This document shows, one piece after another, positions 1 through 64,000 of a stretch of DNA of 64,000 nucleotides. The DNA comes from Phycisphaeraceae bacterium (lineage in GTDB: Bacteria; Planctomycetota; Phycisphaerae; Phycisphaerales; UBA1924). The DNA lies in assembly GCA_019636675.1 (NCBI GenBank), contig JAHBXC010000002.1, positions 682,001-746,000 of the forward strand, given 5' to 3'. The notes beneath the pieces were generated by a model, which was given only the letters and a program-made list of their open reading frames with translations, was not told the origin of the DNA and did no database searches. The translations under genes were made by a program, and so were the position numbers. Positions within the stretch are counted from its first letter, which is position 1. Each line of letters starts with the position of its first letter.

Positions 1-256
1 CCTCGCGGCGGAACTGGGCGCCGACAACATCCGCGTGAACACGATCTCGGGCGGTCCCCTGCGCACGCTCGCGAGCAGCGCGGTGGGTGGCATCGACACG
101 CTCCTCGAATCGACGCCGCTGAAGTCGCCCCTTCGGCGCAATGTGGAGGGCAGCGATGTCGGCGGCGCCGCGGCGTTCCTCGTCAGCGACCTCTCGTCGG
201 GCATCACGGGCGAGAACATCTATGTCGACTGCGGGCTGAGCACGATCGGGATCTGA
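1..256 (+). CDS. fabI: FabI-type enoyl-[ACP] reductase, C-terminal fragment
   Basis: Only the last 84 residues are in the window, read in frame from base 2. The segment RVNTISGGPLRTLASSAVGG followed by PLRRNVEGSDVGGAAAFLVS and SGITGENIYVDCG is the characteristic end of FabI, a short-chain dehydrogenase fold enzyme that reduces enoyl-ACP in type II fatty acid synthesis in the cytoplasm. The Tyr/Lys active site lies upstream of the window. The stop codon (254-256) abuts the stop codon of the convergent kinase-like gene with no spacer, so the two transcripts must overlap or terminate inside each other. Family assignment is firm; the start cannot be seen. Confidence 0.9.
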   Translation, partial: LAAELGADNIRVNTISGGPLRTLASSAVGGIDTLLESTPLKSPLRRNVEGSDVGGAAAFLVSDLSSGITGENIYVDCGLSTIGI

Positions 257-1252
257 TTACTTCATCACCACCGGCGCCAGCCGCCCCAGCACCCCCAGCG
301 CCGCCTCCAGGTAGCGCGGGCTGCCGTCGGTGCGCAGGAACGCCGGGGCCGCCGCGGCCACCAGGAGGCGACGGATGTTCGCCAGATCGGCGTAGTCGTC
401 GCCGTTGTCGAGCCCGACCGCCTTGCGCGCCTTCGCGAGCAGCGAGACGGGCTTGACGCCGTCGACCTTCTCGGAATGCGCCCAGTGCAGGCGCTCCATG
501 TAGACAGCGTCCTCGACCCAGTGGCCCGGCGCGACTTCCGCGAAGTCGAGGAGCACGCAGCAGGGGGGGCCCCAGGGAGAGCCCTCCGGGCGCTTCATCG
601 CGTTGCCTGCGTGCAGGTCGCCGTGCTTCCACGCGTTGATCGGTCGGGCGTCCCAGCGCGCGAGCACCGGGGCCAGGCCCTTCTGCACCTTCTTGAGCGC
701 GTCGTTCCACTCGGTCTCGTGGGGGATGTGCGAGACCTTCACCGCCTCACGACCCTGCTCGATGAGTTTCGCCCAGTCGATCTTCTGGACCTTGCTCGCG
801 TCGATGGGCCAGGCCTCTTCCGAGTGCTTGTAGTACACCGCGGCGGCGCCGGCGAGCAGGTCGAAGCTCTCCTTCGCGTGCCCGTTCTGCACGCTCAGGG
901 GCAGCCCCGGCAGTTTCTCCATCACCACCCAGCCGACGTCGTACGAGCCGAGTTCCCACCCGTCGGCCGCGACGCGCGGCGTGGGCGCGTCGGTCTTCCC
1001 CAGCGCCACGAGGGTTTTGTGCTCGGTCGGCCCGATGGGCAGCTTCACGACGACGTCGCGCGGCGCGCTCTCGCCCTCGTACTGGAAAGTCGAGAACCCG
1101 GTCGCGGCGCCCCCTCGCTGCCAGTCGGTCCGGAACCATCTGACCGCCCCCAGTCTGCCGCCGCACGCGTCGCGCAGCGCGGGCTCAAGGGCGTGGGCGA
1201 GCTCGCTCGCGTCGGTGAGTCCGGGCATCATGCCCGCATGCTCGATTCGCAC
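257..1252 (-). CDS. Aminoglycoside-phosphotransferase-fold kinase
   Basis: The protein has the protein-kinase-like APH fold. HGDLHAGN at residues 210-217 is the Brenner catalytic loop, and LDFAEV at 235-240 corresponds to the DFG-like Mg-binding motif. An N-lobe lysine (VVVKLP, about residue 70) and hinge VVMEKLPG precede them. Such proteins phosphorylate small hydroxylated molecules such as sugars, choline or antibiotics; the substrate here cannot be inferred. The longest start is a GTG at 1252; ATG codons at 1231 and 1228 are equally plausible and none has a good ribosome binding site. It converges with fabI and diverges from the HAD phosphatase gene. A resistance role is not supported by context. 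Confidence 0.75.
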   Translation of the reverse strand: MRIEHAGMMPGLTDASELAHALEPALRDACGGRLGAVRWFRTDWQRGGAATGFSTFQYEGESAPRDVVVKLPIGPTEHKTLVALGKTDAPTPRVAADGWELGSYDVGWVVMEKLPGLPLSVQNGHAKESFDLLAGAAAVYYKHSEEAWPIDASKVQKIDWAKLIEQGREAVKVSHIPHETEWNDALKKVQKGLAPVLARWDARPINAWKHGDLHAGNAMKRPEGSPWGPPCCVLLDFAEVAPGHWVEDAVYMERLHWAHSEKVDGVKPVSLLAKARKAVGLDNGDDYADLANIRRLLVAAAAPAFLRTDGSPRYLEAALGVLGRLAPVVMK

Positions 1253-1429
1253 TTATGGCGCATCGTCGTCGCTCCTCCGTGCGTGGGCGCACGCTGACAG
1301 TGATACCCCGGGTCGTGTGCATCGGTTCGCGCCGTCCGTGGGCGGATGCTCATGGACCGCCAAGATACCACGAACCCGCTCGGCTTTCACGGGGCGCCGA
1401 ACCTACTCTTGGTCGCAAGCCCCCGCCCC

Positions 1430-2344
1430 ATGCGAAAGCCGAACTACGACATCCTGGCGCTCGACCTCGACGGGACGCTGCTCGGGCCCACCGGCGGCGT
1501 GTCGGAGGCGAACATCGAGGCCGTCGACGCCGCCCGCCGGGCGGGGATCGAGGTCGTGATCTGCACCGGGCGCGGGCTCGTCGAGAGCAAGAAGGCCATC
1601 GCCGCCATCCGCGCGCACGAGCGCATGCCCGGCCTGCTCGACGCGCCCGTCGTCGTCGCGGGCGGCTCGATGATCGCCGACGCGTCGACCGGGCGCACGC
1701 TGCAGCGCTGGCCCATGAACACCGACCTGGTGCGCCGCGTCGTCGGGCGCTTCCGCGACGCGAACAGCGCCTCGATGGTCCTCAAGGACCCCGACGCCGC
1801 CGGCTTCGATTACCTCATCGTCGACACCGGCCCGCTCGACCCGGTGAATGTGTGGTGGTTCGAGAAGATGGGCATCCGTCGCCGGCACATCCCGGAACTC
1901 GACCACGACGAGCACCCCGAGCACACGGTGCGCGTGGGGCTCGCCGCGACGACAGACCGGATGTTCCACCTGGGCCAGGAGATCATCAGCGAGTTCGAGC
2001 GTGAGGCCACGCTGCACCACTTCGCCGCCGTCTCGAGCCAGAACACCGGCAACGGGCTCATCGGCAAGAGCACGACGGTGCACATCCTCGAGGTCTTCGA
2101 TAAGGCGGTCACGAAGTGGACCGCGATCGACTGGATCGCGCAGCGCCGCGGCGTGGCGCGCGAGCGCGTGGCCGCGATCGGCGACGAGATCAACGACGTC
2201 GCGATGCTCGCCGGCGCAGGCCTGGGCGTCGCGATGGGCAACGCGGTCACGAAGGTCAAGGATGTCGCCGACAAGCATGTCGCGTCGCACGAGGACGACG
2301 GCGTCGCCGAGGCCATCGACCACATCCTGCGCGGCGAGTGGTGA
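1430..2344 (+). CDS. Cof-type HAD-superfamily phosphatase
   Basis: The 304-residue protein has the HAD motifs in order. Motif I is DLDGT with nucleophile Asp12, motif II is the Thr in VICTGRG, and motif III is a Lys in the KWTAIDWIA segment. Motif IV is GDEINDVAML, with a C2-type cap between motifs II and III. This arrangement is typical of Cof/YidA-like phosphatases acting on sugar phosphates or other small phosphoesters. The start at 1430 removes 28 poorly conserved residues of the longest frame and places DLDGT at the usual distance from the N terminus. A TACTCT box at 1404-1409 could provide a short leader. Its stop lies 14 bases before the ksgA start, so the two are probably co-transcribed. 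Confidence 0.85.
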   Translation: MRKPNYDILALDLDGTLLGPTGGVSEANIEAVDAARRAGIEVVICTGRGLVESKKAIAAIRAHERMPGLLDAPVVVAGGSMIADASTGRTLQRWPMNTDLVRRVVGRFRDANSASMVLKDPDAAGFDYLIVDTGPLDPVNVWWFEKMGIRRRHIPELDHDEHPEHTVRVGLAATTDRMFHLGQEIISEFEREATLHHFAAVSSQNTGNGLIGKSTTVHILEVFDKAVTKWTAIDWIAQRRGVARERVAAIGDEINDVAMLAGAGLGVAMGNAVTKVKDVADKHVASHEDDGVAEAIDHILRGEW

Positions 2345-2358
2345 GGGGAGCGCCACCG

Positions 2359-3195
2359 ATGCACACCCTCAGCGAACTCCGCTCCATGCTCGACGCGCAC
2401 GGCCTCTCGCCCCGCAAGGCGCTGGGACAGAACTTCCTCATCGACCGAAACCTCGGGACGAAACTCGTCGACGAGGCCGGCGTGCACGCCGGGGACCTGG
2501 TACTGGAGGTCGGCCCGGGCGCCGGCGCGCTCACCGAACTGCTCCTCGATCGCGGCTGCGAGGTCGTCGCCTGTGAGATGGACGAGGGGCTCGCGGCGCT
2601 GCTGCGAGACCGCTTCATGGAGGCGCACTCCGGGCGCTTCACGCTGATCGAGGGCGACTGCCTCGCGCGCAAGCACGAGCTGAACCCGGCGATCACCGAC
2701 GCGATCGGGGGGCGCGGGTTCACGCTCGTCGCGAACCTCCCGTACAACGCGGCCAGCCCGCTTATGGCGGTGCTGCTGACCGACTTCCCCAACTGCCGCG
2801 CGCAGTATGTGACCATCCAGAAGGAAGTGGGGGAGCGATTGGCGGCCAGGCCGGGCGGCAAGGAGTACGGCCCGCTGACGGTGATCGCCCAGGCGCTCGC
2901 GACGGTCCGGCGCGTCGCGGTGCTGCCCCCGGAGTGCTTCTGGCCGCGCCCGGGCGTGACGAGCGCGATGCTGGAACTGAAACGCCGCCCCGACCCGCTG
3001 ACCGACGCCCCGAAGGCGCTCGGCGCGCTCTGCCAGACGCTGTTCAGCCAGCGCCGCAAACAGATCGGCTCGGTCCTTGGTCGCGACCATCCCCTGCCCG
3101 AAGGGGTCACGCACGACATGCGTCCGGAGCAACTCTCTGTGGCACAGCTCTGCGCGTTGTCGACGATGTGGAGGGGGGCGAGCGACCCGGCTTAG
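2359..3195 (+). CDS. rsmA: 16S rRNA dimethyladenosine transferase KsgA/RsmA
   Basis: The enzyme dimethylates two adjacent adenosines in the 3' hairpin of 16S rRNA during 30S assembly, using SAM. Visible signatures are KALGQNFLIDRN at the N terminus, the SAM-binding LEVGPGAGALTE, acidic CEMDE, and the catalytic NLPYNAASP motif (IV), followed by the C-terminal helical domain. Length (278 aa) is normal. The ATG at 2359 is preceded by the purine-rich GAGGGGAG and was chosen over upstream in-frame codons that read through the HAD gene. The stop overlaps that of csrA on the other strand by four bases: TTAG serves as TAG on plus and TAA on minus. Confidence 0.95.
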   Translation: MHTLSELRSMLDAHGLSPRKALGQNFLIDRNLGTKLVDEAGVHAGDLVLEVGPGAGALTELLLDRGCEVVACEMDEGLAALLRDRFMEAHSGRFTLIEGDCLARKHELNPAITDAIGGRGFTLVANLPYNAASPLMAVLLTDFPNCRAQYVTIQKEVGERLAARPGGKEYGPLTVIAQALATVRRVAVLPPECFWPRPGVTSAMLELKRRPDPLTDAPKALGALCQTLFSQRRKQIGSVLGRDHPLPEGVTHDMRPEQLSVAQLCALSTMWRGASDPA

Positions 3196-3422
3196 CGCGG
3201 GGCGTTCGTGCCGGTCGCGAGCTCGATCTTCGCGATGACCGCGTCGCGCTCCTCGGCGATCTGGTCCGCGACTTCGCGCCGGTGGACCTCGACCTCTCGC
3301 GGGAACTCGAACGCGACGCGCACGCGGTCGCCCTTGATCCCGACGATGCGAACGACGCCCATCGGGCGACGCGGGTCGCCGATCACGATCTCTTCGCCCT
3401 CTCTGCGGGTGATGACGAGCAT
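3192..3422 (-). CDS. csrA: Carbon storage regulator CsrA
   Basis: A 76-residue RNA-binding protein that represses or stabilises mRNAs by binding GGA motifs in leaders. MLVITRREGEEIVIGD and the downstream FPREVEVHRREV match the CsrA beta-strand core, including the conserved Arg of strand beta-5. The true start is the ATG at 3422: GGAG lies nine bases upstream, whereas the longer frame adds 20 unrelated residues. No fliW lies in the window, although FliW is the common partner in flagellated bacteria. It is convergent and overlapping with ksgA. Confidence 0.93.
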   Translation of the reverse strand: MLVITRREGEEIVIGDPRRPMGVVRIVGIKGDRVRVAFEFPREVEVHRREVADQIAEERDAVIAKIELATGTNAPR

Positions 3423-3599
3423 TCCATGCATCTCCTGTCGGGTCATCTGTCGCCCGACGGCCCACCACGGCCATTCGCCCACAGGGGCGTTGCGGTTTCC
3501 ACCATCACCAGACTAGCACCTTCCGGGCGGGATGGAACCCCCCGAAGCGCGGAATCTGAGAATCGTGAGAGGGCCCCCTTGGGCCGACGCAAGCCGATG

Positions 3600-3896
3600 T
3601 CAGTCAACGGCTTGGACGCCGGTCACCTCGGGCACGTGCTCGCGAAGGTTCCGCTCGATGCCCTGGCGAAGGGTCATGCTGCTCGACGGGCAGCCCACGC
3701 ACGCCCCGTGCATCCGGACCTTCACCACCCCATCCGAGGTGATCTCGAGGAGCTCGATGTCGCCCCCGTCGCTCTGCACCGCCGGCCGGATGAGGTCGAG
3801 GATGCTCTGCACGCGATCGCGCAGCGGAATGTCCGCGCGGAGCGCGGGCTTGGTCGTCGGCCTGGCGTTGGACTGCGGCAGTTCGTGGGTCGGCAA
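3600..3896 (-). CDS. NifU C-terminal-domain Fe-S scaffold/carrier protein
   Basis: A 98-residue protein whose core is the NifU_N-Fu/NFU domain: about 25 disordered residues, then VQSILDLIRPAVQSDGGDIE, then MHGACVGCPSSSMTL with the CxxC that ligates a [4Fe-4S] cluster. It is expected to carry or assemble Fe-S clusters in the cytoplasm. The start is called at TTG 3896 because GGAGG lies seven bases upstream; the longest frame would start at GTG 3944 and run into the promoter of the divergent lipoprotein gene. The TTG start should be considered probable rather than proven. Confidence 0.85.
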   Translation of the reverse strand: MPTHELPQSNARPTTKPALRADIPLRDRVQSILDLIRPAVQSDGGDIELLEITSDGVVKVRMHGACVGCPSSSMTLRQGIERNLREHVPEVTGVQAVD

Positions 3897-3939
3897 GCGG
3901 TCGCCTCCGTGCTTACGGCAGGATAGTACGCCCCGAGCG

Positions 3940-3945
3940 TACACT
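3940..3945 (+). promoter_or_regulatory. TACACT -10 box, leaderless type
   Basis: TACACT ends six bases before the ATG at 3952, so transcription is predicted to start at the start codon. No Shine-Dalgarno is present. Confidence 0.5.
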
Positions 3946-3951
3946 GCGGCG

Positions 3952-5421
3952 ATGAACCAAACCCTCGCCGCGATCGGACTGTCTGCGCTCCTGCTGGGCT
4001 CGCTGACCGGGTGCGCCGGATCGGGCGCCGGCCCCGATGCGTCCGCCGACCCGGGCCTCCTCGCCGCAGACCGCGACGCGAACCCGATCGGGCGCGAGCG
4101 CGCGATCCGGGAGGGTTGGGAGCAGGTCGCCCAGGGTCAGGCCGACCGGGCCGCCTGGCGAGAGACCGTGAAGCGTATCGCGTGGTCCGCGTCGAACCCG
4201 GCGCGCACGCGGCTGGTCGCCCTCCAGACCCTGCTCGAAGACGACGAAGCGGACACCCGGAACATGGCCGGGCTCATGCTCCCTCGCGAGCCGGCCTGGC
4301 CGGTCATCGAATGGATCGGCGACACCGCCGCCGCCCGGGGCTGGACGGACCTCACCCCGGCGCTGATCCGCTCCTGGTCGCGCCCCGTCGTCGAGCCGAA
4401 GGACCCCGACCGCCCCGAGCGCCGGGCGCTGGTCGCGATGCACGGCGAGCGCGATCTGGCGCGCGTCGTCTTCTCGGTCTTCGCCCAGCCAGCCGGCGAG
4501 GGCCTGCTCGAGGAGCGCCGGCGCACCGACGCGTGGGCGCTGCTGACACGTATCGACCCCGATCTCACCGAGACGCGCGCGCTCCTCGCGGTCCTCGCGC
4601 CCAGCGACGACGCGCTCATCCGCGCGCTGCGCACCGCCGCGAGCGATCTCAAGGCCGTCCCACGCACCGCCGAGCAGCTCGAATGGCTGGCCGAGATGAA
4701 CTCGCCGGCGAACAGCGCGTTCTGGGAGGAGGCGACGCGCGCGATCGCGCAGCTCGACGAAGAGCAGCTCCGCGGGTTCGAGCTGCGCCACGCCGCCGGC
4801 GTGCGATGGGCCGCGTCCCAGCGCCCGCAGTGGCTGCTCGCGTCGCGTGAGTCGCTGCTGGCCGACCTGAGCCAGCGCCTCGCGGGGCGCCGCGTCTACC
4901 AGCGACAGTCGGGCTTTTCCGAGGGCATGGCCCCCGACGAGCGCTTCGTCACCAACGCGCCGCGCATGGTCTGGGGCGACATCCTGCTGGCGCTCATCGC
5001 CGACGAAGCGGTGCAGTCGCGCGCCGTGCTCGCGTCGCTCTTCGAGCAGGCCGACGCCGACCGGCGCGACACCTCCACCGAGTACGGCGGGGTCCTCGAC
5101 TGGCGCGACGGCGAGTTCGTCGCGACCTCCTACCCGCCCCGACCGGCGCAGCGCATGGGCGACAACCGCTTCGTCGCGTCGCCGGAACTCCTCAAGGACG
5201 GCGCGACCGCGCTGTTTCATTACCACTTCCACGCCAGCCGCCCCAACATGCGCGACTACTCCGGCCCGGGAGAGGGCGACGACCAGTACGCCGAGCGTTT
5301 CGGGCGCTCCTGCCTGGTGTTCACCTCCCTGTCGCAGGACTCGATGAACGCCGACTACTTCCAGCCACGCAACGCGTCGGGCATGGTGATCGTGGACCTC
5401 GGGGAGGTCCGTCGCCCGTAA
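3952..5421 (+). CDS. Exported lipoprotein of unknown function
   Basis: A 489-residue protein starting with a lipoprotein signal peptide: hydrophobic IGLSALLLGSLTGC, lipobox LTGC with the lipidated Cys at residue 22. The mature part is helix-rich and acidic/Arg-rich (LARVVFSVFAQPAGEGLLEE and similar), with a C-terminal domain containing FHYHFHA and NRFVASPELLKDG. I do not recognise the family. The FHYHFHAS segment could bind metal but this is speculative. It stands just upstream of an M48 membrane protease gene with a 21-base gap, so the two may function together in the envelope. Confidence 0.75.
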   Translation: MNQTLAAIGLSALLLGSLTGCAGSGAGPDASADPGLLAADRDANPIGRERAIREGWEQVAQGQADRAAWRETVKRIAWSASNPARTRLVALQTLLEDDEADTRNMAGLMLPREPAWPVIEWIGDTAAARGWTDLTPALIRSWSRPVVEPKDPDRPERRALVAMHGERDLARVVFSVFAQPAGEGLLEERRRTDAWALLTRIDPDLTETRALLAVLAPSDDALIRALRTAASDLKAVPRTAEQLEWLAEMNSPANSAFWEEATRAIAQLDEEQLRGFELRHAAGVRWAASQRPQWLLASRESLLADLSQRLAGRRVYQRQSGFSEGMAPDERFVTNAPRMVWGDILLALIADEAVQSRAVLASLFEQADADRRDTSTEYGGVLDWRDGEFVATSYPPRPAQRMGDNRFVASPELLKDGATALFHYHFHASRPNMRDYSGPGEGDDQYAERFGRSCLVFTSLSQDSMNADYFQPRNASGMVIVDLGEVRRP

Positions 5422-5442
5422 CCGCGGGCCGACGATCGACGA

Positions 5443-6912
5443 ATGCTCCATCTGTTGCTCATCGCGCTGGCCGTCACGCTCTTCGCGAGCGACGCGCTCG
5501 GGCCCGGCGCGCGCCTCGCGGCGCTCAGCCCGGGCGCCGCATGGCTCGCGACGGGCGCGGTGACGCTGCTGGTCGCGCTCGCCGGCGGCGCGTGGATCAG
5601 GGTGTGCTCGTCGCGACTCGCGCGCAGCGGGCGTGGGATCTGGATCGCGCGCGCCCAGCGAGCCGGCTCGACGACCCGCATCGCGGCGGTCGTCGCCCAC
5701 GCGTTCTGCGTGCTCGGGCTGGGCTGGCTCGACGCGGTGCGCGCCGCGAGGGGCGACTGGGTCCTGCTCGATGAACTCGTCGCCACCGCGCCGCCCCTGC
5801 TCGTGTTTCTCGCGATCTGGTACGCCTACGCGCCCATCGATCGCGCCCTGTGGGAGGCGACGCTGCTGCGCACGCTCGACGAGGGCGGCAGCGTGGGCGC
5901 GCCGCCGGGGTCCTCGCTCCGCTACGCGACCGAGCAGTTCCGCCAGCACGCCGCGATCGTGCTCGTGCCTCTCTCGATCATCTGGTCGTGGAACGAATCG
6001 CTGATCTGGCTGGCCGACCGGCGCGGGTGGACGCTCGCGAGCGACGCCTCGCAACTGGCGTTCGCCGGCGCGCAGCTCATCGGCGTCGCGATCGCGTTCG
6101 TGATAACCCCGCCACTCATGGTGCGCGTGTGGCGCACGCTGCCCCTGGGCAGGGGCGAGCTGCGCGACCGGCTCGAAGCGTTGTGCGCGCGCCACGAGGT
6201 GCGCTGCCGCGACATCCTCGTGTGGCGAACCGCCGGCGGGATGCTCAACGGCGCGGTGATGGGGCTGCTGCCTCGCGTGCGCTACATCCTGTTTACCGAC
6301 GCGCTGCTCGAATCACTCAGCGAGCGGCAGGTCGAAGCGGTGGCGGCCCACGAGATCGCGCACATCCGGCGTCGGCACCTGCCTTGGCTGCTCGGGTCGA
6401 TCTTCGCCTCGCTCTGGCTCGGGACCTCGCTCGTGGTCTGGCCCGCGATGGGCGCCGACGCGCTGCTGGGCGCCGCGCTGTTCACCGGCCCGCTTGCGTC
6501 GCTGGTCACCGCGTTCGGGGTCGTGGCCTCGCTCGCGCTCGCCGTGACGGTTTTCGGCGCCGTCAGCCGCGCCTTCGAGCGCCAGGCCGACGCCTTCGCG
6601 GTTCAGTCTCTCAGCGGGCTCCACGCCGCCGATGCGCAGCCGGGCGACGCCATCACCGAGGAGGCCGCCCACGCGATGGCCGGAGCGCTCCAGGCGGTCG
6701 CGCACTTCAACGCCATCCCGACGCAGCGGTTCTTCTGGCGTCACGGCAGCATCCGCGGCAGGCAGCGCCGCGTGATGGCGCTCGTCGGAACGCCGGTCCG
6801 ATCCACTCCGGCCGACCGCCACGTGCGAAGAATCAAGCGTCTCACCGGCGCGGCGCTGGTCACCCTCGCCTGCGTCGACGGGGCGCTGTTCGCGATCTCG
6901 GCGCTGACCTGA
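5443..6912 (+). CDS. M48-family integral membrane zinc metalloprotease
   Basis: A 489-residue polytopic protein. HEIAHIRRRH places the zinc-binding HExxH at residues 303-307, and E379 in FERQADAF supplies the third ligand, as in Ste24/HtpX peptidases. Hydrophobic helices occur N-terminally and flank the active site. HtpX/Ste24 relatives cleave membrane or prenylated proteins; the substrate here is unknown. It begins 21 bases after a lipoprotein gene and is followed 14 bases later by dapF, suggesting one transcript. The start is ATG 5443; GACGAT six bases upstream resembles the TANNNT boxes seen elsewhere but lacks the first T. Confidence 0.88.
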   Translation: MLHLLLIALAVTLFASDALGPGARLAALSPGAAWLATGAVTLLVALAGGAWIRVCSSRLARSGRGIWIARAQRAGSTTRIAAVVAHAFCVLGLGWLDAVRAARGDWVLLDELVATAPPLLVFLAIWYAYAPIDRALWEATLLRTLDEGGSVGAPPGSSLRYATEQFRQHAAIVLVPLSIIWSWNESLIWLADRRGWTLASDASQLAFAGAQLIGVAIAFVITPPLMVRVWRTLPLGRGELRDRLEALCARHEVRCRDILVWRTAGGMLNGAVMGLLPRVRYILFTDALLESLSERQVEAVAAHEIAHIRRRHLPWLLGSIFASLWLGTSLVVWPAMGADALLGAALFTGPLASLVTAFGVVASLALAVTVFGAVSRAFERQADAFAVQSLSGLHAADAQPGDAITEEAAHAMAGALQAVAHFNAIPTQRFFWRHGSIRGRQRRVMALVGTPVRSTPADRHVRRIKRLTGAALVTLACVDGALFAISALT

Positions 6913-6926
6913 AAGGAGCGATCATC

Positions 6927-7766
6927 GTGCGATTCACCAAAGCGCATGGGCTCGGCAACGACTTCGTCATCCTCGACGCGCTGCAGGACCCGTCCATCCT
7001 CGTGCGCGACCTCCACGCGTTCGCCCGTGCCGCCTGCGACCGACGCGCAGGCATCGGCGCAGACCAGCTCCTCACCATCGAGCCGCCGACCCGAACCACC
7101 GCCGCGGTGCGCATGCGCGTCTTCAACGCCGACGGGAGCGAGGCCGAGATGTGCGGCAACGGCATCCGCTGCGTGGCGCGACTCTTCGCGAGCCGCGACG
7201 CGGGCTTCGCCGTCTTCGTCGTCGAGACCAGGGGAGGGCTCTACCGCTGCGAGGCGCTCCACGACGGGAGCGTGCGCGTCGGCATGGGCGCCCCGCGCTT
7301 CGGCGCTGAAGCAGCCGGGTTCGCGCCCGGCGCCGCGTCGCGCGTCACGGGCGAGCCGGCGTCGGTCGAGCTGCACGGGCGTCGCGGCGCGCTGGTGAGC
7401 GTGGGCAACCCGCACTTCGTCGCATTCCTCGACGCGCCGCCCGAGGCGCGCATGGTCGAACGCGACGGCCCCCTCATCGAACGCCACGAGGCCTTTCCGC
7501 TCGGCGTCAACGCGCAGTTCGCGTTCGTCGAGTCCCGCGATCGCGTCCTCCTCAGCACCTGGGAGCGCGGCGCCGGCATGACATCGGCCTGCGGCACGGG
7601 CGCGTGCGCGACGTTCGCCGCCGGGCACGCGATGGGGATCCTGGGCGACGCCGCGACCGTGCGGCTCCCGGGGGGAGAACTCCATTTCGCGCGCACGCCC
7701 GAGGGCGAGGTGCAGATGACCGGGCCGGCGACCATCGTGTTCGAGGGCGAGTGGCTGGGCGGGTGA
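6927..7766 (+). CDS. dapF: Diaminopimelate epimerase
   Basis: DapF interconverts LL- and meso-diaminopimelate for lysine and peptidoglycan synthesis. The 279-residue protein shows both halves of the fold with the two catalytic cysteines: Cys76 in SEAEMCGNGIRC and Cys222 in GMTSACGTGACA. GNDFVILD lies near the N terminus and VSVGNPHFVAF in the middle. The GTG at 6927 is the start: AAAGGAG lies eight bases upstream and the protein begins MRFTKAHGLGNDF as in other DapF enzymes. A much longer frame upstream is a shadow of the M48 gene. Confidence 0.96.
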   Translation: MRFTKAHGLGNDFVILDALQDPSILVRDLHAFARAACDRRAGIGADQLLTIEPPTRTTAAVRMRVFNADGSEAEMCGNGIRCVARLFASRDAGFAVFVVETRGGLYRCEALHDGSVRVGMGAPRFGAEAAGFAPGAASRVTGEPASVELHGRRGALVSVGNPHFVAFLDAPPEARMVERDGPLIERHEAFPLGVNAQFAFVESRDRVLLSTWERGAGMTSACGTGACATFAAGHAMGILGDAATVRLPGGELHFARTPEGEVQMTGPATIVFEGEWLGG

Positions 7767-7826
7767 GCCGGCGGGCGAGCCCCGGTCCATCTTCCGGGGA
7801 TCCCTCGCCGTTCTCGGACCGCTCGC

Positions 7827-7832
7827 TACGAT
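7827..7832 (+). promoter_or_regulatory. TACGAT -10 box, leaderless type
   Basis: TACGAT ends six bases before ATG 7839. The AGAGG that follows touches the ATG too closely to act as a ribosome binding site. Confidence 0.45.
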
Positions 7833-7838
7833 CAGAGG

Positions 7839-9065
7839 ATGCGCCCCTCTCAGGTGACGGAATCACGGCTGACGGCCACCGAGCAGCGCCTCTGCGCGAG
7901 AATCGCGAAGCGGCGCGACGAGTTGATCGAGCAACTCCGGCGCCTCGTCGCGATCCCCACCGGGCATAACCACGCGCCGGGACTCGACGAAGTCCGCGGC
8001 ATCCTCACCCAGCGTCTCGCCGACCTCGGCGCGCAGGTCACGATCGTCCCGGGCGATCCTAAGCCCTCGTGGCTTCTGGGCGGGTCTTCCGGCAAGGCCC
8101 CTCCGGCGGCGGTCTGCGCGAAGCTCACGCCCGACCTCCCGAAGCTTCTTTTCGTGGGCCACATGGACACCGTGTTCGCCCCCGACGGCGCGTTCCAGGT
8201 CATGAACATCGCCAGCGATGGCAAGTCGGCCACCGGCCCGGGCGTGGTCGATATGAAGGGCGGTCTGGTGACGACCATCGCGGCGCTCGAGGCCCTCACC
8301 GCAGAGGGCGTGGGCGCCGCGTGGACCTTCGTGCTGACGAGCGACGAAGAGACCGGGAGTTATCACAGCGAGGGCGTGATCCGCGAGCAGGCGTCGCGCC
8401 ACGACCTTGGCCTGATCATGGAGCCGGCGCTGCCGGGGGGCGAGCTGGTCGTCGAGCGCCTCGGCTCGGGGCAGTTCATGGTCGAGGCGTTCGGGCGTTC
8501 GGCGCACGTGGGTCGCGCGTTCGAGACCGGGGTGTCGGCGGTGAACGCGCTGGCCCGCGCCATCGTCGCGATCGCCGAGATGCCCGATGTCGCGAAGGGC
8601 CGGATCATCAATATCGGACCGGTGCAGGGTGGGGACGCGACGAACGCCGTGCCTGCGCACGCATCCGCCTGGGGGAATGTCCGGTACCCGAGCCAGAACA
8701 TTGCCGATGAACTGTCTTCGATGCTCTCCGCCCTTGAGACAACCGAGAACGCGCTGCCGCGCGTGAAGGTGCACACCAGCTTCAACCGGCCCGCCAAGCC
8801 GATGACGCCAGATGTGGAATCGCTCGCCCTGCGCGCGAGGGAAGCCGCCGAGTCGCTCGGCCAGAAGCTGCCCTTCGCGAAGACCGGCGGCGTGTGCGAC
8901 GGGAACATCCTGCAGGACGCCGGGCTCCCGTGCATCGACACGCTGGGAGTGCGCGGCGGGGGGCTGCACACGACAGACGAATGGATCGAGCTCGACAGTC
9001 TCGTCGAGCGCGCCCAATTGATGGCCGTGCTCGTCAGCCGGCTGTCGGAACGCGCCGCGGGCTGA
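7839..9065 (+). CDS. M20-family zinc metallopeptidase/deacylase (carboxypeptidase G2-like)
   Basis: A 408-residue two-domain hydrolase. VGHMDTVFAPDG gives the first metal His/Asp, GPGVVDMKGG the bridging Asp, TSDEETGS the catalytic Glu and following ligand, and a dimerisation domain with GRSAHVGRAFE separates them from a C-terminal GGGLHTTDEWIE ligand. This pattern fits ArgE/DapE/glutamate carboxypeptidase relatives. It cleaves an amide from an N-acyl amino acid or dipeptide. Its position before an AST-like arginine operon raises the possibility that it works on an acyl-amino acid intermediate, but sequence alone cannot show the substrate. There is no signal peptide, so it is probably cytoplasmic. 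Confidence 0.85.
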   Translation: MRPSQVTESRLTATEQRLCARIAKRRDELIEQLRRLVAIPTGHNHAPGLDEVRGILTQRLADLGAQVTIVPGDPKPSWLLGGSSGKAPPAAVCAKLTPDLPKLLFVGHMDTVFAPDGAFQVMNIASDGKSATGPGVVDMKGGLVTTIAALEALTAEGVGAAWTFVLTSDEETGSYHSEGVIREQASRHDLGLIMEPALPGGELVVERLGSGQFMVEAFGRSAHVGRAFETGVSAVNALARAIVAIAEMPDVAKGRIINIGPVQGGDATNAVPAHASAWGNVRYPSQNIADELSSMLSALETTENALPRVKVHTSFNRPAKPMTPDVESLALRAREAAESLGQKLPFAKTGGVCDGNILQDAGLPCIDTLGVRGGGLHTTDEWIELDSLVERAQLMAVLVSRLSERAAG

Positions 9066-9118
9066 ACGCCGCGCGACAGTGACACCGCTTCAAGACCAGC
9101 GCCAACGGATAGACACCC

Positions 9119-10624
9119 ATGACGACCGCTCAGACCGCATCATCCTCGCCCGCTCAGCCCAGCGCGGGCGACGCGTCCGCGACGACCGTGGCGCAGCAGC
9201 TGCGCAGCAGCCCGAAGATCGCGCAGGCCATCGACGCGATCGTGGGCGAGGTCCGTGAAGCCCAGAAGCGCATCACCGACGTGCGCGGGCCTGTCAGCGA
9301 GCAGCACCGCCTGGACTTCGAGCAGTTCCTCAAGAGCGCCGGCGAAGACCGCGGGCGCGAGTTCATGACGCCCTACATGGGCTCGGGCGCCGGCAACGGC
9401 CCCTTCGTCGAGATGCTCGACGGCTCGGTCAAGATGGACATGCTCGGGGGCATCGGTGTGCACTTCTTCGGGCACAGTGACCCCGACCTGGTCGGGACAG
9501 CGGTCCGCGCCGCCGCCACCAACGACATCGCGATGCAGGGCCACTTCCAGGCCAACGCCGAGCCGTACGAGTTCTCGCGACTGCTCCTCGAGCAGGCGCG
9601 TAAGACGAGCAACCTCGCGCACTGCTTCCTCAGCAATTCGGGCGCGATGGCCAACGAGAACGCGCTGAAGATCTGCTTCCAGAAGAAGGGCGCCGCCCCG
9701 CGCGTCCTCGCGTTCCAGGACTGCTTCCTCGGGCGCACCGTCACGATGGCGCAGATCGGCGACTCGGCCGCCGGGCGCGAGGGCATCCCGCTCTCGACGC
9801 TCATCGACTACATGCCCTTCTACGACCATGTCGCCGCCCGGCGCATGGGCGCCGGCGATGTCTCGGGCCAGACCCGCTACATCGACATGTGCGTCTGGCA
9901 CCTCGAGCAGTACATCAAGCGATACCCCAACCAGCACGCGGTCTTCGAGATGGAGCTGGTGCAGGGCGAGGGCGGGTTCAACACCGCGCCGCGCGAGTTC
10001 TTCAAGGCCCTCATGGAGGTCTGCCGCGCGCACAAGATCCCCGTGTGGGACGACGAGGTGCAGTCCTTCGGGCGCACCACGCAGATGTTCTGCTTCGAGA
10101 CGCTTGAGCTGGGCGAGTACATCGATGTCGTGACCGTCGGCAAGATGAGCCAGCTCTGCGCGACGCTGTTCACGAAGGACATGAACCCCAGGCCCGGCCT
10201 GATCGCCGGCACCTTCCTGGGCTCGACGATGAGCGCCGCGGTGGGCCGGCGCATCATCGAGCGACTGCGCGACGGCGGGCACTACGGGCCCAACGGCAAG
10301 CACGCCAAGCACCACGCGGTCTTCGTCGAGCAGGTCCGCAACCTCGCCGCCAAGCACCCCAACTGGTTCCCGCCCGTCCCCGGCGCCGCGGACATCGTGG
10401 GCGGGCTGGGGGGAATGATGCGTTTCACGCCCTTCGGCGGCGAGAAGAGCATGATCATGAAGACCTGCAAGGCGCTCTACGACGAGGGCGTGATCGTTCT
10501 GTACTGCGGCCACGGCCCCTTCCATGTCCGCATGCTCCCGCCCCTGGGCGTGCTGACCGAGGACATGTGGCCCCGCGCGTTCCGCATCGTCGAGCGCGCG
10601 CTCGAGAAGGTCGCCACCGCCTGA
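9119..10624 (+). CDS. Class III PLP-dependent aminotransferase (AstC- or lysine-6-transaminase-like)
   Basis: A 501-residue fold-type I aminotransferase. It has FLSNSGAMANENALKICF (substrate/PLP phosphate region), FQDCFLGRT, VQGEGGFN, WDDEVQSFGRT (the Asp that contacts the PLP pyridine) and VVTVGKMSQ, whose Lys is the likely Schiff-base residue. The GKMSQLC form resembles L-lysine 6-transaminases more than ArgD/AstC, where a GKGxGGG loop is usual. Genes for an AstA-like acyltransferase and an AstD-like dehydrogenase follow within 25 bases each, so removal of the delta-amino group of (succinyl)ornithine is the context-based prediction. Which substrate is used remains open. Confidence 0.8.
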   Translation: MTTAQTASSSPAQPSAGDASATTVAQQLRSSPKIAQAIDAIVGEVREAQKRITDVRGPVSEQHRLDFEQFLKSAGEDRGREFMTPYMGSGAGNGPFVEMLDGSVKMDMLGGIGVHFFGHSDPDLVGTAVRAAATNDIAMQGHFQANAEPYEFSRLLLEQARKTSNLAHCFLSNSGAMANENALKICFQKKGAAPRVLAFQDCFLGRTVTMAQIGDSAAGREGIPLSTLIDYMPFYDHVAARRMGAGDVSGQTRYIDMCVWHLEQYIKRYPNQHAVFEMELVQGEGGFNTAPREFFKALMEVCRAHKIPVWDDEVQSFGRTTQMFCFETLELGEYIDVVTVGKMSQLCATLFTKDMNPRPGLIAGTFLGSTMSAAVGRRIIERLRDGGHYGPNGKHAKHHAVFVEQVRNLAAKHPNWFPPVPGAADIVGGLGGMMRFTPFGGEKSMIMKTCKALYDEGVIVLYCGHGPFHVRMLPPLGVLTEDMWPRAFRIVERALEKVATA

Positions 10625-10647
10625 TCGGCGCGAAAGGACTCGCTCCC

Positions 10648-11775
10648 ATGTTCGTGATCCGACCCGCCAAAGCCGACGACCTCGACACGCTGCTCAAGCT
10701 GGCGAAGATGGTCTACTTCATCAACCTGCCCCCGGACCGCGACATCATCTCCGAGAAGATCCGGCGCAGCCGTCGCTCGTTCGAGGGCGAAACGCAGTCC
10801 GGGACGAAACGCCCCTCGGGCGGCGTGCAGGCCGGGCTCTCCAACGAGTCGCCCCTGTTCATGTTCGTCCTCGAGGACCCCGAGACCGGCAACGCGCTGG
10901 GAACCTCGCAGGTCGTCGCGCGCATGGGCGGGCCGGGCAACCCCAACCTCGCGATGAAGCTGCGCAAGCGCGAGTTCTTCAGCCGCGACCTGCAGGACGG
11001 CGCGATCCACGTCACAGCCCAGGTCGTCCTCGACGAGAGCGGGCCGACCGAGATCGGCGGGCTCATCCTCCAGCCCAGTTTCCGCGGCCACAAGGCCAAG
11101 CTCGGCAAGCAGCTCGCGATGGTCCGCTTCCACTACATCGGGCTCCACCGCCGGCTTTTCGCCGAACGCGTGCTCGCCGAGATGATGGCGCCCATCACCG
11201 ACGACGGGCGCAACGAGTTCTGGGAGGCGCTGGGCCGACGCTTCATTAACATGAGCTATGCCGAGGCCGACCGTTTCTGCCAGCGCTCGCGCGAGTTCAT
11301 GACCTCGCTCCTGCCGCGCGAAGAGATCTACCTCACGCTGCTCCCGGCCGAGGCGCGCCGTGTCGTGGGCGAGGTGAACGTCGAGACCGTCCCGGCGCGC
11401 AAGATGCTCGAGAGCTTCGGCTTCCGCTACCACGACATGATCGACCCCTTCGACGGCGGCCCGCACCTCGAAGCAAAAACCGACGAGATCGGCGTCGTGA
11501 AGGCCACCTCGCGCAAGCCCCTGCTCGGCGTCGCCGACGACAAGGCGTGCTCGGGAGAAGCCATCGTGAGCGTCGACGGGCGCGACACCACGCACGAAGA
11601 GTTCCGCGCCGTGCTGTGCGGGTTCGTCGAGGACGACACGGGCGTGCGTCTGCCGGCGCGGGCCGTCGAGCTCCTCGGGACGCGCGAGGGCGCCACGCTC
11701 GGATTCACGCTGCTCAAACCCTCCGGGGGTTCGGGCGGCTCCGCCGCACGCACGCCGCACCACGCGTCCGCCTGA
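10648..11775 (+). CDS. astA: Arginine N-succinyltransferase (AstA) family acyltransferase
   Basis: A 375-residue protein matching the AstA/AruG family, which transfers a succinyl group from succinyl-CoA to the alpha-amino group of arginine or ornithine. Recognisable segments are MFVIRPAKADDLDTLLKLA, EIGGLILQPSFRG (GNAT-like acyl-CoA loop), FWEALGRRFINMSYAEAD, EIYLTLLPAEARRVVGEVN and MLESFGFRYHDMIDPFDGGP. The last 40 or so residues (PKPS-type tail after GRDTTHEEF) extend past the conserved core. The ATG at 10648 has AAGGA upstream and lies 23 bases after the aminotransferase stop. The family member could prefer ornithine over arginine; this needs enzymology. Confidence 0.85.
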   Translation: MFVIRPAKADDLDTLLKLAKMVYFINLPPDRDIISEKIRRSRRSFEGETQSGTKRPSGGVQAGLSNESPLFMFVLEDPETGNALGTSQVVARMGGPGNPNLAMKLRKREFFSRDLQDGAIHVTAQVVLDESGPTEIGGLILQPSFRGHKAKLGKQLAMVRFHYIGLHRRLFAERVLAEMMAPITDDGRNEFWEALGRRFINMSYAEADRFCQRSREFMTSLLPREEIYLTLLPAEARRVVGEVNVETVPARKMLESFGFRYHDMIDPFDGGPHLEAKTDEIGVVKATSRKPLLGVADDKACSGEAIVSVDGRDTTHEEFRAVLCGFVEDDTGVRLPARAVELLGTREGATLGFTLLKPSGGSGGSAARTPHHASA

Positions 11776-11798
11776 GACTCCGAGACGAATCGAGCGCC

Positions 11799-13364
11799 AT
11801 GACCATCACCGGCCTGTCCACCCACCCATCGCTCCGCAACCCACCCAGCGACATCCTGGGCGGGCGCATCACCGCGCTCACGGGCGACGCGCTGCGATCG
11901 ACGAACCCCTCGCGCCCGGGCGAGACGATCTGGCTCGGCACGCCCCGGCTCGAGCACGTCGACCACGCCGTGCACGAGGCGAAGCGCGCGCTGAAATCGT
12001 GGAGCGCCACAACGCGCGAGGACCGCTTCGCGATCCTGCGCCGCTTCGCGCGCATCGCCGACTCGCGCAAGGCCGAGCTCGCCGCCCTCATCCGCGACGA
12101 GACCGGCAAGCCCCAGTGGGACGCCGAGGGCGAGGCCGGCGTCATCGGCGCCAAGGTCGACATCACCCTCGACTCCACCGAGCACGGCGCCCTCCGACGC
12201 GCCACCGACTTCGCCGTGCGCCTCACCGATACACGCACAGGCGCCTGCCGCTTCCGCCCCCACGGCGTGATGGCGGTCATCGGCCCCTTCAACTTCCCGG
12301 CGCACCTGCCCAACGGGCACATCGTCCCGGCCCTCGCGATGGGCAACACCGTCGTCTTCAAGCCGAGCGATAAAACACCCGCCACCGGCCAGATGCTCGG
12401 CGAGATGCTCCTCGAGGCCGAGTTCCCCGAGGGCGTCATCAACGTCGTCCAGGGCGGCGCCGACATCGCCTCCAAGCTCGTCTCGCACGACAACATCGAC
12501 GGCGTGCTCTTCACCGGCAGCTGGCAGGTCGGGCGCAGGATTCTCGAAGCGAACCTCGACAGGCCCCATCGCATCGTCGCGCTCGAGATGGGCGGCAACA
12601 ACCCCGCGATCGTCATGCCCGACTGCGACCTCAAGCAGGCGGTCGTCGAGTGCGTGCGCAGCGCCTTCGTCAGCACCGGCCAGCGATGCACCTGCACGCG
12701 TCGCATCATCGTCCACAAGGCCATCGCCGACCGCTTCATCGCCGCGTTCTGCAAGGCCGCCAGCAGTCTCATCGTCGGCGATCCGCGCGGCGTGGGGCTC
12801 GACGGCTCTCGCCAGCAGGTCTTCATGGGCCCGCTCATCAGCGCGCAGTCGCGCGACGCGATGGGGGACTTCTTCCAGAAGATCGTCCGCGCCGGCGGGC
12901 GCGCCCTCGTCCAGCCCACGATGATGGACGACCCCTCCGGCGGGCACTACGTCACCCCCGGCGTCGTCCTTGTGGACCGCTTCACGCTCTCTGAGGACCC
13001 CGAGCGCGACCCCGGCTGCGACGTCGAGGTCTTCGGCCCACTCGTGCGCATCCTCATCACCGGCACGACCGAGGACGCGATCGAGCAGGCCAACACAACC
13101 CGCTACGGCCTCGCCGCCGCCATTTTCACCAGGGACGAAGAGACCGTCGACCAGTTCCTGCGCGAGGCCAAGGCCGGCTGCGTGAATATCAACACCGGCA
13201 CCGCCGGCGCCAGCAGCAAACTCCCCTTCGGCGGGCTGGGCCTTTCGGGGAACCACCGGCCCGCGGGGGCGTTCAGTCTCGATTACTGCGCCTACCCGGT
13301 CGCCTGCATGATCGAGCGGGGCGACGCGGCCACCGTCCACCCGGGGATGAAGTTCGACGACTGA
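11799..13364 (+). CDS. astD: Succinylglutamate-semialdehyde dehydrogenase (AstD)-like
   Basis: A 521-residue aldehyde dehydrogenase. FNFPAHLPNGHIVPALAMGN, the NAD loop FTGSWQVGR, general base Glu in LEMGGNNPA and catalytic Cys in GQRCTCTRR are all present. The sequence around GNTVVFKPSDKTPATG is typical of AstD, which oxidises N-succinylglutamate semialdehyde to succinylglutamate. It is the third gene of the operon, 23 bases after astA. The genes for succinylarginine dihydrolase (AstB) and succinylglutamate desuccinylase (AstE) are not in the window, so the cluster as seen would fit ornithine entry into the pathway. Confidence 0.87.
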   Translation: MTITGLSTHPSLRNPPSDILGGRITALTGDALRSTNPSRPGETIWLGTPRLEHVDHAVHEAKRALKSWSATTREDRFAILRRFARIADSRKAELAALIRDETGKPQWDAEGEAGVIGAKVDITLDSTEHGALRRATDFAVRLTDTRTGACRFRPHGVMAVIGPFNFPAHLPNGHIVPALAMGNTVVFKPSDKTPATGQMLGEMLLEAEFPEGVINVVQGGADIASKLVSHDNIDGVLFTGSWQVGRRILEANLDRPHRIVALEMGGNNPAIVMPDCDLKQAVVECVRSAFVSTGQRCTCTRRIIVHKAIADRFIAAFCKAASSLIVGDPRGVGLDGSRQQVFMGPLISAQSRDAMGDFFQKIVRAGGRALVQPTMMDDPSGGHYVTPGVVLVDRFTLSEDPERDPGCDVEVFGPLVRILITGTTEDAIEQANTTRYGLAAAIFTRDEETVDQFLREAKAGCVNINTGTAGASSKLPFGGLGLSGNHRPAGAFSLDYCAYPVACMIERGDAATVHPGMKFDD

Positions 13365-13443
13365 CCGGGCCGGGGTCCGAGAACAACGCCCGGATTCTGG
13401 ACAAGGAACTCTTGACGAGCGGGCTCGTCTGAACGACACTGTC

Positions 13444-13971
13444 ATGGTGAAGTGGCTCCCCGCCAGTCTGCTGATCGCCATCGTCCTCGCGGCGTTGCCC
13501 GGGCCGGTGGCCAGCCGCTGCGCCTCGATGACCGCCCGGGTGATGGGGTGCGCCGAGACGGCGCCGGCCCTCGCGATGGACGCCCCCGGGTGCTGTTCCG
13601 CCAAGCCATCCAAGCCCGTCCCCGCGCCCGCCGCGCCCCTGGTGTCCTCGTGCTGCGCACCGGCCGAGCCCGCCGCGATCGCCTCGTGCGCCGATGAGCA
13701 GGCCCCGTCCTGCGCCGGCGATGACGCCCATCAGGGCGCCTGCTCGCTCTGCATGGTGCTCTGCGGCACGCTCTGCGACGAGTCCGCGTCGTGGGCGCTG
13801 CTCGGCCTCGCGTCCGACGGGCTCGCGCACGCGGCCCCTTCGGTGCTGCTCGCCGAGTGTGAGTGGCTGCCGCGACCGACCTCTCAAGCCCCACCGCCGG
13901 CTCTCGCGGGTGAGTGGCTGACGTTTGATCGACCACGACGACAGGCCCGCCTGTGTCTGTGGACGGTGTAG
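13444..13971 (+). CDS. Cysteine-rich exported protein, unknown
   Basis: A 175-residue protein with an N-terminal hydrophobic segment (LPASLLIAIVLAALPGPVAS) that looks like a signal peptide or anchor. It has 14 cysteines, including CC pairs at GCCSAKP and SCCAPAE and a cluster ACSLCMVLCGTLC that resembles a half-buried membrane segment. I do not know the family. The cysteine content and the adjacent metallothionein-like gene suggest metal handling, possibly copper or zinc, but no defined motif proves it. A TTGACG (13412-13417) with 17 bases to GACACT (13435-13440) may be its promoter and would place the transcript start within a few bases of the ATG. Confidence 0.6.
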   Translation: MVKWLPASLLIAIVLAALPGPVASRCASMTARVMGCAETAPALAMDAPGCCSAKPSKPVPAPAAPLVSSCCAPAEPAAIASCADEQAPSCAGDDAHQGACSLCMVLCGTLCDESASWALLGLASDGLAHAAPSVLLAECEWLPRPTSQAPPPALAGEWLTFDRPRRQARLCLWTV

Positions 13972-14065
13972 TCGGAAAGCCCGCCCGGCGTGCGCTGCGC
14001 GCCGGATGACGCCGTTCCGTCAACCTCAACCATGTTGGTTTCGAGTTTCACCGTTTCACACACAG

Positions 14066-14087
14066 CGGTCGCGCGATGTCGCGACCG
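14066..14087. promoter_or_regulatory. Perfect 8-bp inverted repeat upstream of Cys-rich gene
   Basis: CGGTCGCG and CGCGACCG are separated by six bases and sit three bases before the GGAG ribosome binding site of the gene at 14104. It could be a protein operator or an RNA hairpin controlling access to the ribosome binding site. Confidence 0.45.
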
Positions 14088-14103
14088 GATGGAGATACCT
14101 GTC

Positions 14104-14418
14104 ATGTCTATCAAGCTCGCTTCGATCGGTCTCCTCGCCGCCATGGCCCTCATGGCCGGCGCCGCCACCCTCACCGCCGGCTCGTCCGCCAAGGCGTCCT
14201 CGGGCGCCTGCAACGCGTGCTGCACCGACAAGGGCTGCTCGTGCGACGACTGCGACTGCGGCAACTGCGACGACGCCTGCTGCTGCGCCGCGAAGTCCTG
14301 CTGCGAGACCGGCTGCGACGACGCCTCCAAGGCCGCGACGCAGGCCCCGGCGGTCCCCGCTTCCGCGCCTCAGGACATGTCCTGCGGCGGCGGCGGGTGC
14401 TGCGGCGGGTCCAAGTGA
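14104..14418 (+). CDS. Small exported metallothionein-like Cys-rich protein
   Basis: A 104-residue protein: signal peptide with LASIGLLAAMALMAGAATL, then a compact cysteine-rich core running from GACNACC through CSCDDCDCGNC and DACCCAAKSCC to ETGC, then a Pro/Ala-rich linker and a terminal CGGGGCCGG. There are 17 cysteines in about 80 mature residues, mostly CC, CxC and CxxC pairs interspersed with Asp. That spacing can bind several soft-metal ions, as in metallothioneins, but no known subfamily is recognised. The start at 14104 has GGAGA nine bases upstream. A strong terminator closes the gene. An exported metallothionein-like protein would act in periplasm or cell surface. Confidence 0.65.
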   Translation: MSIKLASIGLLAAMALMAGAATLTAGSSAKASSGACNACCTDKGCSCDDCDCGNCDDACCCAAKSCCETGCDDASKAATQAPAVPASAPQDMSCGGGGCCGGSK

Positions 14419-14466
14419 CGCGCTAATGTCTCAGTGATCTCCCGTGCACTGGACGCGCACGGTACG

Positions 14467-14499
14467 CGGCCGGGCTGCGCAAGCGGCCCGGCCGTTTTT
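14467..14499 (+). terminator. Rho-independent terminator
   Basis: CGGCCGGGC pairs perfectly with GCCCGGCCG across a 10-base loop and is followed by TTTTT. It ends transcription of the small Cys-rich gene. Confidence 0.85.
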
Positions 14500-14530
14500 C
14501 GTCTGCTGGGCGTGGCGGGCGCCGCCGCGG

Positions 14531-14536
14531 TACCAT
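14531..14536 (+). promoter_or_regulatory. TACCAT -10 box, leaderless type
   Basis: TACCAT ends eight bases before ATG 14545, just after the preceding terminator; no Shine-Dalgarno is seen. Confidence 0.45.
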
Positions 14537-14544
14537 CGCCCGCC

Positions 14545-15525
14545 ATGCCCGAATTCCGCACGAACCTGCCCAACGCGCGTGTCACGCCCCGCTTCGCAGG
14601 GGTCCCGACGTTCTGCCGCTTCCCGCTGCTCGACGCCGTCGAGCCGCAGAGCAGGCCGGTGGACTGGGCCCTCTACGGCGCCCCCTTCGACTCGGGCGTC
14701 ACCTTCCGTCCCGGCGCCCGCTTCGGCCCCCGCGCCATCCGCGACGCGTCGCAGTACGCCAAGCCCTACCACATCGAGCACGATGTGAACCTCGCGGAGG
14801 TATTCAGTCTCGCCGACGCCGGCGATTCGCCCGTCCAGCCCTTCGACTGCGAGACCAACGCCGAGGTCATCGCGTCCTTCGCGCGCGCCATCGGCGACCC
14901 GAAACAGACGAAACTCTTCGCGATCGGGGGCGACCACTCCATCGCGCTGCCCAACATCCGCGCCACCTGGGAGCGCCGCGGCAAGCCGAAGGGCGGGCTC
15001 GCGCTCATCCACTTCGATTCGCATGTCGACACCGTCGATCAAACCCTCGGCGAGCGCTACAGCCACGCGTCCCCCTTCATCCGCGCGATCGAGGAGGGCG
15101 TTCTTGATCCGAAGCGCATGCTGACCGTTGGCGTGAAGGGGCCGCTCAACACCAAGGACGACCTGCGGTACGCTCAGGAGAAGGGCGTCACGCTCGTCAC
15201 CTACGAGCGCTGGCGGCGCGAGGGCGACGCCCCGATCCGCGAGTTCATGAAGCGGCTGGGCGACGACGAGGCGTACCTGAGTTTCGACATCGATGTCGTC
15301 GACCCCGCCTTCGCCCCGGGCACCGGCACGCCCAGCATGGGCGGCTTCACCTCGGGCGAGATCCTCGCGCTGCTGCGCGGGCTCGTGGGCGTGAACCTCG
15401 TCGGCGCGGACATCGTCGAGGTGCTGCCCGACCGCGATGTCTCGCAGATCACGGCGCTGCTCGCGTCGCAGATCATCACCGAGGTGCTGTCGCTCGACGC
15501 GGTGAGGGCGTCGAAAGGGAAGTGA
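14545..15525 (+). CDS. speB: Agmatinase-type ureohydrolase
   Basis: A 326-residue arginase-family enzyme that hydrolyses a guanidino compound to urea using a di-manganese site. The metal-ligand motifs are present in order: GGDHSIALP, FDSHVDT and SFDIDVVDPAFAPGTGTP. YGAPFDSGVTFRPGARFGPR near the N terminus is typical of agmatinases and related guanidinobutyrase or guanidinopropionase enzymes rather than true arginases. Exact substrate cannot be assigned from sequence. It has its own promoter-like box and terminator-insulated start, but proximity to the AST-like genes places it in an arginine-degradation neighbourhood. Confidence 0.88.
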   Translation: MPEFRTNLPNARVTPRFAGVPTFCRFPLLDAVEPQSRPVDWALYGAPFDSGVTFRPGARFGPRAIRDASQYAKPYHIEHDVNLAEVFSLADAGDSPVQPFDCETNAEVIASFARAIGDPKQTKLFAIGGDHSIALPNIRATWERRGKPKGGLALIHFDSHVDTVDQTLGERYSHASPFIRAIEEGVLDPKRMLTVGVKGPLNTKDDLRYAQEKGVTLVTYERWRREGDAPIREFMKRLGDDEAYLSFDIDVVDPAFAPGTGTPSMGGFTSGEILALLRGLVGVNLVGADIVEVLPDRDVSQITALLASQIITEVLSLDAVRASKGK

Positions 15526-15531
15526 CGAGGG

Positions 15532-16326
15532 TTAGTCCAGCGCAGCAACCGCCTGCTCGTATCTTGTGAAGAACGACTCGAGATACCTCGGGTTCTTCTC
15601 GCGCTGGGGCGCGATGTCCGGGGGCAGTTCGATGGTCCGATCGGCGATGCGCTGTTTGGTCTCGGGAGAGAGCGACGAGAGGATCGCGCGGGTGTCGTCT
15701 TCAGTAAGCGTGGGGTACCATTCGGGGTCGGGTTGCGGCATCGTGGCAACGATCCACTGCAGAATCTCGGGCTGTTCACGAAGGTGGCGTCTTGCCTCGA
15801 GCAGTTCGTCATGTCGTTGGGTGAGAGCAAGCCGCTCAAGGCGGACGCGCCACGCCGAGACCGTGAACCACGGGTCGGGAGGATTCTCAAGGGCCGCGCG
15901 CAGCGCCCGCGGCTCGCGCGGGAGACTCGCGACCCAGTGGGTGAGGCACATCTGGTACTCTTCGCCCACGGTAGGGTTGTATTGAGGAACCAGGAGCCCG
16001 TGCCGACCCTCCAGCACGAGACGGGGCAACCCCACGCGAGGATCCTCGACCAGCCATTTGGCTTCAAGGAGCAGGTCGGGGTGACACTGATAACTGGCCG
16101 CATCAATGCCGAGACTCACCGTCTCGGCGTCATCACTGCGCAGCATGTTGAGGATCTCTGCGGGCGTCGAGGATCGTGCGGCGTCGATCCGCTCCCACAT
16201 AGCGGGATTCACGGTCTTGAGACGGGACACTTCGAAGTCAGTCCAAGGGATCCCGATCGGGAGGGGACCCCCGGGCTGCGCAAGAAGCAGAGCGCCGAGC
16301 AGGATGATCGAAGGGCATGGGGTCAT
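15532..16326 (-). CDS. Tandem secreted paralogue 1 (unknown family)
   Basis: The last gene of a five-gene minus-strand operon, 264 residues with an N-terminal signal peptide (CPSIILLGALLLAQPGG). The body contains the block shared by the set: MLRSDDAETVSLGIDAASYQ followed by CHPDLLLEAKWL, a Trp-rich middle (DPWFTVSAWRVRLERLAL), LQWIVATMPQ, and the C-terminal ILSSLSPETKQRIADRTIEL with YLESFFTRYEQA. It is probably all-helical. I know no function. Its ATG overlaps the upstream stop by four bases (ATGA), indicating translational coupling. Confidence 0.75.
   Translation of the reverse strand: MTPCPSIILLGALLLAQPGGPLPIGIPWTDFEVSRLKTVNPAMWERIDAARSSTPAEILNMLRSDDAETVSLGIDAASYQCHPDLLLEAKWLVEDPRVGLPRLVLEGRHGLLVPQYNPTVGEEYQMCLTHWVASLPREPRALRAALENPPDPWFTVSAWRVRLERLALTQRHDELLEARRHLREQPEILQWIVATMPQPDPEWYPTLTEDDTRAILSSLSPETKQRIADRTIELPPDIAPQREKNPRYLESFFTRYEQAVAALD
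15610..15663. repeat. 54-bp identical segment, copy 1
   Basis: Identical over 54 bases to 17243-17296, inside the 3' parts of paralogue genes 1 and 3. The intervening gene 2 is more diverged here. Confidence 0.9.
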
Positions 16327-17141
16327 GGCCGGATGTCAGGACGAGCGGGAGCGGCGGTCAGTTCGTCGTAGCGATCGAACAACGATTCCAAGAAGCGCCG
16401 CGCCCCGCTCTCGCGTCGGAGTTGGTAGTCCTTCGGCAGTTCGATGGTGCGGTCGGCGATGCGCTGCTTGGTCTCGGGTGAGAGCGAGTCGAGGACGGCC
16501 TTGATCTCGGCTTCGGTGAACGCGGGGCGGGTCTTGGGATTGCTCTGCGGAAGTGTGACGAGAATCCATTGAAGACTCTCTGGCTTTCGCTGCAACTCGC
16601 GCTTGGCTTGTGCAAGCTCCTCGGCCCGTTGTCCGCTCGAGAGGGCATCGAGTCGGAGTCGCCAGGGCCCCACTTCCGCCCAAGGGTCGGGCTTCGCAGC
16701 GAGGGCGGCACGCAGCGGCTCATCATCCTGCGGAAGGCTGTGAAACCAGAAGAGGAGTTCGCCTGCATACTCCTGCCCGATCCGGAACGGAGGAAGGTCA
16801 GGAAACACCTTCCCAGTGCCCGGGTCGATCACGAGGCGAGGGAGGGCCTCGCGAGTGTCTCCGACGAGCCACGACGCTTCGACGAGCAGATCGGGGCGAC
16901 ACCGATAACTCGCGGCGTCGATGCCGAGGCTGACGACCTTGGAGTCGTCATGCCGGAGCATGGCGCGTATGTCATCGACCGAGGCGGCCCGCGCCCGGAA
17001 GACCGGCTCGGCCTGGGCCGGATCGATGCGTTCGAGCGCGTCCAGCGAAAACCTGACGAAGGGGGTCCCGAGCGCAGTGAGAGGCGCATCCGCGATCGGA
17101 GCGGTGATGATGAAGGACAGGATGACCAGCGGCGAGATCAT
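16323..17141 (-). CDS. Tandem secreted paralogue 2 (unknown family)
   Basis: A 272-residue exported protein (signal peptide SPLVILSFIITAPIADA). It has the family blocks: IRAMLRHDDSKVVSLGIDAA, CRPDLLVEASWLVGD, DPWAEVGPWRLRLDALS, LQWILVTLPQ and LDSLSPETKQRIADRTIELP, ending with FLESLFDRYDELTA. It is more diverged from paralogues 1 and 3 than they are from each other. Start and stop each overlap neighbours by four bases, so it is read in the same operon. Function unknown. Confidence 0.75.
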   Translation of the reverse strand: MISPLVILSFIITAPIADAPLTALGTPFVRFSLDALERIDPAQAEPVFRARAASVDDIRAMLRHDDSKVVSLGIDAASYRCRPDLLVEASWLVGDTREALPRLVIDPGTGKVFPDLPPFRIGQEYAGELLFWFHSLPQDDEPLRAALAAKPDPWAEVGPWRLRLDALSSGQRAEELAQAKRELQRKPESLQWILVTLPQSNPKTRPAFTEAEIKAVLDSLSPETKQRIADRTIELPKDYQLRRESGARRFLESLFDRYDELTAAPARPDIRP

Positions 17142-17977
17142 GGTCGGTTTGGCTCGGGCGACGCGCTACCCAGCGCAGCAACCGCCTGCTCATACCTGGC
17201 GAAGAACGACTCCAGATACTGCGGGTTCTTCTCGCGGAGAGTCGCGATGTCCGGGGGCAGTTCGATGGTCCGATCGGCGATGCGCTGTTTGGTCTCAGGG
17301 GAGAGGGACGAGAGGATCGCGCGGATGTCGTCTTCGGTGAGCGTGGGCCGCTCTCGGTTCAGTGGCGGCCTCATGGCGACGATCCACTGCAGAGTCTCGG
17401 GCTGCTCTCGCAGGTGTCGCCTTGCCTCGAGGAGTTCTTCCGTGCGTTGCTCCGAAGCGAGGCGTTCCAGCCGCACCCGCCACGCGGAGGAATAGTGCCA
17501 CGGGTCGGGCCGTGCTTCGAGCGCGGCACGGAGCGCCGCCGGCTCATACGGCAAACCCCGCATCCAGAACCCAAGCGTCTCGCGGAAGTACTCCCCGATC
17601 GTGGGCGTGTCCTGCACGACCAACTCCCCCTGGAGCGCCTCCTGCGTCAGCCGAGGAAGTCCGGCCCGGGCATCGCCGATGAGCCACACGGCTTCGATCA
17701 ACAGGTCAGGCCGGCACTGCGCGCTCGCCGCGTAGATCGCGAGACTGACGACTTTGGGGTCATTGCTCCGGAGCATCTCACGGACGCGATCCGGTTCGGA
17801 TCGTCGGGCGTCGTCGATTTGAGCCCATGCAAGATGATCAACCTCGGCAAGGCGTTCAGCGACGAGGTGATTGGTCGGAATGCCTGCCAGCAGGGAAGGC
17901 TCGACGGTGATCGCCGTGGGCGGCGCAGACCCGCTGGAGACCGCCGCGAGCAGGATGGTCAGTGACTTCGCGATCAC
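17138..17977 (-). CDS. Tandem secreted paralogue 3 (unknown family)
   Basis: A 279-residue exported protein. The GTG at 17977 is called as start because it opens directly on a signal peptide (IAKSLTILLAAVSSGSA) and leaves a 22-base gap to the previous gene; the ATG at 18076 would overlap that gene by 77 bases and add an Arg-rich, non-signal tail. Family blocks: VREMLRSNDPKVVSLAIYAA, CRPDLLIEAVWLIGD, DPWHYSSAWRVRLERLA, LQWIVAMRPP, ILSSLSPETKQRIADRTIEL. The C-terminal half is nearly identical to paralogue 1, including a 54-base perfect DNA match. Confidence 0.72.
   Translation of the reverse strand: MIAKSLTILLAAVSSGSAPPTAITVEPSLLAGIPTNHLVAERLAEVDHLAWAQIDDARRSEPDRVREMLRSNDPKVVSLAIYAASAQCRPDLLIEAVWLIGDARAGLPRLTQEALQGELVVQDTPTIGEYFRETLGFWMRGLPYEPAALRAALEARPDPWHYSSAWRVRLERLASEQRTEELLEARRHLREQPETLQWIVAMRPPLNRERPTLTEDDIRAILSSLSPETKQRIADRTIELPPDIATLREKNPQYLESFFARYEQAVAALGSASPEPNRP
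17243..17296. repeat. 54-bp identical segment, copy 2
   Basis: Second copy of the segment at 15610-15663; flanking sequence is also highly similar. Confidence 0.9.
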
Positions 17978-17999
17978 AGGGAACCTGTCATAGCAATGA

Positions 18000-18884
18000 T
18001 CACTTGTCCCGTTTCCACCACTCCGGCGGCGTCCACGACGCTCGGCGCCAGAGGGCGGTGCGTGGAGGGGGCGCATCGATCAACTCGCCGGCCAGCACCA
18101 TGTCGTGGAGCTTGTAGAAGCTCTCGAGGTGTTCCGGGCTTTGACGCAGATTCGGGGTCATGGCGGGAACGGGCAGCGCCTTCGCGTCGATCGCGGCGCG
18201 GGTGTTTGGCGAGAGTTGGGCGATGATCTCGCGCGCCTCGTCCGGGCTGTATTGCTGCTGGGTGTGGAAGCTCTCCATCAGGATGAGCCACCGCAAGTTC
18301 TCGGGGAGCAGCGCGATCTCGGCTTTCAGACGCTCCAGCGGATCGGGCTCGGTCGTCAGACGAAGCCGAGTGACCCACGGGGTGGAGACCGCCCAGGGGT
18401 CCACGCCGTCCAGAAGTTCAGCGAACTGCTGCCTCGTGGCGATCCGCACACCGAACCACTGGTTGTACGCGGCGCGGAGCGTTGCGGCGACCGTACGGTC
18501 TTCCGCGACGAAGGGCTGGCGTCTTGAGATCGCCGGGGATATGCACAGCGGCACAGAGAGGCGGGTGTCGTCGAGGAGGTGGGAGAGCGTGAGCAGGCGG
18601 TCGGGGCGGTGCTGCTCGCTCAGGGCAAAGATCGCGACGCCGAGAGCGCGAGGGTCGTCCGACGCGAGCAGCAGGTCAATCTCGGGCTCGCTGAGCCGCG
18701 CCGCGACGCCGAGCGGGTCGACGAGTTCGAGCGGCGTGCCGCTTATGGAGTTGCTTGACGGCAGCATGGTCACCCTGGCGACGAGATCGCGAAGGGGATC
18801 GGGGAGCGATCCGAGAGCCGGCGCCGGCGCGGCGAGCATCAGCAGAGTTGTCACGAGCATCCAAAGTCTTTGCGGCATCGTCAT
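18000..18884 (-). CDS. Tandem secreted paralogue 4, diverged
   Basis: A 294-residue exported protein with signal peptide MTMPQRLWMLVTTLLMLAAP. It shares the layout of the other three (LLASDDPRALGVAIFALSEQ, HRPDRLLTLSHLLDD, DPWAVSTPWVTRLRL, LRWLILM, IIAQLSPNTRAAIDAKAL, HLESFYKLHDM) but has about 25 extra C-terminal residues and is clearly the most divergent. The ATG at 18884 overlaps the upstream TGA by four bases and has GGGGGGAG just upstream. It is the first of the paralogues after the transglutaminase-like protein. Function unknown. Confidence 0.72.
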   Translation of the reverse strand: MTMPQRLWMLVTTLLMLAAPAPALGSLPDPLRDLVARVTMLPSSNSISGTPLELVDPLGVAARLSEPEIDLLLASDDPRALGVAIFALSEQHRPDRLLTLSHLLDDTRLSVPLCISPAISRRQPFVAEDRTVAATLRAAYNQWFGVRIATRQQFAELLDGVDPWAVSTPWVTRLRLTTEPDPLERLKAEIALLPENLRWLILMESFHTQQQYSPDEAREIIAQLSPNTRAAIDAKALPVPAMTPNLRQSPEHLESFYKLHDMVLAGELIDAPPPRTALWRRASWTPPEWWKRDK

Positions 18885-21013
18885 TCTCCCCCCCAAAGTT
18901 CGCACCGCACATCCAGTGCGGCAGGCGCAGGCTTTCTCGACACGGCGAACGGCACATCGGGATCACCCTGATTCAGCAGAAAGGTGTAGAAGCCCTTTAG
19001 GTGCGAGTGCTTCCAAGCCAGCGCAAATATCTGCTCGTTGGCGAGCAGAATCGGACCGATACCGTACGACGGGTCGTACCACGCACCAGCGCCAACTTGT
19101 ACGACGAAATGCCGTGTGTAATGACCGGGCGGCGTCGGGTTGTCCTGCCCCGGCAAGGAGGGACCGAGGACGACATCGTGGACATTCCACGCGCTGCCCT
19201 CGCAGGGGACCTCGGTCCGGAATGGATAAAGACCGCAGCCCGATCCACCGGCCGGCGGAAAGGCGGGATCAGCGAGGATCATGCCAGAGTCTTGAAAGGT
19301 GACATCCGGGCATTGCGGGTGATCCCAGAGGGCCGCGGTCAGGTGCAGCGGGACGATCTCGTAGATGGCGTGAGAAGAGATTCCCTGCACCGAGAGACAC
19401 TGTCTATAGAGTCTAACCCACGCAAGACACTGCCCGTTCGTGTCACTGAGAAGCGTTTCTACATCTGTGGCTGCCGTATTGAAGCCGCACGGGTCGCCTC
19501 TGTAGTAGCCCAAGGTGTGTCCGGAGGCGCTGGTCACGCTGCGATTCTGGAAGGGCAGCCAGATCGTGGCCAGGGCTTCACCCACGGTCGATGAGCCGTC
19601 CCCGGCTTCGCAACTAATCCGGTAGACACTATGGAAGTTCGAGACATCGCCCGGGTCGGCGAGCGTCGTGAAGAGTTCGTGGCTCGTCGAACCCATGCTG
19701 TACCACACACGCTGGCCGTCGAACGAGATCTTCCAAGTCAGCGGGTAGTTCCCGTGGTACGCGATCGTGTTCTCGAGCGGCTCGGGGGCGGTGATCGGTG
19801 TGCTGTTGTCCGTTCTGCCAATGGTGAACTCCTGGCCCCCCGGGCCGATGGCCTTGTAGTAGATCGTCGCTGGCGGGTCGGAGCGGTGGTCCATGGTCAG
19901 GACGGGGACGAACTCGTCGATCGTCACGGTGGCGGCGCGGGTGTAGGCGACCGGGTATCGCCGGTCGGCGCCCTGCGGCGGTGGTGTGATCTCGCCGTCG
20001 TTGTCATCGTCCTTCCAGTGGGGGGCGGCGTACTCGAAGGAGGCGACGCCCGGGCGGGGATCCGACTTGATGAGATGATTGCCGCCGCCGAAGGAAACGG
20101 AGTGGGGGTTTGCCCAGAAGATGTCGACGGTTGTGCCCGTCTCGAACGAGTTGTTCTCGCCGCAGGTACGTTTCGCGCGGAGCTCGTATTGGCCCGGGCT
20201 GCCCGGGGCAATGGTGAAGATCGTGGAGTTCGGCAGGGTCGGTTGAGTGGGAACCACGCCGTTCTCGACCAGATACCAGTCGACAGCGACGAACTGCCCG
20301 ATCGTCAACTCTGCGCGGAGATGGATGTAGCCCACTCCGACGCGGGGGATCTGCGGGATGGAGTGGGGCGGATCGGCTGGTTCGAATGGGTACGCCACCG
20401 TGATATAGAAGCCGCATTCCGGAGGGGGCGGGTTGCCGCCTCCGTTGCCTCCCCCGGGCGGGTTACCGATGCTCCCTGGCCCGCCGTCGCCTGGTCCGCC
20501 CCCGCCGCCGCCGATACCCCCGGGTCCGCCGCCGCCCTCTGGGGGTTCAGGGTCGTCGGGGCCACCACCTGGGCCGGGAATGCCGATGCATTCCCCGGGG
20601 AGGTCGCAGCAGCCACCGAAGGCAATCGGAAAAGCGCAGCAGTTGTTGACTGAAGGGCACCCGCGAGGTGAGGCGGCGACGGTGAGCAGTTCGAGGAGGC
20701 GTGTCAGATCTCGCTCGTCGACCATGCCGTCGCCGGTCAGGTCGGCGCGGGCGTACGCCGCATCGTCCGGTGTGAGGGGCGGCGCGCTGAGGAAGTGCAC
20801 CATCTGCAGCAGGTCTTGCGTGTCGATGAATCCGTCGGCGTTCAGGTCGCCCGTGCGTGGGGGGATGGCGCCGGGCCGGTAGACGATGCGCTTGAGGTTG
20901 CCGGGGCTGGCGTTCGGGCTGGGTTCCGCGCGGGCCGGGCTGAGCGGCGCGAGCGCCGTCGAGACGACCATGGTGAGGAAGGCTGCGGAAAGAACGCTTG
21001 TCTGTTGGCCCAT
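18881..21013 (-). CDS. Secreted dockerin plus transglutaminase-like protein
   Basis: A 710-residue exported protein. Residues 1-29 are a signal peptide. Two Ca-binding loops of dockerin/EF-hand type follow (DLNADGFIDTQD at 56-67, DLTGDGMVDERD at 91-102), then a Cys-rich knot, a Gly/Pro linker (about 146-198) and a large C-terminal region. There NGQCLAWVRLYRQCLSVQGI (Cys529), RHFVVQV (His635) and AWYDPSYG (Asp647) reproduce the order and spacing style of a transglutaminase-like Cys-His-Asp triad. The enzyme type (crosslinking, protease or inactive) is inference. The start ATG 21013 has GGGAGA upstream; it heads the paralogue operon. Confidence 0.7.
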   Translation of the reverse strand: MGQQTSVLSAAFLTMVVSTALAPLSPARAEPSPNASPGNLKRIVYRPGAIPPRTGDLNADGFIDTQDLLQMVHFLSAPPLTPDDAAYARADLTGDGMVDERDLTRLLELLTVAASPRGCPSVNNCCAFPIAFGGCCDLPGECIGIPGPGGGPDDPEPPEGGGGPGGIGGGGGGPGDGGPGSIGNPPGGGNGGGNPPPPECGFYITVAYPFEPADPPHSIPQIPRVGVGYIHLRAELTIGQFVAVDWYLVENGVVPTQPTLPNSTIFTIAPGSPGQYELRAKRTCGENNSFETGTTVDIFWANPHSVSFGGGNHLIKSDPRPGVASFEYAAPHWKDDDNDGEITPPPQGADRRYPVAYTRAATVTIDEFVPVLTMDHRSDPPATIYYKAIGPGGQEFTIGRTDNSTPITAPEPLENTIAYHGNYPLTWKISFDGQRVWYSMGSTSHELFTTLADPGDVSNFHSVYRISCEAGDGSSTVGEALATIWLPFQNRSVTSASGHTLGYYRGDPCGFNTAATDVETLLSDTNGQCLAWVRLYRQCLSVQGISSHAIYEIVPLHLTAALWDHPQCPDVTFQDSGMILADPAFPPAGGSGCGLYPFRTEVPCEGSAWNVHDVVLGPSLPGQDNPTPPGHYTRHFVVQVGAGAWYDPSYGIGPILLANEQIFALAWKHSHLKGFYTFLLNQGDPDVPFAVSRKPAPAALDVRCELWGGE

Positions 21014-21139
21014 CTGGAATCTCCCGGTGACGCGTCGCGCGTCTGGCCTTGAGAAGATGTCGGATTCCTCGTGCGTTGTCAATACCTTTCTGGTGGGTTC
21101 CGAACTTTTCTCGACGCGGTACGTGGCTCCGAGGGGGCG

Positions 21140-21184
21140 CTGTCTCAAATCTGTGCTTTTGGACGCCGATCTGTCTCAAATCTG
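21140..21184. repeat. 14-bp direct repeat in divergent intergenic region
   Basis: CTGTCTCAAATCTG occurs at 21140-21153 and again at 21171-21184, 31 bases apart (about three helical turns), between the divergent transglutaminase-like operon and the DUF4097-like pair. It may be a regulator-binding site. A TTGACA on the minus strand at 21077-21082 is a candidate -35 for the operon. Confidence 0.5.
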
Positions 21185-21290
21185 ATACATTCCGGTCTCG
21201 GTTTGTTCGGGGGCGCGACGGGCGGCGCGGAATCGCGCGTCCCGGTTTCCCAAGGGAAGCGGGAACGGAAGAAGACCAGGAGAACGAATC

Positions 21291-22193
21291 ATGCGGTTGA
21301 CCCGAGTTCTGACAGCGCGTGCGGTGATCCAGGCGGCCATTCTGGGGACGGTTGCGCTCGGCGCGCTGCCGCTGGCCGGGTGCAGCGTAAACCTGTCGAG
21401 CAATCTGGAGACCGAGACGCGTTCGGTGTCGGTCGAGCACCGGTCTGGGCCGATCGATGTCGCGACCGAGAACGGCGCGGTGGTCGTCAAGGCGCGCCCG
21501 GGCCTGTCCGAGGTGATGATCAACGCCGAGGTGCGTGCGCGCACGCAGGAGCGTCTGGCGCAGACGATGGTCATCGCGGAGCGCACCGGCGAGGGCGCGC
21601 TGCGCCTGCGCGTGCAGTGGCCCGACGGCAAGCGCGAGGGCAACGAGGGCGTCTCGTTCGACATCGCGCTGCCCGACGCGACGGGCGCGACGATCGTGTC
21701 CACCAACGGCAGGATCGAGATCGCCGGGCTCTCGGGCGAGGCGCGCCTGACGACCTCGAACGGTCGCATCATGGCGAACGACCACGACGGGGCCCTTTTC
21801 GCGACCACGACGAACGGGCGGATCGAGGCGACCGACATCGCGGGGGAGGCGCGCCTGACATCGAGCAACGGGCGCCTGATCGCCGACCGCATCGCCGGGC
21901 CGCTGACGGCGCGGACCAGCAACGGGGCGGTGCAGATCACCCTGCTCCCCGAGAACCCGGGGCCGTTCTCGGTCTCGACGAGCAACGGATCGGTGGTTCT
22001 GAAAGGGGGCAAGGGGCTGAAGGCGTCGCTGGACCTGAAGACCAGCAACGGAAAGATCGTGGTGACCCGGGGCGGCGAGACGATGGAGTTCAAGAGCCCC
22101 ACGCGGGTCGAGATCAACGGCGGCGGCCCCACGAGCGTCATCGGGACGAGCAACGGGCGGATCACCGTCGAGATCGACGCGGGGGGGGACTGA
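21291..22193 (+). CDS. DUF4097-like beta-solenoid lipoprotein 1
   Basis: A 300-residue lipoprotein (signal peptide ending LPLAGCSV). The mature region is a beta-solenoid built on repeats of STNGRI/TSNGRI; four successive copies are spaced exactly 18 residues apart, and eight NG motifs occur in all. This matches the DUF4097 putative adhesin/anti-sigma-associated family. An N-terminal part carries DVATENGAVVVKARPG and RVQWPDGKREGNEG. The start has AGGAG eight bases upstream. A paralogue follows directly, and both are divergent from the transglutaminase-like operon. Such proteins are usually envelope-anchored; the ligand is unknown. Confidence 0.8.
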   Translation: MRLTRVLTARAVIQAAILGTVALGALPLAGCSVNLSSNLETETRSVSVEHRSGPIDVATENGAVVVKARPGLSEVMINAEVRARTQERLAQTMVIAERTGEGALRLRVQWPDGKREGNEGVSFDIALPDATGATIVSTNGRIEIAGLSGEARLTTSNGRIMANDHDGALFATTTNGRIEATDIAGEARLTSSNGRLIADRIAGPLTARTSNGAVQITLLPENPGPFSVSTSNGSVVLKGGKGLKASLDLKTSNGKIVVTRGGETMEFKSPTRVEINGGGPTSVIGTSNGRITVEIDAGGD

Positions 22194-22241
22194 CCGGCGA
22201 GGGCGACGCTCCGTCGCTCGCGCGAACTGGAGCGTGCACGG

Positions 22242-23246
22242 ATGCGATTCTCTCTCAGATCGACCGATTCCCCGGCTTCTTCCCTGACGCGGCGCGTCGC
22301 GGCCTTTGGGCTGGGCGCGTCGCTGCTTCTCGGCGTGGTCGCCGGGTGCGCCTCCACGAAGGACGCGAGCGCCGACGGCGGCGCGCCGGCAGCCCCGGCG
22401 ACGGGCCAGCAGAGCGCCGGAGGCTCGAGCCCGGGCCGGGGGCGCCCGACGCCGCTGTACACCCGGCGCGAGGTGGTGGACACGCGTCTGCCGGACCGCG
22501 CGTTGGTGCTGATCGACGCGTCGGGCCCGGTTTCCGTGGTCGAGGGCGACCTGGAGGCGATGGTGATCCGCGCGCAGATCAGCGCGACCAGCCCCGAGCG
22601 GCGCGACGCGGCGAGGGTGTCGGCGCAGGGTGATTCGCAGGGCCGGTTCACGGTGTCGATCGAGTGGCCCGACGGGAAGCGTGCGCCCGAGGCGAGCGCG
22701 TTCGAGGTGCAGCTGCCGCGAGGCGCGACGCGCGTGGGGGTGCGCACGACGGGCGGCGCTGTGAAACTCGTGGGGGTGCGGTCCGACGCGGTCGTGCGCA
22801 CCGAGAACGGCCCGGTGACGATCACCGACCACGCCGGCGCGATCGACGCGCAGACGACGAACGCGGTGTTGAGTTTTGAGAGAGTGCAGGGCGCGATCCG
22901 GGGCGTCACGACGAACGGGATGGTGATGGTGCGCGACGCGTCGGGCTCGGTCGATGTCTCGACGAGCAAGGCCGCGATCGATATCCGCATGAACCCGGGG
23001 GCGAACGGCCCGATCCGCGCGACGACCGAGCTGGGAGGCGTGTTTCTGCAGGTGGGGCCGGGGTTCCTCGGGACGCTGACCCTGCGCACGACGGATTCGC
23101 CCATCGTGGTGAACGCCCAGCCCGGCACGGCGCGCGTCGTGGCGCGCAAAGTCGAGGAGACGATCCTGGCCTTCCCGGTGGAAGGGCCCGAGTCGCTCGT
23201 GCAGACCAGCGGCGGGGCGATCGAGGTCCGCGTCACCGACCGGTGA
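22242..23246 (+). CDS. DUF4097-like beta-solenoid lipoprotein 2
   Basis: A 334-residue lipoprotein paralogous to the preceding gene (signal peptide ending LLGVVAGCAST; Gly/Ser/Ala-rich linker follows). It shares VSIEWPDGKRAPEASAFEVQ with the upstream protein's VQWPDGKR region, then rungs such as RTTGGAVKLVGV, RTENGPVTITD, QTTNAVLSFERV and VTTNGMVMVRD. The NG repeats are less regular than in paralogue 1. GGAG nine bases before ATG 22242 supports the start. Probably co-transcribed with paralogue 1, 48 bases upstream. Confidence 0.78.
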   Translation: MRFSLRSTDSPASSLTRRVAAFGLGASLLLGVVAGCASTKDASADGGAPAAPATGQQSAGGSSPGRGRPTPLYTRREVVDTRLPDRALVLIDASGPVSVVEGDLEAMVIRAQISATSPERRDAARVSAQGDSQGRFTVSIEWPDGKRAPEASAFEVQLPRGATRVGVRTTGGAVKLVGVRSDAVVRTENGPVTITDHAGAIDAQTTNAVLSFERVQGAIRGVTTNGMVMVRDASGSVDVSTSKAAIDIRMNPGANGPIRATTELGGVFLQVGPGFLGTLTLRTTDSPIVVNAQPGTARVVARKVEETILAFPVEGPESLVQTSGGAIEVRVTDR

Positions 23247-23252
23247 TCGCGC

Positions 23253-23837
23253 TCACGACTCGCGCAGCGCGAGGATGAGCTGGACCTTGCCGACCTGCTC
23301 GTCGAGCGAGCGCGCGATGTCGAGGGGGTCGCGCCCGGAATCGGCGAGTTCGTAGACCCTGCGGCTCAGCGGGTCCGCGCTGGCTTCGGCGCTGGCCGGA
23401 GTGCGAGCACGCCCGGGAGCGCGAACGACTTCGATGAGCGGGGGCGGCGCGTCCTCGCGGGCGGGGCGCTTCTCGGCGCGTTCGAGCCGCGAGAGGGTCT
23501 CGTCGGCGCGCGCGAGAAGGGACTCGAGACGCTCGGCCCGTTCGTCCATCCTGGCGCAGAGCTGGTCGGCGAGTTCTTCGAGGTCGGAGACGAGGGCGTC
23601 GTTCCCCGGGGCAGCGCTCGAGGCGGCGCGACCGGCGAGCGTGGCGCGCCCCAGAAGGCGGTCGGCGAGCGACGGCGAGCCGGGCATGGTCGCGTGCGCG
23701 CGCTTCTTGCCGTAGCCCCACATCGCGAGAAGCGCGGCGCCTGCAACGATGAGCGCCCAGGGCGCCCAGTCGGGCGTCGGGAGCGCCGCCGGTCGTGCGG
23801 CGGCGGCCAGGCAATGGATGGTCGTCGGGATCGGCAC
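23253..23837 (-). CDS. Membrane-anchored coiled-coil protein with DUF2802-like end
   Basis: A 194-residue protein with one N-terminal membrane helix (WALIVAGAALLAMWGYG), a long charged helix predicted to be coiled coil (LVSDLEELADQLCARMDERA and following), and a C-terminal RRVYELADSGRDPLDIARSL domain that resembles DUF2802 helix-turn-helix-like ends found beside motility genes. The GTG start at 23837 has GGAG six bases upstream. It is convergent with the DUF4097-like gene (six-base gap) and divergent from tilS. Role unknown. Confidence 0.6.
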   Translation of the reverse strand: MPIPTTIHCLAAAARPAALPTPDWAPWALIVAGAALLAMWGYGKKRAHATMPGSPSLADRLLGRATLAGRAASSAAPGNDALVSDLEELADQLCARMDERAERLESLLARADETLSRLERAEKRPAREDAPPPLIEVVRAPGRARTPASAEASADPLSRRVYELADSGRDPLDIARSLDEQVGKVQLILALRES

Positions 23838-23916
23838 GCGGGGCTCCGCCTCGTCGTGGTTCGGGAAGGGGATGGGCGCGACGGGCGCACCGGCCCGTGG
23901 GCGATGACCCTATCGG

Positions 23917-23922
23917 TATGAT
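23917..23922 (+). promoter_or_regulatory. TATGAT -10 box, leaderless type
   Basis: TATGAT ends six bases before ATG 23929 of tilS. Confidence 0.5.
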
Positions 23923-23928
23923 CGCCCT

Positions 23929-24972
23929 ATGGACTCGACAAGCGCCGCGCGCGACGCAACGCCGGAGCCGGACCCGGGGGGCCGACGCCTCGACGCCCTG
24001 CGCCGCGACCCGGCGTGCCGCGCCATTCTCCGGCGCTGGCGCTCGCTCACGGGCGACCTGCCGACGCGCCGCACGCTGGCGGCGTGCTCGGGGGGGGCCG
24101 ACTCCAGCGCGCTCGTGGCGGCTCTGGCGTCGAGGGGCGCCGATTCGCTCGTGGTCGCGCACGTGCTGCACGACATGCGTTCTCGCGAGGAGGCGTCCGG
24201 CGATCGCGACTTTGTGCGCGAGCTGGCGTCGTCGCTGGGCGTCGAGTTCGTCGAAGCGTCGGTGCGCGTGCCTTCTCGCGGCAACGCGGAGGCTGGCGCC
24301 AGGCGCCTGCGCTACGCGGAGCTCGCCCGGCTGGCGCGCGAGCGGGGGTGCTCGTGCGTCGCCACCGGGCACCACGCGCAGGACCAGCTCGAGACGATGC
24401 TGCTCGCGCTGCTGCGCGGCGCGGGTCCGGGCGCCCTTGCTGGCATGCGTGAGCGGCGCACGCTCGAGGGCGAGACGCGGCTCATCCGCCCGATGCTGCG
24501 TGTGACGCGAGCAGACTCGGAGCGTCTGTGCGCACTGGCCGGGATCGTGTGGCGCGAAGACCGGACCAATCTCGACACGACGCGCGCACGGGGCGCGATC
24601 CGCCACGAGGTCCTGCCGCTGCTGGAGCGCATCCGCCCCGGCGCCGCGTCGAGGGCCGGGAACGCCTCGGACCTGCTGCGGGGCGTGTCCGAGTTGCTCG
24701 ACGCGCAGGTGCGCGACGCGTTCGGCGACTGCGCCGAGTGGGAGCGCGACCGGCTGCGCGGGTTGCCGTCGGTGGTGGTGGGGGAGGGGCTGCGGCGTGC
24801 GTTTGCCGCGGCGAGCGGGGGCGGAAAGAACGACCGCCTGGCGCGACGCGTGGTCGACCAGGCGGTGGTGTTCATCCGTTCGCGCTCGGGGGAGCGACGG
24901 GAGTTTCAGTGGCCGGCGGGCGTGCGCGTCGAGGTCGACGCGGCGCGTGTGCGCGTCACTTCGCCTTGCTGA
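23929..24972 (+). CDS. tilS: tRNA(Ile)-lysidine synthase TilS
   Basis: TilS converts the wobble cytidine of the AUA-decoding tRNA-Ile to lysidine using ATP and lysine. The PP-loop ATP-binding motif [13 protein letters not shown] is present, followed by [26 protein letters not shown] and the characteristic [26 protein letters not shown] and [20 protein letters not shown] motifs. Length (347 aa) suits the short-form enzyme with only a brief C-terminal substrate domain. The 3' end overlaps the convergent sod gene by 17 bases. Confidence 0.93.
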
Positions 24973-25588
24973 ACAGCTCGGCGACCTTCGGCCAGTTCAC
25001 GACGTTCCACCACGCGCCGACATAGTCGGGGCGACGGTTCTGGTAGTGCAGGTAGTACGCGTGCTCCCAGACATCGAGCCCGAGGATGGGCGTGCCCGAG
25101 CAGCCGGCGATCGACTCGCCCATGAGCGGGTTGTCCTGGTTGGGGGTCGAGCAGACCTCGAGCTTGCCGTTCTTCACGACGAGCCACGCCCAGCCCGAGC
25201 CGAAGCGCGTGGCGGCGGCGTCGGCGAACTTCTTCTGGAAGGCGTCGAACGAGCCGAACGCCTCGTCGATTGCGCCGAGGAGCGCGCCCGTCGGGCCGCC
25301 CCCGCCCTCGCGACCGGCCGGGGCCATGATCTGCCAGAACAGGGAGTGGTTCGCGTGCCCCCCGGCGTTGTTACGCACGGCGGTGCGCTTCTCGGCCGGG
25401 ATGTCGTTCAGGTGCTTGATGACCTCCTCGACAGGCATGTCGGCGAACTTCGTGCCCTCGAGGGCCTTGTTCGCATTGGTGACATAGGCGTTGTGGTGCT
25501 TCTCGCGATGGATCTGCATGGTCCGGGCGTCGATGTGGGGCTCGAGCGCGTCGGCTGGATAGGGAAGGTCGGGCAGGGTGAAGGCCAT
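24956..25588 (-). CDS. sodA: Fe/Mn superoxide dismutase
   Basis: A 210-residue SOD that dismutates superoxide. Metal ligands are His27 in [12 protein letters not shown], the His of [10 protein letters not shown], and Asp/His of [27 protein letters not shown] is the usual core strand. Metal preference between Fe and Mn cannot be settled by eye. The ATG at 25588 has GGAGGAG upstream; the longer frame adds 29 unconserved residues. The 3' end overlaps tilS, giving a convergent pair with overlapping transcripts. No signal peptide, so the enzyme is cytoplasmic. Confidence 0.95.
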
Positions 25589-26156
25589 GGGGTCTCCTCC
25601 TGGGGGTGGGTGGGGGGTGTGGGGGCCGGCCGGAGAGGCCCGGACGGTCCGGAAACACGGTAGCGCGAATCCCAAGAAGGGTCGTGCTCAGGGATGAGTC
25701 CAGTCCGGGTCGGGGGGTGAAACCGGGCACACAGACCCAGAACCTCGGGGCTGGGAGCAGCCGGAAACGGGGATTTCTGGAAGGTCTGGGAAGATGTGCA
25801 GGGAATCGGCTTGCGTTCCCGAAAAAACTGTTTACATTGACGAAAGCAGCGAGGGAACTCCACCCGGGGTTTCCCCGTACTGCCTGTTCTGCCCGCGGCA
25901 CGGATGCCTGCGGGTCGTCGCCTGATCGCCGAGCCCGGCGGATGTGCAGCGCGGCGTCCAAACGAGATCCGCACCCGCGCACGACTCCCGCTCGACGGGC
26001 CCGAATCCCTCGGAACCGATCGGCGGGCAAGATCGTCTCAACCTGTTGAAACGCTACCCCTGAGTCGAGCGTATAACCGGCTCCGGGGCTCAAGTATTGC
26101 CTCCATCGCGGCATCCGCCGCGTTCACTTTCGCGAAGGTTTCTCAAAGAGCACTCG
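25589..26156. other. 568-bp intergenic region between sod and the sigma factor gene
   Basis: No credible ORF was found. The sod-proximal part is G-rich. An AT-rich island at 25819-25845 includes A6 and TTTACATTGA and could hold a promoter in either direction. Near the sigma gene TTGAAA (26046-26051) and TATAAC (26072-26077) look like -35/-10 hexamers, but their 20-base spacing is too long for a standard promoter. Confidence 0.5.
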
Positions 26157-27260
26157 ATGGTCCAGCACACGCCACAATCCGTCTCTCCGCTCGCGCAGGC
26201 CCGCCATCGTCGCGGCAGCGCGCTCACGGACGGTTCGCGCGCCAGCCGCCGTCGGCTCAGCCCCGAGGACGAGCGCACCCTCCACCACATGCTCACCAAA
26301 GAGCAGGACTACATCGACAACCCCGCCTTCTACGAGGAGGGCGCCGAGCGCAAGATCTACGACGAGGCCCCCGATATCCGCAAGCCGGACACGTCGTGGT
26401 ACCACCCCGTCATGGACGACATCACCCCCACGCGCCTCCGCGAGCGTGAGCGCGAGCAGCGCCACAGCGAGCAGGTCATCCTGACCGCCGCCGAGGAGCG
26501 GGTGCTGTTCCTCCAGTACAACTACGCCCGCCACTGCATCAGCGAGATCCAGAAGGTCGTCTGGGCACGCCCCGACCAGCAGCCCACCGACGAGCAGATC
26601 GACGATCTGCTCCGCTGGAAGCGCGTCGCAGAGCGTCTGCGCGAGCAGATCGCCAACACGAACCTCGCGCTCGTGCTCGCGATGGCCAAGCGCACCCGCA
26701 TGTCCGAGGTCGACTTCGCGGACCTGGTCTCCGAGGGCAACATGGCCCTCCTCCGCGCCGTCGATAAGTTCGATGCCGGTCGTGGCTTCAAGTTCAGCAC
26801 CTACGCCTGCCGCGCCATCCTCAAGGCGTTCTCCCGCCAGGCGATGAAGCTCAGCAAGTACCGTCAGCGCTTCCCCACGGACTTCGACCCCAAGCTCGAG
26901 AAATCGGATTTCCTCGAGACCAAGCGGGCCGAGTTCGAGCAGGACGCCGCCAGCGAGGTCCGGCGGATCGTCACCGAGAACCGCGCTGACCTGTCCGACA
27001 TCGAGCGCACCGTCATCGAGCACCGCTTCGGGCTCGAGTCCGGCCAACTCGAGAAGCCCATGACCCTCGAGCAGGTCGGGCAGATCATCGGCGTCACCAA
27101 GGAGCGCGTGCGCCAGATCCAGAACAAGGCCCTGGAGAAGATCCGCGGCCAGCTCGAGTCCGCCTTCCTCGGCGCCCCCAAGAAGGACGAGGAAGCCGCC
27201 CAGGGCGAGGCCGCCAACGAAGGCCCCGCCAAGCGCATCGCCGACCTTATGAACGCCTGA
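26157..27260 (+). CDS. RNA polymerase sigma-70 family factor
   Basis: A 367-residue sigma factor. Region 2 is seen in NLALVLAMAKRT, DLVSEGNMALLRAVDKF and FKFSTYACRAILKAFSR; region 4 is complete in MTLEQVGQIIGVTKERVRQI, the helix-turn-helix that reads -35 sequences. Region 3 is short and diverged, and the N terminus has a long Arg/Glu-rich stretch without a canonical region 1.1. This places it among group 2/3 alternative factors, but it could also be a major factor of this lineage. The ATG at 26157 has AAAGAG upstream, and a strong terminator follows, so the gene is monocistronic. Confidence 0.88.
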   Translation: MVQHTPQSVSPLAQARHRRGSALTDGSRASRRRLSPEDERTLHHMLTKEQDYIDNPAFYEEGAERKIYDEAPDIRKPDTSWYHPVMDDITPTRLREREREQRHSEQVILTAAEERVLFLQYNYARHCISEIQKVVWARPDQQPTDEQIDDLLRWKRVAERLREQIANTNLALVLAMAKRTRMSEVDFADLVSEGNMALLRAVDKFDAGRGFKFSTYACRAILKAFSRQAMKLSKYRQRFPTDFDPKLEKSDFLETKRAEFEQDAASEVRRIVTENRADLSDIERTVIEHRFGLESGQLEKPMTLEQVGQIIGVTKERVRQIQNKALEKIRGQLESAFLGAPKKDEEAAQGEAANEGPAKRIADLMNA

Positions 27261-27285
27261 TCCACAGGCTATCCCGAACCCCACC

Positions 27286-27320
27286 AGCGCCCGCGTCCCC
27301 CGACGCGGGCGCTTTCTTTT
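27286..27320 (+). terminator. Rho-independent terminator of the sigma factor gene
   Basis: AGCGCCCGCGTC pairs perfectly with GACGCGGGCGCT across a four-base loop, followed by TTTCTTTT. Confidence 0.92.
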
Positions 27321-27480
27321 GGGTGTCCGCCGCATAACGCCGTCTGGGAGCGGGTTGAGTTATGTAAAGCACTCACCCTTCCTGCTCGGGTGCCCCGGGG
27401 CATTCCTGACCCGGGCTCTTCACCTACCACGCCTCGAACTCGGGCATGCGTGAATCGTCTCCGCGGAATGTACGACGAAC

Positions 27481-27507
27481 CGTGGCACGGCCTGCGGCCG
27501 TACCACG
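27481..27507. repeat. REP-like palindrome 1
   Basis: Twelve-base arms with one mismatch around a TGC loop (CGTGGCACGGCC / GGCCGTACCACG), followed by CCACCC. It is one of two related hairpins in the 321-base gap between the sigma gene and mnmA, which otherwise holds only a terminator. Confidence 0.6.
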
Positions 27508-27541
27508 CCACCCTTTGAACATTGAAGAAGGGTGACGCAAC

Positions 27542-27566
27542 CACTGGCAAGCATCGCTTGCCAGTG
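27542..27566. repeat. REP-like palindrome 2
   Basis: CACTGGCAAGC and GCTTGCCAGTG form a perfect 11-bp stem with a three-base loop, again followed by CCACCC. It lies 16 bases beyond the mnmA stop; there is no T-tract, so a repeat element is more likely than a simple terminator. Confidence 0.65.
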
Positions 27567-27581
27567 CCACCCGAGACAAGT

Positions 27582-28733
27582 TCAGGAAATCCACCCGCCC
27601 CCGAGCACCACGCTCGTTGTCGCCGCGTCGTAGCACACCACCGCCTGCCCGGGCGCCACCGCGCGCTGCGCGTCGTCGAACTCGACCTCCAGCAGGTCCC
27701 GCTCCATATCCACGCGGCAGCGCGCCGGCACGGGCTCGGCGTTGTATCGGATCTTCGCGTAGCACGCCGTCCACTCGGCGAACTCGCGCTCGTCCACGAG
27801 CCAGTTCACCTCGCGCGCCGCGCACGACTTCGTCTCGAGCATCTCGGCCGGGCCCACCGTCACCGTGTTGGTGTTCGCGTCCTTGTTCACGACATAGATC
27901 GGGTAGCCCAACGCCACGCCCACGCCGCGGCGTTGCCCGATCGTGAAGCGGTGCTGCCCGTCGTGCTTCCCGACGACGCGCCCCTCCGGATCGACGATCG
28001 CGCCCTCGCGCATCTCCCCCGGGCGGCGCCTCTCGACGAGCGACGCGTAGTCGTTGTCCGGGACGAAGCAGATCTCCTGCGAGTCCGGCTTGTCGAACAC
28101 CGGCAGCCCGAACCCGCGCGCCATCTCGCGCACGCGACCCTTCTCGAACTCGCCGATGGGCAGCAGCATCTCGCCCAGCCGGTCCCGCGGCGCCCCGAAC
28201 AAGACATACGACTGGTCCTTGTCGTGATCCACGCCGCGCAGCAGCCGGGGCGAGGGCCCCGTCCGGTCGATCCGCGCGTAGTGGCCCGACGCGACGAAAT
28301 CGCACCCAAGCGTCTTTGCGTACTCGTGCAGTTTGCCGAACTTCAGCCAGTCGTTGCAGCGCACGCAGGGGTTGGGCGTGCGCCCGCTCGCGTACTCGTC
28401 CACGAAATAGTCGATGATGCGCCCGAAGTCCTTCTTGAAGTTGCACACATAGAAGGGCACGCCCAGTTCCGCCGCGACGAGGCGCGCGTCGGCGGCGTCG
28501 CCCACCGAGCAGCACCCCTGATGCCCGATCTTCACCTTCCGGGGGTCGCACGCCTCGCGCTGGGCCTCGTCGAAGGTCTGGATCGCGTCGAGTTCCTCGC
28601 CGGGCGAGCCCAGGCGCATGAAGCAGCCGACGACCTCGTAGCCCTCGCGCAGGAGCAGCGCGGCGGCGACGGAGGAATCCACCCCGCCCGACATGGCGAC
28701 CAGCGCTTTGCCCTTTCCCGAAGCGGGTTTCAC
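27582..28733 (-). CDS. mnmA: tRNA-specific 2-thiouridylase MnmA
   Basis: MnmA thiolates the wobble uridine of tRNA Lys/Glu/Gln. Seen: PP-loop AMSGGVDSSVAAALL, FDEAQREACDPRKVKIGHQG with its CC pair, NPCVRCNDWLKFG (catalytic Cys), ATGHYAR-equivalent ASGHYARID, KDQSYVLFG, PDSQEICFVPDNDY (second catalytic Cys), and IGQRRGVGVALGYPIYV. The GTG at 28733 is preferred because the minus-strand TACCGT box lies five bases upstream and the first beta-strand is retained; a longer frame at 28895 would overlap the divergent putA. Length 383 aa is standard. Confidence 0.93.
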   Translation of the reverse strand: MKPASGKGKALVAMSGGVDSSVAAALLLREGYEVVGCFMRLGSPGEELDAIQTFDEAQREACDPRKVKIGHQGCCSVGDAADARLVAAELGVPFYVCNFKKDFGRIIDYFVDEYASGRTPNPCVRCNDWLKFGKLHEYAKTLGCDFVASGHYARIDRTGPSPRLLRGVDHDKDQSYVLFGAPRDRLGEMLLPIGEFEKGRVREMARGFGLPVFDKPDSQEICFVPDNDYASLVERRRPGEMREGAIVDPEGRVVGKHDGQHRFTIGQRRGVGVALGYPIYVVNKDANTNTVTVGPAEMLETKSCAAREVNWLVDEREFAEWTACYAKIRYNAEPVPARCRVDMERDLLEVEFDDAQRAVAPGQAVVCYDAATTSVVLGGGWIS

Positions 28734-28738
28734 GGAGA

Positions 28739-28744
28739 ACGGTA
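28739..28744 (-). promoter_or_regulatory. TACCGT -10 box, leaderless type
   Basis: On the minus strand TACCGT ends five bases before the GTG of mnmA, which supports that start. Confidence 0.45.
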
Positions 28745-28782
28745 GGGGGTTGGAGGGCGCCGGGCCCGCCCTCCCGGACGCG

Positions 28783-28788
28783 TAGAAT
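28783..28788 (+). promoter_or_regulatory. TAGAAT -10 box for putA
   Basis: TAGAAT lies about 60 bases before the putA ATG. A leader with AAGGAAG would follow, so this gene is leadered in contrast to its divergent neighbour mnmA. Confidence 0.35.
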
Positions 28789-28849
28789 CCCGTCGCGTCC
28801 GACCCGGTCTGGACGCCCCGCGCTGTTTCGTCGCAAGGAAGCCCGCCGC

Positions 28850-31800
28850 ATGGCCCTGTTCTCGCGCAAGGCAAAGAAGCCCTCCACCACCGCACGACCT
28901 CCCAGCGGGGCGGCGGCGACTCACCGCGCGCAGCCCGCGGCCACGGTCTCCCCCACGCACGCCCCGCCGCAGATCGCCGCCCTCGAGCCGCGCATCCAGC
29001 AGGTCGGCGCCGAGATGCTCTCCCTCGCGAACGCGAACAAGGCCGGGATGCTGAGCAAGCAGTTCTGGTCCGACAAACTGATGGACTGGTCCATGAAAGA
29101 CCAGGGCTTCAAGGTGCAGCTGTTCCGCTTCGTCGACGCGTTCCCGGCGCTGCGCACGCCCGACATGGTGCACGAGCACCTCGTCGATTACCTGACGCAG
29201 CCGGGCGTCAACCCGCCCCCGGGCATGGACCTCGGCATCAAGGCCGGAGGCCTGGCGAAGGGCATCTTCACCAACACCGTGTCCTCGCAGATCAAGGGCA
29301 TGGCGAGCAAGTTCATCGCCGGGACCGACGCCGCCACCGCGCTGCCGGGGCTCAAGAAGCTCTGGAGCGACGGCATCGCCTTCAGCGTCGACCTGCTGGG
29401 CGAGGCGTGCGTGAGCGCGCCCGAGGCCGACGCGTACCGCGACAAGTACCTCGACCTGATCAACAACCTCCCGCGCGAGGTCGCGTCGTGGAAGGCGCAG
29501 GAGCGTCTGGAGCGCGACCACCTCGGCCCCGTGCCTCGCGTGAATGTGTCGATCAAGATCTCGTCGCTCTCGCCGAAGTGCGACCCGCTCAAGGGGAAGG
29601 TCGCCCTCGACGACCTGATGACCCGCCTGCGCCCCATCCTCGAGGCCGCGAAGCAGAACAATGTCTTCGTGAACTTCGACATGGAGCAGTTCTCGCTCAA
29701 GGACTTCACGCTCGACCTGTTCATGCGCTGCTGCGACGAGTTCGACTTCGACGCCGGGCTCGCGATGCAGGCGTACCTGAAGTCGGGCGACGCCGACGCG
29801 AAGCGGATCTGCGAGTGGTCGAAGCGCACCGGGCGCGTCGTCACAGTGCGCCTCGTGAAGGGTGCGTATTGGGATTACGAGACGATCCACGCCGAGGAGA
29901 TGGGCTGGCCATGCCCGGTGTGGAACACGAAGCGCGAGACCGACGCGTGCTTCGAGCGCATGACCACGATCTTCCTCGACTCGACGCCCCGGCGCGCCGG
30001 CGAGGGCGGCGTCAAACTCGCGCTGGGCTCGCACAATGTCCGCTCCATCGCGACGGCGGTCGCCGGCCTCGAAGCCCGCGGGCTGCCGAAGGAAGCGATC
30101 GAGCTGCAGATGCTCCACGGCATGGCGGACCAGCTCAAGACCGCCGCCGAGCAGATGGGCCTGCGCGTGCGCGAGTATGTCCCGGTGGGGGAGATGATCC
30201 CCGGCATGGCCTACCTCGTGCGCCGCCTGCTCGAGAACACCAGCAACGAGTCGTGGCTGCGCGCCGGCTTCATGGACAACGCGTCCACCGATGTCCTGCT
30301 CGCGTCGCCCCACACATCCGCCGCCGCCATCCCGGCGCATGTCAACGGGATGTCCGTCAACGGTCACTCGCAGACCAGCTCCGTGCAGCCCGGGGGCAAG
30401 CCCGACCTGTACCTGATCGCGCCCGAGCGTCACGCCCTCACGCCGGCGATCCCCGGGGTGGGCAACGACCGCCCCTTCTTCACCGAACCGATGCGCGACC
30501 TCAGCGATTCCTCGCAGCGCGAGGCGTTCGCGAGCGCCGTCGCCCGCGCGAGCGTGCCGAAGGTCGCCAACGACAAGACCCCGGCCGACGCGAGCGCCGC
30601 GGTCGCGAAGGCCGCCGAGTTCTTCCGCTCGTGGCGCGACGAGGACCCGCGCGTGCGCGCCGCGGTCCTCACCCGGGCCGCCAACATCATGCGCTCGCGG
30701 CGCGACGAGCTGGCCGGCGTCATGATCCGCGAGAGCGGCAAGACCTGGCGCGAGGCCGACGCCGATGTCTGCGAGGCGATCGACTTCTGCGAGTACTACG
30801 CGCGTCTCGCCGTCCCGCTCTTCGAGCGCCAGCGCCTCGGGCGATTCATCGGCGAGCTCGACGAGCAGTGGCATCAGCCCCGGGGCGTGGCCGCGATCAT
30901 CGCGCCGTGGAACTTCCCCCTCGCGATCTGCTGCGGCATGACGGTCGCGGCGCTCGTCACCGGCAACACGGTCGTCGTCAAGCCCGCCGAGCAGACGCCC
31001 GGCATCGCGAAGATCCTCGTCGACATCCTCCACGAGGCCGGCGCCCCGCGCGACGCGCTGCACTTCCTGCCCGCGCCGGGCGAGACCACCGGCGCCGCCC
31101 TCGTGCGCGACCCGCGCGTCGCGCTCATCGCGTTCACCGGCAGCAAGGCGGTCGGGCTCGACATCATCAAGGCAGCGGGCGTGACCCCCGAAGACCAGCC
31201 CTTCGTGAAGCGCGTCGTGTGCGAGATGGGCGGCAAGAACGCCCTCATCGTCGACACGAGCGCCGACCTCGACGAGGCGGTGCTGGGCGTGCGCCAGAGC
31301 GCCTTCGGCTTCCAGGGCCAGAAGTGCTCGGCGTGCTCGCGCGCCATCGTGCTCGACGCGCACTACGACACCTTCGTCGAGCGCATCGTCGAAGCGACCA
31401 GGGCCCTGGTCGTGGGCGACCCGCTCGACCCCGCGACCGACGTCGGCCCCGTCATCGACGAGGAGTCGGCGAAGAAGATCCGGTCGTACATCGAGCGGGG
31501 CAAGCGCGACCTGCGCTGCGTGCTCGAGACGCCCGTCCCGGCGGGGCTCGAGCAGAAGGTCGGTAAGCCCTTCGTCGGACCGACGATCTTCGCCGATGTC
31601 CCGCCCGACCACGCGCTCGCGCGCGAGGAGATCTTCGGCCCCGTCCTCGCGATCATTCGCGCCAAGGACTACGACGAGGCCCTGCGCATCGCCAACAGCA
31701 GCGTGTACAAGCTCACCGGCGGCGTCTACAGCCGCAAACCCAGCAACCTCGAACGCGCGCGCAAGGACTTCCGCGTCGGCAATCTCTACCTGAACCGCGG

Positions 31801-31957
31801 CATCACGGGCGCGCTCGTCGGGCGACAGCCCTTCGGCGGGTTCGGCATGTCGGGCGTCGGGTCGAAGGCCGGCGGCGCGGAATACCTGCTCCAGTTCGTC
31901 GAGCCTCGCTGCTGCACCGAGAACACGATGCGCCGCGGGTTCGCGCCCGAGTTGTGA
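28850..31957 (+). CDS. putA: Bifunctional proline dehydrogenase / P5C dehydrogenase PutA
   Basis: A 1,035-residue fusion that oxidises proline to glutamate. The N-terminal FAD proline dehydrogenase barrel includes VSIKISSLSPKCDPL, VNFDMEQFSLKDFT, AYLKSGDADAKRI, RLVKGAYWDYE and the RRLLENTSNESWLRAG end motif. The C-terminal aldehyde dehydrogenase has APWNFPLAICCGMT, FTGSKAVG, catalytic Glu in CEMGGKNALIV and Cys in GQKCSACSRAIV. No N-terminal DNA-binding domain is present, so this is a minimal bifunctional type without autoregulation. Start ATG has AAGGAAG upstream. It links to the nearby arginine genes through glutamate semialdehyde. Confidence 0.95.
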   Translation: MALFSRKAKKPSTTARPPSGAAATHRAQPAATVSPTHAPPQIAALEPRIQQVGAEMLSLANANKAGMLSKQFWSDKLMDWSMKDQGFKVQLFRFVDAFPALRTPDMVHEHLVDYLTQPGVNPPPGMDLGIKAGGLAKGIFTNTVSSQIKGMASKFIAGTDAATALPGLKKLWSDGIAFSVDLLGEACVSAPEADAYRDKYLDLINNLPREVASWKAQERLERDHLGPVPRVNVSIKISSLSPKCDPLKGKVALDDLMTRLRPILEAAKQNNVFVNFDMEQFSLKDFTLDLFMRCCDEFDFDAGLAMQAYLKSGDADAKRICEWSKRTGRVVTVRLVKGAYWDYETIHAEEMGWPCPVWNTKRETDACFERMTTIFLDSTPRRAGEGGVKLALGSHNVRSIATAVAGLEARGLPKEAIELQMLHGMADQLKTAAEQMGLRVREYVPVGEMIPGMAYLVRRLLENTSNESWLRAGFMDNASTDVLLASPHTSAAAIPAHVNGMSVNGHSQTSSVQPGGKPDLYLIAPERHALTPAIPGVGNDRPFFTEPMRDLSDSSQREAFASAVARASVPKVANDKTPADASAAVAKAAEFFRSWRDEDPRVRAAVLTRAANIMRSRRDELAGVMIRESGKTWREADADVCEAIDFCEYYARLAVPLFERQRLGRFIGELDEQWHQPRGVAAIIAPWNFPLAICCGMTVAALVTGNTVVVKPAEQTPGIAKILVDILHEAGAPRDALHFLPAPGETTGAALVRDPRVALIAFTGSKAVGLDIIKAAGVTPEDQPFVKRVVCEMGGKNALIVDTSADLDEAVLGVRQSAFGFQGQKCSACSRAIVLDAHYDTFVERIVEATRALVVGDPLDPATDVGPVIDEESAKKIRSYIERGKRDLRCVLETPVPAGLEQKVGKPFVGPTIFADVPPDHALAREEIFGPVLAIIRAKDYDEALRIANSSVYKLTGGVYSRKPSNLERARKDFRVGNLYLNRGITGALVGRQPFGGFGMSGVGSKAGGAEYLLQFVEPRCCTENTMRRGFAPEL

Positions 31958-31967
31958 GCCGAGATGT

Positions 31968-32008
31968 ACAACGAAAGACGGCCGACGCCCCGTAGGGAGC
32001 GCCGGCCG
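31968..32008 (-). terminator. Terminator of the beta-propeller/dockerin gene
   Basis: Ten-base arms (31979-31988 and 31999-32008) with one mismatch, followed on the minus strand by TCTTTCGTTG. It may also help stop putA transcripts from the other side. Confidence 0.55.
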
Positions 32009-32071
32009 CTGTGAGGGTTCTCTCTCAGTCCCCTCGACGAGACCCGTCGCGTGGCGACGGGGTGTATCCGG

Positions 32072-33499
32072 TCAGTTGCAGGTCGAGCCGAAGTTGCTGA
32101 GGACCTCGTTGAGGTCGGAGAAGTTGACGACGCCGTCGTCGTTCAGGTCGCCGTCGAGGCCGGCGCCCGTCTGGCCGAACTGCGAGAGCACGACATTGAG
32201 GTCGGAGAAGTTGACGACGCCGTCGCCGTTGGTGTCGCCGGGGCAGTCGACCGAGCAGATGCCGACCCACTCGGCGATGTTGCTGACGGGGCCGGCGCCC
32301 GGGCCCGTCCCGTTGCCGACGCTGTTGAACGAGCCGGTGATGAACATGCGTCCCTCGCCGACTGCGATCGCGTTGGGGTTGTCGGTGCCAGCGCCGGCGC
32401 CGAAGCCGTCGCCGACTTCTTCCCAGCCGCTGCCGGTCCACTTCGCGAACTTGCGCATCGGCATCGTGCCGCCGGCGTCGGTCGACTCGAAGTTGCCGAC
32501 GGCGTAGAGCTCGCCGTTATAGACGCCGAACCGACGGATCTCGCGACCGGCCTGCGCGAAGCCGGGGGTCTCGAGGAACTGCGTGCCGTCCCAGCGGACG
32601 ACAGCGAAGGAGGGCGTGCCGGGCGAGGCGCCGAAGCGGTCGAAGCGCCCGCCGATGAAGAGCTTCTCGCCGCTGCCGTCGTCGAAGGCCTTCATCGCGA
32701 GGACCTGCGAGACGGGGCTGGTGGCGCGGAACACGCCGCCGCCCACGCCGTGGAAGTCGGTGCCGTCGAAACGCATGATGTGCTTGGAAACCACGAGCGG
32801 GTTGTTCGGGTCGTTCAGATCGGAGTCGTAGGTATCGAACCGTCCGGCGACGTAGAGGTCGCCCTGGAAGGACTCGAGCGCGAGGATGACGGGCGCGACC
32901 TGTCCGGCCCAGCCCTGCGAGTAGAACTCGTAGTTCGCGCCGTCCCACAGCCACAGACCCGGCTTCTGGTTGAGCCCGTCGTTGCCGGCGGTGCCGCCGG
33001 TGACGAGCTTGCCGTTCCACACGGTCATCGCCTGGATGAAGTCGAAGGTCGAGGTGTAGGGAGTGTTGGGAACGGTCTGGATCGACGAGCCGTCCCACGA
33101 CACAAGCGACTTGGAGTCGGGCACGTCGATGCCGTTGATGCGGATGCCGTTGTAGGCGCCGCCGATGTAGAGCTTCTCGCCGTCGCCGGGGTTGAAGACG
33201 GCGAAGGCGGAGACGAAGCCGTCGATGATGGACATGCCGCCGACGTTCGACGCGGCGTTCGTGGTCAGGTTGATTCGACCCACGCCGCCGGCGCTGACGC
33301 CCTGCAGCGAGGTGAACCCGCCGCCCGCGAAGAGCTGGCCGTTATAGACGATCGCGTTCGAGACGGAGCCGCCCAGTGCGCCGGGCACGCCGTAGGCGCG
33401 ATTCCAGGTGGGGCAGGGGTCGCCGGCGAGGGCAGTGCCCGAAGCGGCGCCAGCGAGAACAGTCAGAACGAGCACGGTCTTGGTGCGATTCTTGAGCAA
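32072..33499 (-). CDS. Secreted beta-propeller-like protein with C-terminal dockerin repeats
   Basis: A 475-residue exported protein with signal peptide KTVLVLTVLAGAASGTALA. About eight similar blade-like segments (IVYNGQLFAGGGF, KLYIGGAYNGI, GDLYVAGRF, KLFIGGRFD, GELYAVGNF, RMFITGSF) suggest a beta-propeller. The C terminus has two dockerin-type Ca-binding loops, GDTNGDGVVNFSDLN and GDLNDDGVVNFSDLN. No cohesin is visible in the window. The start is TTG 33499, supported by GGAGAGAG just upstream. Such proteins are abundant in Phycisphaerae and their partner is unknown. Confidence 0.82.
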   Translation of the reverse strand: MLKNRTKTVLVLTVLAGAASGTALAGDPCPTWNRAYGVPGALGGSVSNAIVYNGQLFAGGGFTSLQGVSAGGVGRINLTTNAASNVGGMSIIDGFVSAFAVFNPGDGEKLYIGGAYNGIRINGIDVPDSKSLVSWDGSSIQTVPNTPYTSTFDFIQAMTVWNGKLVTGGTAGNDGLNQKPGLWLWDGANYEFYSQGWAGQVAPVILALESFQGDLYVAGRFDTYDSDLNDPNNPLVVSKHIMRFDGTDFHGVGGGVFRATSPVSQVLAMKAFDDGSGEKLFIGGRFDRFGASPGTPSFAVVRWDGTQFLETPGFAQAGREIRRFGVYNGELYAVGNFESTDAGGTMPMRKFAKWTGSGWEEVGDGFGAGAGTDNPNAIAVGEGRMFITGSFNSVGNGTGPGAGPVSNIAEWVGICSVDCPGDTNGDGVVNFSDLNVVLSQFGQTGAGLDGDLNDDGVVNFSDLNEVLSNFGSTCN

Positions 33500-33740
33500 G
33501 GAACTCTCTCCAAAACGAAGGACGAAATGTCACAGGACCGGCCGAACGGGCCCGGAGGCCGGCTGAACACGCGCAGCGTACCAGAGATTTCATTGGCTGA
33601 AAAGAGCCCCGATGGTGGGGAGGGATACCCCAAGGCCCCGGCCGCTGGGCGGCATCCGGCAAGTCCTTGTCCCTTTGGGCGATGCAGAATCACGACCGAC
33701 CCCCTACGCTGGCCCCTGTGACCATGGAGGGACCCCACCG

Positions 33741-34670
33741 ATGGAAGGCGTCGAACTCAAGCAGCACGGAGGCGCGGCCATGACCGCTGGCGTCCAGATC
33801 ACACGCGTCGAACTCGAGCAAGACCAGCAGTGGTCCGACCTCATGGGCGGCGCCGCCCGGCTCGATGTCACTGTCCACGACCACGGGCTCTGCGCCATCA
33901 TCGATGTCATGCCCCGGCTCGTCCCGCAGGGCCACACCGCCGACCAGGCGATCGTCCAGGCGGCGCGCGTGTCCTACGGCGCCGGCACCAAGAAGGTGAA
34001 CGAGGATCGCGGGCTCATCCGCTACCTCCTGCGTCACCGGCACACGACGCCCTTCGAGATGGTCGAGTTCAAGTTCCACGTGCGCATGCCGATCTTCGTG
34101 GCGCGCCAGTGGATCAGGCACCGCACCGCGAACGTGAACGAGTACTCGGCGCGCTACTCGATCGTGCCCGACCGTTTCTATCGCCCCTCGCGCGACGATA
34201 TCCGCCAGCAGAGCAAGACCAACCGGCAGGGGCGCGACGAACTGATCGACGATGCGACGGCCGAGGCCTTCCTGGGCTACCTCGATCGCGCTGAAAGACT
34301 GCACGACGAGTACATGAAACTCACGGAGCAGGGCCTGGCGCGCGAGATCGCGCGCATCGGCCTGCCCCAGAGCGTGTACACCGAGTGGTATTGGAAGATC
34401 GACCTGCACAACCTGCTGCGCTTCCTCTCGCTGCGCATCGACGAGCACGCGCAGAAAGAGATCCGCGATTTCTCGCGCGCGATGCTGGCGCTCATCGAGC
34501 CGATGTGCCCGTGGACCGTCGAGGCGTGGCGCGACTACGAGCTGGAGAGCGTCCGCCTGACGCGACTGGAAATCGAGGCCCTGCGCGCCGGCGCGTCGGA
34601 GCTGGCGACCGACAACAAGCGCGAGCAGGCGGAGTGGGCCGAGAAACGCGCGAAGCTCGGGATGGAGTGA
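33741..34670 (+). CDS. thyX: FAD-dependent thymidylate synthase ThyX
   Basis: ThyX makes dTMP from dUMP with FAD, methylenetetrahydrofolate and NADPH. The signature RHRxxxxxxxS appears as RHRTANVNEYS; preceding VEFKFHVRMPIFVARQWI and downstream ARIGLPQSVYTEWYWKIDLH with NLLRFLSLR are family-typical. The 309-residue length fits. ATG 33741 is chosen for GGAGGG ten bases upstream; a second ATG at 33780 is possible. A TACGCT box at 33705-33710 probably drives a short leader. Confidence 0.95.
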   Translation: MEGVELKQHGGAAMTAGVQITRVELEQDQQWSDLMGGAARLDVTVHDHGLCAIIDVMPRLVPQGHTADQAIVQAARVSYGAGTKKVNEDRGLIRYLLRHRHTTPFEMVEFKFHVRMPIFVARQWIRHRTANVNEYSARYSIVPDRFYRPSRDDIRQQSKTNRQGRDELIDDATAEAFLGYLDRAERLHDEYMKLTEQGLAREIARIGLPQSVYTEWYWKIDLHNLLRFLSLRIDEHAQKEIRDFSRAMLALIEPMCPWTVEAWRDYELESVRLTRLEIEALRAGASELATDNKREQAEWAEKRAKLGME

Positions 34671-34684
34671 TCCCTCCCGGGGGC

Positions 34685-35197
34685 TCAGCGCTTCGGCTGT
34701 CTTTTCGACGCTCCCTCGCGGGCCTTCTTCAGCATCGTCTCGACATCCAGCGTCTTCGGGTCTAGGAGCGCCGGATCCAGGCCCAGCTCGCGAAGCGCGT
34801 CTTCGAAGGAAGTCGCTTTGGGTTCCTCCGGCTGCTTCGCCGGCTCGGGCGCGTTTGTCGGCGCGGGCTTGCTCGGCGTCGTCGCCCGCTCGGCGGCCTT
34901 GAGCTGCGCGAGCGGGTCGTGCCGCCTCGCGGCGTCGAGGAGCCGCGCTCGCTGCTCGGGCGTGAGCGTGGCGCCGTTGGCCGCGAAGACCTCCACGCCC
35001 GCCTCGGGATGATGGGTGTGCGTCGCGCCTGTCGTCGTGACGGGCATTGTCACGCCCTCGCCCGTCAGCAGCGAGATCGTGCCCTTGTGCTCGTCGATGG
35101 ACGCGAAGGTCTTGTCGATCATCGGAGGCAGGCGCCACGCCACCAGGCACAGCGCGAGGCACGAGACGGCGCAGCGGATGACAAGCCGGCGGTTCAT
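34685..35197 (-). CDS. Small membrane-anchored or exported protein, unknown
   Basis: A 170-residue protein with an N-terminal hydrophobic helix (VIRCAVSCLALCLVAW). It has a short middle domain (SIDEHKGTISLLTGEGVTMP and a His-rich THTHHPEAG), a Pro/Ala/Lys-rich linker, and a C-terminal Leu-rich segment (FEDALRELGLDPALLDPKTL). I do not recognise it. It lies downstream of rnhA on the same strand with a 104-base gap; the ribosome binding site is weak (AAGGG). Confidence 0.5.
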   Translation of the reverse strand: MNRRLVIRCAVSCLALCLVAWRLPPMIDKTFASIDEHKGTISLLTGEGVTMPVTTTGATHTHHPEAGVEVFAANGATLTPEQRARLLDAARRHDPLAQLKAAERATTPSKPAPTNAPEPAKQPEEPKATSFEDALRELGLDPALLDPKTLDVETMLKKAREGASKRQPKR

Positions 35198-35301
35198 CAC
35201 CCTTCTGTATCGGTTCGTGCGCGGGGCGGGTCGCGGGGCCGGTTCCGGATGATCGGACCGTGCCCCTCCCGACCCGGGCGGCTTCACGCGCCGGCTGGTT
35301 C

Positions 35302-35775
35302 TCAGGCGTTCCCTGCCACCAGCGTCTCTCGCGCCGCGACCGCGAGCAGGTCGCAGCGAGAGTTCTCGGGGTGTTCGTTGTGGCCCTTGATCCAGTGGAA
35401 CCGCATCTCGTGCGTCTTGCGCAGCGCGTCGAGGTCGCGCCAGAGGTCCTCGTTTTTGACGGGCTTTTTCGCCGCGGTCTTCCACCCGCGCGCGATCCAC
35501 TGGTCGAGCCACTCCTTCAGCCCCTTCAGCACGTACTGGCTGTCGGAGGTGATGTCGACGCGCGAGGGTCGCTTGATGGCGCGCAGGCCCTCGATGACCG
35601 CGATGAGCTCCATGCGGTTGTTCGTGGTGTCGAGCTCTGCGCCCGACCGCTCGCGCACTGTTCCCGACGCAGGGTGCTTGAGGATGTACGCCCAGCCCCC
35701 CGGCCCGGGGTTGCCGGAGCAGGCGCCGTCGGTGAACAGCAGGACATGCGGGCGTGGTTCGCTCGGGTCGGTCAC
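35302..35775 (-). CDS. rnhA: Ribonuclease HI
   Basis: RNase HI degrades RNA in RNA-DNA hybrids. All four catalytic acids are visible: Asp in LLFTDGACSGNPG, Glu in NNRMELIAVIEGL, Asp in ITSDSQYVLKG, and Asp in SRCDLLAVAA; WIKGHNEHPEN is the usual histidine loop. Length (157 aa) is normal. The start is GTG 35775, supported by TACACT six bases upstream on the minus strand. Confidence 0.95.
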   Translation of the reverse strand: MTDPSEPRPHVLLFTDGACSGNPGPGGWAYILKHPASGTVRERSGAELDTTNNRMELIAVIEGLRAIKRPSRVDITSDSQYVLKGLKEWLDQWIARGWKTAAKKPVKNEDLWRDLDALRKTHEMRFHWIKGHNEHPENSRCDLLAVAARETLVAGNA

Positions 35776-35781
35776 GCCGCG

Positions 35782-35787
35782 AGTGTA
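35782..35787 (-). promoter_or_regulatory. TACACT -10 box, leaderless type
   Basis: Minus-strand TACACT ends six bases before the GTG of rnhA. Confidence 0.5.
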
Positions 35788-35809
35788 GACGGGATAGGCG
35801 CCGGCGTGG

Positions 35810-36712
35810 TCAGCGACGCCGACGAGCGAGCGCGACGACGCCCATCACGCCGAGCGCGACGCCCGAGACCGGCGACGGGACGCGGTACGCGATGTCGCCC
35901 AGGAGGATCCCGCCGCTGCGCGTGAGGTCCGTCGGGCTGAACACGATCGTGCCGTTGAGCGGGTTGAACGCGTCGAGGATGACGAAGTCGTCGGGGCTGG
36001 CGCCCTCGAAGTTGCGTGCGAGGAGGATGTGGCTCCCGTCGGGGCTGTAGTCCATGCCGCCGCCCAGCGTGAGCCCGGAAAGCGAGGGCGCGTCGGCGAC
36101 GAAGGTCGCGGCGCCGGTGAGCGTGTCGAGCGTCCGGACCTCCGCCCAGACGATGAACTCGTCGAACTGGTCGTGGACATCGCGCAGGGTGAAGAGCTGG
36201 CCGGTCTGCGGGTTCACCGCGAGTCCGGCGAGGTCGCGCACGCCGGTGTCGCCGATCCTTCGCAGCGTCGGCGCGTCGGTGTCGACGCCCTCGAAGGCGT
36301 AGAGCGTCGATTCCCGCGCGTCGGCCTGGCGCGCGAGCCAGTAGACCGTGCCGTTGTGGTGCGCGATCGAGCCGGTCCCGAATGCCTCGAGCGAGGTGTC
36401 GAGGGTGAGCACCGGCGAGGAGAGGCCCGACTGCGCGTCGAACCGGTACAGCCCGTCGAACGGGGTTGCGCCGGGGGCGTCGGGCGAGCGCGCGAGGAAG
36501 TACGCGGTGTCCGCGTCGACGAAATCGAAGGTGGGCGCCCACGGGCCCTGCAGAACCCCGAGCGGCCCGATGGGCGCCGCGCCCGGGGTGAACTCCAGGA
36601 GCTGGTGGGGCAGCCCGTTGGTCGCGTCGCTGACGACGATCGTCTGCGCGATCGCGCCGGATGACGCGATCGATCCGACGACGAGCAGGCATCCGAGAGG
36701 GAAATGCTTCAT
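35810..36712 (-). CDS. Exported protein with PEP-CTERM-like sorting tail
   Basis: A 300-residue protein with a signal peptide (PLGCLLVVGSIASSGAIA). Its body has propeller-like strands (PLGVLQGPWAPTFDFVDADT, DGLYRFDAQSG, AGLAVNPQTGQLFTLRD, GMDYSPDGSHILLAR). The C-terminal tail VPSPVSGVALGVMGVVALAR plus RRR is a PEP-CTERM-type recognition motif, membrane helix and basic end, implying processing and surface or exopolysaccharide association. GAGGAG precedes the ATG at 36712. Function otherwise unknown. Confidence 0.75.
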   Translation of the reverse strand: MKHFPLGCLLVVGSIASSGAIAQTIVVSDATNGLPHQLLEFTPGAAPIGPLGVLQGPWAPTFDFVDADTAYFLARSPDAPGATPFDGLYRFDAQSGLSSPVLTLDTSLEAFGTGSIAHHNGTVYWLARQADARESTLYAFEGVDTDAPTLRRIGDTGVRDLAGLAVNPQTGQLFTLRDVHDQFDEFIVWAEVRTLDTLTGAATFVADAPSLSGLTLGGGMDYSPDGSHILLARNFEGASPDDFVILDAFNPLNGTIVFSPTDLTRSGGILLGDIAYRVPSPVSGVALGVMGVVALARRRR

Positions 36713-36873
36713 GATGTGACTCCTCAGATTCCCTGTGCGGGTCCGGTCCCTGTGCCGGGGACGACGCCCTTGGGGCGACACCCCCAGATTCGCAGGATCC
36801 GGCCCGGGAGCAACAGGATTATGCCGGATTCATGCGAGAAACCCCCGAACACTGGACTTGCGCGTCTTCGGGG

Positions 36874-36879
36874 TACGAT
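36874..36879 (+). promoter_or_regulatory. TACGAT -10 box, leaderless type
   Basis: TACGAT ends six bases before ATG 36886 of purL. Confidence 0.5.
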
Positions 36880-36885
36880 TCACCG

Positions 36886-39800
36886 ATGACCAGCCCCACC
36901 GCACGCGTGCATCGTGTCGAAGTCGCCGTCTCCCAGGGTCGCGCCGATGTGCGCGGCGAAGCCGTGAAGCGAGACGCCGCGGCGCTCGGGCTCGCGCCCT
37001 CGTCGGTGCGATCCAGCAAGGTGTATCTGATCGAAGCGGCCCTCGATTCGGCGCAGATCCAGTCGCTTGCCCAGCGTCTGCTCGCCGACCCGGTGCTCGA
37101 GCGCGCCACGCTGGGCGTGACCGCGGCGAACGCCGGCTCGCGCGTCATCGAGGTGCACCCGCTCCCGGGCGTGATGGACCCGGCGGCGCAGACGGTGCGC
37201 GACGCCGCCCGCGAGCTGCTGGGGCTCGAGGACCTGGCCGTCACCACCGGCTGGCGTTTCGACGTGGCCGGCATCGACGCGAAGGGCGCCGAGACGCTGG
37301 CCAGGCGCCTGCTCGCCAACACGGTGATCCAGGCGGTGCACTTCGAGCCGTTCGTCCCCGACTCGCTCCCCAGGGGCGGCGGGTACGACCTGAAAGTCAC
37401 GCACGTACCCATGCGTGACCTCGACGACGCTGCGCTCGAGAAGCTCTCGCGCGAGGGGCACCTGTTCCTCGACCTCAACGAGATGCACGCGGTGCAGGCG
37501 CACTACCGCGAGATCGGGCGCGAGCCCACCGATGTCGAGCTCGAAACCCTCGCGCAGACATGGAGCGAGCACTGCGTCCACAAGACGCTCAAGAGCACGA
37601 TCCGCTACTCGTCGGATTCGATCGAGACCGACCGCATCGACTGGTCGAAGCGCCCCGGGCACGAGCGCCAGCCGGACGGGTCGGTCGTGATCCACAACCT
37701 GCTCAAGAGCACCGTCGCGGCGGCGACGCACGAACTCATCAAGGAAGGCGTCGACTGGACGCTCAGCGTCTTCGTCGACAACGCCGGCATCGTGGCCTTC
37801 GACGATGACCACGCGCTGTGCATCAAGGTCGAGACGCACAACCACCCCTCGGCGATCGAGCCCTACGGCGGGGCGGCCACCGGCGTGGGCGGGTGTATCC
37901 GCGACATCATGGGCACGGGCCTGGGCGCCAAGCCCATCGCCAACACCGATGTGTTCTGCGTCGCACCGCCCGACACGACGGATGTCCCGGCCGGGTGCCT
38001 GCACCCGCGGCGAGTCCTCAATCAGGTGGTCGCCGGCGTGCGCGATTACGGCAATCGCATGGGCATCCCGACCGTCAACGGCGCGGTGTATTTCGACGAG
38101 CGCTACATCGGCAACCCGCTGGTCTATTGCGGCTGCGTCGGCGTCATGCCGCGCGACAAGATCAGCGGGCACGCGAAGCCGGGCGATGTGATCGTCGCGC
38201 TGGGCGGGCGCACGGGGCGCGACGGCATCCACGGCGCGACATTCTCTTCGGCAGAGCTCACCGACACGCACGCCGACGAGTTCTCGCACGCGGTGCAGAT
38301 CGGCAACGCGATCGAGGAGAAGCGCGTGCTCGACGCGATCCTGCGCGCACGCGACGCCGGTCCGGGCGGCGCGCCGCTGTACCACGCGATCACGGACTGC
38401 GGCGCCGGCGGTTTTTCGTCGGCCGTGGGGGAGATGGGCGAGGCGCTCGGCGCAGAGGTGCACCTCGAACGCGCTCCGCTGAAGTACGACGGGCTCTCCT
38501 ACACCGAGATCTGGGTCAGCGAGGCGCAGGAGCGCATGGTGCTCGCGGTCCCTCGCGGGAACCTCGCGGCCCTGCGCGCGATCTGCGACGAAGAGCATGT
38601 CGAACTCGCGGAGCTGGGGACCTTCGGCACGCCCAACCGCGAGCTCGTCCTGCGATACCACGGGACCGAGGTCGGTCGACTCTCGATGTCGCTCCTGCAT
38701 GACGGCATCCCGACCCCCACGCGCATCGCGAGCTGGACGCCCACGCCGGCGAAGCAGCGCGAAGGCGCCGCGAAGTTTGACGCGGGCGACGCGCTGCTGA
38801 AGCTGCTCGCGCACCCCAACATCGCGAGCAAGCGCTGGATCGTCCGCCAGTACGACCACGAGGTGCAGGGCAGGACGATCGTCCGCCCGCTCGTCGGCCC
38901 GGCTGGCGAGGGCCCCGGCGACGCCAGCGTGCTCCAGCCGACGCCCGGCTCGACGCGCGCCGCCGCGATCGGCTGCGGCCTCGCGGTTGGGGTGGGCGAC
39001 CCGGCGATCGGGGGCGATCCGTACGAGATGGCGCTCGCCGGCATCGACGAGTGCGTGCGCAACCTCGTGTGCGTGGGCGCCGATCCGTCGCGCATCGCGA
39101 TCCTCGACAATTTCTGCTGGCCAAGCTGCCGCAAGCCGGAGAACCTTGGCTCGCTGGTGCGCGCGTCGGAGGGCTGTTACGACGGCGCGAAGGCGTACCG
39201 CACGCCGTTCGTGTCGGGCAAGGACTCGCTGAACAACCAGTTCACGACCGAGGACGGTCGCACGATCGAGATCCCGCCCACGCTGCTCATCACCGGGCTG
39301 GGGATCGTGAACCACATCGACCGGTGCGTCACGAGCGACATGAAGCGAGCCGGCAACGCGATCGTGTTGGTTGGCGTCGCGACCGACGCAATGGGCGGCA
39401 GCCACCTCGCGCGCCTGGGCGTGGGCGTGCACGACGCGAACATCCCGACGACCTGTCTGCGCGAGGGCCCGGCGAACGCGCACGCCGTCGCGAAACTGAT
39501 CGCCGAGGGGATCGTCGCGGCGGCGCACGACGTGTCCGATGGTGGGGCGCTCGTCGCGATCGCCGAGATGCTGATCGGCTCAGCCGATGCCGAGGGCAGG
39601 CACGCGCTGGGGGCGACGATCGATCTCGCGCGTCTCGCGACGCTGACACGGGACCGCGCGCCGATCACGCCGGTCGCGGCGATGTTCAGCGAAGCCCCGA
39701 GCCGGTACGTGCTCGAAGTGCCCCACAACCGTCTCGAGGACGCGCTGCGGGGCCTGGGCGGCGTGCGCCACGCGGTGATCGGGCAGACCACCGACGAAGG

Positions 39801-39894
39801 CGAGCTGGTCGTGTCGGGCAGTGGTGGGGGCGCCGGGCTGAAGGTTTCGGTCCGCGACCTTCGCGACGTGTGGCTCGGCGCGCTGGACTGGTGA
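36886..39894 (+). CDS. purL: Phosphoribosylformylglycinamidine synthase, PurS-PurL fusion
   Basis: A 1,002-residue enzyme for step four of purine synthesis (FGAR plus glutamine and ATP to FGAM). The first 170 residues hold two PurS-like alpha/beta repeats (HRVEVAVSQGRADVRGEAVK, and RVIEVHPLPGVMDPAAQTVR). The PurL part follows: ETLAQTWSEHCVHKTLKSTI, ETHNHPSAIEPYGGAATGVG, TDCGAGGFSSAVGEMGE, GDPYEMALAGIDECVRN, SGKDSLNN, AAHDVSDGG. The glutaminase subunit is encoded separately by purQ 1.1 kb downstream. The start codon is set by the box at 36874. Confidence 0.94.
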   Translation: MTSPTARVHRVEVAVSQGRADVRGEAVKRDAAALGLAPSSVRSSKVYLIEAALDSAQIQSLAQRLLADPVLERATLGVTAANAGSRVIEVHPLPGVMDPAAQTVRDAARELLGLEDLAVTTGWRFDVAGIDAKGAETLARRLLANTVIQAVHFEPFVPDSLPRGGGYDLKVTHVPMRDLDDAALEKLSREGHLFLDLNEMHAVQAHYREIGREPTDVELETLAQTWSEHCVHKTLKSTIRYSSDSIETDRIDWSKRPGHERQPDGSVVIHNLLKSTVAAATHELIKEGVDWTLSVFVDNAGIVAFDDDHALCIKVETHNHPSAIEPYGGAATGVGGCIRDIMGTGLGAKPIANTDVFCVAPPDTTDVPAGCLHPRRVLNQVVAGVRDYGNRMGIPTVNGAVYFDERYIGNPLVYCGCVGVMPRDKISGHAKPGDVIVALGGRTGRDGIHGATFSSAELTDTHADEFSHAVQIGNAIEEKRVLDAILRARDAGPGGAPLYHAITDCGAGGFSSAVGEMGEALGAEVHLERAPLKYDGLSYTEIWVSEAQERMVLAVPRGNLAALRAICDEEHVELAELGTFGTPNRELVLRYHGTEVGRLSMSLLHDGIPTPTRIASWTPTPAKQREGAAKFDAGDALLKLLAHPNIASKRWIVRQYDHEVQGRTIVRPLVGPAGEGPGDASVLQPTPGSTRAAAIGCGLAVGVGDPAIGGDPYEMALAGIDECVRNLVCVGADPSRIAILDNFCWPSCRKPENLGSLVRASEGCYDGAKAYRTPFVSGKDSLNNQFTTEDGRTIEIPPTLLITGLGIVNHIDRCVTSDMKRAGNAIVLVGVATDAMGGSHLARLGVGVHDANIPTTCLREGPANAHAVAKLIAEGIVAAAHDVSDGGALVAIAEMLIGSADAEGRHALGATIDLARLATLTRDRAPITPVAAMFSEAPSRYVLEVPHNRLEDALRGLGGVRHAVIGQTTDEGELVVSGSGGGAGLKVSVRDLRDVWLGALDW

Positions 39895-39900
39895 GCGTCC

Positions 39901-39950
39901 GAGAACGAAAAAGGCGGGCGGGCGCTCATCGCGGAGCGTCCACCCGCCTT
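39901..39950 (-). terminator. Terminator of the small CxCH membrane peptide gene
   Basis: Seventeen-base arms with two mismatches around a six-base loop (39911-39927, 39934-39950), followed on the minus strand by TTTTTCGTTCTC. The stem may also attenuate purL read-through on plus. Confidence 0.75.
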
Positions 39951-40107
39951 GGAGGAAGCCGAGACAACGCTTGCGCGCCGAGGTCGGCTCGTCGGAAAGG
40001 GAGAGGGAATTCGGTGGCCCGGTGTCCCGGGATTCCGGAGGTTTCTTGGGGTGTTTGCGTTCCGGGCGGGCGGTCGAGAAACCGTCGATCGAGGCCCGCC
40101 GGTCGGC

Positions 40108-40230
40108 TTACAGCAGAATCACGCCGACGATGAACGCCACCGAGGTCAGGACGCCCAGCACGCCCCAGAACCCCGCCATCTGGCGGTCCTGAGCGCTGGT
40201 GTGGCATCCGCAGTGGGCAAACTTCGCCAT
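40108..40230 (-). CDS. 40-residue CxCH membrane peptide
   Basis: A very short but well-supported gene. AAAGGAG lies six bases before ATG 40230, an AT-rich promoter region precedes it and a terminator follows. The product starts MAKFAHCGCHTSAQDRQMAG, with a CxCH motif (Cys7, Cys9, His10), then one membrane helix, GVLGVLTSVAFIVGVILL. It is divergent from an XRE-cupin regulator, which may control it. The CxCH pair may bind a metal or form a redox site; no family is recognised. Confidence 0.6.
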   Translation of the reverse strand: MAKFAHCGCHTSAQDRQMAGFWGVLGVLTSVAFIVGVILL

Positions 40231-40287
40231 AGCGAACTCCTTTCCGGCCTTGGGCGCTTCTGTGCTTGCGTCCGCGGGCCGATGTTC

Positions 40288-40298
40288 ACTATAGTATA
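40288..40298 (-). promoter_or_regulatory. TATACT/TATAGT promoter cluster in divergent region
   Basis: Minus-strand TATACTATAGT contains two overlapping -10 boxes about 60 bases upstream of the 40-residue peptide gene. ACTATAGT is a perfect palindrome and could be an operator for the adjacent XRE-cupin regulator. The 153-base region is unusually AT-rich for this genome. Confidence 0.45.
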
Positions 40299-40383
40299 CG
40301 GTCGTTCTCAATCGGAGTTCTAGTTCGCCATAGAGAATTTTCCGCGAACCGGGGGGGCGGGATCGCCTGGAAGGATCGTGACG

Positions 40384-40995
40384 ATGGAAGTGGCTCCCCA
40401 GATCGCCGCCCGGCGTCAGGTGCTGAACCTGACCCTCTCCCAGCTCTCCGAACGCTCCGGCGTCAGCAAGGGCATGCTCTCCGACGTTGAGTGCGGCAAG
40501 AAGAATCCCACCATCCGGATCCTCCACCAGATCGCCCTGGGGCTCGAGTGCACCATCTCCGACCTGCTGGGCGTCGAGCCCAGCCCCCAGCTCGAGCCCA
40601 TCCGGAGGGCCGAACGGCGCGTCATGATCGACGCCGGCAGCGGATCGGAGCGTCACCTGCTCTCGCCCCAGCTGGTGCGGCGAGGCATCGAACTGGTGAT
40701 GTACAAGATGCCCGCCGGAGCTCGCATCGATTGGCGTGCCGATATGCCCGGCTCGATGCAGCACGTCACGGTGCTCGAGGGTGCCCTGCGTCTGGTCGTC
40801 GGGCCCGAAGAGGCGCTCCTGCAGCGCGGCGACTCGGTGACCTTCCTGGGCGATAAGCCGCAGGTCTACGAGGCCCTCCACGAGTCTGACTGCCGGTTCA
40901 TCCTGCTTGTTGACTCGACGCAGGTCGGTCGCGTGGGCGGCGGGATCGCCCCGGGCGCGATGGCCCCCTCGGGCGATCAGTCGGGCGGCGCGTGA
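40384..40995 (+). CDS. XRE-family regulator with C-terminal cupin
   Basis: A 203-residue transcription factor. Residues about 5-65 form an XRE helix-turn-helix (RRQVLNLTLSQLSERSGVSK, GMLSDVECGKKNPTIRILHQ, IALGLECTISDLLG). A cupin beta-barrel follows, with PGSMQHVTVLEGALRLVVG and LQRGDSVTFLGDKPQVYE, which usually binds a small effector. ATG 40384 has AAGGA eight bases upstream; the GTG six bases earlier is less well spaced. It is divergent from the CxCH peptide gene and 31 bases before purQ. Likely targets are the shared intergenic region and perhaps purQ. Confidence 0.85.
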   Translation: MEVAPQIAARRQVLNLTLSQLSERSGVSKGMLSDVECGKKNPTIRILHQIALGLECTISDLLGVEPSPQLEPIRRAERRVMIDAGSGSERHLLSPQLVRRGIELVMYKMPAGARIDWRADMPGSMQHVTVLEGALRLVVGPEEALLQRGDSVTFLGDKPQVYEALHESDCRFILLVDSTQVGRVGGGIAPGAMAPSGDQSGGA

Positions 40996-41026
40996 AACCG
41001 GCGCGCCGGCGTCCAACAATGCAGCG

Positions 41027-41851
41027 ATGAGCAACCCCACGCCCCGCGCCGTCGTCCTCCGAGCCGCCGGTACGAATTGCGACGCCGAGATGGTTCGCGC
41101 CTTCGAGCTCGCCGGGGCCCGCGTGGACCTGCTCCACCTCGACCGCGTGATCGACGAGCCGGCGCGCCTGGAGGACGCCGACCTGATCGGTTTCCCGGGC
41201 GGGTTCTCCTACGGCGACGACATCGCGTCGGGGCGCGTGTTCGCCGTCAAACTGCGCGAGCGCCTCTGGCCCGCGCTGCGAGCCGCCGCCGAGCGGGGCT
41301 GCCCGATGATCGGCGCGTGCAACGGCTTCCAGGTCATGGTGCAGGTCGGGCTGCTGCCCGGCCCCGAGCGGGGCGAGGGGTGGCCCGAGCGTGCGCCGGC
41401 GCAGCGCGTCGCGCTCGCCGACAACCAGCACGCACGCTTCATGGACCGCTGGGTGCGCGTCGAGGCCGAGCAGGACAGCCGGTGCGTGTGGACACGCCCC
41501 CTCCTCGACGAGCGCTTCGCGGGCGACGCCATGATGCTCCCCATCGCGCACGGCGAGGGGCGCTTCGTCGCCGACTCCCCCGACACCCTTCACGCCCTCG
41601 AGCGCCAGGGCCAGGTCGCCCTGCGCTACGCCAAGCACGACAACCTCAACGGCAGCGAGGGCCGCATCGCCGGGATCTGCGACCCCTCCGGGCGCATCTT
41701 CGGGCTCATGCCCCACCCCGAGCGCTACACCCAGTGGACGCACCACCCGTTCTGGACGCGCCTCGAGCCGTCTTCGCGGCGGGGCGACACCCCCGGCCTC
41801 GCGATGTTCCGCGCCGCCGTCGAGGCCTGCCGCGAGCCGGTCGGGGCATAA
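41027..41851 (+). CDS. purQ: FGAM synthase glutaminase subunit PurQ
   Basis: A 274-residue class I glutamine amidotransferase that supplies ammonia to PurL. VVLRAAGTNCDAEM opens the protein, FPGGFSYGDDIASGR is the PurQ oxyanion region, GACNGFQVMVQVGLLPG carries the nucleophilic Cys, and PIAHGEGRF with LMPHPERYTQWTHHPFW supplies the His/Glu pair. It is separated from purL by the XRE gene and the CxCH peptide, an unusual arrangement. AACAAT six bases before the ATG resembles the local TANNNT boxes but has A in place of T. Confidence 0.95.
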   Translation: MSNPTPRAVVLRAAGTNCDAEMVRAFELAGARVDLLHLDRVIDEPARLEDADLIGFPGGFSYGDDIASGRVFAVKLRERLWPALRAAAERGCPMIGACNGFQVMVQVGLLPGPERGEGWPERAPAQRVALADNQHARFMDRWVRVEAEQDSRCVWTRPLLDERFAGDAMMLPIAHGEGRFVADSPDTLHALERQGQVALRYAKHDNLNGSEGRIAGICDPSGRIFGLMPHPERYTQWTHHPFWTRLEPSSRRGDTPGLAMFRAAVEACREPVGA

Positions 41852-41889
41852 CTCCAACATCGCCCCTTGGAGTCCGGGCGCAATCGCTG

Positions 41890-41895
41890 TAGTCT
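41890..41895 (+). promoter_or_regulatory. TAGTCT -10 box, leaderless type
   Basis: TAGTCT ends seven bases before ATG 41903, which supports that start over the TTG at 41867. Confidence 0.45.
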
Positions 41896-41902
41896 GCTCG
41901 GG

Positions 41903-42748
41903 ATGCAACACCACCGGCATCCCGGCGGGCCCGCGCTCGAGTCGCAACCGATCGACGCCCGCGTCCTTGCGCGACTGCGAAACGGGGCCTTCCTCGTCGA
42001 AGTCGGTCTCCTGTTGTCTATCCTCGCGGGGCTCGTGATAGGGCTCGCCCGGGGGTTCTACGAGGAATCCCTCGTAGCGGATACGGATTCTCTTACGTTC
42101 GCTGCGCTTCACGCCGCCGTAGGGCTCGGGATGATGGCTGTCGCGGCGATCGGGCTCCTTGGCTGGTGGCGTATCCTCAACGCGGAGCGCGAGTCCTTCA
42201 CGCCAGACCGCCCCGACCCCGACCCGGGCCGACGGACGGCCGTGCGCGTGACCGTGATCATCAGCGCGATCGGCCTGTGTGTCACGCCGATTCAGCAGTT
42301 CTCGTCGGCCACGCTGCTGTGGCACACCGAGAACAGCGCTGAGCCGGCTGTGTGGGCCGTCTTGCTCACGATGCTCACCGGGCTCGTCGGGATGGTGGCG
42401 GGCGTGGCGATGATCGTCCGGTTCTTCGTCGGCCTGATGTTCATCGGCAGACTCGGCGAGCGCATCGGGGTTCCCGGGATGAGAACCAGGTCGAAGTCGG
42501 TGATCCGCCTCGCCATCGGAACGGCCTGCGTCTATGGCGTGGCATTGATCGCGGCGATCGCTCTGCTCGTGGCGTCGGTCGCCATGCCGGGCGCGGAGAT
42601 GGCCGCGATTTTCGTCATGGGTGTCTGCGCCCTTCTCGGGCTGATCCTCGGCCTTCTGACGATCGCCCGGTATGTCGGGACTTTCGACACCCTCCGGAAG
42701 CACTGCAAGATGCACAGCGGGGGAGCGCAGCCCGCCGACTCGCCCTGA
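41903..42748 (+). CDS. Polytopic membrane protein (pair member 1)
   Basis: A 281-residue integral membrane protein with about six helices (LVEVGLLLSILAGLVIGLAR, VGLGMMAVAAIGLLGWW, VTVIISAIGLCVTPI, LLTMLTGLVGMVAGVAMIV, and two C-terminal). The loop RFFVGLMFIGRLGERIGVPG recurs as VAGTILIGRLGERLGIAKH in the next gene, showing that the two are paralogues. There is no zinc ribbon. Family and function are not recognised. It is the first of five adjacent membrane protein genes. Confidence 0.7.
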   Translation: MQHHRHPGGPALESQPIDARVLARLRNGAFLVEVGLLLSILAGLVIGLARGFYEESLVADTDSLTFAALHAAVGLGMMAVAAIGLLGWWRILNAERESFTPDRPDPDPGRRTAVRVTVIISAIGLCVTPIQQFSSATLLWHTENSAEPAVWAVLLTMLTGLVGMVAGVAMIVRFFVGLMFIGRLGERIGVPGMRTRSKSVIRLAIGTACVYGVALIAAIALLVASVAMPGAEMAAIFVMGVCALLGLILGLLTIARYVGTFDTLRKHCKMHSGGAQPADSP

Positions 42749-42826
42749 AGCGCGGGGCGGGGCCAGCGCGCCGTGATCTGAACCGTTCCGTCGCTCTCCG
42801 GGGCTGGTGAAACCGACCGGCCCTGC

Positions 42827-42832
42827 TATCTT
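42827..42832 (+). promoter_or_regulatory. TATCTT -10 box, leaderless type
   Basis: TATCTT ends six bases before ATG 42839. Confidence 0.45.
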
Positions 42833-42838
42833 CACGCT

Positions 42839-43708
42839 ATGCGCAACGCGACGATTCCTGCTGACAACATCGAGGCCCTGCACGGGGTCGACCCGGCTGC
42901 GCTCGCCCGTCTCAAACGCGGAGCGACGCGCCTGGTCGCCGCGCTCGCCCTTGCTTTGGTTTTTCATTCAATCACCCGCGGCCTGTTGCGCAACTGGGAC
43001 GAGCACTGGCTGACGACCCTCACAGCAACGAACTACGCGCTCATCCACGCTGGCCTCGGGGTGATCACCACGGCGTGCGGGCTCCTCGCGGTGCTCGGCT
43101 GGAGAGACATCGTCCGATCCGAGCGATCCGCCGCGGATTCGCGCGTGCACCCGGACCCGCTGCTCGCGAAGATCATCGTCGTCACGCTCGTCGTGCACGC
43201 GATCACGCTCCCGCTTGAGCCGATCAGCGATTACGTCACGGCATACACGGACTGGCTCGATTATGACGACTCGCCGTACCCCCTCTGGGCCGAAACGCTG
43301 CTCTGGGTTCACCTGCTGCCGACGCTCGCGATGCTCATCGCGTTCTGTGTCCGTTTCGTAGCCGGCACGATCCTCATCGGTCGCCTCGGCGAGCGCCTCG
43401 GGATCGCGAAGCACCGCCGGTCATCGCGCAATCTGCTGCTCTTCGCCGCCTCTCTCCCCGTCGTCGGCTTCGCGGCCTTCATCCTGGCCGTGCTCGACAG
43501 CGACCCACTCAGGTCCATCGGCATCCTGGTCCTCTTGGTCATCGGGCTGTGCACACTCGTGGGGTTCTTCTGGTATCTGCGGCTCATCAACGCGGTCCGG
43601 CTACGCAGCAAACTCGCGCTCGCCCTGTCTCGCGACGGACTCCTCACTTCCGGCGCCCCAGCAGCCCCAGCAGCCCCCGGCGCCCCCGGAACCCCAACGC
43701 TCCCGTGA
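42839..43708 (+). CDS. Polytopic membrane protein (pair member 2)
   Basis: A 289-residue integral membrane protein with about six helices (LVAALALALVFHSITRGLL, HAGLGVITTACGLLAVLGW, IIVVTLVVHAITLPLEPIS, LLPTLAMLIAFCVRFVAG, and two more) and a Pro/Ala-rich C-terminal tail. It shares the IGRLGERLG loop and general layout with the preceding gene. Function unknown. It has its own predicted promoter. Confidence 0.7.
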   Translation: MRNATIPADNIEALHGVDPAALARLKRGATRLVAALALALVFHSITRGLLRNWDEHWLTTLTATNYALIHAGLGVITTACGLLAVLGWRDIVRSERSAADSRVHPDPLLAKIIVVTLVVHAITLPLEPISDYVTAYTDWLDYDDSPYPLWAETLLWVHLLPTLAMLIAFCVRFVAGTILIGRLGERLGIAKHRRSSRNLLLFAASLPVVGFAAFILAVLDSDPLRSIGILVLLVIGLCTLVGFFWYLRLINAVRLRSKLALALSRDGLLTSGAPAAPAAPGAPGTPTLP

Positions 43709-43778
43709 CCCCCGGTCCCTCTCCGGAGCGGCGCCGACAGCGCGCAGCCGGTCCCAGTCGCGGCCTTGACGACTCCGG

Positions 43779-43784
43779 TATGGT
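43779..43784 (+). promoter_or_regulatory. TATGGT -10 box, leaderless type
   Basis: TATGGT ends six bases before ATG 43791. Confidence 0.45.
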
Positions 43785-43790
43785 GGTGGC

Positions 43791-44831
43791 ATGGCAGAGG
43801 CCCACTCCGAGGGCGGGGAATTGGCCGGGGATGCGCCCGACCCCTCCGTGTCTCGCACAATCCTGAATCCGCGCGGCATGCGATGTCTGCTGTGCGCCTA
43901 CGACCTCTCGGGAATCCCCGCCGATGCGCGCTGCCCAGAGTGCGCCGCGGAGATCTCGCACACACGCCAACTCCTGCTCTCCAGCCAGCCGGAGCACACC
44001 CTGCGCCGGCTCCAGCGCGGCACGCTCGCCATGCTCATCGGCGTGGGCGTGCAACTCGTGTTCGGGGGCGTGGGCAGCGTCGCGCCGGGCCTGCTGCTGA
44101 TGCGCGGCTCCGGGGGCGTGAACACCACGGCGCTCGCGATCATGAGCGCCGTGCTGAGTCTGGTCGGGCTTGGCATGCACGCCACCATCGCGTGGGGGCA
44201 CTGGGGCGTGACGACGCCCCTGGCCGGGACCGTCCCGGCCGAGTGGTCGCGCAACGGCGCACGCGTCGCGGTCCGAACGCTCACGGTCATCCTGCTCGTG
44301 ATCGCGATGGGGAACCTCGCGCTGGGCATGTACTTCGTGCTCGATCCAAACACGAGCACCATCTTCGACCCGAACGCGACATCCGCATCTGCGGCGATGC
44401 TCTACGGCGGCACGATGATCGCGATGTCGATCCTCGGAGTGCTCGCGACGGCGGGCGAGTTCCTCCGATTCGTCTTCTCGTCCGTGTACCTCGGCGCCCT
44501 CTCCCGACGCGTCCCCGACCCCGGGACCAGCCGGATCGCGAGGAATGTCGCTCGGTTCTCCGTGTATCTCGTGGTCGGCTCCTTCGCGATCGGCGTCGTG
44601 GTGTTCGCCGGGTTGTACTTCGCCAGCGGGTGGATCTCGGCCGGCGTCGCCGCCGGCATCGTGGGGGTCTGCCTGTTCGGCGGGGTGTTGCTGGTGGGGG
44701 TGTCGGCGCTGACGCTCCTGATTCTCTGGGTCGTCGCGTACGCGAAGTTCGCGTCGTCGGTCTCGCAGATCCGGAAGGAACTCGCGCGAGCACGCCGCGA
44801 ATCGGCGCAGATCGGAGCGGTCGCGCCATGA
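43791..44831 (+). CDS. Zinc-ribbon polytopic membrane protein 1
   Basis: A 346-residue protein. A single zinc ribbon near the N terminus, CLLCAYDLSGIPADARCPEC (residues about 32-51), is followed by about six membrane helices (LAMLIGVGVQLVFGGVG, LAIMSAVLSLVGLGM, LTVILLVIAMGNLALGMYFV and others). The pattern CxxCxYxLxG...CPEC recurs in the next two genes. Function unknown. The stop overlaps the next start (ATGA). Confidence 0.72.
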   Translation: MAEAHSEGGELAGDAPDPSVSRTILNPRGMRCLLCAYDLSGIPADARCPECAAEISHTRQLLLSSQPEHTLRRLQRGTLAMLIGVGVQLVFGGVGSVAPGLLLMRGSGGVNTTALAIMSAVLSLVGLGMHATIAWGHWGVTTPLAGTVPAEWSRNGARVAVRTLTVILLVIAMGNLALGMYFVLDPNTSTIFDPNATSASAAMLYGGTMIAMSILGVLATAGEFLRFVFSSVYLGALSRRVPDPGTSRIARNVARFSVYLVVGSFAIGVVVFAGLYFASGWISAGVAAGIVGVCLFGGVLLVGVSALTLLILWVVAYAKFASSVSQIRKELARARRESAQIGAVAP

Positions 44832-45841
44832 CCGTCGCGCCGTACTCCAGTCCTCCCTGTCTCGTCTGCGGCTACGACCTCACGGGCATCGACGCGCCGA
44901 TCTGCCCCGAGTGCGCCACGCCGCGCATCGTTCAGCCCGGCAGCGAGTTCGTCGCACAGCCATGGCCCTGCGTGCGGTGCGGCTACTCGCTGCTCGGCGC
45001 TCGACACGGCGGCGTGTGCCCTGAGTGCAGACTCGGCGTCGGTCGCTCCCTCGACCCGTCGCTCCTGCGCATGCAGCCCGTCGAGACGCTCAAGACGCTC
45101 CAGACGGGCGCGCTGCTCACCACGCTGGGGATCGTGCTCCCGGTCTTCGGACCCTGCTTCGGCTCCATCCTGCTGGGGTTTGCCATGGTGCAAGGCCGCG
45201 CGGCGATGATGGTGATCCACATCGTGGGTTGGTTGCTCCTGGGGTTGGGCGTGTGGCGAATCACCACGCCACTGCGCGGCGCGCACGCGCTGCGCCCGCC
45301 GACGCCCCTCTCTCGCGCGTTCCGGCTGACGACGGTGCTGGCCGGCGCGTGCTGGATCGCTTCGTCTGCCCTTTCCTTCGCCGTGTATTCCGGCACAACG
45401 GGCCCAAACCCCGCCGTGCCATCTGTCACGACAGCCTTTGCCATGCAGGCCGCGGCCTCGCTGGCGACCTTCGTGTGCGCCGTCGTGGGCCTGCTCCATA
45501 TTCGCTCGCTCATGCGGCTCGGCGTGCGCAGGGGGAAGCGTGGCGGCGCCGCGGCGACATCGGCGCTGGTGGTGCTGCTCGTCGCCGTCGGGCTGACGCT
45601 CGCGATAGTGATCTTCGGAAGTCTCACGCTGCTTTCCAACCCAGGTCCTCAGGGCGTGTTCGGGGCGGTATCGGGCCTCGCAGCGCTCGGCGCCGGCCTC
45701 GCGTGGTTCACGGCGTACATCTCGTTCATCGGCGTCTCCGACCGGCTGCGTCTGCTCATCCGAAGGGAGCGTCGCATCGGCGAACGCGCGCGTGCGGATG
45801 CGCCTGTTCCACACCCGCCTCAAGCGGAGGTCCACGCATGA
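44828..45841 (+). CDS. Zinc-ribbon polytopic membrane protein 2, double ribbon
   Basis: A 337-residue protein with two consecutive zinc ribbons at the N terminus (CLVCGYDLTGIDAPICPEC and CVRCGYSLLGARHGGVCPEC), then about six helices (LLTTLGIVLPVFGPCFGSIL, VIHIVGWLLLGLGVW and others). The duplication of the ribbon is not seen in the flanking genes. ATGA overlaps at both ends suggest translational coupling with neighbours 1 and 3. Function unknown. Confidence 0.72.
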   Translation: MTVAPYSSPPCLVCGYDLTGIDAPICPECATPRIVQPGSEFVAQPWPCVRCGYSLLGARHGGVCPECRLGVGRSLDPSLLRMQPVETLKTLQTGALLTTLGIVLPVFGPCFGSILLGFAMVQGRAAMMVIHIVGWLLLGLGVWRITTPLRGAHALRPPTPLSRAFRLTTVLAGACWIASSALSFAVYSGTTGPNPAVPSVTTAFAMQAAASLATFVCAVVGLLHIRSLMRLGVRRGKRGGAAATSALVVLLVAVGLTLAIVIFGSLTLLSNPGPQGVFGAVSGLAALGAGLAWFTAYISFIGVSDRLRLLIRRERRIGERARADAPVPHPPQAEVHA

Positions 45842-46977
45842 GCGCCTTCAACGACCCACGCTACCTCGCGGCGCAGGGACTGCTCAACACGCCGCGCACC
45901 ATCGAGCAGGACAAGCCCTGCCCCAAGTGCGGCTACAACCTCAAGGGGCTCACCGTGGGCGGCGTCTGCCCGGAGTGCGGGCGGGCCATCAGCGTGCCGC
46001 AGAAGCGCATGCTCGAGGACACGCTCGTCGATGCGCCCCGCGCGTACCTGCTGCGGTTCACGGTCGCCATCAGCGCGGCGTTCGTCGGGCTCGCCTGCAT
46101 CATCTTCGGGTTGTTCACGGCCTTGACGCTAGCGGTCATGAACTCGGTGTTTGGTTTCTACGGGCAATCGGGTCCGAACGCGATCGTCGGGCCGCAGCTG
46201 CAGATCCCGACGCCCTCCGACACCTTTTACACCCTGGTGTTTCTCTTCGGCTCGCTCGCGTGGGTCGGCGGGTTCGTGGTGACGACGCTGCCGAGGCCCG
46301 ATCCGCCCGACGCCGACGAGCCGCGCCGTCGCGAGTGGTACAGGCTGCGCGTCGCGTCGTGGGGCACGCAGGGGGCGTGGGTGCTCGCCGCGGCGCTCCT
46401 GCTCGTGCTCACGATGAGCGCGCCAACGCCCGGCCCCGGCGCAGGCATGCCCCTATGGGTGGTCGTGATCGCGACGATCTCGGCGATCTCGGCGCTGGTC
46501 GCGTTTGTCGGGCTCGTCCCGTCCGCGGTGCTGCTGTCCTGCTACGCCGACTGGGTTCCCGATACGGAGCTGAGCTGGCGCATGCGAACGAGCGCGTGGT
46601 CCATCGGCGTGTTCGGCGCGCTCATCGTGGTGACCGGCCTCACGCCCCCGGGCTGGCCGAGTTTCGCCGGGGTCATCCCGTTCATGCTCTGGCTCGGGAT
46701 CGCGGTCTTCTGGGTCGGTTTCCTGGGCGGTCTGGGCGTCCAGTTCTTCTCGATCGGGCAGCTCGCGATGGCCGGCTGGGCCGCCAAAGAGAACCACCGC
46801 ATCCGCGAGGAGCGCGACCAGCGCATGCTCGAAAAGATGCGCCGCGAGAAGGAGGAGTACGACCAGCGGATCGACGCGGTGCGCCGACACGTCGACGAAC
46901 CGGCCCCCGGCGTCCGCAAGGTCGGCGTCGCCCCGCGCGGGCCCGACGCCCATCCAACCCCCCGTCCCAAGCCGTGA
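45838..46977 (+). CDS. Zinc-ribbon polytopic membrane protein 3
   Basis: A 379-residue protein with a single ribbon (CPKCGYNLKGLTVGGVCPEC), about seven helices and a long charged C-terminal helix (RIREERDQRMLEKMRREKEE) likely to lie in the cytoplasm. It is the last gene of the membrane protein cluster, coupled to the previous gene by ATGA overlap. Function unknown. Confidence 0.72.
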   Translation: MSAFNDPRYLAAQGLLNTPRTIEQDKPCPKCGYNLKGLTVGGVCPECGRAISVPQKRMLEDTLVDAPRAYLLRFTVAISAAFVGLACIIFGLFTALTLAVMNSVFGFYGQSGPNAIVGPQLQIPTPSDTFYTLVFLFGSLAWVGGFVVTTLPRPDPPDADEPRRREWYRLRVASWGTQGAWVLAAALLLVLTMSAPTPGPGAGMPLWVVVIATISAISALVAFVGLVPSAVLLSCYADWVPDTELSWRMRTSAWSIGVFGALIVVTGLTPPGWPSFAGVIPFMLWLGIAVFWVGFLGGLGVQFFSIGQLAMAGWAAKENHRIREERDQRMLEKMRREKEEYDQRIDAVRRHVDEPAPGVRKVGVAPRGPDAHPTPRPKP

Positions 46978-46990
46978 GGCCCCGACGCCC

Positions 46991-46996
46991 TACACT
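46991..46996 (+). promoter_or_regulatory. TACACT -10 box, leaderless type
   Basis: TACACT ends six bases before ATG 47003, the same arrangement as at 3940. Confidence 0.5.
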
Positions 46997-47002
46997 CGCG
47001 TC

Positions 47003-48043
47003 ATGAGCGAGAAGGTCATCCGTTGCGGCGTCGTGGGCGTGGGTCGAATGGGCCGCCACCACGCGCGCGTCTACACCGAACTGCCCGGCGCCACCCTCGT
47101 CGGCGTCGTCGATCGCGACCGCGCCCGGCGCGACGAGATCGTCGCCAAGCACGGCGGCGCGTCCCTCGATTCCGTCGAGCAGCTCCTCGAGCTGGGCGTC
47201 GACGCGGTCAGCATCGCGGTCCCGACGACGGCGCACCTGGCCGCCGCCACGCCGCTGCTGAACGCCGGCGTCGCGTGCCTCATCGAGAAGCCCCTCGCGA
47301 ACACGGTCGAGGAAGCCGAGAAGATCGCGTTCCTGGCGTCGAAGTCCGGCGCGACGCTGCAGGTCGGGCACATCGAGCGCTACAACCCGGCGGTGGTCGC
47401 GCTGCGCAAGCTCAAGGAATCGGGCGCCGCCGAGATCGCGCCGCGGTTCATCGAGATCCACCGCGTCAGCCCGATGACCTTCCGCTCGGTCGATGTCGGC
47501 GTCGTGCTCGACATGATGATCCACGACCTGGACGTGGTGCTGATGCTGGTGGGGGGGCGCGAGCCGCGCGAGGTCCGGGCCGCGGCGGTGTCGGTCATCA
47601 CGCCCCACGAGGATGTCTGCAACGCGCGCCTCGAGTTCGACACGCCCCGCGGCGTGTGCGTCGCGAACATCACCGCGTCGCGCCTCGCGATGAAGACCGA
47701 GCGCAAGATCCGCATCGTCGCCGAGGACGCGTATGTCAGCATCGACTACGCCAAGCGTGAGGGCATCGTCATCCGCAAGACCGCCAACGCGGAACAGCTC
47801 TCGATGTTCCAGCAGAAGATCCGCGAGGGCCACGACCTCTCGGACCTGAACTACGGCGAACTGATCGACATCGAGCCCCTGCAGATCGACGAGGCCGAGC
47901 CCCTCAAGAGCCAGTTGTCGAGTTTCCTCGACGCCGTGCGCACCGGGCGACGCCCGGACATCGACGCGCGGGACGGCTTCGCGAATGTGCGCACGGCTCA
48001 GAGGATCGTGGAGGCGGCCCGGGGCGCCGCCGGCGTTGGCTGA
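47003..48043 (+). CDS. Gfo/Idh/MocA-family oxidoreductase
   Basis: A 346-residue NAD(P)-dependent dehydrogenase. The Rossmann motif CGVVGVGRMGRHHARVY opens it, LIEKPLANTVEEAEKI contains the EKP triad Lys, and the C-terminal domain has VGHIERYNPAV and DMMIHDLDVVLMLVGG, with the catalytic-type His. This resembles sugar-nucleotide 3-dehydrogenases such as WlbA/GnnA more than inositol dehydrogenase, but the substrate is a guess. It precedes the orphan atpC. Confidence 0.85.
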   Translation: MSEKVIRCGVVGVGRMGRHHARVYTELPGATLVGVVDRDRARRDEIVAKHGGASLDSVEQLLELGVDAVSIAVPTTAHLAAATPLLNAGVACLIEKPLANTVEEAEKIAFLASKSGATLQVGHIERYNPAVVALRKLKESGAAEIAPRFIEIHRVSPMTFRSVDVGVVLDMMIHDLDVVLMLVGGREPREVRAAAVSVITPHEDVCNARLEFDTPRGVCVANITASRLAMKTERKIRIVAEDAYVSIDYAKREGIVIRKTANAEQLSMFQQKIREGHDLSDLNYGELIDIEPLQIDEAEPLKSQLSSFLDAVRTGRRPDIDARDGFANVRTAQRIVEAARGAAGVG

Positions 48044-48127
48044 GGGCGGGCGATGCCTCCCCTTCGGAAGGGGCCCAGCGGGGCCGGATCGGGGTCGCAT
48101 GACGGGCACGCGGCATGACTTCAGGCC

Positions 48128-48133
48128 TACACT
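48128..48133 (+). promoter_or_regulatory. TACACT -10 box for atpC
   Basis: TACACT lies 33 bases before the GTG of atpC; the short leader carries GAGGAG, so this gene is leadered. Confidence 0.35.
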
Positions 48134-48166
48134 CCCCGCCTTCACCCGCTTGAGGAGCACCGACCC

Positions 48167-48589
48167 GTGGCCAAGGCCTTCCGCTGCCGAGTCATCACCC
48201 CCGAAGCACGCCTCCTCGACGAGGAGGTCTCCGCCGTCAATGTCCCCATGTGGGACGGCCAGATGGGCTTCCTGAACCAGCGCGCCCCCATCGTGGGCAA
48301 GCTGGGCACGGGCGAGCTCCGTCTCGACTTCACGGGCGGGGGCGAGCGGACCTATTTCCTCGACGGCGGCTTCGCCCAGATGGTCGACAACCGGCTGACG
48401 ATCCTCGCGAACGAGGCGGTCCCCGCCGAGCAGATCAACGAGACCGAGGCCAAGGCCGAACTCGCCGAGGCCCAGGCCCGGCAGAGCAGCGACCCCAAGG
48501 AGATGGAGCGCATCACCCACGAGCGCACCAAGGCCCGCACCAAGATCGAGGTCGCCCAGCGCTTCAAGGCCAAGGGCGGCAGGATCTAA
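48167..48589 (+). CDS. atpC: F1F0 ATP synthase epsilon subunit
   Basis: A 140-residue epsilon subunit with the N-terminal beta-sandwich (FRCRVITPEARLLDEEVSAV, VPMWDGQMGFLNQRAPIVGK, YFLDGGFAQMVDNRLTILAN) and a C-terminal helical hairpin rich in Ala/Glu. The rest of the synthase operon is absent; upstream is an unrelated dehydrogenase. GTG start with GAGGAG upstream. It couples rotation of the central stalk and can inhibit ATP hydrolysis. A terminator follows. Confidence 0.92.
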   Translation: MAKAFRCRVITPEARLLDEEVSAVNVPMWDGQMGFLNQRAPIVGKLGTGELRLDFTGGGERTYFLDGGFAQMVDNRLTILANEAVPAEQINETEAKAELAEAQARQSSDPKEMERITHERTKARTKIEVAQRFKAKGGRI

Positions 48590-48619
48590 CGAGCCGCGCT
48601 CACTGAACCGAACCACCAG

Positions 48620-48657
48620 CACGCCTCCGACCGGTTCGGGGGCGTGTTTGCTTTTGT
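48620..48657 (+). terminator. Terminator after atpC
   Basis: CACGCCTCCGA pairs with TCGGGGGCGTG (one G-T wobble) across a five-base loop, followed by TTTGCTTTT. Confidence 0.75.
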
Positions 48658-48736
48658 GGCGGGCGGCGTGGGGACCTGCCGAACCTTGAGAGATCTCAGG
48701 CGCACCTCGCGCCCAGAACTCCCCGGAGCGCACGCG

Positions 48737-49663
48737 ATGACACAGCCCGTGACTTCCCGTCTCGACAGCCCCGTCAATCCGTTCGTCGGTAGCGCCTCCA
48801 AGCGCCTCGAGAACTCGCTCTCCCGGCTCGCCGGCGCCAACGCCGTGAAGCCCACCGAACGGGCCGATGCCCGCGCCGACAGCGCGCAAGTCGCCGACCC
48901 GTCCAGCGTGGTCAAGGCTCTTCGCGACGGCGCCCCGCTCCGCACGCTCGCCGAGCAGCTCTTCCAGCTTCGCAAAGCGTTGTCCTCCGGGTCTGAGTCC
49001 GGCGCGGCATCGCTCGCACAGGCGGCCAACTCGACGATCAAGGCGTTGTTCGCGGGGCTCCCCGACACCGGCGCGGCGCCCACCTCGCGGCTTGACTTCG
49101 ATGCCCCGTTCCTCGATCTCTCCGGCGACAAGGACGATCCCGAGGCGCGCTTCGAGGTCGAGCTTTCCGGCCCGCGCGGCCGGCAGACCTTCAGTTTCGC
49201 GTCCGGCACGAGCATCCAGGACATCGCGGAAACCCTGGGCGGCTTCGCCAAGGAACTCGGCGTCACCACGACGCTCTCGGGAAATGCCCTCCGGTTCGAT
49301 TCGGATTCGCCGCTGAGCGCGTCGTTCGTCGGTGTCCGCGTTCTCGACGCCGCCGGGGCGAACCTCGCGCAGTCGACCGAGACGCCCAGCGCGCTGTCGC
49401 GACTGTCCGAGGCGATCGATCGCCCAGGCGCCCTCGCGGACCGCGGGTTCCTCTCGCTGCTCGACGACGCGATCCGCGAGGTGGAACAGCTCGAACGCGC
49501 ACAACTTCTCTCGCGAGGCCTCACCCCCGAGGTCGCCTCGTTCACGCGCGACGACCTCGATGTCATCCGCGAGGCGCAGCTCAAGCTCATCCAGGAAGCG
49601 CGCCGCGTCGGGCTCGTCAGCGACCCCGACCCGCAGAGCGCCATCGACGCCCTGCGCGGCTGA
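48737..49663 (+). CDS. Flagellin-IN-motif-like protein
   Basis: A 308-residue helical protein with a central region FSFASGTSIQDIAETLGGFA followed by LGVTTTLSGNALRFDSDSPL that resembles the flagellin IN domain seen in hook-associated proteins and flagellin insertions. The helical flagellin D0/D1 termini are not evident; instead both ends are helix-rich with no signal peptide. The start has GGAG eight bases upstream. It may be a filament-associated or flagellin-like structural protein; the match is by pattern and moderate. Confidence 0.5.
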   Translation: MTQPVTSRLDSPVNPFVGSASKRLENSLSRLAGANAVKPTERADARADSAQVADPSSVVKALRDGAPLRTLAEQLFQLRKALSSGSESGAASLAQAANSTIKALFAGLPDTGAAPTSRLDFDAPFLDLSGDKDDPEARFEVELSGPRGRQTFSFASGTSIQDIAETLGGFAKELGVTTTLSGNALRFDSDSPLSASFVGVRVLDAAGANLAQSTETPSALSRLSEAIDRPGALADRGFLSLLDDAIREVEQLERAQLLSRGLTPEVASFTRDDLDVIREAQLKLIQEARRVGLVSDPDPQSAIDALRG

Positions 49664-50587
49664 TCAGCCCACGCGCACCGTGCGCACGAATTCTTTGAGG
49701 CGCTGCTCGACCTCGGCGTCGGTGAGGCGCGTGAGCCGTTCGAGACTGAACGCCTCGATGGTGTAGCTCGCGATCACCGTGCCGTAGGCCATCGCGCGCT
49801 GGATCGTTTCCATCGATGCCGGGTCCTTGCCCGCCGCGTGCGTGGCGGCGATGTGGCCCATCATGCCCCCGGCGAAACTGTCGCCAGCGCCCGTGGGGTC
49901 GATGACGACCTCGGTCGGGAACGCCGGGAGCGCGGCCACCCCATCGCGGTGCACGAGGATCGCGCCGTGCTCGCCCTTCTTGATGAGCGCGAAGGTCGGG
50001 CCCATATCGAGGATGTGCTTCCCAGCGGTGATGGGGTTGCGCTTGCCGGTGAGGAGGCGCGCCTCTTCGTCGTTGAGCACGAGCCCGTCGACTTTCTTGA
50101 GCAGCTCGATCAGGTCGGCACGCGCGATGTCGATCCACAGGTTCATCGTGTCCGACACGACGAGTTCGTGGTCGGGGAAGTGGCCCAGCAGGTCGGCCTG
50201 CACCGCCGGGTGCGTGTTTGCGAGGAAGACGAACTTCGAGTCGCGGTACGACGCCGGGGGCACCGGGGGCTTCTCGGCCACGACACCCAATTCGGTGAAG
50301 AGCGTCTCGCGCGAGTTCATGTCGTCGAAATAGCGCCCGCCCCAGGCGAAGGTCCTGCTCTCCTCGCGCAGCTCGATGCCCTCGACGCTGACATTGGGGA
50401 AGTGGGTGAAGACGCGCCGGTGCCCTTCATGGAAGTCCCCGCCCACCGCCGCCACCATCCGCACTGGCGTGAAGAACGACGCCGCCGCCGCGAAATAGGT
50501 GCACGAGCCGCCCAGGACCGCCTCCGCTGAGCCGTGCGGCGTGTGGATCGTGTCGATGCCGATGGTTCCCGTCACGATCAGACTCAT
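49664..50587 (-). CDS. PfkB-family carbohydrate/nucleoside kinase
   Basis: A 307-residue ribokinase-fold enzyme. VLGGSCTYFAAAASFF gives the first substrate motif, KVDGLVLNDEEARLLTG the mid motif, and VVIDPTGAGDSFAGGMMGHI the anion hole with the catalytic Asp. The specific sugar or nucleoside cannot be assigned. ATG 50587 has AAGGA eight bases upstream. A minus-strand TAGACT near 50625 could be its promoter. Stop codons of this gene and the preceding plus-strand gene touch. Confidence 0.87.
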   Translation of the reverse strand: MSLIVTGTIGIDTIHTPHGSAEAVLGGSCTYFAAAASFFTPVRMVAAVGGDFHEGHRRVFTHFPNVSVEGIELREESRTFAWGGRYFDDMNSRETLFTELGVVAEKPPVPPASYRDSKFVFLANTHPAVQADLLGHFPDHELVVSDTMNLWIDIARADLIELLKKVDGLVLNDEEARLLTGKRNPITAGKHILDMGPTFALIKKGEHGAILVHRDGVAALPAFPTEVVIDPTGAGDSFAGGMMGHIAATHAAGKDPASMETIQRAMAYGTVIASYTIEAFSLERLTRLTDAEVEQRLKEFVRTVRVG

Positions 50588-50667
50588 GGGGCGCGTCCTT
50601 TCTGCCAAGAGGGGGTGGCCAGTCTAGACGCGATCTCCCTCCACGCGAAGGCCCCGCCCGGCACGGC

Positions 50668-50673
50668 TACCCT
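50668..50673 (+). promoter_or_regulatory. TACCCT -10 box, leaderless type
   Basis: TACCCT ends eight bases before ATG 50682 of gltX. Confidence 0.45.
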
Positions 50674-50681
50674 CACTCCCT

Positions 50682-52352
50682 ATGGCCCATGTCGTCACCC
50701 GTTTCGCCCCCTCGCCCACCGGCTGGCTCCATGTCGGCGGCGCCCGCACCGCGCTCTTCTGCTACGCCTTCGCGAAGCGCGGGGGCGGGTCCTTCCTTCT
50801 TCGCATCGAAGACACCGATCAGGCGCGCTCCAGCGAGGACTTCACGCGTGGCATCCTCGTCGACATGGCGTGGCTCGGCATCGCGTGGGACGAGGGCCCG
50901 GCCTTCACCGACTCCAAGGGCGTCCGCTTCGGGGGCGACCCGCGCTCTGTCGCGCCCTTCGAGCAGAGCAGGCGACTCGATCTGTACAACCAGTACCTCG
51001 ATCGCCTGATCGCCGAAGGGAAGGCCTACGCCGCCTTCGAGAAGCCCGAGGAGCTGGAGGCCAAGCGAAAGGCGGCCATCGCGCGCAAGGAGCCGTACCG
51101 CTACGACCGCGCCGCGCTCGAGATCCCTGCCGACGAGCGCGCCCGGCGGGTGGCGGCGGGCGAGCCCCATGTCGTGCGTTTCCTGTGCCCCGACGAAGAG
51201 GTTCTGGTCGTCGACGAGGTGCTGGGCGAGGTGCGCGTCGGCCCGGGCGAGGTCGACGACTTCGTGATCCGCAAGGCCGACGGCTTCCCGACCTACCACT
51301 TCAGCGTCGTGATCGACGACGAGCTGATGGGCGTGACCCACGTGCTGCGCGGTCAGGAGCACCTGTACAACACGCCCAAGCACGTCGCGCTGCAGCGCGC
51401 GCTGGGGTTCCGCACGCCCAAGTTCGCGCACATGCCCCTCATCTTCAACATGGAGGGGGCGAAGATGAGCAAGCGCGAGCGCGACCAGGCGGCGCGCAAG
51501 GCGGCGAAAGACGCCGGGCTCTCGTCGTCGCCCACGCCCGCGCTCGACGACGCGTCGTTCGGCGTCTGGCTCAACGACAAAACCAAGCAGCTCCCGCCAG
51601 AGCAGCTCGAGCCCCTGGCCGAGGCGCTGGGCCTGCTGCTGCCCGAGGTCACGGTCAACGATTTCCGGCGCGCCGGCTACCTGCCCGAGGTCATCACGAA
51701 CTTCATTGCGCTGCTCGGCTGGTCGCCCCCGCCCGAGGCGGGCGAGAACATCGAGAAATTCGACATCGGCTTCCTCGTGAAGTGGTTCGATCTTGGGCGC
51801 ATCGGGAAGAGCAACTCTCGCTTCGATCGCAAGAAGCTGCTCGCGTTCAACACCGACGCGATCGCGGCCATGCCCGACGACGAGTTCGCCCGGCGCTGGC
51901 GCGAATGGTGCGAGGCGCACGCGCCGGCCATCGCCTCGCAGATCACGGGCGACGCGTTCACGACGCTCGCGTCGGCTGTCCGCCCGCGCTGCAAGACCTT
52001 CCTCGACGCCGCCGAGCAGGGCCGCTTCGCGCTCGCCGAGAGCGACCGCGTGGTCTACGACGCGAAGTCGGTCGAGAAGAACCTCACGAAGAACGAGGGC
52101 GAGGGGCTGAGAGTCCTGCGCGAGCTGCGCGGCGCGATCGCCGGGATCGGCCGGTTCGACGCCGCCTCGGTGAGCGCGGCGCTCGAATCGTTCGCGGAGT
52201 CTCGCGCGCTGGGCATGGGCAAGGTCGCCCAGCCCCTGCGCGTGGCGCTCACGGGATCGACGATCAGCCCGCCCATCGGCGAGACGCTCGCGGTGCTCGG
52301 GAAGGATCGCACGCTCGCGCGGATCGACGCGTGCCTGGCGGCCCACGCCTGA
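50682..52352 (+). CDS. gltX: Glutamyl-tRNA synthetase with long insertion after KMSKR
   Basis: A 556-residue class I synthetase charging tRNA-Glu. The HIGH motif appears as HVGGARTALF, preceded by FAPSPTGW, and KMSKR is at residues 261-265. Between KMSKR and the usual FRRAGYLPEVITNFIALLGW there is an insert of about 50 residues, Ala/Lys- then acidic-rich (DAGLSSSPTPALDDASFG), longer than the normal eight or so residues. The rest is conventional. The start follows the leaderless-type box at 50668. It is convergent with ppk1, four bases apart. Confidence 0.94.
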   Translation: MAHVVTRFAPSPTGWLHVGGARTALFCYAFAKRGGGSFLLRIEDTDQARSSEDFTRGILVDMAWLGIAWDEGPAFTDSKGVRFGGDPRSVAPFEQSRRLDLYNQYLDRLIAEGKAYAAFEKPEELEAKRKAAIARKEPYRYDRAALEIPADERARRVAAGEPHVVRFLCPDEEVLVVDEVLGEVRVGPGEVDDFVIRKADGFPTYHFSVVIDDELMGVTHVLRGQEHLYNTPKHVALQRALGFRTPKFAHMPLIFNMEGAKMSKRERDQAARKAAKDAGLSSSPTPALDDASFGVWLNDKTKQLPPEQLEPLAEALGLLLPEVTVNDFRRAGYLPEVITNFIALLGWSPPPEAGENIEKFDIGFLVKWFDLGRIGKSNSRFDRKKLLAFNTDAIAAMPDDEFARRWREWCEAHAPAIASQITGDAFTTLASAVRPRCKTFLDAAEQGRFALAESDRVVYDAKSVEKNLTKNEGEGLRVLRELRGAIAGIGRFDAASVSAALESFAESRALGMGKVAQPLRVALTGSTISPPIGETLAVLGKDRTLARIDACLAAHA

Positions 52353-52356
52353 GCGG

Positions 52357-54615
52357 TCAGCCCTTGACGCTGTCCTGCGCGGTTTTGTGCATGAGATAGG
52401 CGAAGGAGCCCATCGCCGCGGCGCTCATCGGGTCGGCGTCGGCCGGGGGGCGTCGCTGCACGAACGAGCCGTCGGGCTGCATCTGCCACAGGTCTCGGTG
52501 ATCGGAGAGGTCGGCCTCGACGATGTCGTGCAGTTTGCGGCGCGCGACCGGGTCGAGGACCGGGGTGATCGCCTCGACGCGGTAGTCGAGGTTGCGGTAC
52601 ATCCAGTCCGCGCTGCCGATGTACCACTCGCCCTCGGTGGGGTCGTCCTTGCCTGCGCCGAAGTGGAAGATGCGCGAGTGCTCGAGGAAACGCCCCATGC
52701 TCGAGACGAGCGTGATGTTCTCGCTCATGCCGGGCACGCCGGCGCGCAGGCAGCCGAAGCCGCGGACGATCAGGTCGATCTTGACGCCGGCGCAGGACGC
52801 CTCGTAGAGCTTGTCGATGATCTGCGCGTCTTCGAGCTGGTTCATCTTCGCCTTGATGACGCCCCTGCCCCCGGCGCGCGCGATCTCGGTCTCGCGGTCG
52901 ATCATCTCGATGAACCGCTTTCGCATCGTGTTGGGGGCGACGAGCAGGCGCTTGTAGTCGCGCTTGCGCGACCGGCCGGTCAGGTAGTTGAACAGGTCGA
53001 TCACGTCCTCGGTGATCTCCGGGTCGCAGGTCAGCAGGCCCAGGTCGGTGTAGAGCTCGGCGGTGCGCGAGTTGTAGTTGCCGGTGCCGACGTGCGCGTA
53101 GCAGCGCAGACCGCCAGGCGCGTCGGCCTCGCGCCGGACGATGAGCGAGATCTTGGTGTGGGTCTTAAGGCCCATCACGCCGTAGGCCACGTGCACGCCG
53201 TGCTTCTCGAGTTCTTTGGCGCGCTCGACGTTGTTCATCTCGTCGAAGCGGGCGCGGACCTCGACCAGGCAGGCGACCGCCTTGCCGTTCTCGGCGGCGC
53301 GGGCCAGCTCGGGCACGAAGGGGGAGTCGGCGCTGGTGCGATAGATCGTCTGCTTGATCGCGAGCGTGTCCTTGTCGCGGGCCGCGGCCTTGATGAACCG
53401 CTCGGTGCTCGCGCCGAAGGAGTCGTAGGGGTGGTGCACGAGCACGTCGCCGCGCCGGATGACGGAGAAGATGTCGGCGTCCTCGTCGGCCAGGCGCGTG
53501 GGGACCACGGGCGTCCAGGAGGGGAACCGGAGGTGGGGGATCGCGAGGGACGCGATCTGGAAGAGGGCCGAGTAGTCCATCGGCCCGCCGCGCTCGTAGA
53601 TGTCGCCGGGGTGCAGGGCGAGGCCCTCGGAGAGGAACTCGAGGAACGACGGCTCGGGCTTCGCGTTGAGTTCGAGGCGGACGGCGCGCGCGAAGCGGCG
53701 CAGTTTCATCTCACTCTCGATGGTGTCGATCAGGTCGTCGGCGTCCTCGGCGTCGTGCTCGATGTCGGCGTTGCGCGTGACGCGGAAGGGCATCACCTGC
53801 TGGATCGTCATGCCGGGGAAGAGGTCGTCGAGGTTGGTGCGGATGACATCGGTCAGCAGCACGAGTCGCAGCGGACGGTCGGCGGTTGGGGGGACGAACG
53901 GCGCGCCGGGCTCGTCGGTGCGAACCATGCGCGGGATCGAGTTCGGCACCTTCACGCGCGCGAAGAGCGATTCGTCGGCGCGGTCCGGGCTCGACACCAT
54001 GACGCCGATCGAGATGCTCAGGTTCGAGATGAACGGGAAGCGATGGCCCGGGTCGACAGCCAGGGGCGTCAGCACCGGGAAGACACTCTTGCGGAACCAC
54101 GCCTCGAGGCGCGCTCGTTCCTCGTCGGTGGCGTTCTCGATCGGGATGATCTGCACGCCCTCGCGCGCGAGCGAGGGGACGAGGTCGTGCTCGTAGCACT
54201 CGGCGCCCTGCGCGATGAGGTCGACCACGATGCGCCGGATCGCGTCGAGCTGCTCGCCCGGCGTCAGCCCATCGGGCGAGCGGCGCATGACGCTGGCGGC
54301 GACCTGGCGCTTCAGGCCGCCCACGCGCTTCATGAAGTACTCGTCGAGGTTGTTGTGGAAGATCGCAAGGAACTTCACGCGCTCGAGGAGCGGGTTGCGC
54401 TCGTCCTGCGCCATCTCGAGCACGCGCTTGTTGAAGCGGAGCCACTGCACCTCGCGGTTGAGGTACCGCTGCTCCGCCGGGATGGCCTGGATCGCCGACG
54501 CCAGCTCCTCGGGCGTCGCGGTCTGGGCGGGCGCGGACGCCGGGCGCAGCGGGGCCAGGGGCTCGGCGTCGGGCGTGATCCTGAGGTCGGGCTGGCTCGA
54601 TCGGGCGGTGCTCAT
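52357..54615 (-). CDS. ppk1: Polyphosphate kinase Ppk1
   Basis: A 752-residue enzyme that makes polyphosphate from ATP. LNREVQWLRFNKRVLE is the conserved N terminus, FLAIFHNNLDEYFMKRVGGL the next block, VLVHHPYDSFGASTERFI carries the His phosphorylated in the reaction, RARFDEMNNV and GLKTHTKISLIVRREAD (second active His) follow, with TGNYNSRTAELYTDLGLLTC. The first 45 residues are an unconserved Pro/Ala-rich extension. Convergent with gltX. Confidence 0.95.
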   Translation of the reverse strand: MSTARSSQPDLRITPDAEPLAPLRPASAPAQTATPEELASAIQAIPAEQRYLNREVQWLRFNKRVLEMAQDERNPLLERVKFLAIFHNNLDEYFMKRVGGLKRQVAASVMRRSPDGLTPGEQLDAIRRIVVDLIAQGAECYEHDLVPSLAREGVQIIPIENATDEERARLEAWFRKSVFPVLTPLAVDPGHRFPFISNLSISIGVMVSSPDRADESLFARVKVPNSIPRMVRTDEPGAPFVPPTADRPLRLVLLTDVIRTNLDDLFPGMTIQQVMPFRVTRNADIEHDAEDADDLIDTIESEMKLRRFARAVRLELNAKPEPSFLEFLSEGLALHPGDIYERGGPMDYSALFQIASLAIPHLRFPSWTPVVPTRLADEDADIFSVIRRGDVLVHHPYDSFGASTERFIKAAARDKDTLAIKQTIYRTSADSPFVPELARAAENGKAVACLVEVRARFDEMNNVERAKELEKHGVHVAYGVMGLKTHTKISLIVRREADAPGGLRCYAHVGTGNYNSRTAELYTDLGLLTCDPEITEDVIDLFNYLTGRSRKRDYKRLLVAPNTMRKRFIEMIDRETEIARAGGRGVIKAKMNQLEDAQIIDKLYEASCAGVKIDLIVRGFGCLRAGVPGMSENITLVSSMGRFLEHSRIFHFGAGKDDPTEGEWYIGSADWMYRNLDYRVEAITPVLDPVARRKLHDIVEADLSDHRDLWQMQPDGSFVQRRPPADADPMSAAAMGSFAYLMHKTAQDSVKG

Positions 54616-54713
54616 GGGTGCGCTTCGGTCATCGGGTGGGGACAGAGGTATTCGGACCTAGATCGGCTCGTGTTCGCGCCGTCTGAAGGCGACTGGCGGC
54701 CCCGGAGGCCGAT

Positions 54714-55100
54714 TTAGCGCGACGGTGCGCGATAGATCGCTGCGCAGCCGGGGGCTTCCGTCACCCGCACCGACGCGACGCGCACGCCGCGGGCGGCGTC
54801 GCGCGCCGGCAGGGCCGCGCCCAGCGCGTCGGCGATGTGCCGAGCCACCAGCTCCGCGGTGGGGTTGACGCGATCGAACGGCGCTGTCGAGTTCAGGTCG
54901 CGGTTATGGAATGGGCGCACGATCTCCTGCAGCGAGGACTCGATCGCGTGGAAATCGCACAGAAGCCCGTCCTCGTCGAGCGAATCGCCGGCCACGGCGA
55001 CGCAGACGCGCCAGTTGTGCCCGTGCACCGGCTCGCGCCGCCCGCCCATCACGATCGCGTGGGCGGCCGCGAACTCCGTCTCGACGGTGATCTCGTACAT
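54714..55100 (-). CDS. queD: 6-carboxy-tetrahydropterin synthase (QueD/PTPS family)
   Basis: A 128-residue T-fold enzyme. Zinc ligands are in FAAAHAIVMGGRREPVHGHNW (three His), catalytic Cys region GLLCDFHAIESSL, and the C-terminal VTEAPGCAAIYR Glu binds the pterin. This matches QueD of queuosine synthesis or a related PTPS paralogue. The start is ATG 55100, six bases after minus-strand TACAAT. No other que gene is nearby. Confidence 0.87.
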   Translation of the reverse strand: MYEITVETEFAAAHAIVMGGRREPVHGHNWRVCVAVAGDSLDEDGLLCDFHAIESSLQEIVRPFHNRDLNSTAPFDRVNPTAELVARHIADALGAALPARDAARGVRVASVRVTEAPGCAAIYRAPSR

Positions 55101-55106
55101 CAGGCG

Positions 55107-55112
55107 ATTGTA
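55107..55112 (-). promoter_or_regulatory. TACAAT -10 box, leaderless type
   Basis: Minus-strand TACAAT ends six bases before the ATG of queD. Confidence 0.5.
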
Positions 55113-55235
55113 CGGCCAGCGCGACGGTCCACCCGCTTGGAGTCCGTGAAGACCCTGCGGGGTCCAGCTCATCGGCGTATCCTCCGACGCTGCGCCGATG
55201 CACAAACAACGACCGAACACACGCAGGAGAGAACG

Positions 55236-56702
55236 GTGTCCGACGCGAAGACCGAGCCCGGGACGCAGAGCGCACCCCTGATGCTGTCCGTCAGCGGATG
55301 CCGCGGCATCGTCGGCGCGACGATGACCCCCGAAGTGACCGCGCGGTTCGCCGGCGCCTTCGCCGGCTGGCTGCGCGATCGCCACCCGGGCGAGGATCGC
55401 CCGGCGGTGGTGTTCGGCAAGGACGGGCGGGCCGGGAACGAGTCGCTGCACCTGGCGGCGATCGCGGGCCTGCTCGCGGCCGGCGTGCGCGTGGTTGATC
55501 TCGATGTCGCGGCCACGCCGACCGTGGGCGTGATGGTCGAGCATCACTCGGCGCAGGGCGGGCTCATCCTGACGGCGAGCCACAACCCCGCGCAGTGGAA
55601 CGGCCTCAAGTGCATCACTCGCGACGAGAAGGACGCGCAGGGCGCGCTCCGCGCCCGCGCTCCCAAGGCCGAGGACGCGCAGGAGATCGTCGACCGCTTC
55701 CGCGCCGGGCGCGTGCTGCTCGCGCCGCACGATGCGCAGGGCACGCACGATCACGACGACACCTCGGCTCACGTGCATGTCGCGAGGGTGCTGAAGTCGG
55801 TCGCGGCCGTCGCGCCTGTCGACGAGATCCGCGCGAAGCGGTTCCGCGTCGCGGTCGACTCGGTGAACTCCAGCGGCGTCGCGGGAGCGCGCCTGCTGCT
55901 CGACGCGCTGGGGTGCGAGGTGGTGCATGTCCACGACGAGCCCACGGGCGTCTTCCCTCACAGCCCCGAGCCGACGGCGGAGAACCTCGCGGGGTTCTCG
56001 TCCGTCGTTCGCGACGCCGGCGCCGTCGTCGGCTTCGCGCAGGACACCGACGCCGACCGGCTCGCGCTGCTCGACGAGACGGGCGCGTACGTCGGCGAGG
56101 AGTACACGCTGGTGCTCGCGGCCAGAGCGTTGCTCGAGTTCGACCCGGCCGCCGCGGGTGTCGCGATGGCCGCCAACCTCTCCACCAGCCGCATGATCGA
56201 CGACGTCTCGGCCCGGCACGCCGGCGGCGGGGTGGTTCGCACGCCCGTGGGTGAGGCGAATGTCGTCAGCGCGATGCTTCGCGAGGGCAGCGTGCTCGGG
56301 GGCGAGGGCAACGGGGGCGTGATCTGGTCGCCCGTCGCGATGATCCGCGACAGTCTCGGCTCGATGGCCCTCGTGCTCGCGCTCATGACGCGGACCGGGC
56401 GCACACTCTCCTCGCTCGTGCGCGACACGCCCTCCTACACCATCGACAAGCGCAAGGCGCCGGTGCGAGAGGGCCTCGCCCAGCGCGCGTGCGCCGCGAT
56501 CGCCGAGCAATTCAGCGGCGGGCGGATCGACACCCAGGACGGCGTGCGCATCGACTTCGACGGGGGCGGCGACGACCCTGCGTGGCTGCATGTGCGCGCG
56601 AGCAACACCGAGCCGATCATCCGCCTCATCGCCGAGGCGAAGACCGGCGCGAGAGCGTCGCAGTTGCTCGACGAGGCGCAGCGCGTCATCGAACGGGTCT
56701 GA
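55236..56702 (+). CDS. glmM: Phosphoglucosamine mutase/phosphomannomutase family
   Basis: A 488-residue alpha-D-phosphohexomutase. SVSGCRGIVG opens it, LTASHNPAQWNGLK carries the phosphorylated serine, FAQDTDADRLAL is the metal loop, GGEGNGGV is the sugar-binding loop and RASNTEPIIRLIAEA the phosphate-binding end. EGNGG favours phosphoglucosamine (GlmM-like) over mannose substrates, but the assignment to glmM is tentative. GTG 55236 has AGGAGA five bases upstream. Confidence 0.82.
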   Translation: MSDAKTEPGTQSAPLMLSVSGCRGIVGATMTPEVTARFAGAFAGWLRDRHPGEDRPAVVFGKDGRAGNESLHLAAIAGLLAAGVRVVDLDVAATPTVGVMVEHHSAQGGLILTASHNPAQWNGLKCITRDEKDAQGALRARAPKAEDAQEIVDRFRAGRVLLAPHDAQGTHDHDDTSAHVHVARVLKSVAAVAPVDEIRAKRFRVAVDSVNSSGVAGARLLLDALGCEVVHVHDEPTGVFPHSPEPTAENLAGFSSVVRDAGAVVGFAQDTDADRLALLDETGAYVGEEYTLVLAARALLEFDPAAAGVAMAANLSTSRMIDDVSARHAGGGVVRTPVGEANVVSAMLREGSVLGGEGNGGVIWSPVAMIRDSLGSMALVLALMTRTGRTLSSLVRDTPSYTIDKRKAPVREGLAQRACAAIAEQFSGGRIDTQDGVRIDFDGGGDDPAWLHVRASNTEPIIRLIAEAKTGARASQLLDEAQRVIERV

Positions 56703-56711
56703 GCGCGACCG

Positions 56712-57002
56712 ATGAACGAGAACTCCATCGCCCTCGACCCGCGCGTCTGCGAACGCCGCCCCGACGGCACGATCCTGATCCGCGTGAAGGCGGTCCCGGG
56801 CGCGAGCCGCGATCAGATCGTGGGGGTGCTGGGGGATCGGCTGAAGATCAAGGTCGCCGCGCCCCCCGAGGGCGGGAAGGCCAACGACGCGATCCGGGCG
56901 ATGCTCGCACGCGAGATAGGCGCGAAGCCATCCGGGTTGGAGCTCGTGAGCGGGGGCAGCAATCCTGAGAAGGCTTTCCGCGTCACGCCGGGCTGGGCAT
57001 GA
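56712..57002 (+). CDS. DUF167 (YggU-like) protein
   Basis: A 96-residue member of the small DUF167 family. TILIRVKAVPGASRDQIVGV, LKIKVAAPPEGGKANDAIR and MLAREIGAKPSGLELVSGG are the conserved strands and helix. Role unknown across the family. It begins nine bases after the mutase stop and its last 20 bases overlap the convergent ftsH. Confidence 0.85.
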   Translation: MNENSIALDPRVCERRPDGTILIRVKAVPGASRDQIVGVLGDRLKIKVAAPPEGGKANDAIRAMLAREIGAKPSGLELVSGGSNPEKAFRVTPGWA

Positions 57003-59058
57003 GGCCCGGGCCGGGGTCGCGTCCCTCGTCGCTGCGCGGCTTGGGCGCGGGCTTGGACTGCTCGGCGCGGGCCTTGGCGGCCTCGAGGGCGAGCAGGTCG
57101 CTGACGGTGGGCTTGTTCAGCGCCTCGCCGCGCAGGAGCTTGCGGACTTCCTCCGCGGTGAGCGTTTCGTGGGTGAGCAGCGCCTGGGCGACGCGTTCGA
57201 CGGCGTCCCAGTGCTTGTCGAGGACCTCGGCGGCGTCGCTGTAGGCCTCGTCGGCGAAGCGCTTCACCTCTTCGTCGATGAGCCGCGCGGTGTCTTCCGA
57301 ATACTCGCGGTCGGCCTTGAACATCTCGCGAGAGTCTTCGCCGGCGTAGCGGACGAACCCGAGCTTGTCGCTCATGCCCCACTCGAGCACCGCGGCGCGC
57401 GCCATGCGGGTGAGTTGCGAGATATCCATCGCCGCGCCCGACGACATGTCGCCGGTCTGGCGCAGTTCCGCGATGCGCCCGCCGCAGACCACGCGCATGG
57501 TTGCGGTGAGCCACTTGAGCCCGTAGCCGTGGCGGTCCTTCTCGGGGAGGGAGAAGGTGGCGCCCATGGCCTGTCCTCGCGGGATGATCGTGACCTTGTG
57601 CAGCGGGTCTGCGCCGGGGACGACCGCCTGCAGGATCGCGTGCCCGGCCTCGTGGTAGGCGGTCGCGATGCGCTCGTCTTCCTCGACGGTGCGGCTGCGT
57701 CCGGAGCGTCCGTACTTGACCTTGTCGCGCGCCTCTTCGAGGTCGTCCTGCTCGACGAAGTCCTTGCCGCCCAGCGCCGCGGAGATCGCGGCCTCGTTGA
57801 TGAGGGCTGCGAGGTCGGCGCCGGAGAACATGGGCGTGGCGCGGGCGACGCGCTCGAGGTCCACATCGGTCCCGAGCTTCACCTTCTTGGCGTGGACGCC
57901 CAGGATCTCGAGGCGCCCCTTGAGGTCGGGCATGGGGACCATGACCTGCCGGTCGAAACGGCCCGGGCGCAGCAGCGCCGGGTCGAGGACATCGACGCGG
58001 TTGGTGGCGGCGACGACGATGATCTGGTCGCCGGTGTCGAAGCCGTCCATCTCGACGAGGATGGCGTTGAGGGTCTGCTCGCGCTCGTCGTGGCCGCCGG
58101 TGGTGAAGCCCCCGCCGCGCCGGCGCCCGACGGCGTCGATCTCATCGAGGAAGATGATGCAGGGCGAGGATTCCTTGGCCTGCTTGAAGAGGTCGCGTAC
58201 GCGCGAGGCGCCGACGCCCACGAACATCTCGACGAAGTCGGAGCCGGAGATGGAGAAGAAGGGGACATCGGCCTCGCCAGCGATGGCCTTGGCGAGAAGG
58301 GTCTTGCCGCAGCCGGGCTCGCCGACGAGCAGCACGCCGCGAGGGACTCGCGCGCCCAGCCGGGTGAATTTCTTGGGGTTCTTGAGGAAGTCGACGATCT
58401 CGGAGACTTCCTGCTTGGCCTCTTCGATGCCGGCGACGTCCTTGAAGGCGACCTTGACATTTTCCTTCATGAAGACGCGATGGCGCGACTTGCCGAAGGA
58501 GCCGAGCATCCCGCCGCCGCCGGACATCCCGCGCAGCCCGCGCAGGATGACGAACCAGAAGAGGAGGATGATGAGGATGGTGAGCGTGAGCGGGCTGAAA
58601 AGGATGCGGAAGAAGAGCGGCGCGTCGGGCGCGTTGCGGAAGTCGCCGTTGGTGAGTTCGTCGACCTGGGCGAGCCAGAACTCGCGCCCCTGAGAGCCGA
58701 TGTCGAGCCGCACGGGGACTTCGGCGCCGCCGACGCCGAGCTTGCGCGCGGTGATCGTCGAGGTCTGCACCTCGACGGAGTTCTGCACGATCAGGTTGTC
58801 GTTGTAGAGGACGCGGAACTCGTTCCACGACGCGAGGCGCTCGACGCCCGCGTTCTGCTGGGTGAGCCAGACCGCGAGGAGTCCGACGAGCATGAAGATG
58901 ACGATCCACCCGAAGGCGCCGCGCGGCACACGGGGCGGCGGGGACTTGTCGCCCTGCTTGCGAGGCTCATCCTGCCCGGACGAGCCCTTGGGTCGCTGCG
59001 CGCCGGGGCGCTGATCGCGGTCGTTCTGAGGCCTGCGGCTGTTGCGGGGTTCGGGCAT
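56983..59058 (-). CDS. ftsH: ATP-dependent zinc metalloprotease FtsH
   Basis: A 691-residue membrane AAA+ protease. Two membrane helices ([18 protein letters not shown] and [17 protein letters not shown]) flank a periplasmic segment. The AAA domain has Walker A GEPGCGKT, Walker [12 protein letters not shown], the pore FVGV loop and Arg-finger RPGRFDRQV. The M41 domain has HEAGH. The terminal 60 residues are charged and unconserved. It degrades unassembled membrane and regulatory proteins. Start is ATG 59058; no clear ribosome binding site. Confidence 0.96.
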
Positions 59059-59239
59059 CGTTCACCGGGGATACGGGGTCGGCCTGCGAAGGGTTCGTGT
59101 GGGAAGGATCGGCGGTTGCGAGCGTGGGGTTGCAGCCCCGGGAGAAGATTTCGAACGCCGCCCGAGCGCCGGGGTTCCCAGAGGGCCTTGGGGGGATGGT
59201 AGGGGCTCGCGCATTGCGTCCGTCGCGTCGGAGGGGCCG

Positions 59240-59761
59240 TCACCATCCCGAGCGGAGCGCCGCGACGACCTCGCGAGCGGCTTCCTGGACCGCGACGTTC
59301 TCGCCGACCTCGATCCGTTCGCCTGCGCCGAGAGACGGGACGAAGGTCTCGGTGACGCGGAACCCTCTTCGCGACGCGAGGATGGAGCCGGTGCGGTTGT
59401 CGCGCCACTGGAAATCCAGCGTGATCTCGACCGCCTGTTCCTGCACGAGCCCGGTGTCGCGTGCGACGGAGCGCGCCCGGAGGCGCACATCGGTGATCGC
59501 GCCCGAGAGCGTGGTCTGCGCGTTCTGGCCGGTGCGAACCTGCCAGGGGGTTTGCTGCTGGATTTCCTTGACGACAGCGTCGGCGAGCCGGATCTCCATG
59601 CCGTACGCGAAGGAGAGGTTGTCGAACAGGCGGATCTCGACCGAGCCGATGTTCCTATCGAACGCGGTCCCGGTCGAATATCCCTGGCGCGGGTCCGACG
59701 CGCAACCGGCGAACGCGATCGACAGGACCGTGAGGGCGAGTGCGGCGAGGGCGCGGTTCAC
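59240..59761 (-). CDS. LptE-like outer membrane assembly lipoprotein
   Basis: A 173-residue lipoprotein (signal ALTVLSIAFAGC, lipid on Cys20). The pattern GSVEIRLFDNLSFAYGMEIR, LADAVVKEIQQQTPW, TTLSGAITDVRLRARSV and QAVEITLDFQWRDNRTGSIL matches the LptE/LPS-assembly lipoprotein fold. If correct, it plugs the LptD barrel, implying LPS-like outer membrane transport. Its ATG overlaps the upstream gene by four bases. Confidence 0.65.
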   Translation of the reverse strand: MNRALAALALTVLSIAFAGCASDPRQGYSTGTAFDRNIGSVEIRLFDNLSFAYGMEIRLADAVVKEIQQQTPWQVRTGQNAQTTLSGAITDVRLRARSVARDTGLVQEQAVEITLDFQWRDNRTGSILASRRGFRVTETFVPSLGAGERIEVGENVAVQEAAREVVAALRSGW

Positions 59762-60795
59762 TGGTCCGGCTCCGTCTCGTCGTCGACAGCTTCCGCCGGC
59801 GATGGCCCTTCACCGCGATCCATCACGGTGTATTCCCAGCCGCGCGTGTCCATGATGTCCATGCCCTCGCGGGCGGCGTCGGAGGTGGGGTATTTGGCGA
59901 TGAGCCGTTGCAGGGTCAGGCGCGCCGAGGGGAAGTCCTTGACGCGCAGGTACCAGCGCGAGGTGGCGAGCATCTGCTGGGCGAGGGTCTCATCAACGCG
60001 TTCGACGAGCGCCTCGTTGAGGCCGGTGGCCTGGGCTTCGGCCGGATAGAGGCGTTCGAAGCGCCTGATCCGCTCGCGCGCCTCGATGAGCGGGCGCGAG
60101 TCGCGCGCCGGCCCGCCGTAGCCGGCGATCTCGGCGTAGATGCGCCGCTTCTGGGCCTTCACGGAGTTGGGGCCCTGGGGGTAGTTGAGTAGGTAGAGGT
60201 CGTAGGCCTCGGTCGCGAGTTCCCAGTCGCGTCGCTCGAAGTAGAAATCGGCGAGGGCGATGGACGCCTGTTCGGCGATCGCGCTGCCGGGCAGTCGCTC
60301 CTGGGTGCGGATGAAGATCTCGACGGCGATATCGCCCGCGGGCTCGATGCGCATCCCCCAGAATTTCTTGCGTTTGCCGGCGGCGTAGGCGCGAGCGATC
60401 TCGTATTCGCGCTCGACCGCGACGACCATCTCCTCGCTCGAGGGGAAGGTGCGGATCAGGGCCTCGTAGTCGTAGAGCGCCTTGAACTCATCGCGCATCG
60501 CGACGCGCGCGTCGCCGCGCAGCCGGTACGCCTGGGGCAGCAGGGCGTGCTGGCGCGTCTCGTGCTGTCGGATGAACTCGTCGAGGATCGCCTTGGCGGC
60601 GCCTGGTCGGCCCTCGGCCAGCGCGCGCCGGGCTTCGCCGATGCGCCGGGTTTCCTCGTCGGGCGAGTCCAGCTCGATCTGGGCCCAGCCGGCGTCGTCG
60701 AGGGTGTAGGTCGTCGTCTGCGCGCTGGCGGCGCCCGTCGCGAGGGCGGCGATAAGCGCGATGGTCGGGATGGCGGAGCGTGGGTGTCGCGGCAT
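59758..60795 (-). CDS. BamD-like TPR protein
   Basis: A 345-residue periplasmic protein with a signal peptide (SAIPTIALIAALATGAASA) but no lipobox cysteine. TPR-like helices (RALAEGRPGAAKAILDEFIR, ALYDYEALIRTFPSSEEMVV, ASIALADFYFERRDWELATE, AYDLYLLNYPQGPNSVKAQ, ARLTLQRLIAKYPTSDAARE) correspond to BamD/YfiO, which helps insert outer membrane proteins. The gene is coupled to the LptE-like gene by overlap. A minus-strand TATCCT nine bases upstream may be a leaderless-type promoter. Confidence 0.72.
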   Translation of the reverse strand: MPRHPRSAIPTIALIAALATGAASAQTTTYTLDDAGWAQIELDSPDEETRRIGEARRALAEGRPGAAKAILDEFIRQHETRQHALLPQAYRLRGDARVAMRDEFKALYDYEALIRTFPSSEEMVVAVEREYEIARAYAAGKRKKFWGMRIEPAGDIAVEIFIRTQERLPGSAIAEQASIALADFYFERRDWELATEAYDLYLLNYPQGPNSVKAQKRRIYAEIAGYGGPARDSRPLIEARERIRRFERLYPAEAQATGLNEALVERVDETLAQQMLATSRWYLRVKDFPSARLTLQRLIAKYPTSDAAREGMDIMDTRGWEYTVMDRGEGPSPAEAVDDETEPDQ

Positions 60796-60804
60796 CGGAA
60801 GGGG

Positions 60805-60810
60805 AGGATA
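60805..60810 (-). promoter_or_regulatory. TATCCT -10 box, leaderless type
   Basis: Minus-strand TATCCT ends nine bases before the ATG of the BamD-like gene. Confidence 0.4.
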
Positions 60811-60818
60811 CCGGGGAA

Positions 60819-62096
60819 TCAGCGTCTGCGCGGGTTCCGCGCGGCGCGACGCGACCGGCGCGAGCCCGGGTCGGCGTCGTCGTCGGGGCGTTCGGGGCTG
60901 TCCTGTTCGTGCTCGACGGCGCCGGCGCGCGGGTCGCGGTCGGCGTCGTCGTCGGTGGCGAGTTCGTCCCAGTCCTCAACGGTCGAGCCGTCGGGGATGC
61001 GCGCGAAGATAAGCTTGCCGGCGCTGGTCTGGAGGGAGGTGGTCACGATGAGATCGACGACCTTGCCGATGTACGGACGCCCGTTTTCGGCGACGATCAT
61101 CGTGCCGTCCTCGAGGTAGCCGACCGCCTGCTCGGGCTGTTCGCCGGGCTTGATGAGCGTGACGCGGAGCTTTTCGCCCGGGATGAAGCTGGGCTTCATG
61201 GCGAGGGCCACGTCGTTGAGATTGATGACCGGCACCCCGTGGATCTTCCCGACGCGCGCAAGGGCGATGTCGGTGGTGAGGATCGAGCCGGTGAGCTGGC
61301 GGGCGAGTTCGACGAGCATCTGGTCGACGCTCTTGCCGGGAACGGGGGACTCGTCGACGCTGACATCGAGGCGCGGCGAGCGTTGCATCTTGCCGACGAT
61401 CTCGAGCCCGCGCCGGCCGCGGGTCCGCTTCAGGCGTTCGGAGGAGTCGGCGAGGGCCTGGAGCTCGGCGATGACGAAGCGCGGGATGACGACGGGCGAC
61501 TGGATGATGGCGGTCTCGGCGACCTCGAGGAACCGCCCGTCGATGAGCACGGAGGTGTCGAGGAGGAGCGGTCGCACGCCGCGGGTCTGCTTGGCGAATT
61601 CGACGTAGGGGATGACGAGGCGGAAGTCGTCCTTGGTCTGGAGGACGATGGAGACGCCGAGATAACAGAAGGCGACGCCGAAGAGAACCTTGATCGTGTT
61701 GACGATGCGGTTGTCCTGCAGCTCGTAGATCTGGGCGAGCAGATCGACGACCAGGCCGACGGCGAGGGCGGCGAGGACGCCTGCGACCAGCCCGAGGAAG
61801 ACGCCCGAGAGCGTGGCGATCTTTTTGCCCGGGGTGAGGATGTCGATCGCGAGGAAGCCCAGGGCGATGGCGAGGCCGAAGATGAAGACGTATTGCCAGC
61901 CCCGGATGAGGAGGTCTTCCCAGTTGGACTTGTCGGCGGCGGCGTTCTTGCCCAGGTCGATGATGTAGAAGGTGATGACGACCAGGACGAGGGTGACGAA
62001 GGCGCCGCGCAGGATGGTCAGCAGCGTCCGGCGCCCCTGGGCGTCGGGATCGATGTATTTCGCTCGTCGAGCGTCCCGTGCGGTGTCGTCGGCCAT
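60819..62096 (-). CDS. Membrane-anchored PIN-TRAM protein (YacL-like)
   Basis: A 425-residue protein. Four N-terminal helices (ILRGAFVTLVLVVITFYIID, YVFIFGLAIALGFLAIDIL, FLGLVAGVLAALAVGLVVDL, VLFGVAFCYLGVSIVL) lead to a PIN domain with LLLDTSVLIDGR, IPRFVIAELQALAD, RGRRGLEIV and ILTTDIALARVG acidic residues, then a TRAM domain (VGYLEDGTMIVAENGRPYIG). This is the YacL family, likely a nuclease anchored to the membrane. The C-terminal 50 residues are Arg/Asp-rich. Start is set by minus-strand TACACT. Confidence 0.87.
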   Translation of the reverse strand: MADDTARDARRAKYIDPDAQGRRTLLTILRGAFVTLVLVVITFYIIDLGKNAAADKSNWEDLLIRGWQYVFIFGLAIALGFLAIDILTPGKKIATLSGVFLGLVAGVLAALAVGLVVDLLAQIYELQDNRIVNTIKVLFGVAFCYLGVSIVLQTKDDFRLVIPYVEFAKQTRGVRPLLLDTSVLIDGRFLEVAETAIIQSPVVIPRFVIAELQALADSSERLKRTRGRRGLEIVGKMQRSPRLDVSVDESPVPGKSVDQMLVELARQLTGSILTTDIALARVGKIHGVPVINLNDVALAMKPSFIPGEKLRVTLIKPGEQPEQAVGYLEDGTMIVAENGRPYIGKVVDLIVTTSLQTSAGKLIFARIPDGSTVEDWDELATDDDADRDPRAGAVEHEQDSPERPDDDADPGSRRSRRAARNPRRR

Positions 62097-62103
62097 TCAC
62101 GAG

Positions 62104-62109
62104 AGTGTA
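62104..62109 (-). promoter_or_regulatory. TACACT -10 box, leaderless type
   Basis: Minus-strand TACACT ends seven bases before ATG 62096. Confidence 0.5.
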
Positions 62110-62158
62110 GCGTGGGTGGACGCGACGAACGGGAGGCGGCCTACAGTCCGCTCGATCG

Positions 62159-62288
62159 AACGCCCTTGGGTTGACGGCCGGGCCCGGTGCGTGGGCGGCC
62201 CGTGAACCTGGTCAGAGCCTGACCGCAGCAGCCATAAGCGGTCGTCGTCCAGCGCCGCCGGTGTCCTGGCCGTCAACCCTCGGGCGTT
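62159..62288. repeat. Long imperfect inverted repeat between divergent genes
   Basis: The 21-base arms 62159-62179 and 62268-62288 match at 19 positions as an inverted repeat, separated by 88 bases. The arms flank the space between the PIN-TRAM and dnaX promoters and end just upstream of the dnaX -10 box. A smaller GGTCAG/CTGACC hairpin lies inside. Confidence 0.65.
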
Positions 62289-62296
62289 CCTCCCTG

Positions 62297-62302
62297 TAGA
62301 CT
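62297..62302 (+). promoter_or_regulatory. TAGACT -10 box, leaderless type
   Basis: TAGACT ends eight bases before ATG 62311 of dnaX. Confidence 0.5.
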
Positions 62303-62310
62303 GTGCCCGT

Positions 62311-64000
62311 ATGTCCTACACCGTCCTCGCGAGGCGATACCGCAGCCGGTCGTTCGACGAGCTCGTCGGGCAGGACGCCGTCGCGCGCACGCTCGCCAAC
62401 GCCATCGAGCGGGGGCGCGTCGGGCACGCCTACCTGTTCTGCGGCACGCGCGGGGTTGGGAAGACCTCGCTGGCGCGCATCTTCGCCAAAGCCCTCAACG
62501 CTCCCGATGACAAGCCCAAGGATGTCGCCGAGGCGATCATGCAGGGGCGCGACACCGATGTGATCGAGATCGACGCGGCGTCGAACCGCGGCGTCGACGA
62601 GGCGCGCGAGCTCATCGCGAACTCGGTCTATCGCCCGATGCGGGGCCGGTACAAGATCTACATCATCGACGAGGTTCACATGCTCACGAGGGAGGCGTTC
62701 AACGCCCTCCTCAAGACCATGGAAGAGCCGCCCGAGCACGTGAAGTTCATCCTGTGCACCACCGAGGCGCACAAGGTGCCCCCGACGATCCAGAGCCGCT
62801 GCCAGCGGTTCGACTTCAAGAACATCGACTCGCGCCGGATCGGCGAGCACCTGCGCAGCGTGCTGAAGCAGGAGAAGGTCGAGGCCGAGCCCTCGGTCGT
62901 CGCGCAGGTGGCGCGTCTCGCGAACGGCTCGATGCGCGACTCGCTGACGCTGATGGACCGTCTCCTCGCGACGGGCGAGAAGAAGCTGACCTCGGCGCTG
63001 CTGCACGACATCCTGGGTTTGCCGCAGGGCGACCTGATCGACGCGCTGCTCGGCGCGTGCGCCGAGGGGTCGCTCAAGGGCGCGCTGGAATCGGGCGATG
63101 CGCTGCTCCAGAGCGGGGTGACCATCGACCAGGCGCTCGAGTCGATCGTCTCGCGGCTGCGCGACGTGCTGATCATCGCCGCGTGCGGGCACGACAGCGA
63201 GATCGCCGAACTCGAGGGCGAGGACCGCGAGCGGGCGGCGGCGCTGGCCGACCGTCTCGACGACGCGGGGATCGTGCACATGATCGCGCTGTGTGAGAAC
63301 GCGGCCAGGTCGGCCCGCTCGAGCAGCACGCCGCGCGCGCTCTTCGACGCCGTCGTGGCGCGCATGGCGATGACCGAGCGCATCGCCGACGCGGCGGCGC
63401 TGGCTCGCTCGGGCGCTGCGTCCGGGCCCCCGGCCTCGGGCGGTCGCGCGCTGGCCGGCGCGTCGTCGGAGCCGCCAAAAAAAGCAGGAGCGCCGGCCGG
63501 CGGTGAACCCGCCCGGTCGGCGCGACCCGAGCCGACCGCCGACGCGAGAGGCGACGCGGCGCGCCCGGCCATCCCCTGCGCCGCAACTGGCGACCTATGG
63601 GCGTCGATGCGCGAGCAGGCCCCGCCCGGGGTTCGGTCCGTGCTGCGCCCGCTGACGCTGGCCGCGCAGACCCGCGATTCGATCACGCTGCGTGCTGGAG
63701 ACGAGTACACGCTCAAGTTCGCGCAGAGCCGGCTGGACGCGATCCGCCAGTTCGCGTCTGAGCTGGCGGGGCGCCCGATCGGCGTGACGCTGGTCGGCGC
63801 GGCTCCGGCGAGGCGTGAAGAGGAACCGGGGGCAACGGGGGCATCGGGGGCTCCGGGGGCGCCGGGGGGGTCGGGTGCGAGGCCGCGGCCGGCGCAGTCC
63901 GGGCTGACGGTCGCCGAGCGTGAGGCGATGGAGCACCCGCTGGTGCGCACGGCGATCGATCTTTTCGGCGCGCGCCTGGTTCGGGTCGAGACCGACAGCG
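62311..64000 (+). CDS. dnaX: DNA polymerase III gamma/tau subunit DnaX (partial at window end)
   Basis: The clamp-loader ATPase. FDELVGQDAVARTL opens the domain, Walker A is GTRGVGKTS (residues 45-53), IDAASNRGVDEARELI and YKIYIIDEVHMLTREAFNAL (Walker B), KTMEEPPEHVKFILCTTEA and SRCQRFDFKNID (sensor/Arg finger) follow. The Cys4 zinc module normally found after Walker A is replaced by ALNAPDDKPKDVAEA. Codons 390-391 are AAA AAA in a slippery run; a -1 shift predicts gamma of 398 residues. The zero-frame tau continues with a C-terminal MEHPLVRTAIDLFGARLV to the window edge, where the gene is cut. Confidence 0.95.
   Translation, partial: MSYTVLARRYRSRSFDELVGQDAVARTLANAIERGRVGHAYLFCGTRGVGKTSLARIFAKALNAPDDKPKDVAEAIMQGRDTDVIEIDAASNRGVDEARELIANSVYRPMRGRYKIYIIDEVHMLTREAFNALLKTMEEPPEHVKFILCTTEAHKVPPTIQSRCQRFDFKNIDSRRIGEHLRSVLKQEKVEAEPSVVAQVARLANGSMRDSLTLMDRLLATGEKKLTSALLHDILGLPQGDLIDALLGACAEGSLKGALESGDALLQSGVTIDQALESIVSRLRDVLIIAACGHDSEIAELEGEDRERAAALADRLDDAGIVHMIALCENAARSARSSSTPRALFDAVVARMAMTERIADAAALARSGAASGPPASGGRALAGASSEPPKKAGAPAGGEPARSARPEPTADARGDAARPAIPCAATGDLWASMREQAPPGVRSVLRPLTLAAQTRDSITLRAGDEYTLKFAQSRLDAIRQFASELAGRPIGVTLVGAAPARREEEPGATGASGAPGAPGGSGARPRPAQSGLTVAEREAMEHPLVRTAIDLFGARLVRVETDS
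63477..63522 (+). promoter_or_regulatory. Programmed -1 frameshift signal in dnaX
   Basis: A7 at 63477-63483 (zero frame P, AAA, AAA, GCA), a seven-base spacer GCAGGAG, then a 10-bp stem (63491-63500 with 63513-63522, one G-U pair, 12-base loop). In the -1 frame seven codons follow to TGA at 63504-63506. GGAG at 63468-63471 lies five bases upstream of the run and may act as an internal Shine-Dalgarno stimulator. Confidence 0.8.

What the first reader, a model, noticed from the sequence alone, without database searches (positions are those of the whole stretch)
15532..21013. Operon of a secreted transglutaminase-like protein and four tandem exported paralogues
Five minus-strand genes are joined by ATGA overlaps (one 22-base gap). 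The first product has two Ca-binding dockerin loops, a Gly-rich linker and an apparent Cys529-His635-Asp647 triad. The other four are 264-294-residue exported proteins of one unrecognised family with conserved LQWI, SLSPETKQRIADRTIEL and YLESFF motifs. One enzyme plus several variant small proteins suggests enzyme and substrates, inhibitors or surface building blocks. This is the best candidate for an undescribed system in the window.
Basis: partly seen in the sequence, partly recalled or inferred. Interest (0 to 1): 0.7.

Follow-up and report, generated by a model that had tools for sequence, protein, structure and literature searches.

The report
Secreted thiol enzyme with exported partner proteins
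A planctomycete bacterium makes a secreted, transglutaminase-like enzyme together with four exported small helical proteins that most likely hold it in check, and this is one case of a widespread, apparently undescribed 'enzyme plus its own exported partner' gene pair.

Summary
The operon is real: an exported 710-aa protein (dockerin, then a two-part C-terminal region with Cys529-His635-Asp647) and four small proteins of one family ('S'), joined by ATGA overlaps and one 22-bp gap. The triad is kept in 26 of 33 relatives, and the Cys helix matches transglutaminase-core proteins above 60 shuffles; the AlphaFold model of the enzyme failed, so the fold is likely, not shown. S proteins are all-helical (pLDDT 84) and in no Pfam/NCBIfam family. 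A second full set lies elsewhere in the genome, and S follows the same enzyme in three further lineages; one S gene stands alone. More generally, in 24 of 26 enzyme loci (background 31 of 275 genes) the next gene encodes an exported protein, from 23 BLAST-level families that track enzyme clades. Best reading: secreted papain/transglutaminase-like thiol enzyme plus dedicated exported inhibitor or immunity protein, as in SpeB-Spi, staphopain-staphostatin or Bacteroides Btp-Bti. Inhibition itself is inferred; subunit or substrate roles remain possible. The dockerin is ordinary here (35 genome hits, no cohesin found). A repeated motif upstream of both operons suggests shared control.

The parts
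18881..21013 (-). Enzyme gene: exported 710-aa protein (P0001)
   Evidence: relatives
20696..20851 (-). Dockerin type I domain (residues 55-106), two Ca-binding loops
   Evidence: Pfam PF00404 E 2.5e-7
20423..20578 (-). Gly/Pro-rich linker (about residues 146-197)
   Evidence: sequence
19574..20116 (-). Conserved N-terminal part of the shared region (VSFGG...YAAPHW.D...YPVAYTR), found in the relatives before the catalytic part
   Evidence: alignments A4/A5
19004..19501 (-). Catalytic region with Cys529 (19427-19429), His635 (19109-19111), Asp647 (19073-19075)
   Evidence: triad in 26 of 33 relatives; profile match to Transglut_core proteins at the Cys helix
18000..18884 (-). S-family exported partner 1 (P0002, 294 aa); the copy closest to the single S proteins of other genomes
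17138..17977 (-). S-family partner 2 (P0003, 279 aa, GTG start)
   Evidence: structure model of this protein pLDDT 84
16323..17141 (-). S-family partner 3 (P0004, 272 aa)
15532..16326 (-). S-family partner 4 (P0005, 264 aa); C-terminal third homogenised with partner 2
21140..21183 (-). Two exact copies of AGATTTGAGACAG, 31 bp apart, 127-170 bp upstream of the enzyme start; candidate operator shared with the second locus

Best explanation
The operon makes a secreted thiol enzyme of the transglutaminase/papain-like superfamily and four versions of a dedicated exported partner that binds it. The enzyme uses Cys529-His635-Asp647 to cleave or transamidate proteins outside the cytoplasm. The S proteins, helical solenoid-like binders translated right after the enzyme, keep it inactive in or on the producing cell (inhibitor or immunity protein), and the extra copies broaden or back up that protection. 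Shown: operon, conserved triad, gene pairing, co-diversification, helical fold of S in a confident model. Inferred: enzyme activity, binding, inhibition, site of action.
For: Second full set in the same genome: enzyme, two longer exported proteins, then four S genes. S directly behind the enzyme also in L045, L046/L047 and L048. In one sample of 397 genomes of the class, 25 have the enzyme, and the 4 with a strong S hit are all among them (chance 1.2e-5). In 24 of 26 enzyme loci the next gene is exported, same strand, within 85 bp, versus 31 of 275 other genes and 13 of 93 other exported genes. Partners fall into 23 BLAST-level families; those seen more than once follow enzyme clades with the fewest changes possible (5 vs 11.3 shuffled). 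Enzyme always first, partner second, also in tandem pairs (L164, L175). Triad conserved; Cys-helix match to Transglut_core proteins, score 31.6 vs null maximum 16.8. S is a confident all-helical model with weak likeness to Armadillo/HEAT binders. Published precedent: secreted papain-like proteases with co-transcribed, mutually unrelated inhibitors, exported in Bacteroides and 4-5 bp behind the protease (PMC3462683).
Against: No direct test of binding, inhibition or activity. Enzyme structure model unusable (pLDDT 36). The His/Asp segment alone does not exceed the shuffled null. One clade of seven (L164a, L171, L175-L179) keeps a partner but lacks His and Asp, so a catalytic inhibitor is not needed there unless that clade is inactive or works differently. 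One S gene (G026) has no enzyme beside it. Weak S hits elsewhere (20-45 bits) are longer, HEAT-like proteins without the enzyme. Export of the partners rests on hydrophobicity alone.
Confidence: 0.45

Rival explanations
1. Enzyme and accessory subunit: the partner is a chaperone, targeting factor or substrate adaptor that the enzyme needs in order to fold, leave the cell or find its target.
For: Strict pairing and co-diversification fit a subunit as well as an inhibitor; solenoid-like partners are typical adaptors; the clade without His and Asp still keeps a partner.
Against: Copy-number expansion to four S genes and an orphan S gene are less expected for a subunit; similar enzymes have unrelated partner families.
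Confidence: 0.23
2. Enzyme and substrates: the S proteins are cross-linked or attached to the surface by the transglutaminase-like enzyme, as building blocks.
For: Transglutaminase-like by profile; several variant small exported proteins per enzyme; many enzymes carry long N-terminal parts with Ig/PKD-like stretches.
Against: No Lys, Gln or Cys column is invariant in the S family; the best Lys column is 10 of 12. Partners of related enzymes are unrelated families, hard to reconcile with one chemistry on a fixed acceptor. S folds as a compact helical domain rather than a low-complexity matrix protein.
Confidence: 0.17
3. Antibacterial polymorphic toxin with a polyimmunity array: a special case of the best explanation in which the enzyme is aimed at competitors and the S proteins are immunity proteins acting outside the cytoplasm.
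For: C-terminal enzyme domain behind variable N-terminal regions, variable cognate partner directly 3', arrays of tandem paralogues, patchy distribution (25 of 397 genomes). Tox-transglutaminase toxins, HEAT-type immunity proteins and homogeneous polyimmunity loci are described (PMC3482391).
Against: No RHS, LXG, Hint or T6SS marker in the proteins scanned; the catalytic region always comes with its own N-terminal domain rather than as a short swapped cassette; no known toxin or immunity family matched.
Confidence: 0.25
4. Chance neighbours in an ordinary operon; no functional pairing.
For: The dockerin protein belongs to a large class in this genome (35 hits).
Against: Adjacency 24/26 against 11% background; second copy in the genome and further lineages.
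Confidence: 0.03

Closest known systems
Bacteroides C10 proteases Btp/Bfp with staphostatin-like inhibitors Bti/Bfi; also SpeB-Spi and staphopain-staphostatin (PMC3462683)
   Same: Secreted papain-like thiol enzyme; partner gene a few bases away; partner exported in Bacteroides; inhibitors of related enzymes unrelated in sequence; an enzyme copy with a lost catalytic residue keeps its partner gene.
   Different: Different enzyme family (C10/C47); S is a 26-30 kDa helical protein, unlike the staphostatins, which resemble lipocalins; inhibition not shown here.
Polymorphic toxin/immunity systems, Tox-transglutaminase class and polyimmunity loci (PMC3482391)
   Same: C-terminal enzyme domain, variable N-terminal part, variable cognate gene 3', tandem arrays of paralogues.
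   Different: Both components have export signals; no recognised trafficking or processing domain, toxin or immunity family; the enzyme region is long and constant (about 400 aa).
Transglut_core superfamily (Pfam PF01841)
   Same: Cys in a G-x-C helix start, then His, then Asp about 12 residues on; profile match at the Cys helix.
   Different: Below Pfam detection in the window protein and nearly all relatives; about 100 residues between Cys and His; its own N-terminal domain.
Cellulosomal or 'planctosome' dockerin/cohesin complexes (PMC6461901)
   Same: Type I dockerin on a secreted protein of a planctomycete.
   Different: No cohesin found in this genome; no dockerin in several relatives of the enzyme (e.g. 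L041, L048).

Membership tests
Transglutaminase-like (PF01841) superfamily | Cys-His-Asp triad in that order, conserved in relatives | tested here: met
   26 of 33 relatives keep all three (L087 doubtful); one clade of seven lacks His and Asp
Transglutaminase-like (PF01841) superfamily | Sequence profile match | tested here: inconclusive
   No Pfam hit for P0001 at E<=10; 2 of 17 relatives, best E 0.039; hhalign score 31.6 vs null max 16.8 around Cys; His/Asp part not above null
Transglutaminase-like (PF01841) superfamily | Papain-like fold | tested here: inconclusive
   AlphaFold model pLDDT 36, not usable
Transglutaminase-like (PF01841) superfamily | Transamidase or protease activity | not testable with these tools
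   needs an assay
Dockerin type I | Two Ca-binding loops matching PF00404 above its cut-off | tested here: met
   31.2 bits vs cut-off 22.9
Cellulosome-type complex | Cohesin partner in the genome | tested here: not met
   PF00963: no hit at E<=0.1 in the 98.6% complete genome
Linked protease-inhibitor pair (SpeB-Spi, staphopain-staphostatin, Btp-Bti type) | Partner gene directly adjacent to and co-oriented with the enzyme across lineages | tested here: met
Linked protease-inhibitor pair (SpeB-Spi, staphopain-staphostatin, Btp-Bti type) | Partner inhibits the enzyme | not testable with these tools
   needs an assay
Polymorphic toxin system | Recognised trafficking/processing N-terminal domain (RHS, TpsA, LXG, Hint etc.) | tested here: not met
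   none in P0001 or in five long relatives by Pfam
Polymorphic toxin system | Variable cognate gene immediately 3' of the effector domain | tested here: met
HEAT/Armadillo solenoid proteins (S family) | Solenoid fold | tested here: inconclusive
   confident all-helical model; weak ARM/HEAT matches Z 5-6, best Z 8.3 to Prp38; no Foldseek match with E below 0.5

The most novel reading that the evidence does not exclude
Planctomycetes and Verrucomicrobia share an undescribed polymorphic system: one secreted thiol-enzyme domain (two active-site subtypes) combined with many N-terminal carriers, and a dedicated exported partner, drawn from more than 20 unrelated families, that is almost always the next gene.
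Probability: 0.55. Interest if true: 0.75.

Novelty: new variant of a known kind. Interest (0 to 1): 0.6.

Why it matters
It links an unannotated, patchily distributed enzyme family with cognate partners across two phyla whose extracellular biology and conflict systems are poorly known. The pairing rule (next gene = partner) gives at once a testable set of more than 20 candidate inhibitor or immunity families, and a natural experiment in how unrelated folds come to bind one enzyme.

Tried and rejected
Pfam, NCBIfam, PADLOC and PHROGs scans gave nothing significant beyond the dockerin of P0001, and no family for the small proteins (the APH hit of P0004 at E 0.004 is below cut-off, partial and not shared by its paralogues). 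Profile searches of PDB sequences with both families: no hit. AlphaFold of the enzyme with seven relatives failed, so no fold search was run with it. Foldseek and VIA searches with the S model gave only generic helical-repeat matches. Viral contigs and plasmids: no relative of the enzyme. Dockerin/cellulosome reading rejected: 35 dockerin hits and no cohesin. Promoter/terminator scan uninformative. Diversifying selection among paralogues: dN/dS below 1 everywhere, with dS near saturation.

Full report
Observation. The first product is a 710-aa protein with a hydrophobic N-terminus, a type I dockerin, a Gly/Pro linker and a C-terminal region with Cys529, His635 and Asp647. The four others are homologous to each other. 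The long shared motif of the last three paralogues is partly recent: P0003 and P0005 have nearly identical C-terminal thirds (dS 0.40) but dS 1.9 in the rest.

Relatives of the enzyme. The genome holds one other copy, and 25 of 397 sampled genomes of the class carry the region or part of it; it also occurs in Verrucomicrobiota. In a search with P0001, none of 36 other genomes of the same family showed more than the dockerin, so the distribution is patchy. Across 33 relatives Cys-His-Asp is kept in 26; one clade of seven retains Cys but not His and Asp. Pfam does not see the domain in P0001, but a profile-profile comparison with 27 ordinary Transglut_core proteins from related genomes aligns Cys on Cys with score 31.6 against at most 16.8 in 60 column shuffles. 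The His/Asp segment by itself is not above the null. The structure prediction failed. A transglutaminase/papain-like enzyme is therefore the likely reading, not a proven one.

The small family S. No family library knows it. The model of P0003 is confident and all helical, with weak likeness to Armadillo/HEAT solenoids. S occurs eight times in this genome: four in the window, and four in the second locus behind the second enzyme and two longer exported proteins. It occurs once behind the enzyme in L048 (PNC21), L045 and L046/L047. P0002, the first S gene of the window, is the one closest to these single copies, so P0003-P0005 look like later duplicates. One S gene in G026 has no enzyme beside it; that genome is 81% complete.

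A general rule. In most enzyme loci without S, the next gene again encodes an exported protein, of another family. With one automatic criterion (same strand, gap up to 85 bp, hydrophobic N-terminus, not multi-spanning) this holds in 24 of 26 enzyme loci, 31 of 275 other genes, and 13 of 93 other exported genes in the same DNA. The two misses (L041, L174) do have a close next gene with a weaker or oddly composed signal. Loci are related to each other, so the p-values (1e-13 or less) are optimistic. Partners form 23 BLAST-level families, and those found more than once follow the enzyme tree with the minimum of 5 changes (shuffled mean 11.3, none of 200 as low). Tandem enzyme-partner-enzyme-partner arrays exist (L164, L175).

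Mechanism. Co-inherited, co-diversifying, exported partners of unrelated families behind a secreted thiol enzyme are what linked inhibitors look like. Published cases are SpeB-Spi, staphopain-staphostatin and the Bacteroides Btp-Bti pairs, where the inhibitors are exported, lie 4-5 bp behind the protease, and where an enzyme copy without its catalytic Cys keeps its partner (PMC3462683). The same genetic logic marks toxin-immunity systems with homogeneous polyimmunity loci, for which transglutaminase toxins and HEAT immunity proteins are described (PMC3482391). The data here do not separate self-protection from competition. A substrate role is less favoured because S has no invariant Lys or Gln and because partners of related enzymes are unrelated. 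A subunit or adaptor role cannot be excluded.

Regulation. Upstream of both loci of this genome stand two copies of an AGATTTGAGACAG-like sequence with a 31-bp period, 122-170 bp before the enzyme start. The exact 13-mer occurs three times in 3.31 Mb, all at these two places. Similar sequences stand next to a few other genes, twice right after a stop codon, so a role as operator is a guess.

The dockerin is common in this genome (35 hits) and no cohesin was found; it does not make this a cellulosome part.

Noticed in passing
window 21140-21183 and L041 2971-3014: Tandem AGATTTGAGACAG-like motif with 31-bp period upstream of both enzyme genes; the exact 13-mer is found nowhere else in the genome. 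A third tandem-like copy lies at G000:C5:54955 right after a stop codon.
   Followed up: partly
L041 5676-6548: The second of the two longer exported proteins (P0014) ends at an in-frame stop; the frame continues with sequence like the C-terminus of its neighbour P0013.
   Followed up: partly
L176-L179, L164 4384-6369, L171 2018-3730, L175 4339-6558: Enzyme clade with GEC at the Cys but without His and Asp, each with a downstream exported partner, in four cases of one family ending in SDPQYF.
   Followed up: partly
L052 3714-8906: 1730-aa protein with an ordinary Transglut_core domain near its N-terminus and the new enzyme region at its C-terminus.
   Followed up: no
L078 10212-11129: Truncated enzyme copy between two paralogous partner genes (315 and 318 aa, 59% identical): a duplicated enzyme-partner pair in decay.
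   Followed up: no
genome G000: 35 dockerin type I hits but no cohesin (PF00963) detected.
   Followed up: yes

Follow-up and report, generated by a model that had tools for sequence, protein, structure and literature searches.

Does the dnaX gene at the end of a 64,000-nt stretch of DNA from a Phycisphaeraceae bacterium carry a -1 programmed frameshift site, does slippage there take place on the ribosome or during transcription, and which of the two products, gamma or tau, depends on it? The stretch (hereafter the window: GCA_019636675.1, contig JAHBXC010000002.1, positions 682,001-746,000 of the forward strand; Phycisphaerales, UBA1924) had been the subject of a sequence-only reading, which proposed a -1 frameshift giving a 398-residue gamma next to full-length tau. 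The proposal is supported by the anatomy of the site, by comparison with Escherichia coli K-12 and, above all, by relatives. These add what that reading did not contain, namely that the usual polarity in the window's own family is the reverse, with gamma in the zero frame.

The gene and its cassette

The gene lies on the forward strand, as do all features below, and occupies positions 62311-64000, its zero-frame product (tau, 578 aa as predicted) ending at a stop 47 nt past the end of the window. It is identified as the gamma/tau gene by NCBIfam TIGR02397 (dnaX_nterm, 387.6 bits, cut-off 250), and Pfam PF12169 (domain III) covers residues 229-362. A separate observation concerns the segment at 62491-62570 and its counterparts in relatives: the four-cysteine zinc module is missing from the DnaX of the order, with zero or one cysteine in 157 of 157 rows (regular-expression matches only, 32 order rows being unmatched), while the same segment has four cysteines in E. 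coli and four or five in 23 of the 26 outgroup rows that matched.

At the slip site the zero frame reads CCG CCA AAA AAA GCA GGA. The slippery heptamer thus occupies 63477-63483 and is divided by the frame as A AAA AAA, as the sequence-only reading had it. Its measures of the downstream structure needed correction: the spacer, taken from the fold of the site, has 6 nt (63484-63489) and not seven, and the predicted stimulatory hairpin (63490-63523) folds with 14 bp, one bulge and a 5-nt loop, in place of the 10 bp proposed. In the -1 frame, seven gamma-specific codons (63483-63503; AGC AGG AGC GCC GGC CGG CGG, or S R S A G R R) lead to the stop TGA at 63504-63506, within the hairpin loop; both this stop, seven codons on, and the predicted gamma of 391 + 7 = 398 aa can be read directly. 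The tau-specific C-terminal part continues in the zero frame from 63484 to 64000 and beyond the window. After the run, the -1 frame is thus closed at 7 codons, while the +1 frame is open for 56 and the zero frame for 187. A GGAG that may act as an internal Shine-Dalgarno (SD) stimulator is present just upstream (63468-63471), as had been noted, but it ends 5 nt before the run, which is unusually close; both E. coli and the relatives described below have a longer distance here.

The run of seven A (A7) is the sole A or T run of at least seven in the 64 kb (GC 69%), in agreement with the rarity claimed for it. Only 3 lysine codons out of 17 in the dnaX stretch are AAA, two of these three being the slip codons, and from 40 of 530 codon positions the -1 frame reaches a stop within 8 codons. 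The minimum free energy (MFE) of the fold at the site (-32.6 kcal/mol, z -2.0 over 57 nt; the hairpin on its own has z -3.7) is the lowest among 27 offsets, but the stem alone is weak evidence, since the stretch is GC-rich and the offset at -90 folds nearly as well (-31.7). A chance run was rejected as an explanation, given that there is one such run only in 64 kb and that the same site occurs in relatives. The cassette is genuine, and the original observation is confirmed.

Split and continuous genes among the relatives

The comparison covered 191 dnaX loci from the window's family (f1) and order. The figures for f1 refer to 110 of its 163 genomes; fragmentary f1 matches (G008, G016, G054, G076, G092, G113, G174 and the second of G031) were left out, and 15 places of f2 and 2 of f6 were not taken in. 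A gene was called continuous where the zero frame stays open for at least 300 nt after domain III, and split where a stop follows within 150 nt; L076 and L193, with no stop before the end of the locus, were set aside. Among the 189 loci classified, 133 are split and 56 continuous, distributed by family (split/continuous) as 101/8 in f1, 10/18 in f2, 0/1 in f3, 1/5 in f4, 2/6 in f5 and 19/18 in f6.

The sequence-only reading had named the lack of the A run in relatives as a finding that would count against it. What was found is that 133 of 133 split loci have an X XXY YYZ heptamer ahead of their zero-frame stop, in phase and with AAA as its A-site codon. An in-phase heptamer with the same A-site codon also occurs in 54 of 56 continuous loci, close to where domain III ends. 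A usable slip site is missing from two of the 56, L189 and L190 (which has GGGAAAG only, and its -1 stop is not near). These two have lost the run and keep a continuous tau, so that gamma is apparently dispensable; together with the off spacing of GGAG, they are what can be said for the window's run and stem being a non-functional remnant, kept by descent in a gene that makes tau only. We regard this as very unlikely in view of the lone A7 in 64 kb at 69% GC, the double use of a rare lysine codon, and the strong hairpin at the family's commonest distance.

In the split loci, the tau part follows in the -1 frame in 127 of 133 (open for at least 50 codons) and in the +1 frame in two (L117, with A12, and L165, with A9), and it is cut off in the other four. 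Codon-position GC favours the -1 frame in 118 of the 127, and the zero frame in 52 of 55 continuous loci. A tblastn search of the 191 loci with the window's tau part placed it in the -1 frame in 73, the zero frame in 29 and the +1 frame in 2, with no match in 87; this search is weak here (an Ala/Pro-rich tail, filters off, and some matches that start upstream of the site or far away, as in L020, L058 and L113), and for L110 the match in +1 is at base 155. Because of this tail composition and these stray positions, open frames and codon-position GC were given more weight. With the tau part in another frame in the split loci, most members of f1 would make gamma by ordinary reading and tau by a frameshift, and the window is the exception.

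In the f1 split loci (n = 101) the zero-frame stop lies 3 nt past the site in 87, 0 nt in 10, 18 nt in 3 and 21 nt in 1. Their heptamers are A7 (84), A8 (1), GGGAAAA (15) and CCCAAAA (1), whereas f6 loci have mostly A10. Runs of A7-A8 with tau in the zero frame are also known from f2 (L167, L171, L180, L181, L183 and L187).

One f1 locus called continuous, L064 (G106), has A6 where two loci of the same genus have A7, and both its tau match and its codon-position GC point to the +1 frame. Probably this gene is split as well and lacks one base through an assembly indel, in a single-contig genome of 86% completeness; if so, 7 continuous loci remain in f1. Might the zero-frame tau of the window be such an artefact as well, the true gene being split like most of f1? 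Apart from L064, the proportion of split loci (101 of 109 in f1) would invite the suspicion. It is scarcely credible for the window, in which codon-position GC puts tau in frame with the N-terminal part and the -1 frame is shut at 7 codons, and whose nearest relative (G069, 69% identical, with A8 and a fold less clean than the window's) is continuous too.

Slippage on the ribosome or in transcription

Signals of the ribosomal type are concentrated in the split loci of f1. An SD core 3-17 nt upstream is present in 69 of 101 (12.8 expected), with a peak spacing of 7-10 nt; the window's spacing of 5 nt occurs in 0 of 101. No such enrichment is seen in the continuous loci of f1 (1 of 8, the window itself, 0.8 expected) or in the A10-rich f6 (3 of 37, 2.8 expected). 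Similarly, a stem of at least 8 bp starting at +5 to +9 is found in 77 of 100 f1 split loci against 41% at control offsets, the commonest start being +6 (45 loci), which is also that of the window, and the mean MFE of these loci falls from about -17 upstream to -24.9 kcal/mol at +6. Stems show little enrichment in the continuous loci of f1 (4 of 8, against 38%) and none in f6 (11 of 37, against 36%).

The long runs behave differently. Continuous loci with A9-A10 soon run into stops in both other frames, the medians in f6 being 3 codons in the -1 frame and 0 in the +1 frame. The argument from the +1 stop is clear both for these loci and for the window; it is mixed for the other continuous loci with A7-A8, in which that stop lies 182, 16, 133, 5, 20, 11 and 2 codons away. 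Outside the order, 20 loci of the class were picked by open-frame length (10 short and 10 long, not at random), and all 20 have A9 or A10 at the site. One match list of the analysis comprised the best 80 entries of a capped list. Among the 10 short class loci, a long frame follows in -1 in six and in +1 in one, with neither in two and one cut off. L195 (split, A10) has its long open frame after the stop in +1, as do L117 and L165, and this frame at the three loci is what transcriptional slippage would allow. In two other loci of the class with A10, L196 and L201, each of the three frames meets a stop no more than 24 codons from domain III, and these genes possibly encode a gamma-only DnaX.

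Taken together, the 16 of 101 loci with GGGAAAA or CCCAAAA and the enrichment of SD cores and stems in the f1 split loci, unlike f6, favour ribosomal slippage. Our reading is that two mechanisms would be at work, ribosomal at the A7 and GGGAAAA loci and transcriptional at the A9-A10 loci. For the window itself the ribosomal reading is less firm than for its split relatives, owing to its odd SD distance and to the lack of SD enrichment in the continuous loci of f1.

The competing explanation for the window is transcriptional slippage of the Thermus kind, in which RNA polymerase would add an A to the run and thus bring about -1 reading and gamma. In its favour are the 20 chosen class loci with A9 or A10, the f6 loci and continuous A9-A10 loci with close stops in both other frames (the Thermus layout) and the two long-run split loci with tau in +1; the window, moreover, groups with an A8 and an A9 locus (SH-aLRT 88). 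Transcriptional slippage can also be stimulated by stem-loops. Antonov et al. (PMC3711429) argue for it at shorter runs too, in their 17 inverted dnaX genes, and allow two joined short homopolymers as slip sites, so that the heptamers other than A7 are not decisive by themselves. Still, seven A make a short run, in the window +1 is open for 56 codons where -1 stops after 7, and relatives have GGGAAAA or CCCAAAA in place of A7 together with SD sites that act on the ribosome. For the window we therefore judge transcriptional slippage unlikely.

In our judgement the likely explanation is that dnaX contains a site for -1 programmed ribosomal frameshifting. The anatomy, the phase, the rarity of the run and the site in relatives are observed; slipping, its efficiency and both products are inferred from them. 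Lys-tRNA(UUU) would occupy the two AAA codons of the heptamer, while the ribosome would be slowed by the 14-bp hairpin and, perhaps, by base pairing between GGAG and 16S rRNA. A share of ribosomes would then move back one base and end 7 codons on, releasing a gamma of 398 aa with the ATPase part and domain III, and the remaining ribosomes would keep the frame and make tau.

The A-site codon offers a further detail. All 101 split loci of f1 have A as its third base. In E. coli, with its one tRNA-Lys, A AAA AAG is shiftier than A AAA AAA (PMC5009743), a point against frameshifting at the window's site. Both tRNA-Lys(UUU) and tRNA-Lys(CUU) were found in the window's genome (the tRNA reading covered 40 of 45 matches), and the core pattern of the latter is found in 117 of 163 f1 genomes, against 0 for a reversed-pattern control. 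With the CUU tRNA present, AAG would be read by a tRNA that re-pairs poorly with AAA; an A site restricted to AAA fits a separate tRNA-Lys(CUU) for AAG, the poor re-pairing being the step that we infer.

Comparison with known systems

Run through the same script, dnaX of E. coli K-12 MG1655 resembles the window in polarity, heptamer phase, 6-nt spacer, hairpin and near -1 stop, and the window has several features of that type: a heptamer after domain III, a near -1 stop while the zero frame runs on into tau, and a hairpin 5-9 nt downstream. The two also differ: the E. coli hairpin has -19.7 kcal/mol against -32.6; its AGGGAG ends 10 nt before the run, the window's GGAG 5 nt; its slip site is A AAA AAG, that of the window A AAA AAA in a genome with two tRNA-Lys; and its -1 stop comes after one codon (PMC5009743), not seven. 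Thermus thermophilus dnaX has an A-run at the same position in the gene and makes its short product by leaving the frame, as the window would. However, it has A9 and near stops in both frames, whereas the window has A7, a hairpin and a near stop in -1 only; the window thus lacks both marks of the Thermus type, a run of about nine or more and near stops in both other frames.

The reverse arrangement is known as inverted dnaX. Antonov et al. 2013 (PMC3711429) report 17 such genes from 12 genera, 12 with A-runs (nine of them A10) and five without, and argue for transcriptional slippage; heptamers other than A-runs may be among these five. A review (PMC5009743) notes the arrangement, with Chlorobium phaeobacteroides as a candidate, and PMC4066793 repeats the point. 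The split relatives share with these genes a zero-frame gamma, tau by -1 frameshifting and a stop right after the site, but have mostly A7, some GGGAAAA, and SD and stem signals. The window does not have this layout, which is found in 101 of 109 f1 loci apart from the cut-off ones. The window's dnaX would be a new member of the E. coli type of frameshift and no new kind of system, while the reverse arrangement is the rule in its family. In the open-access literature we found nothing on dnaX frameshifting in planctomycetes nor, judging by passages, on family-wide dominance of inverted dnaX or its repeated swapping.

Changes of role and their meaning

In a tree of DnaX N-terminal parts (220 rows) the window falls together with two other continuous loci, G069 (A8) and L027 (A9), near the beginning of f1 (SH-aLRT 88, with an open fork). 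Its lineage may either have kept the zero-frame tau of an ancestor with A9-A10 while the run shortened, or have swapped back. Parsimony gives at least 28 changes between split and continuous, including 4 inside f1, 8 inside f6 and 6 inside f2 (for which shuffles came down to 5), counts that are rough and lean upwards, as they come from a single-protein tree with 62 of 216 branches under 80; the type of heptamer changes 9 times. The slip site is kept across the order while the frame of tau differs, and the window would be a member with the polarity of E. coli in a family that is mostly inverted.

We lean towards the view that, in f1, a move from transcriptional slippage (at A9-A10 runs like those elsewhere in the class) to ribosomal slippage (A7, GGGAAAA and CCCAAAA with SD and stem) accompanied a reversal of roles, tau being reached only via -1 frameshifting. 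The frame of tau would have changed often in the order at a constant site, as if the ratio of products were selected and not which of them is frameshifted, and the window's lineage would be a natural case of such a swap.

In practical terms, annotation pipelines may give a truncated DnaX in the split genomes. For the biology of the family, the clade offers related genes that seemingly reach the same two products via transcription in some and via the ribosome in others. Whether bacteria need gamma beside tau is a matter of long-standing argument, and a clade with a fixed slip site and swapped products makes the question testable: split genes would need the shift for tau, continuous ones only for gamma.
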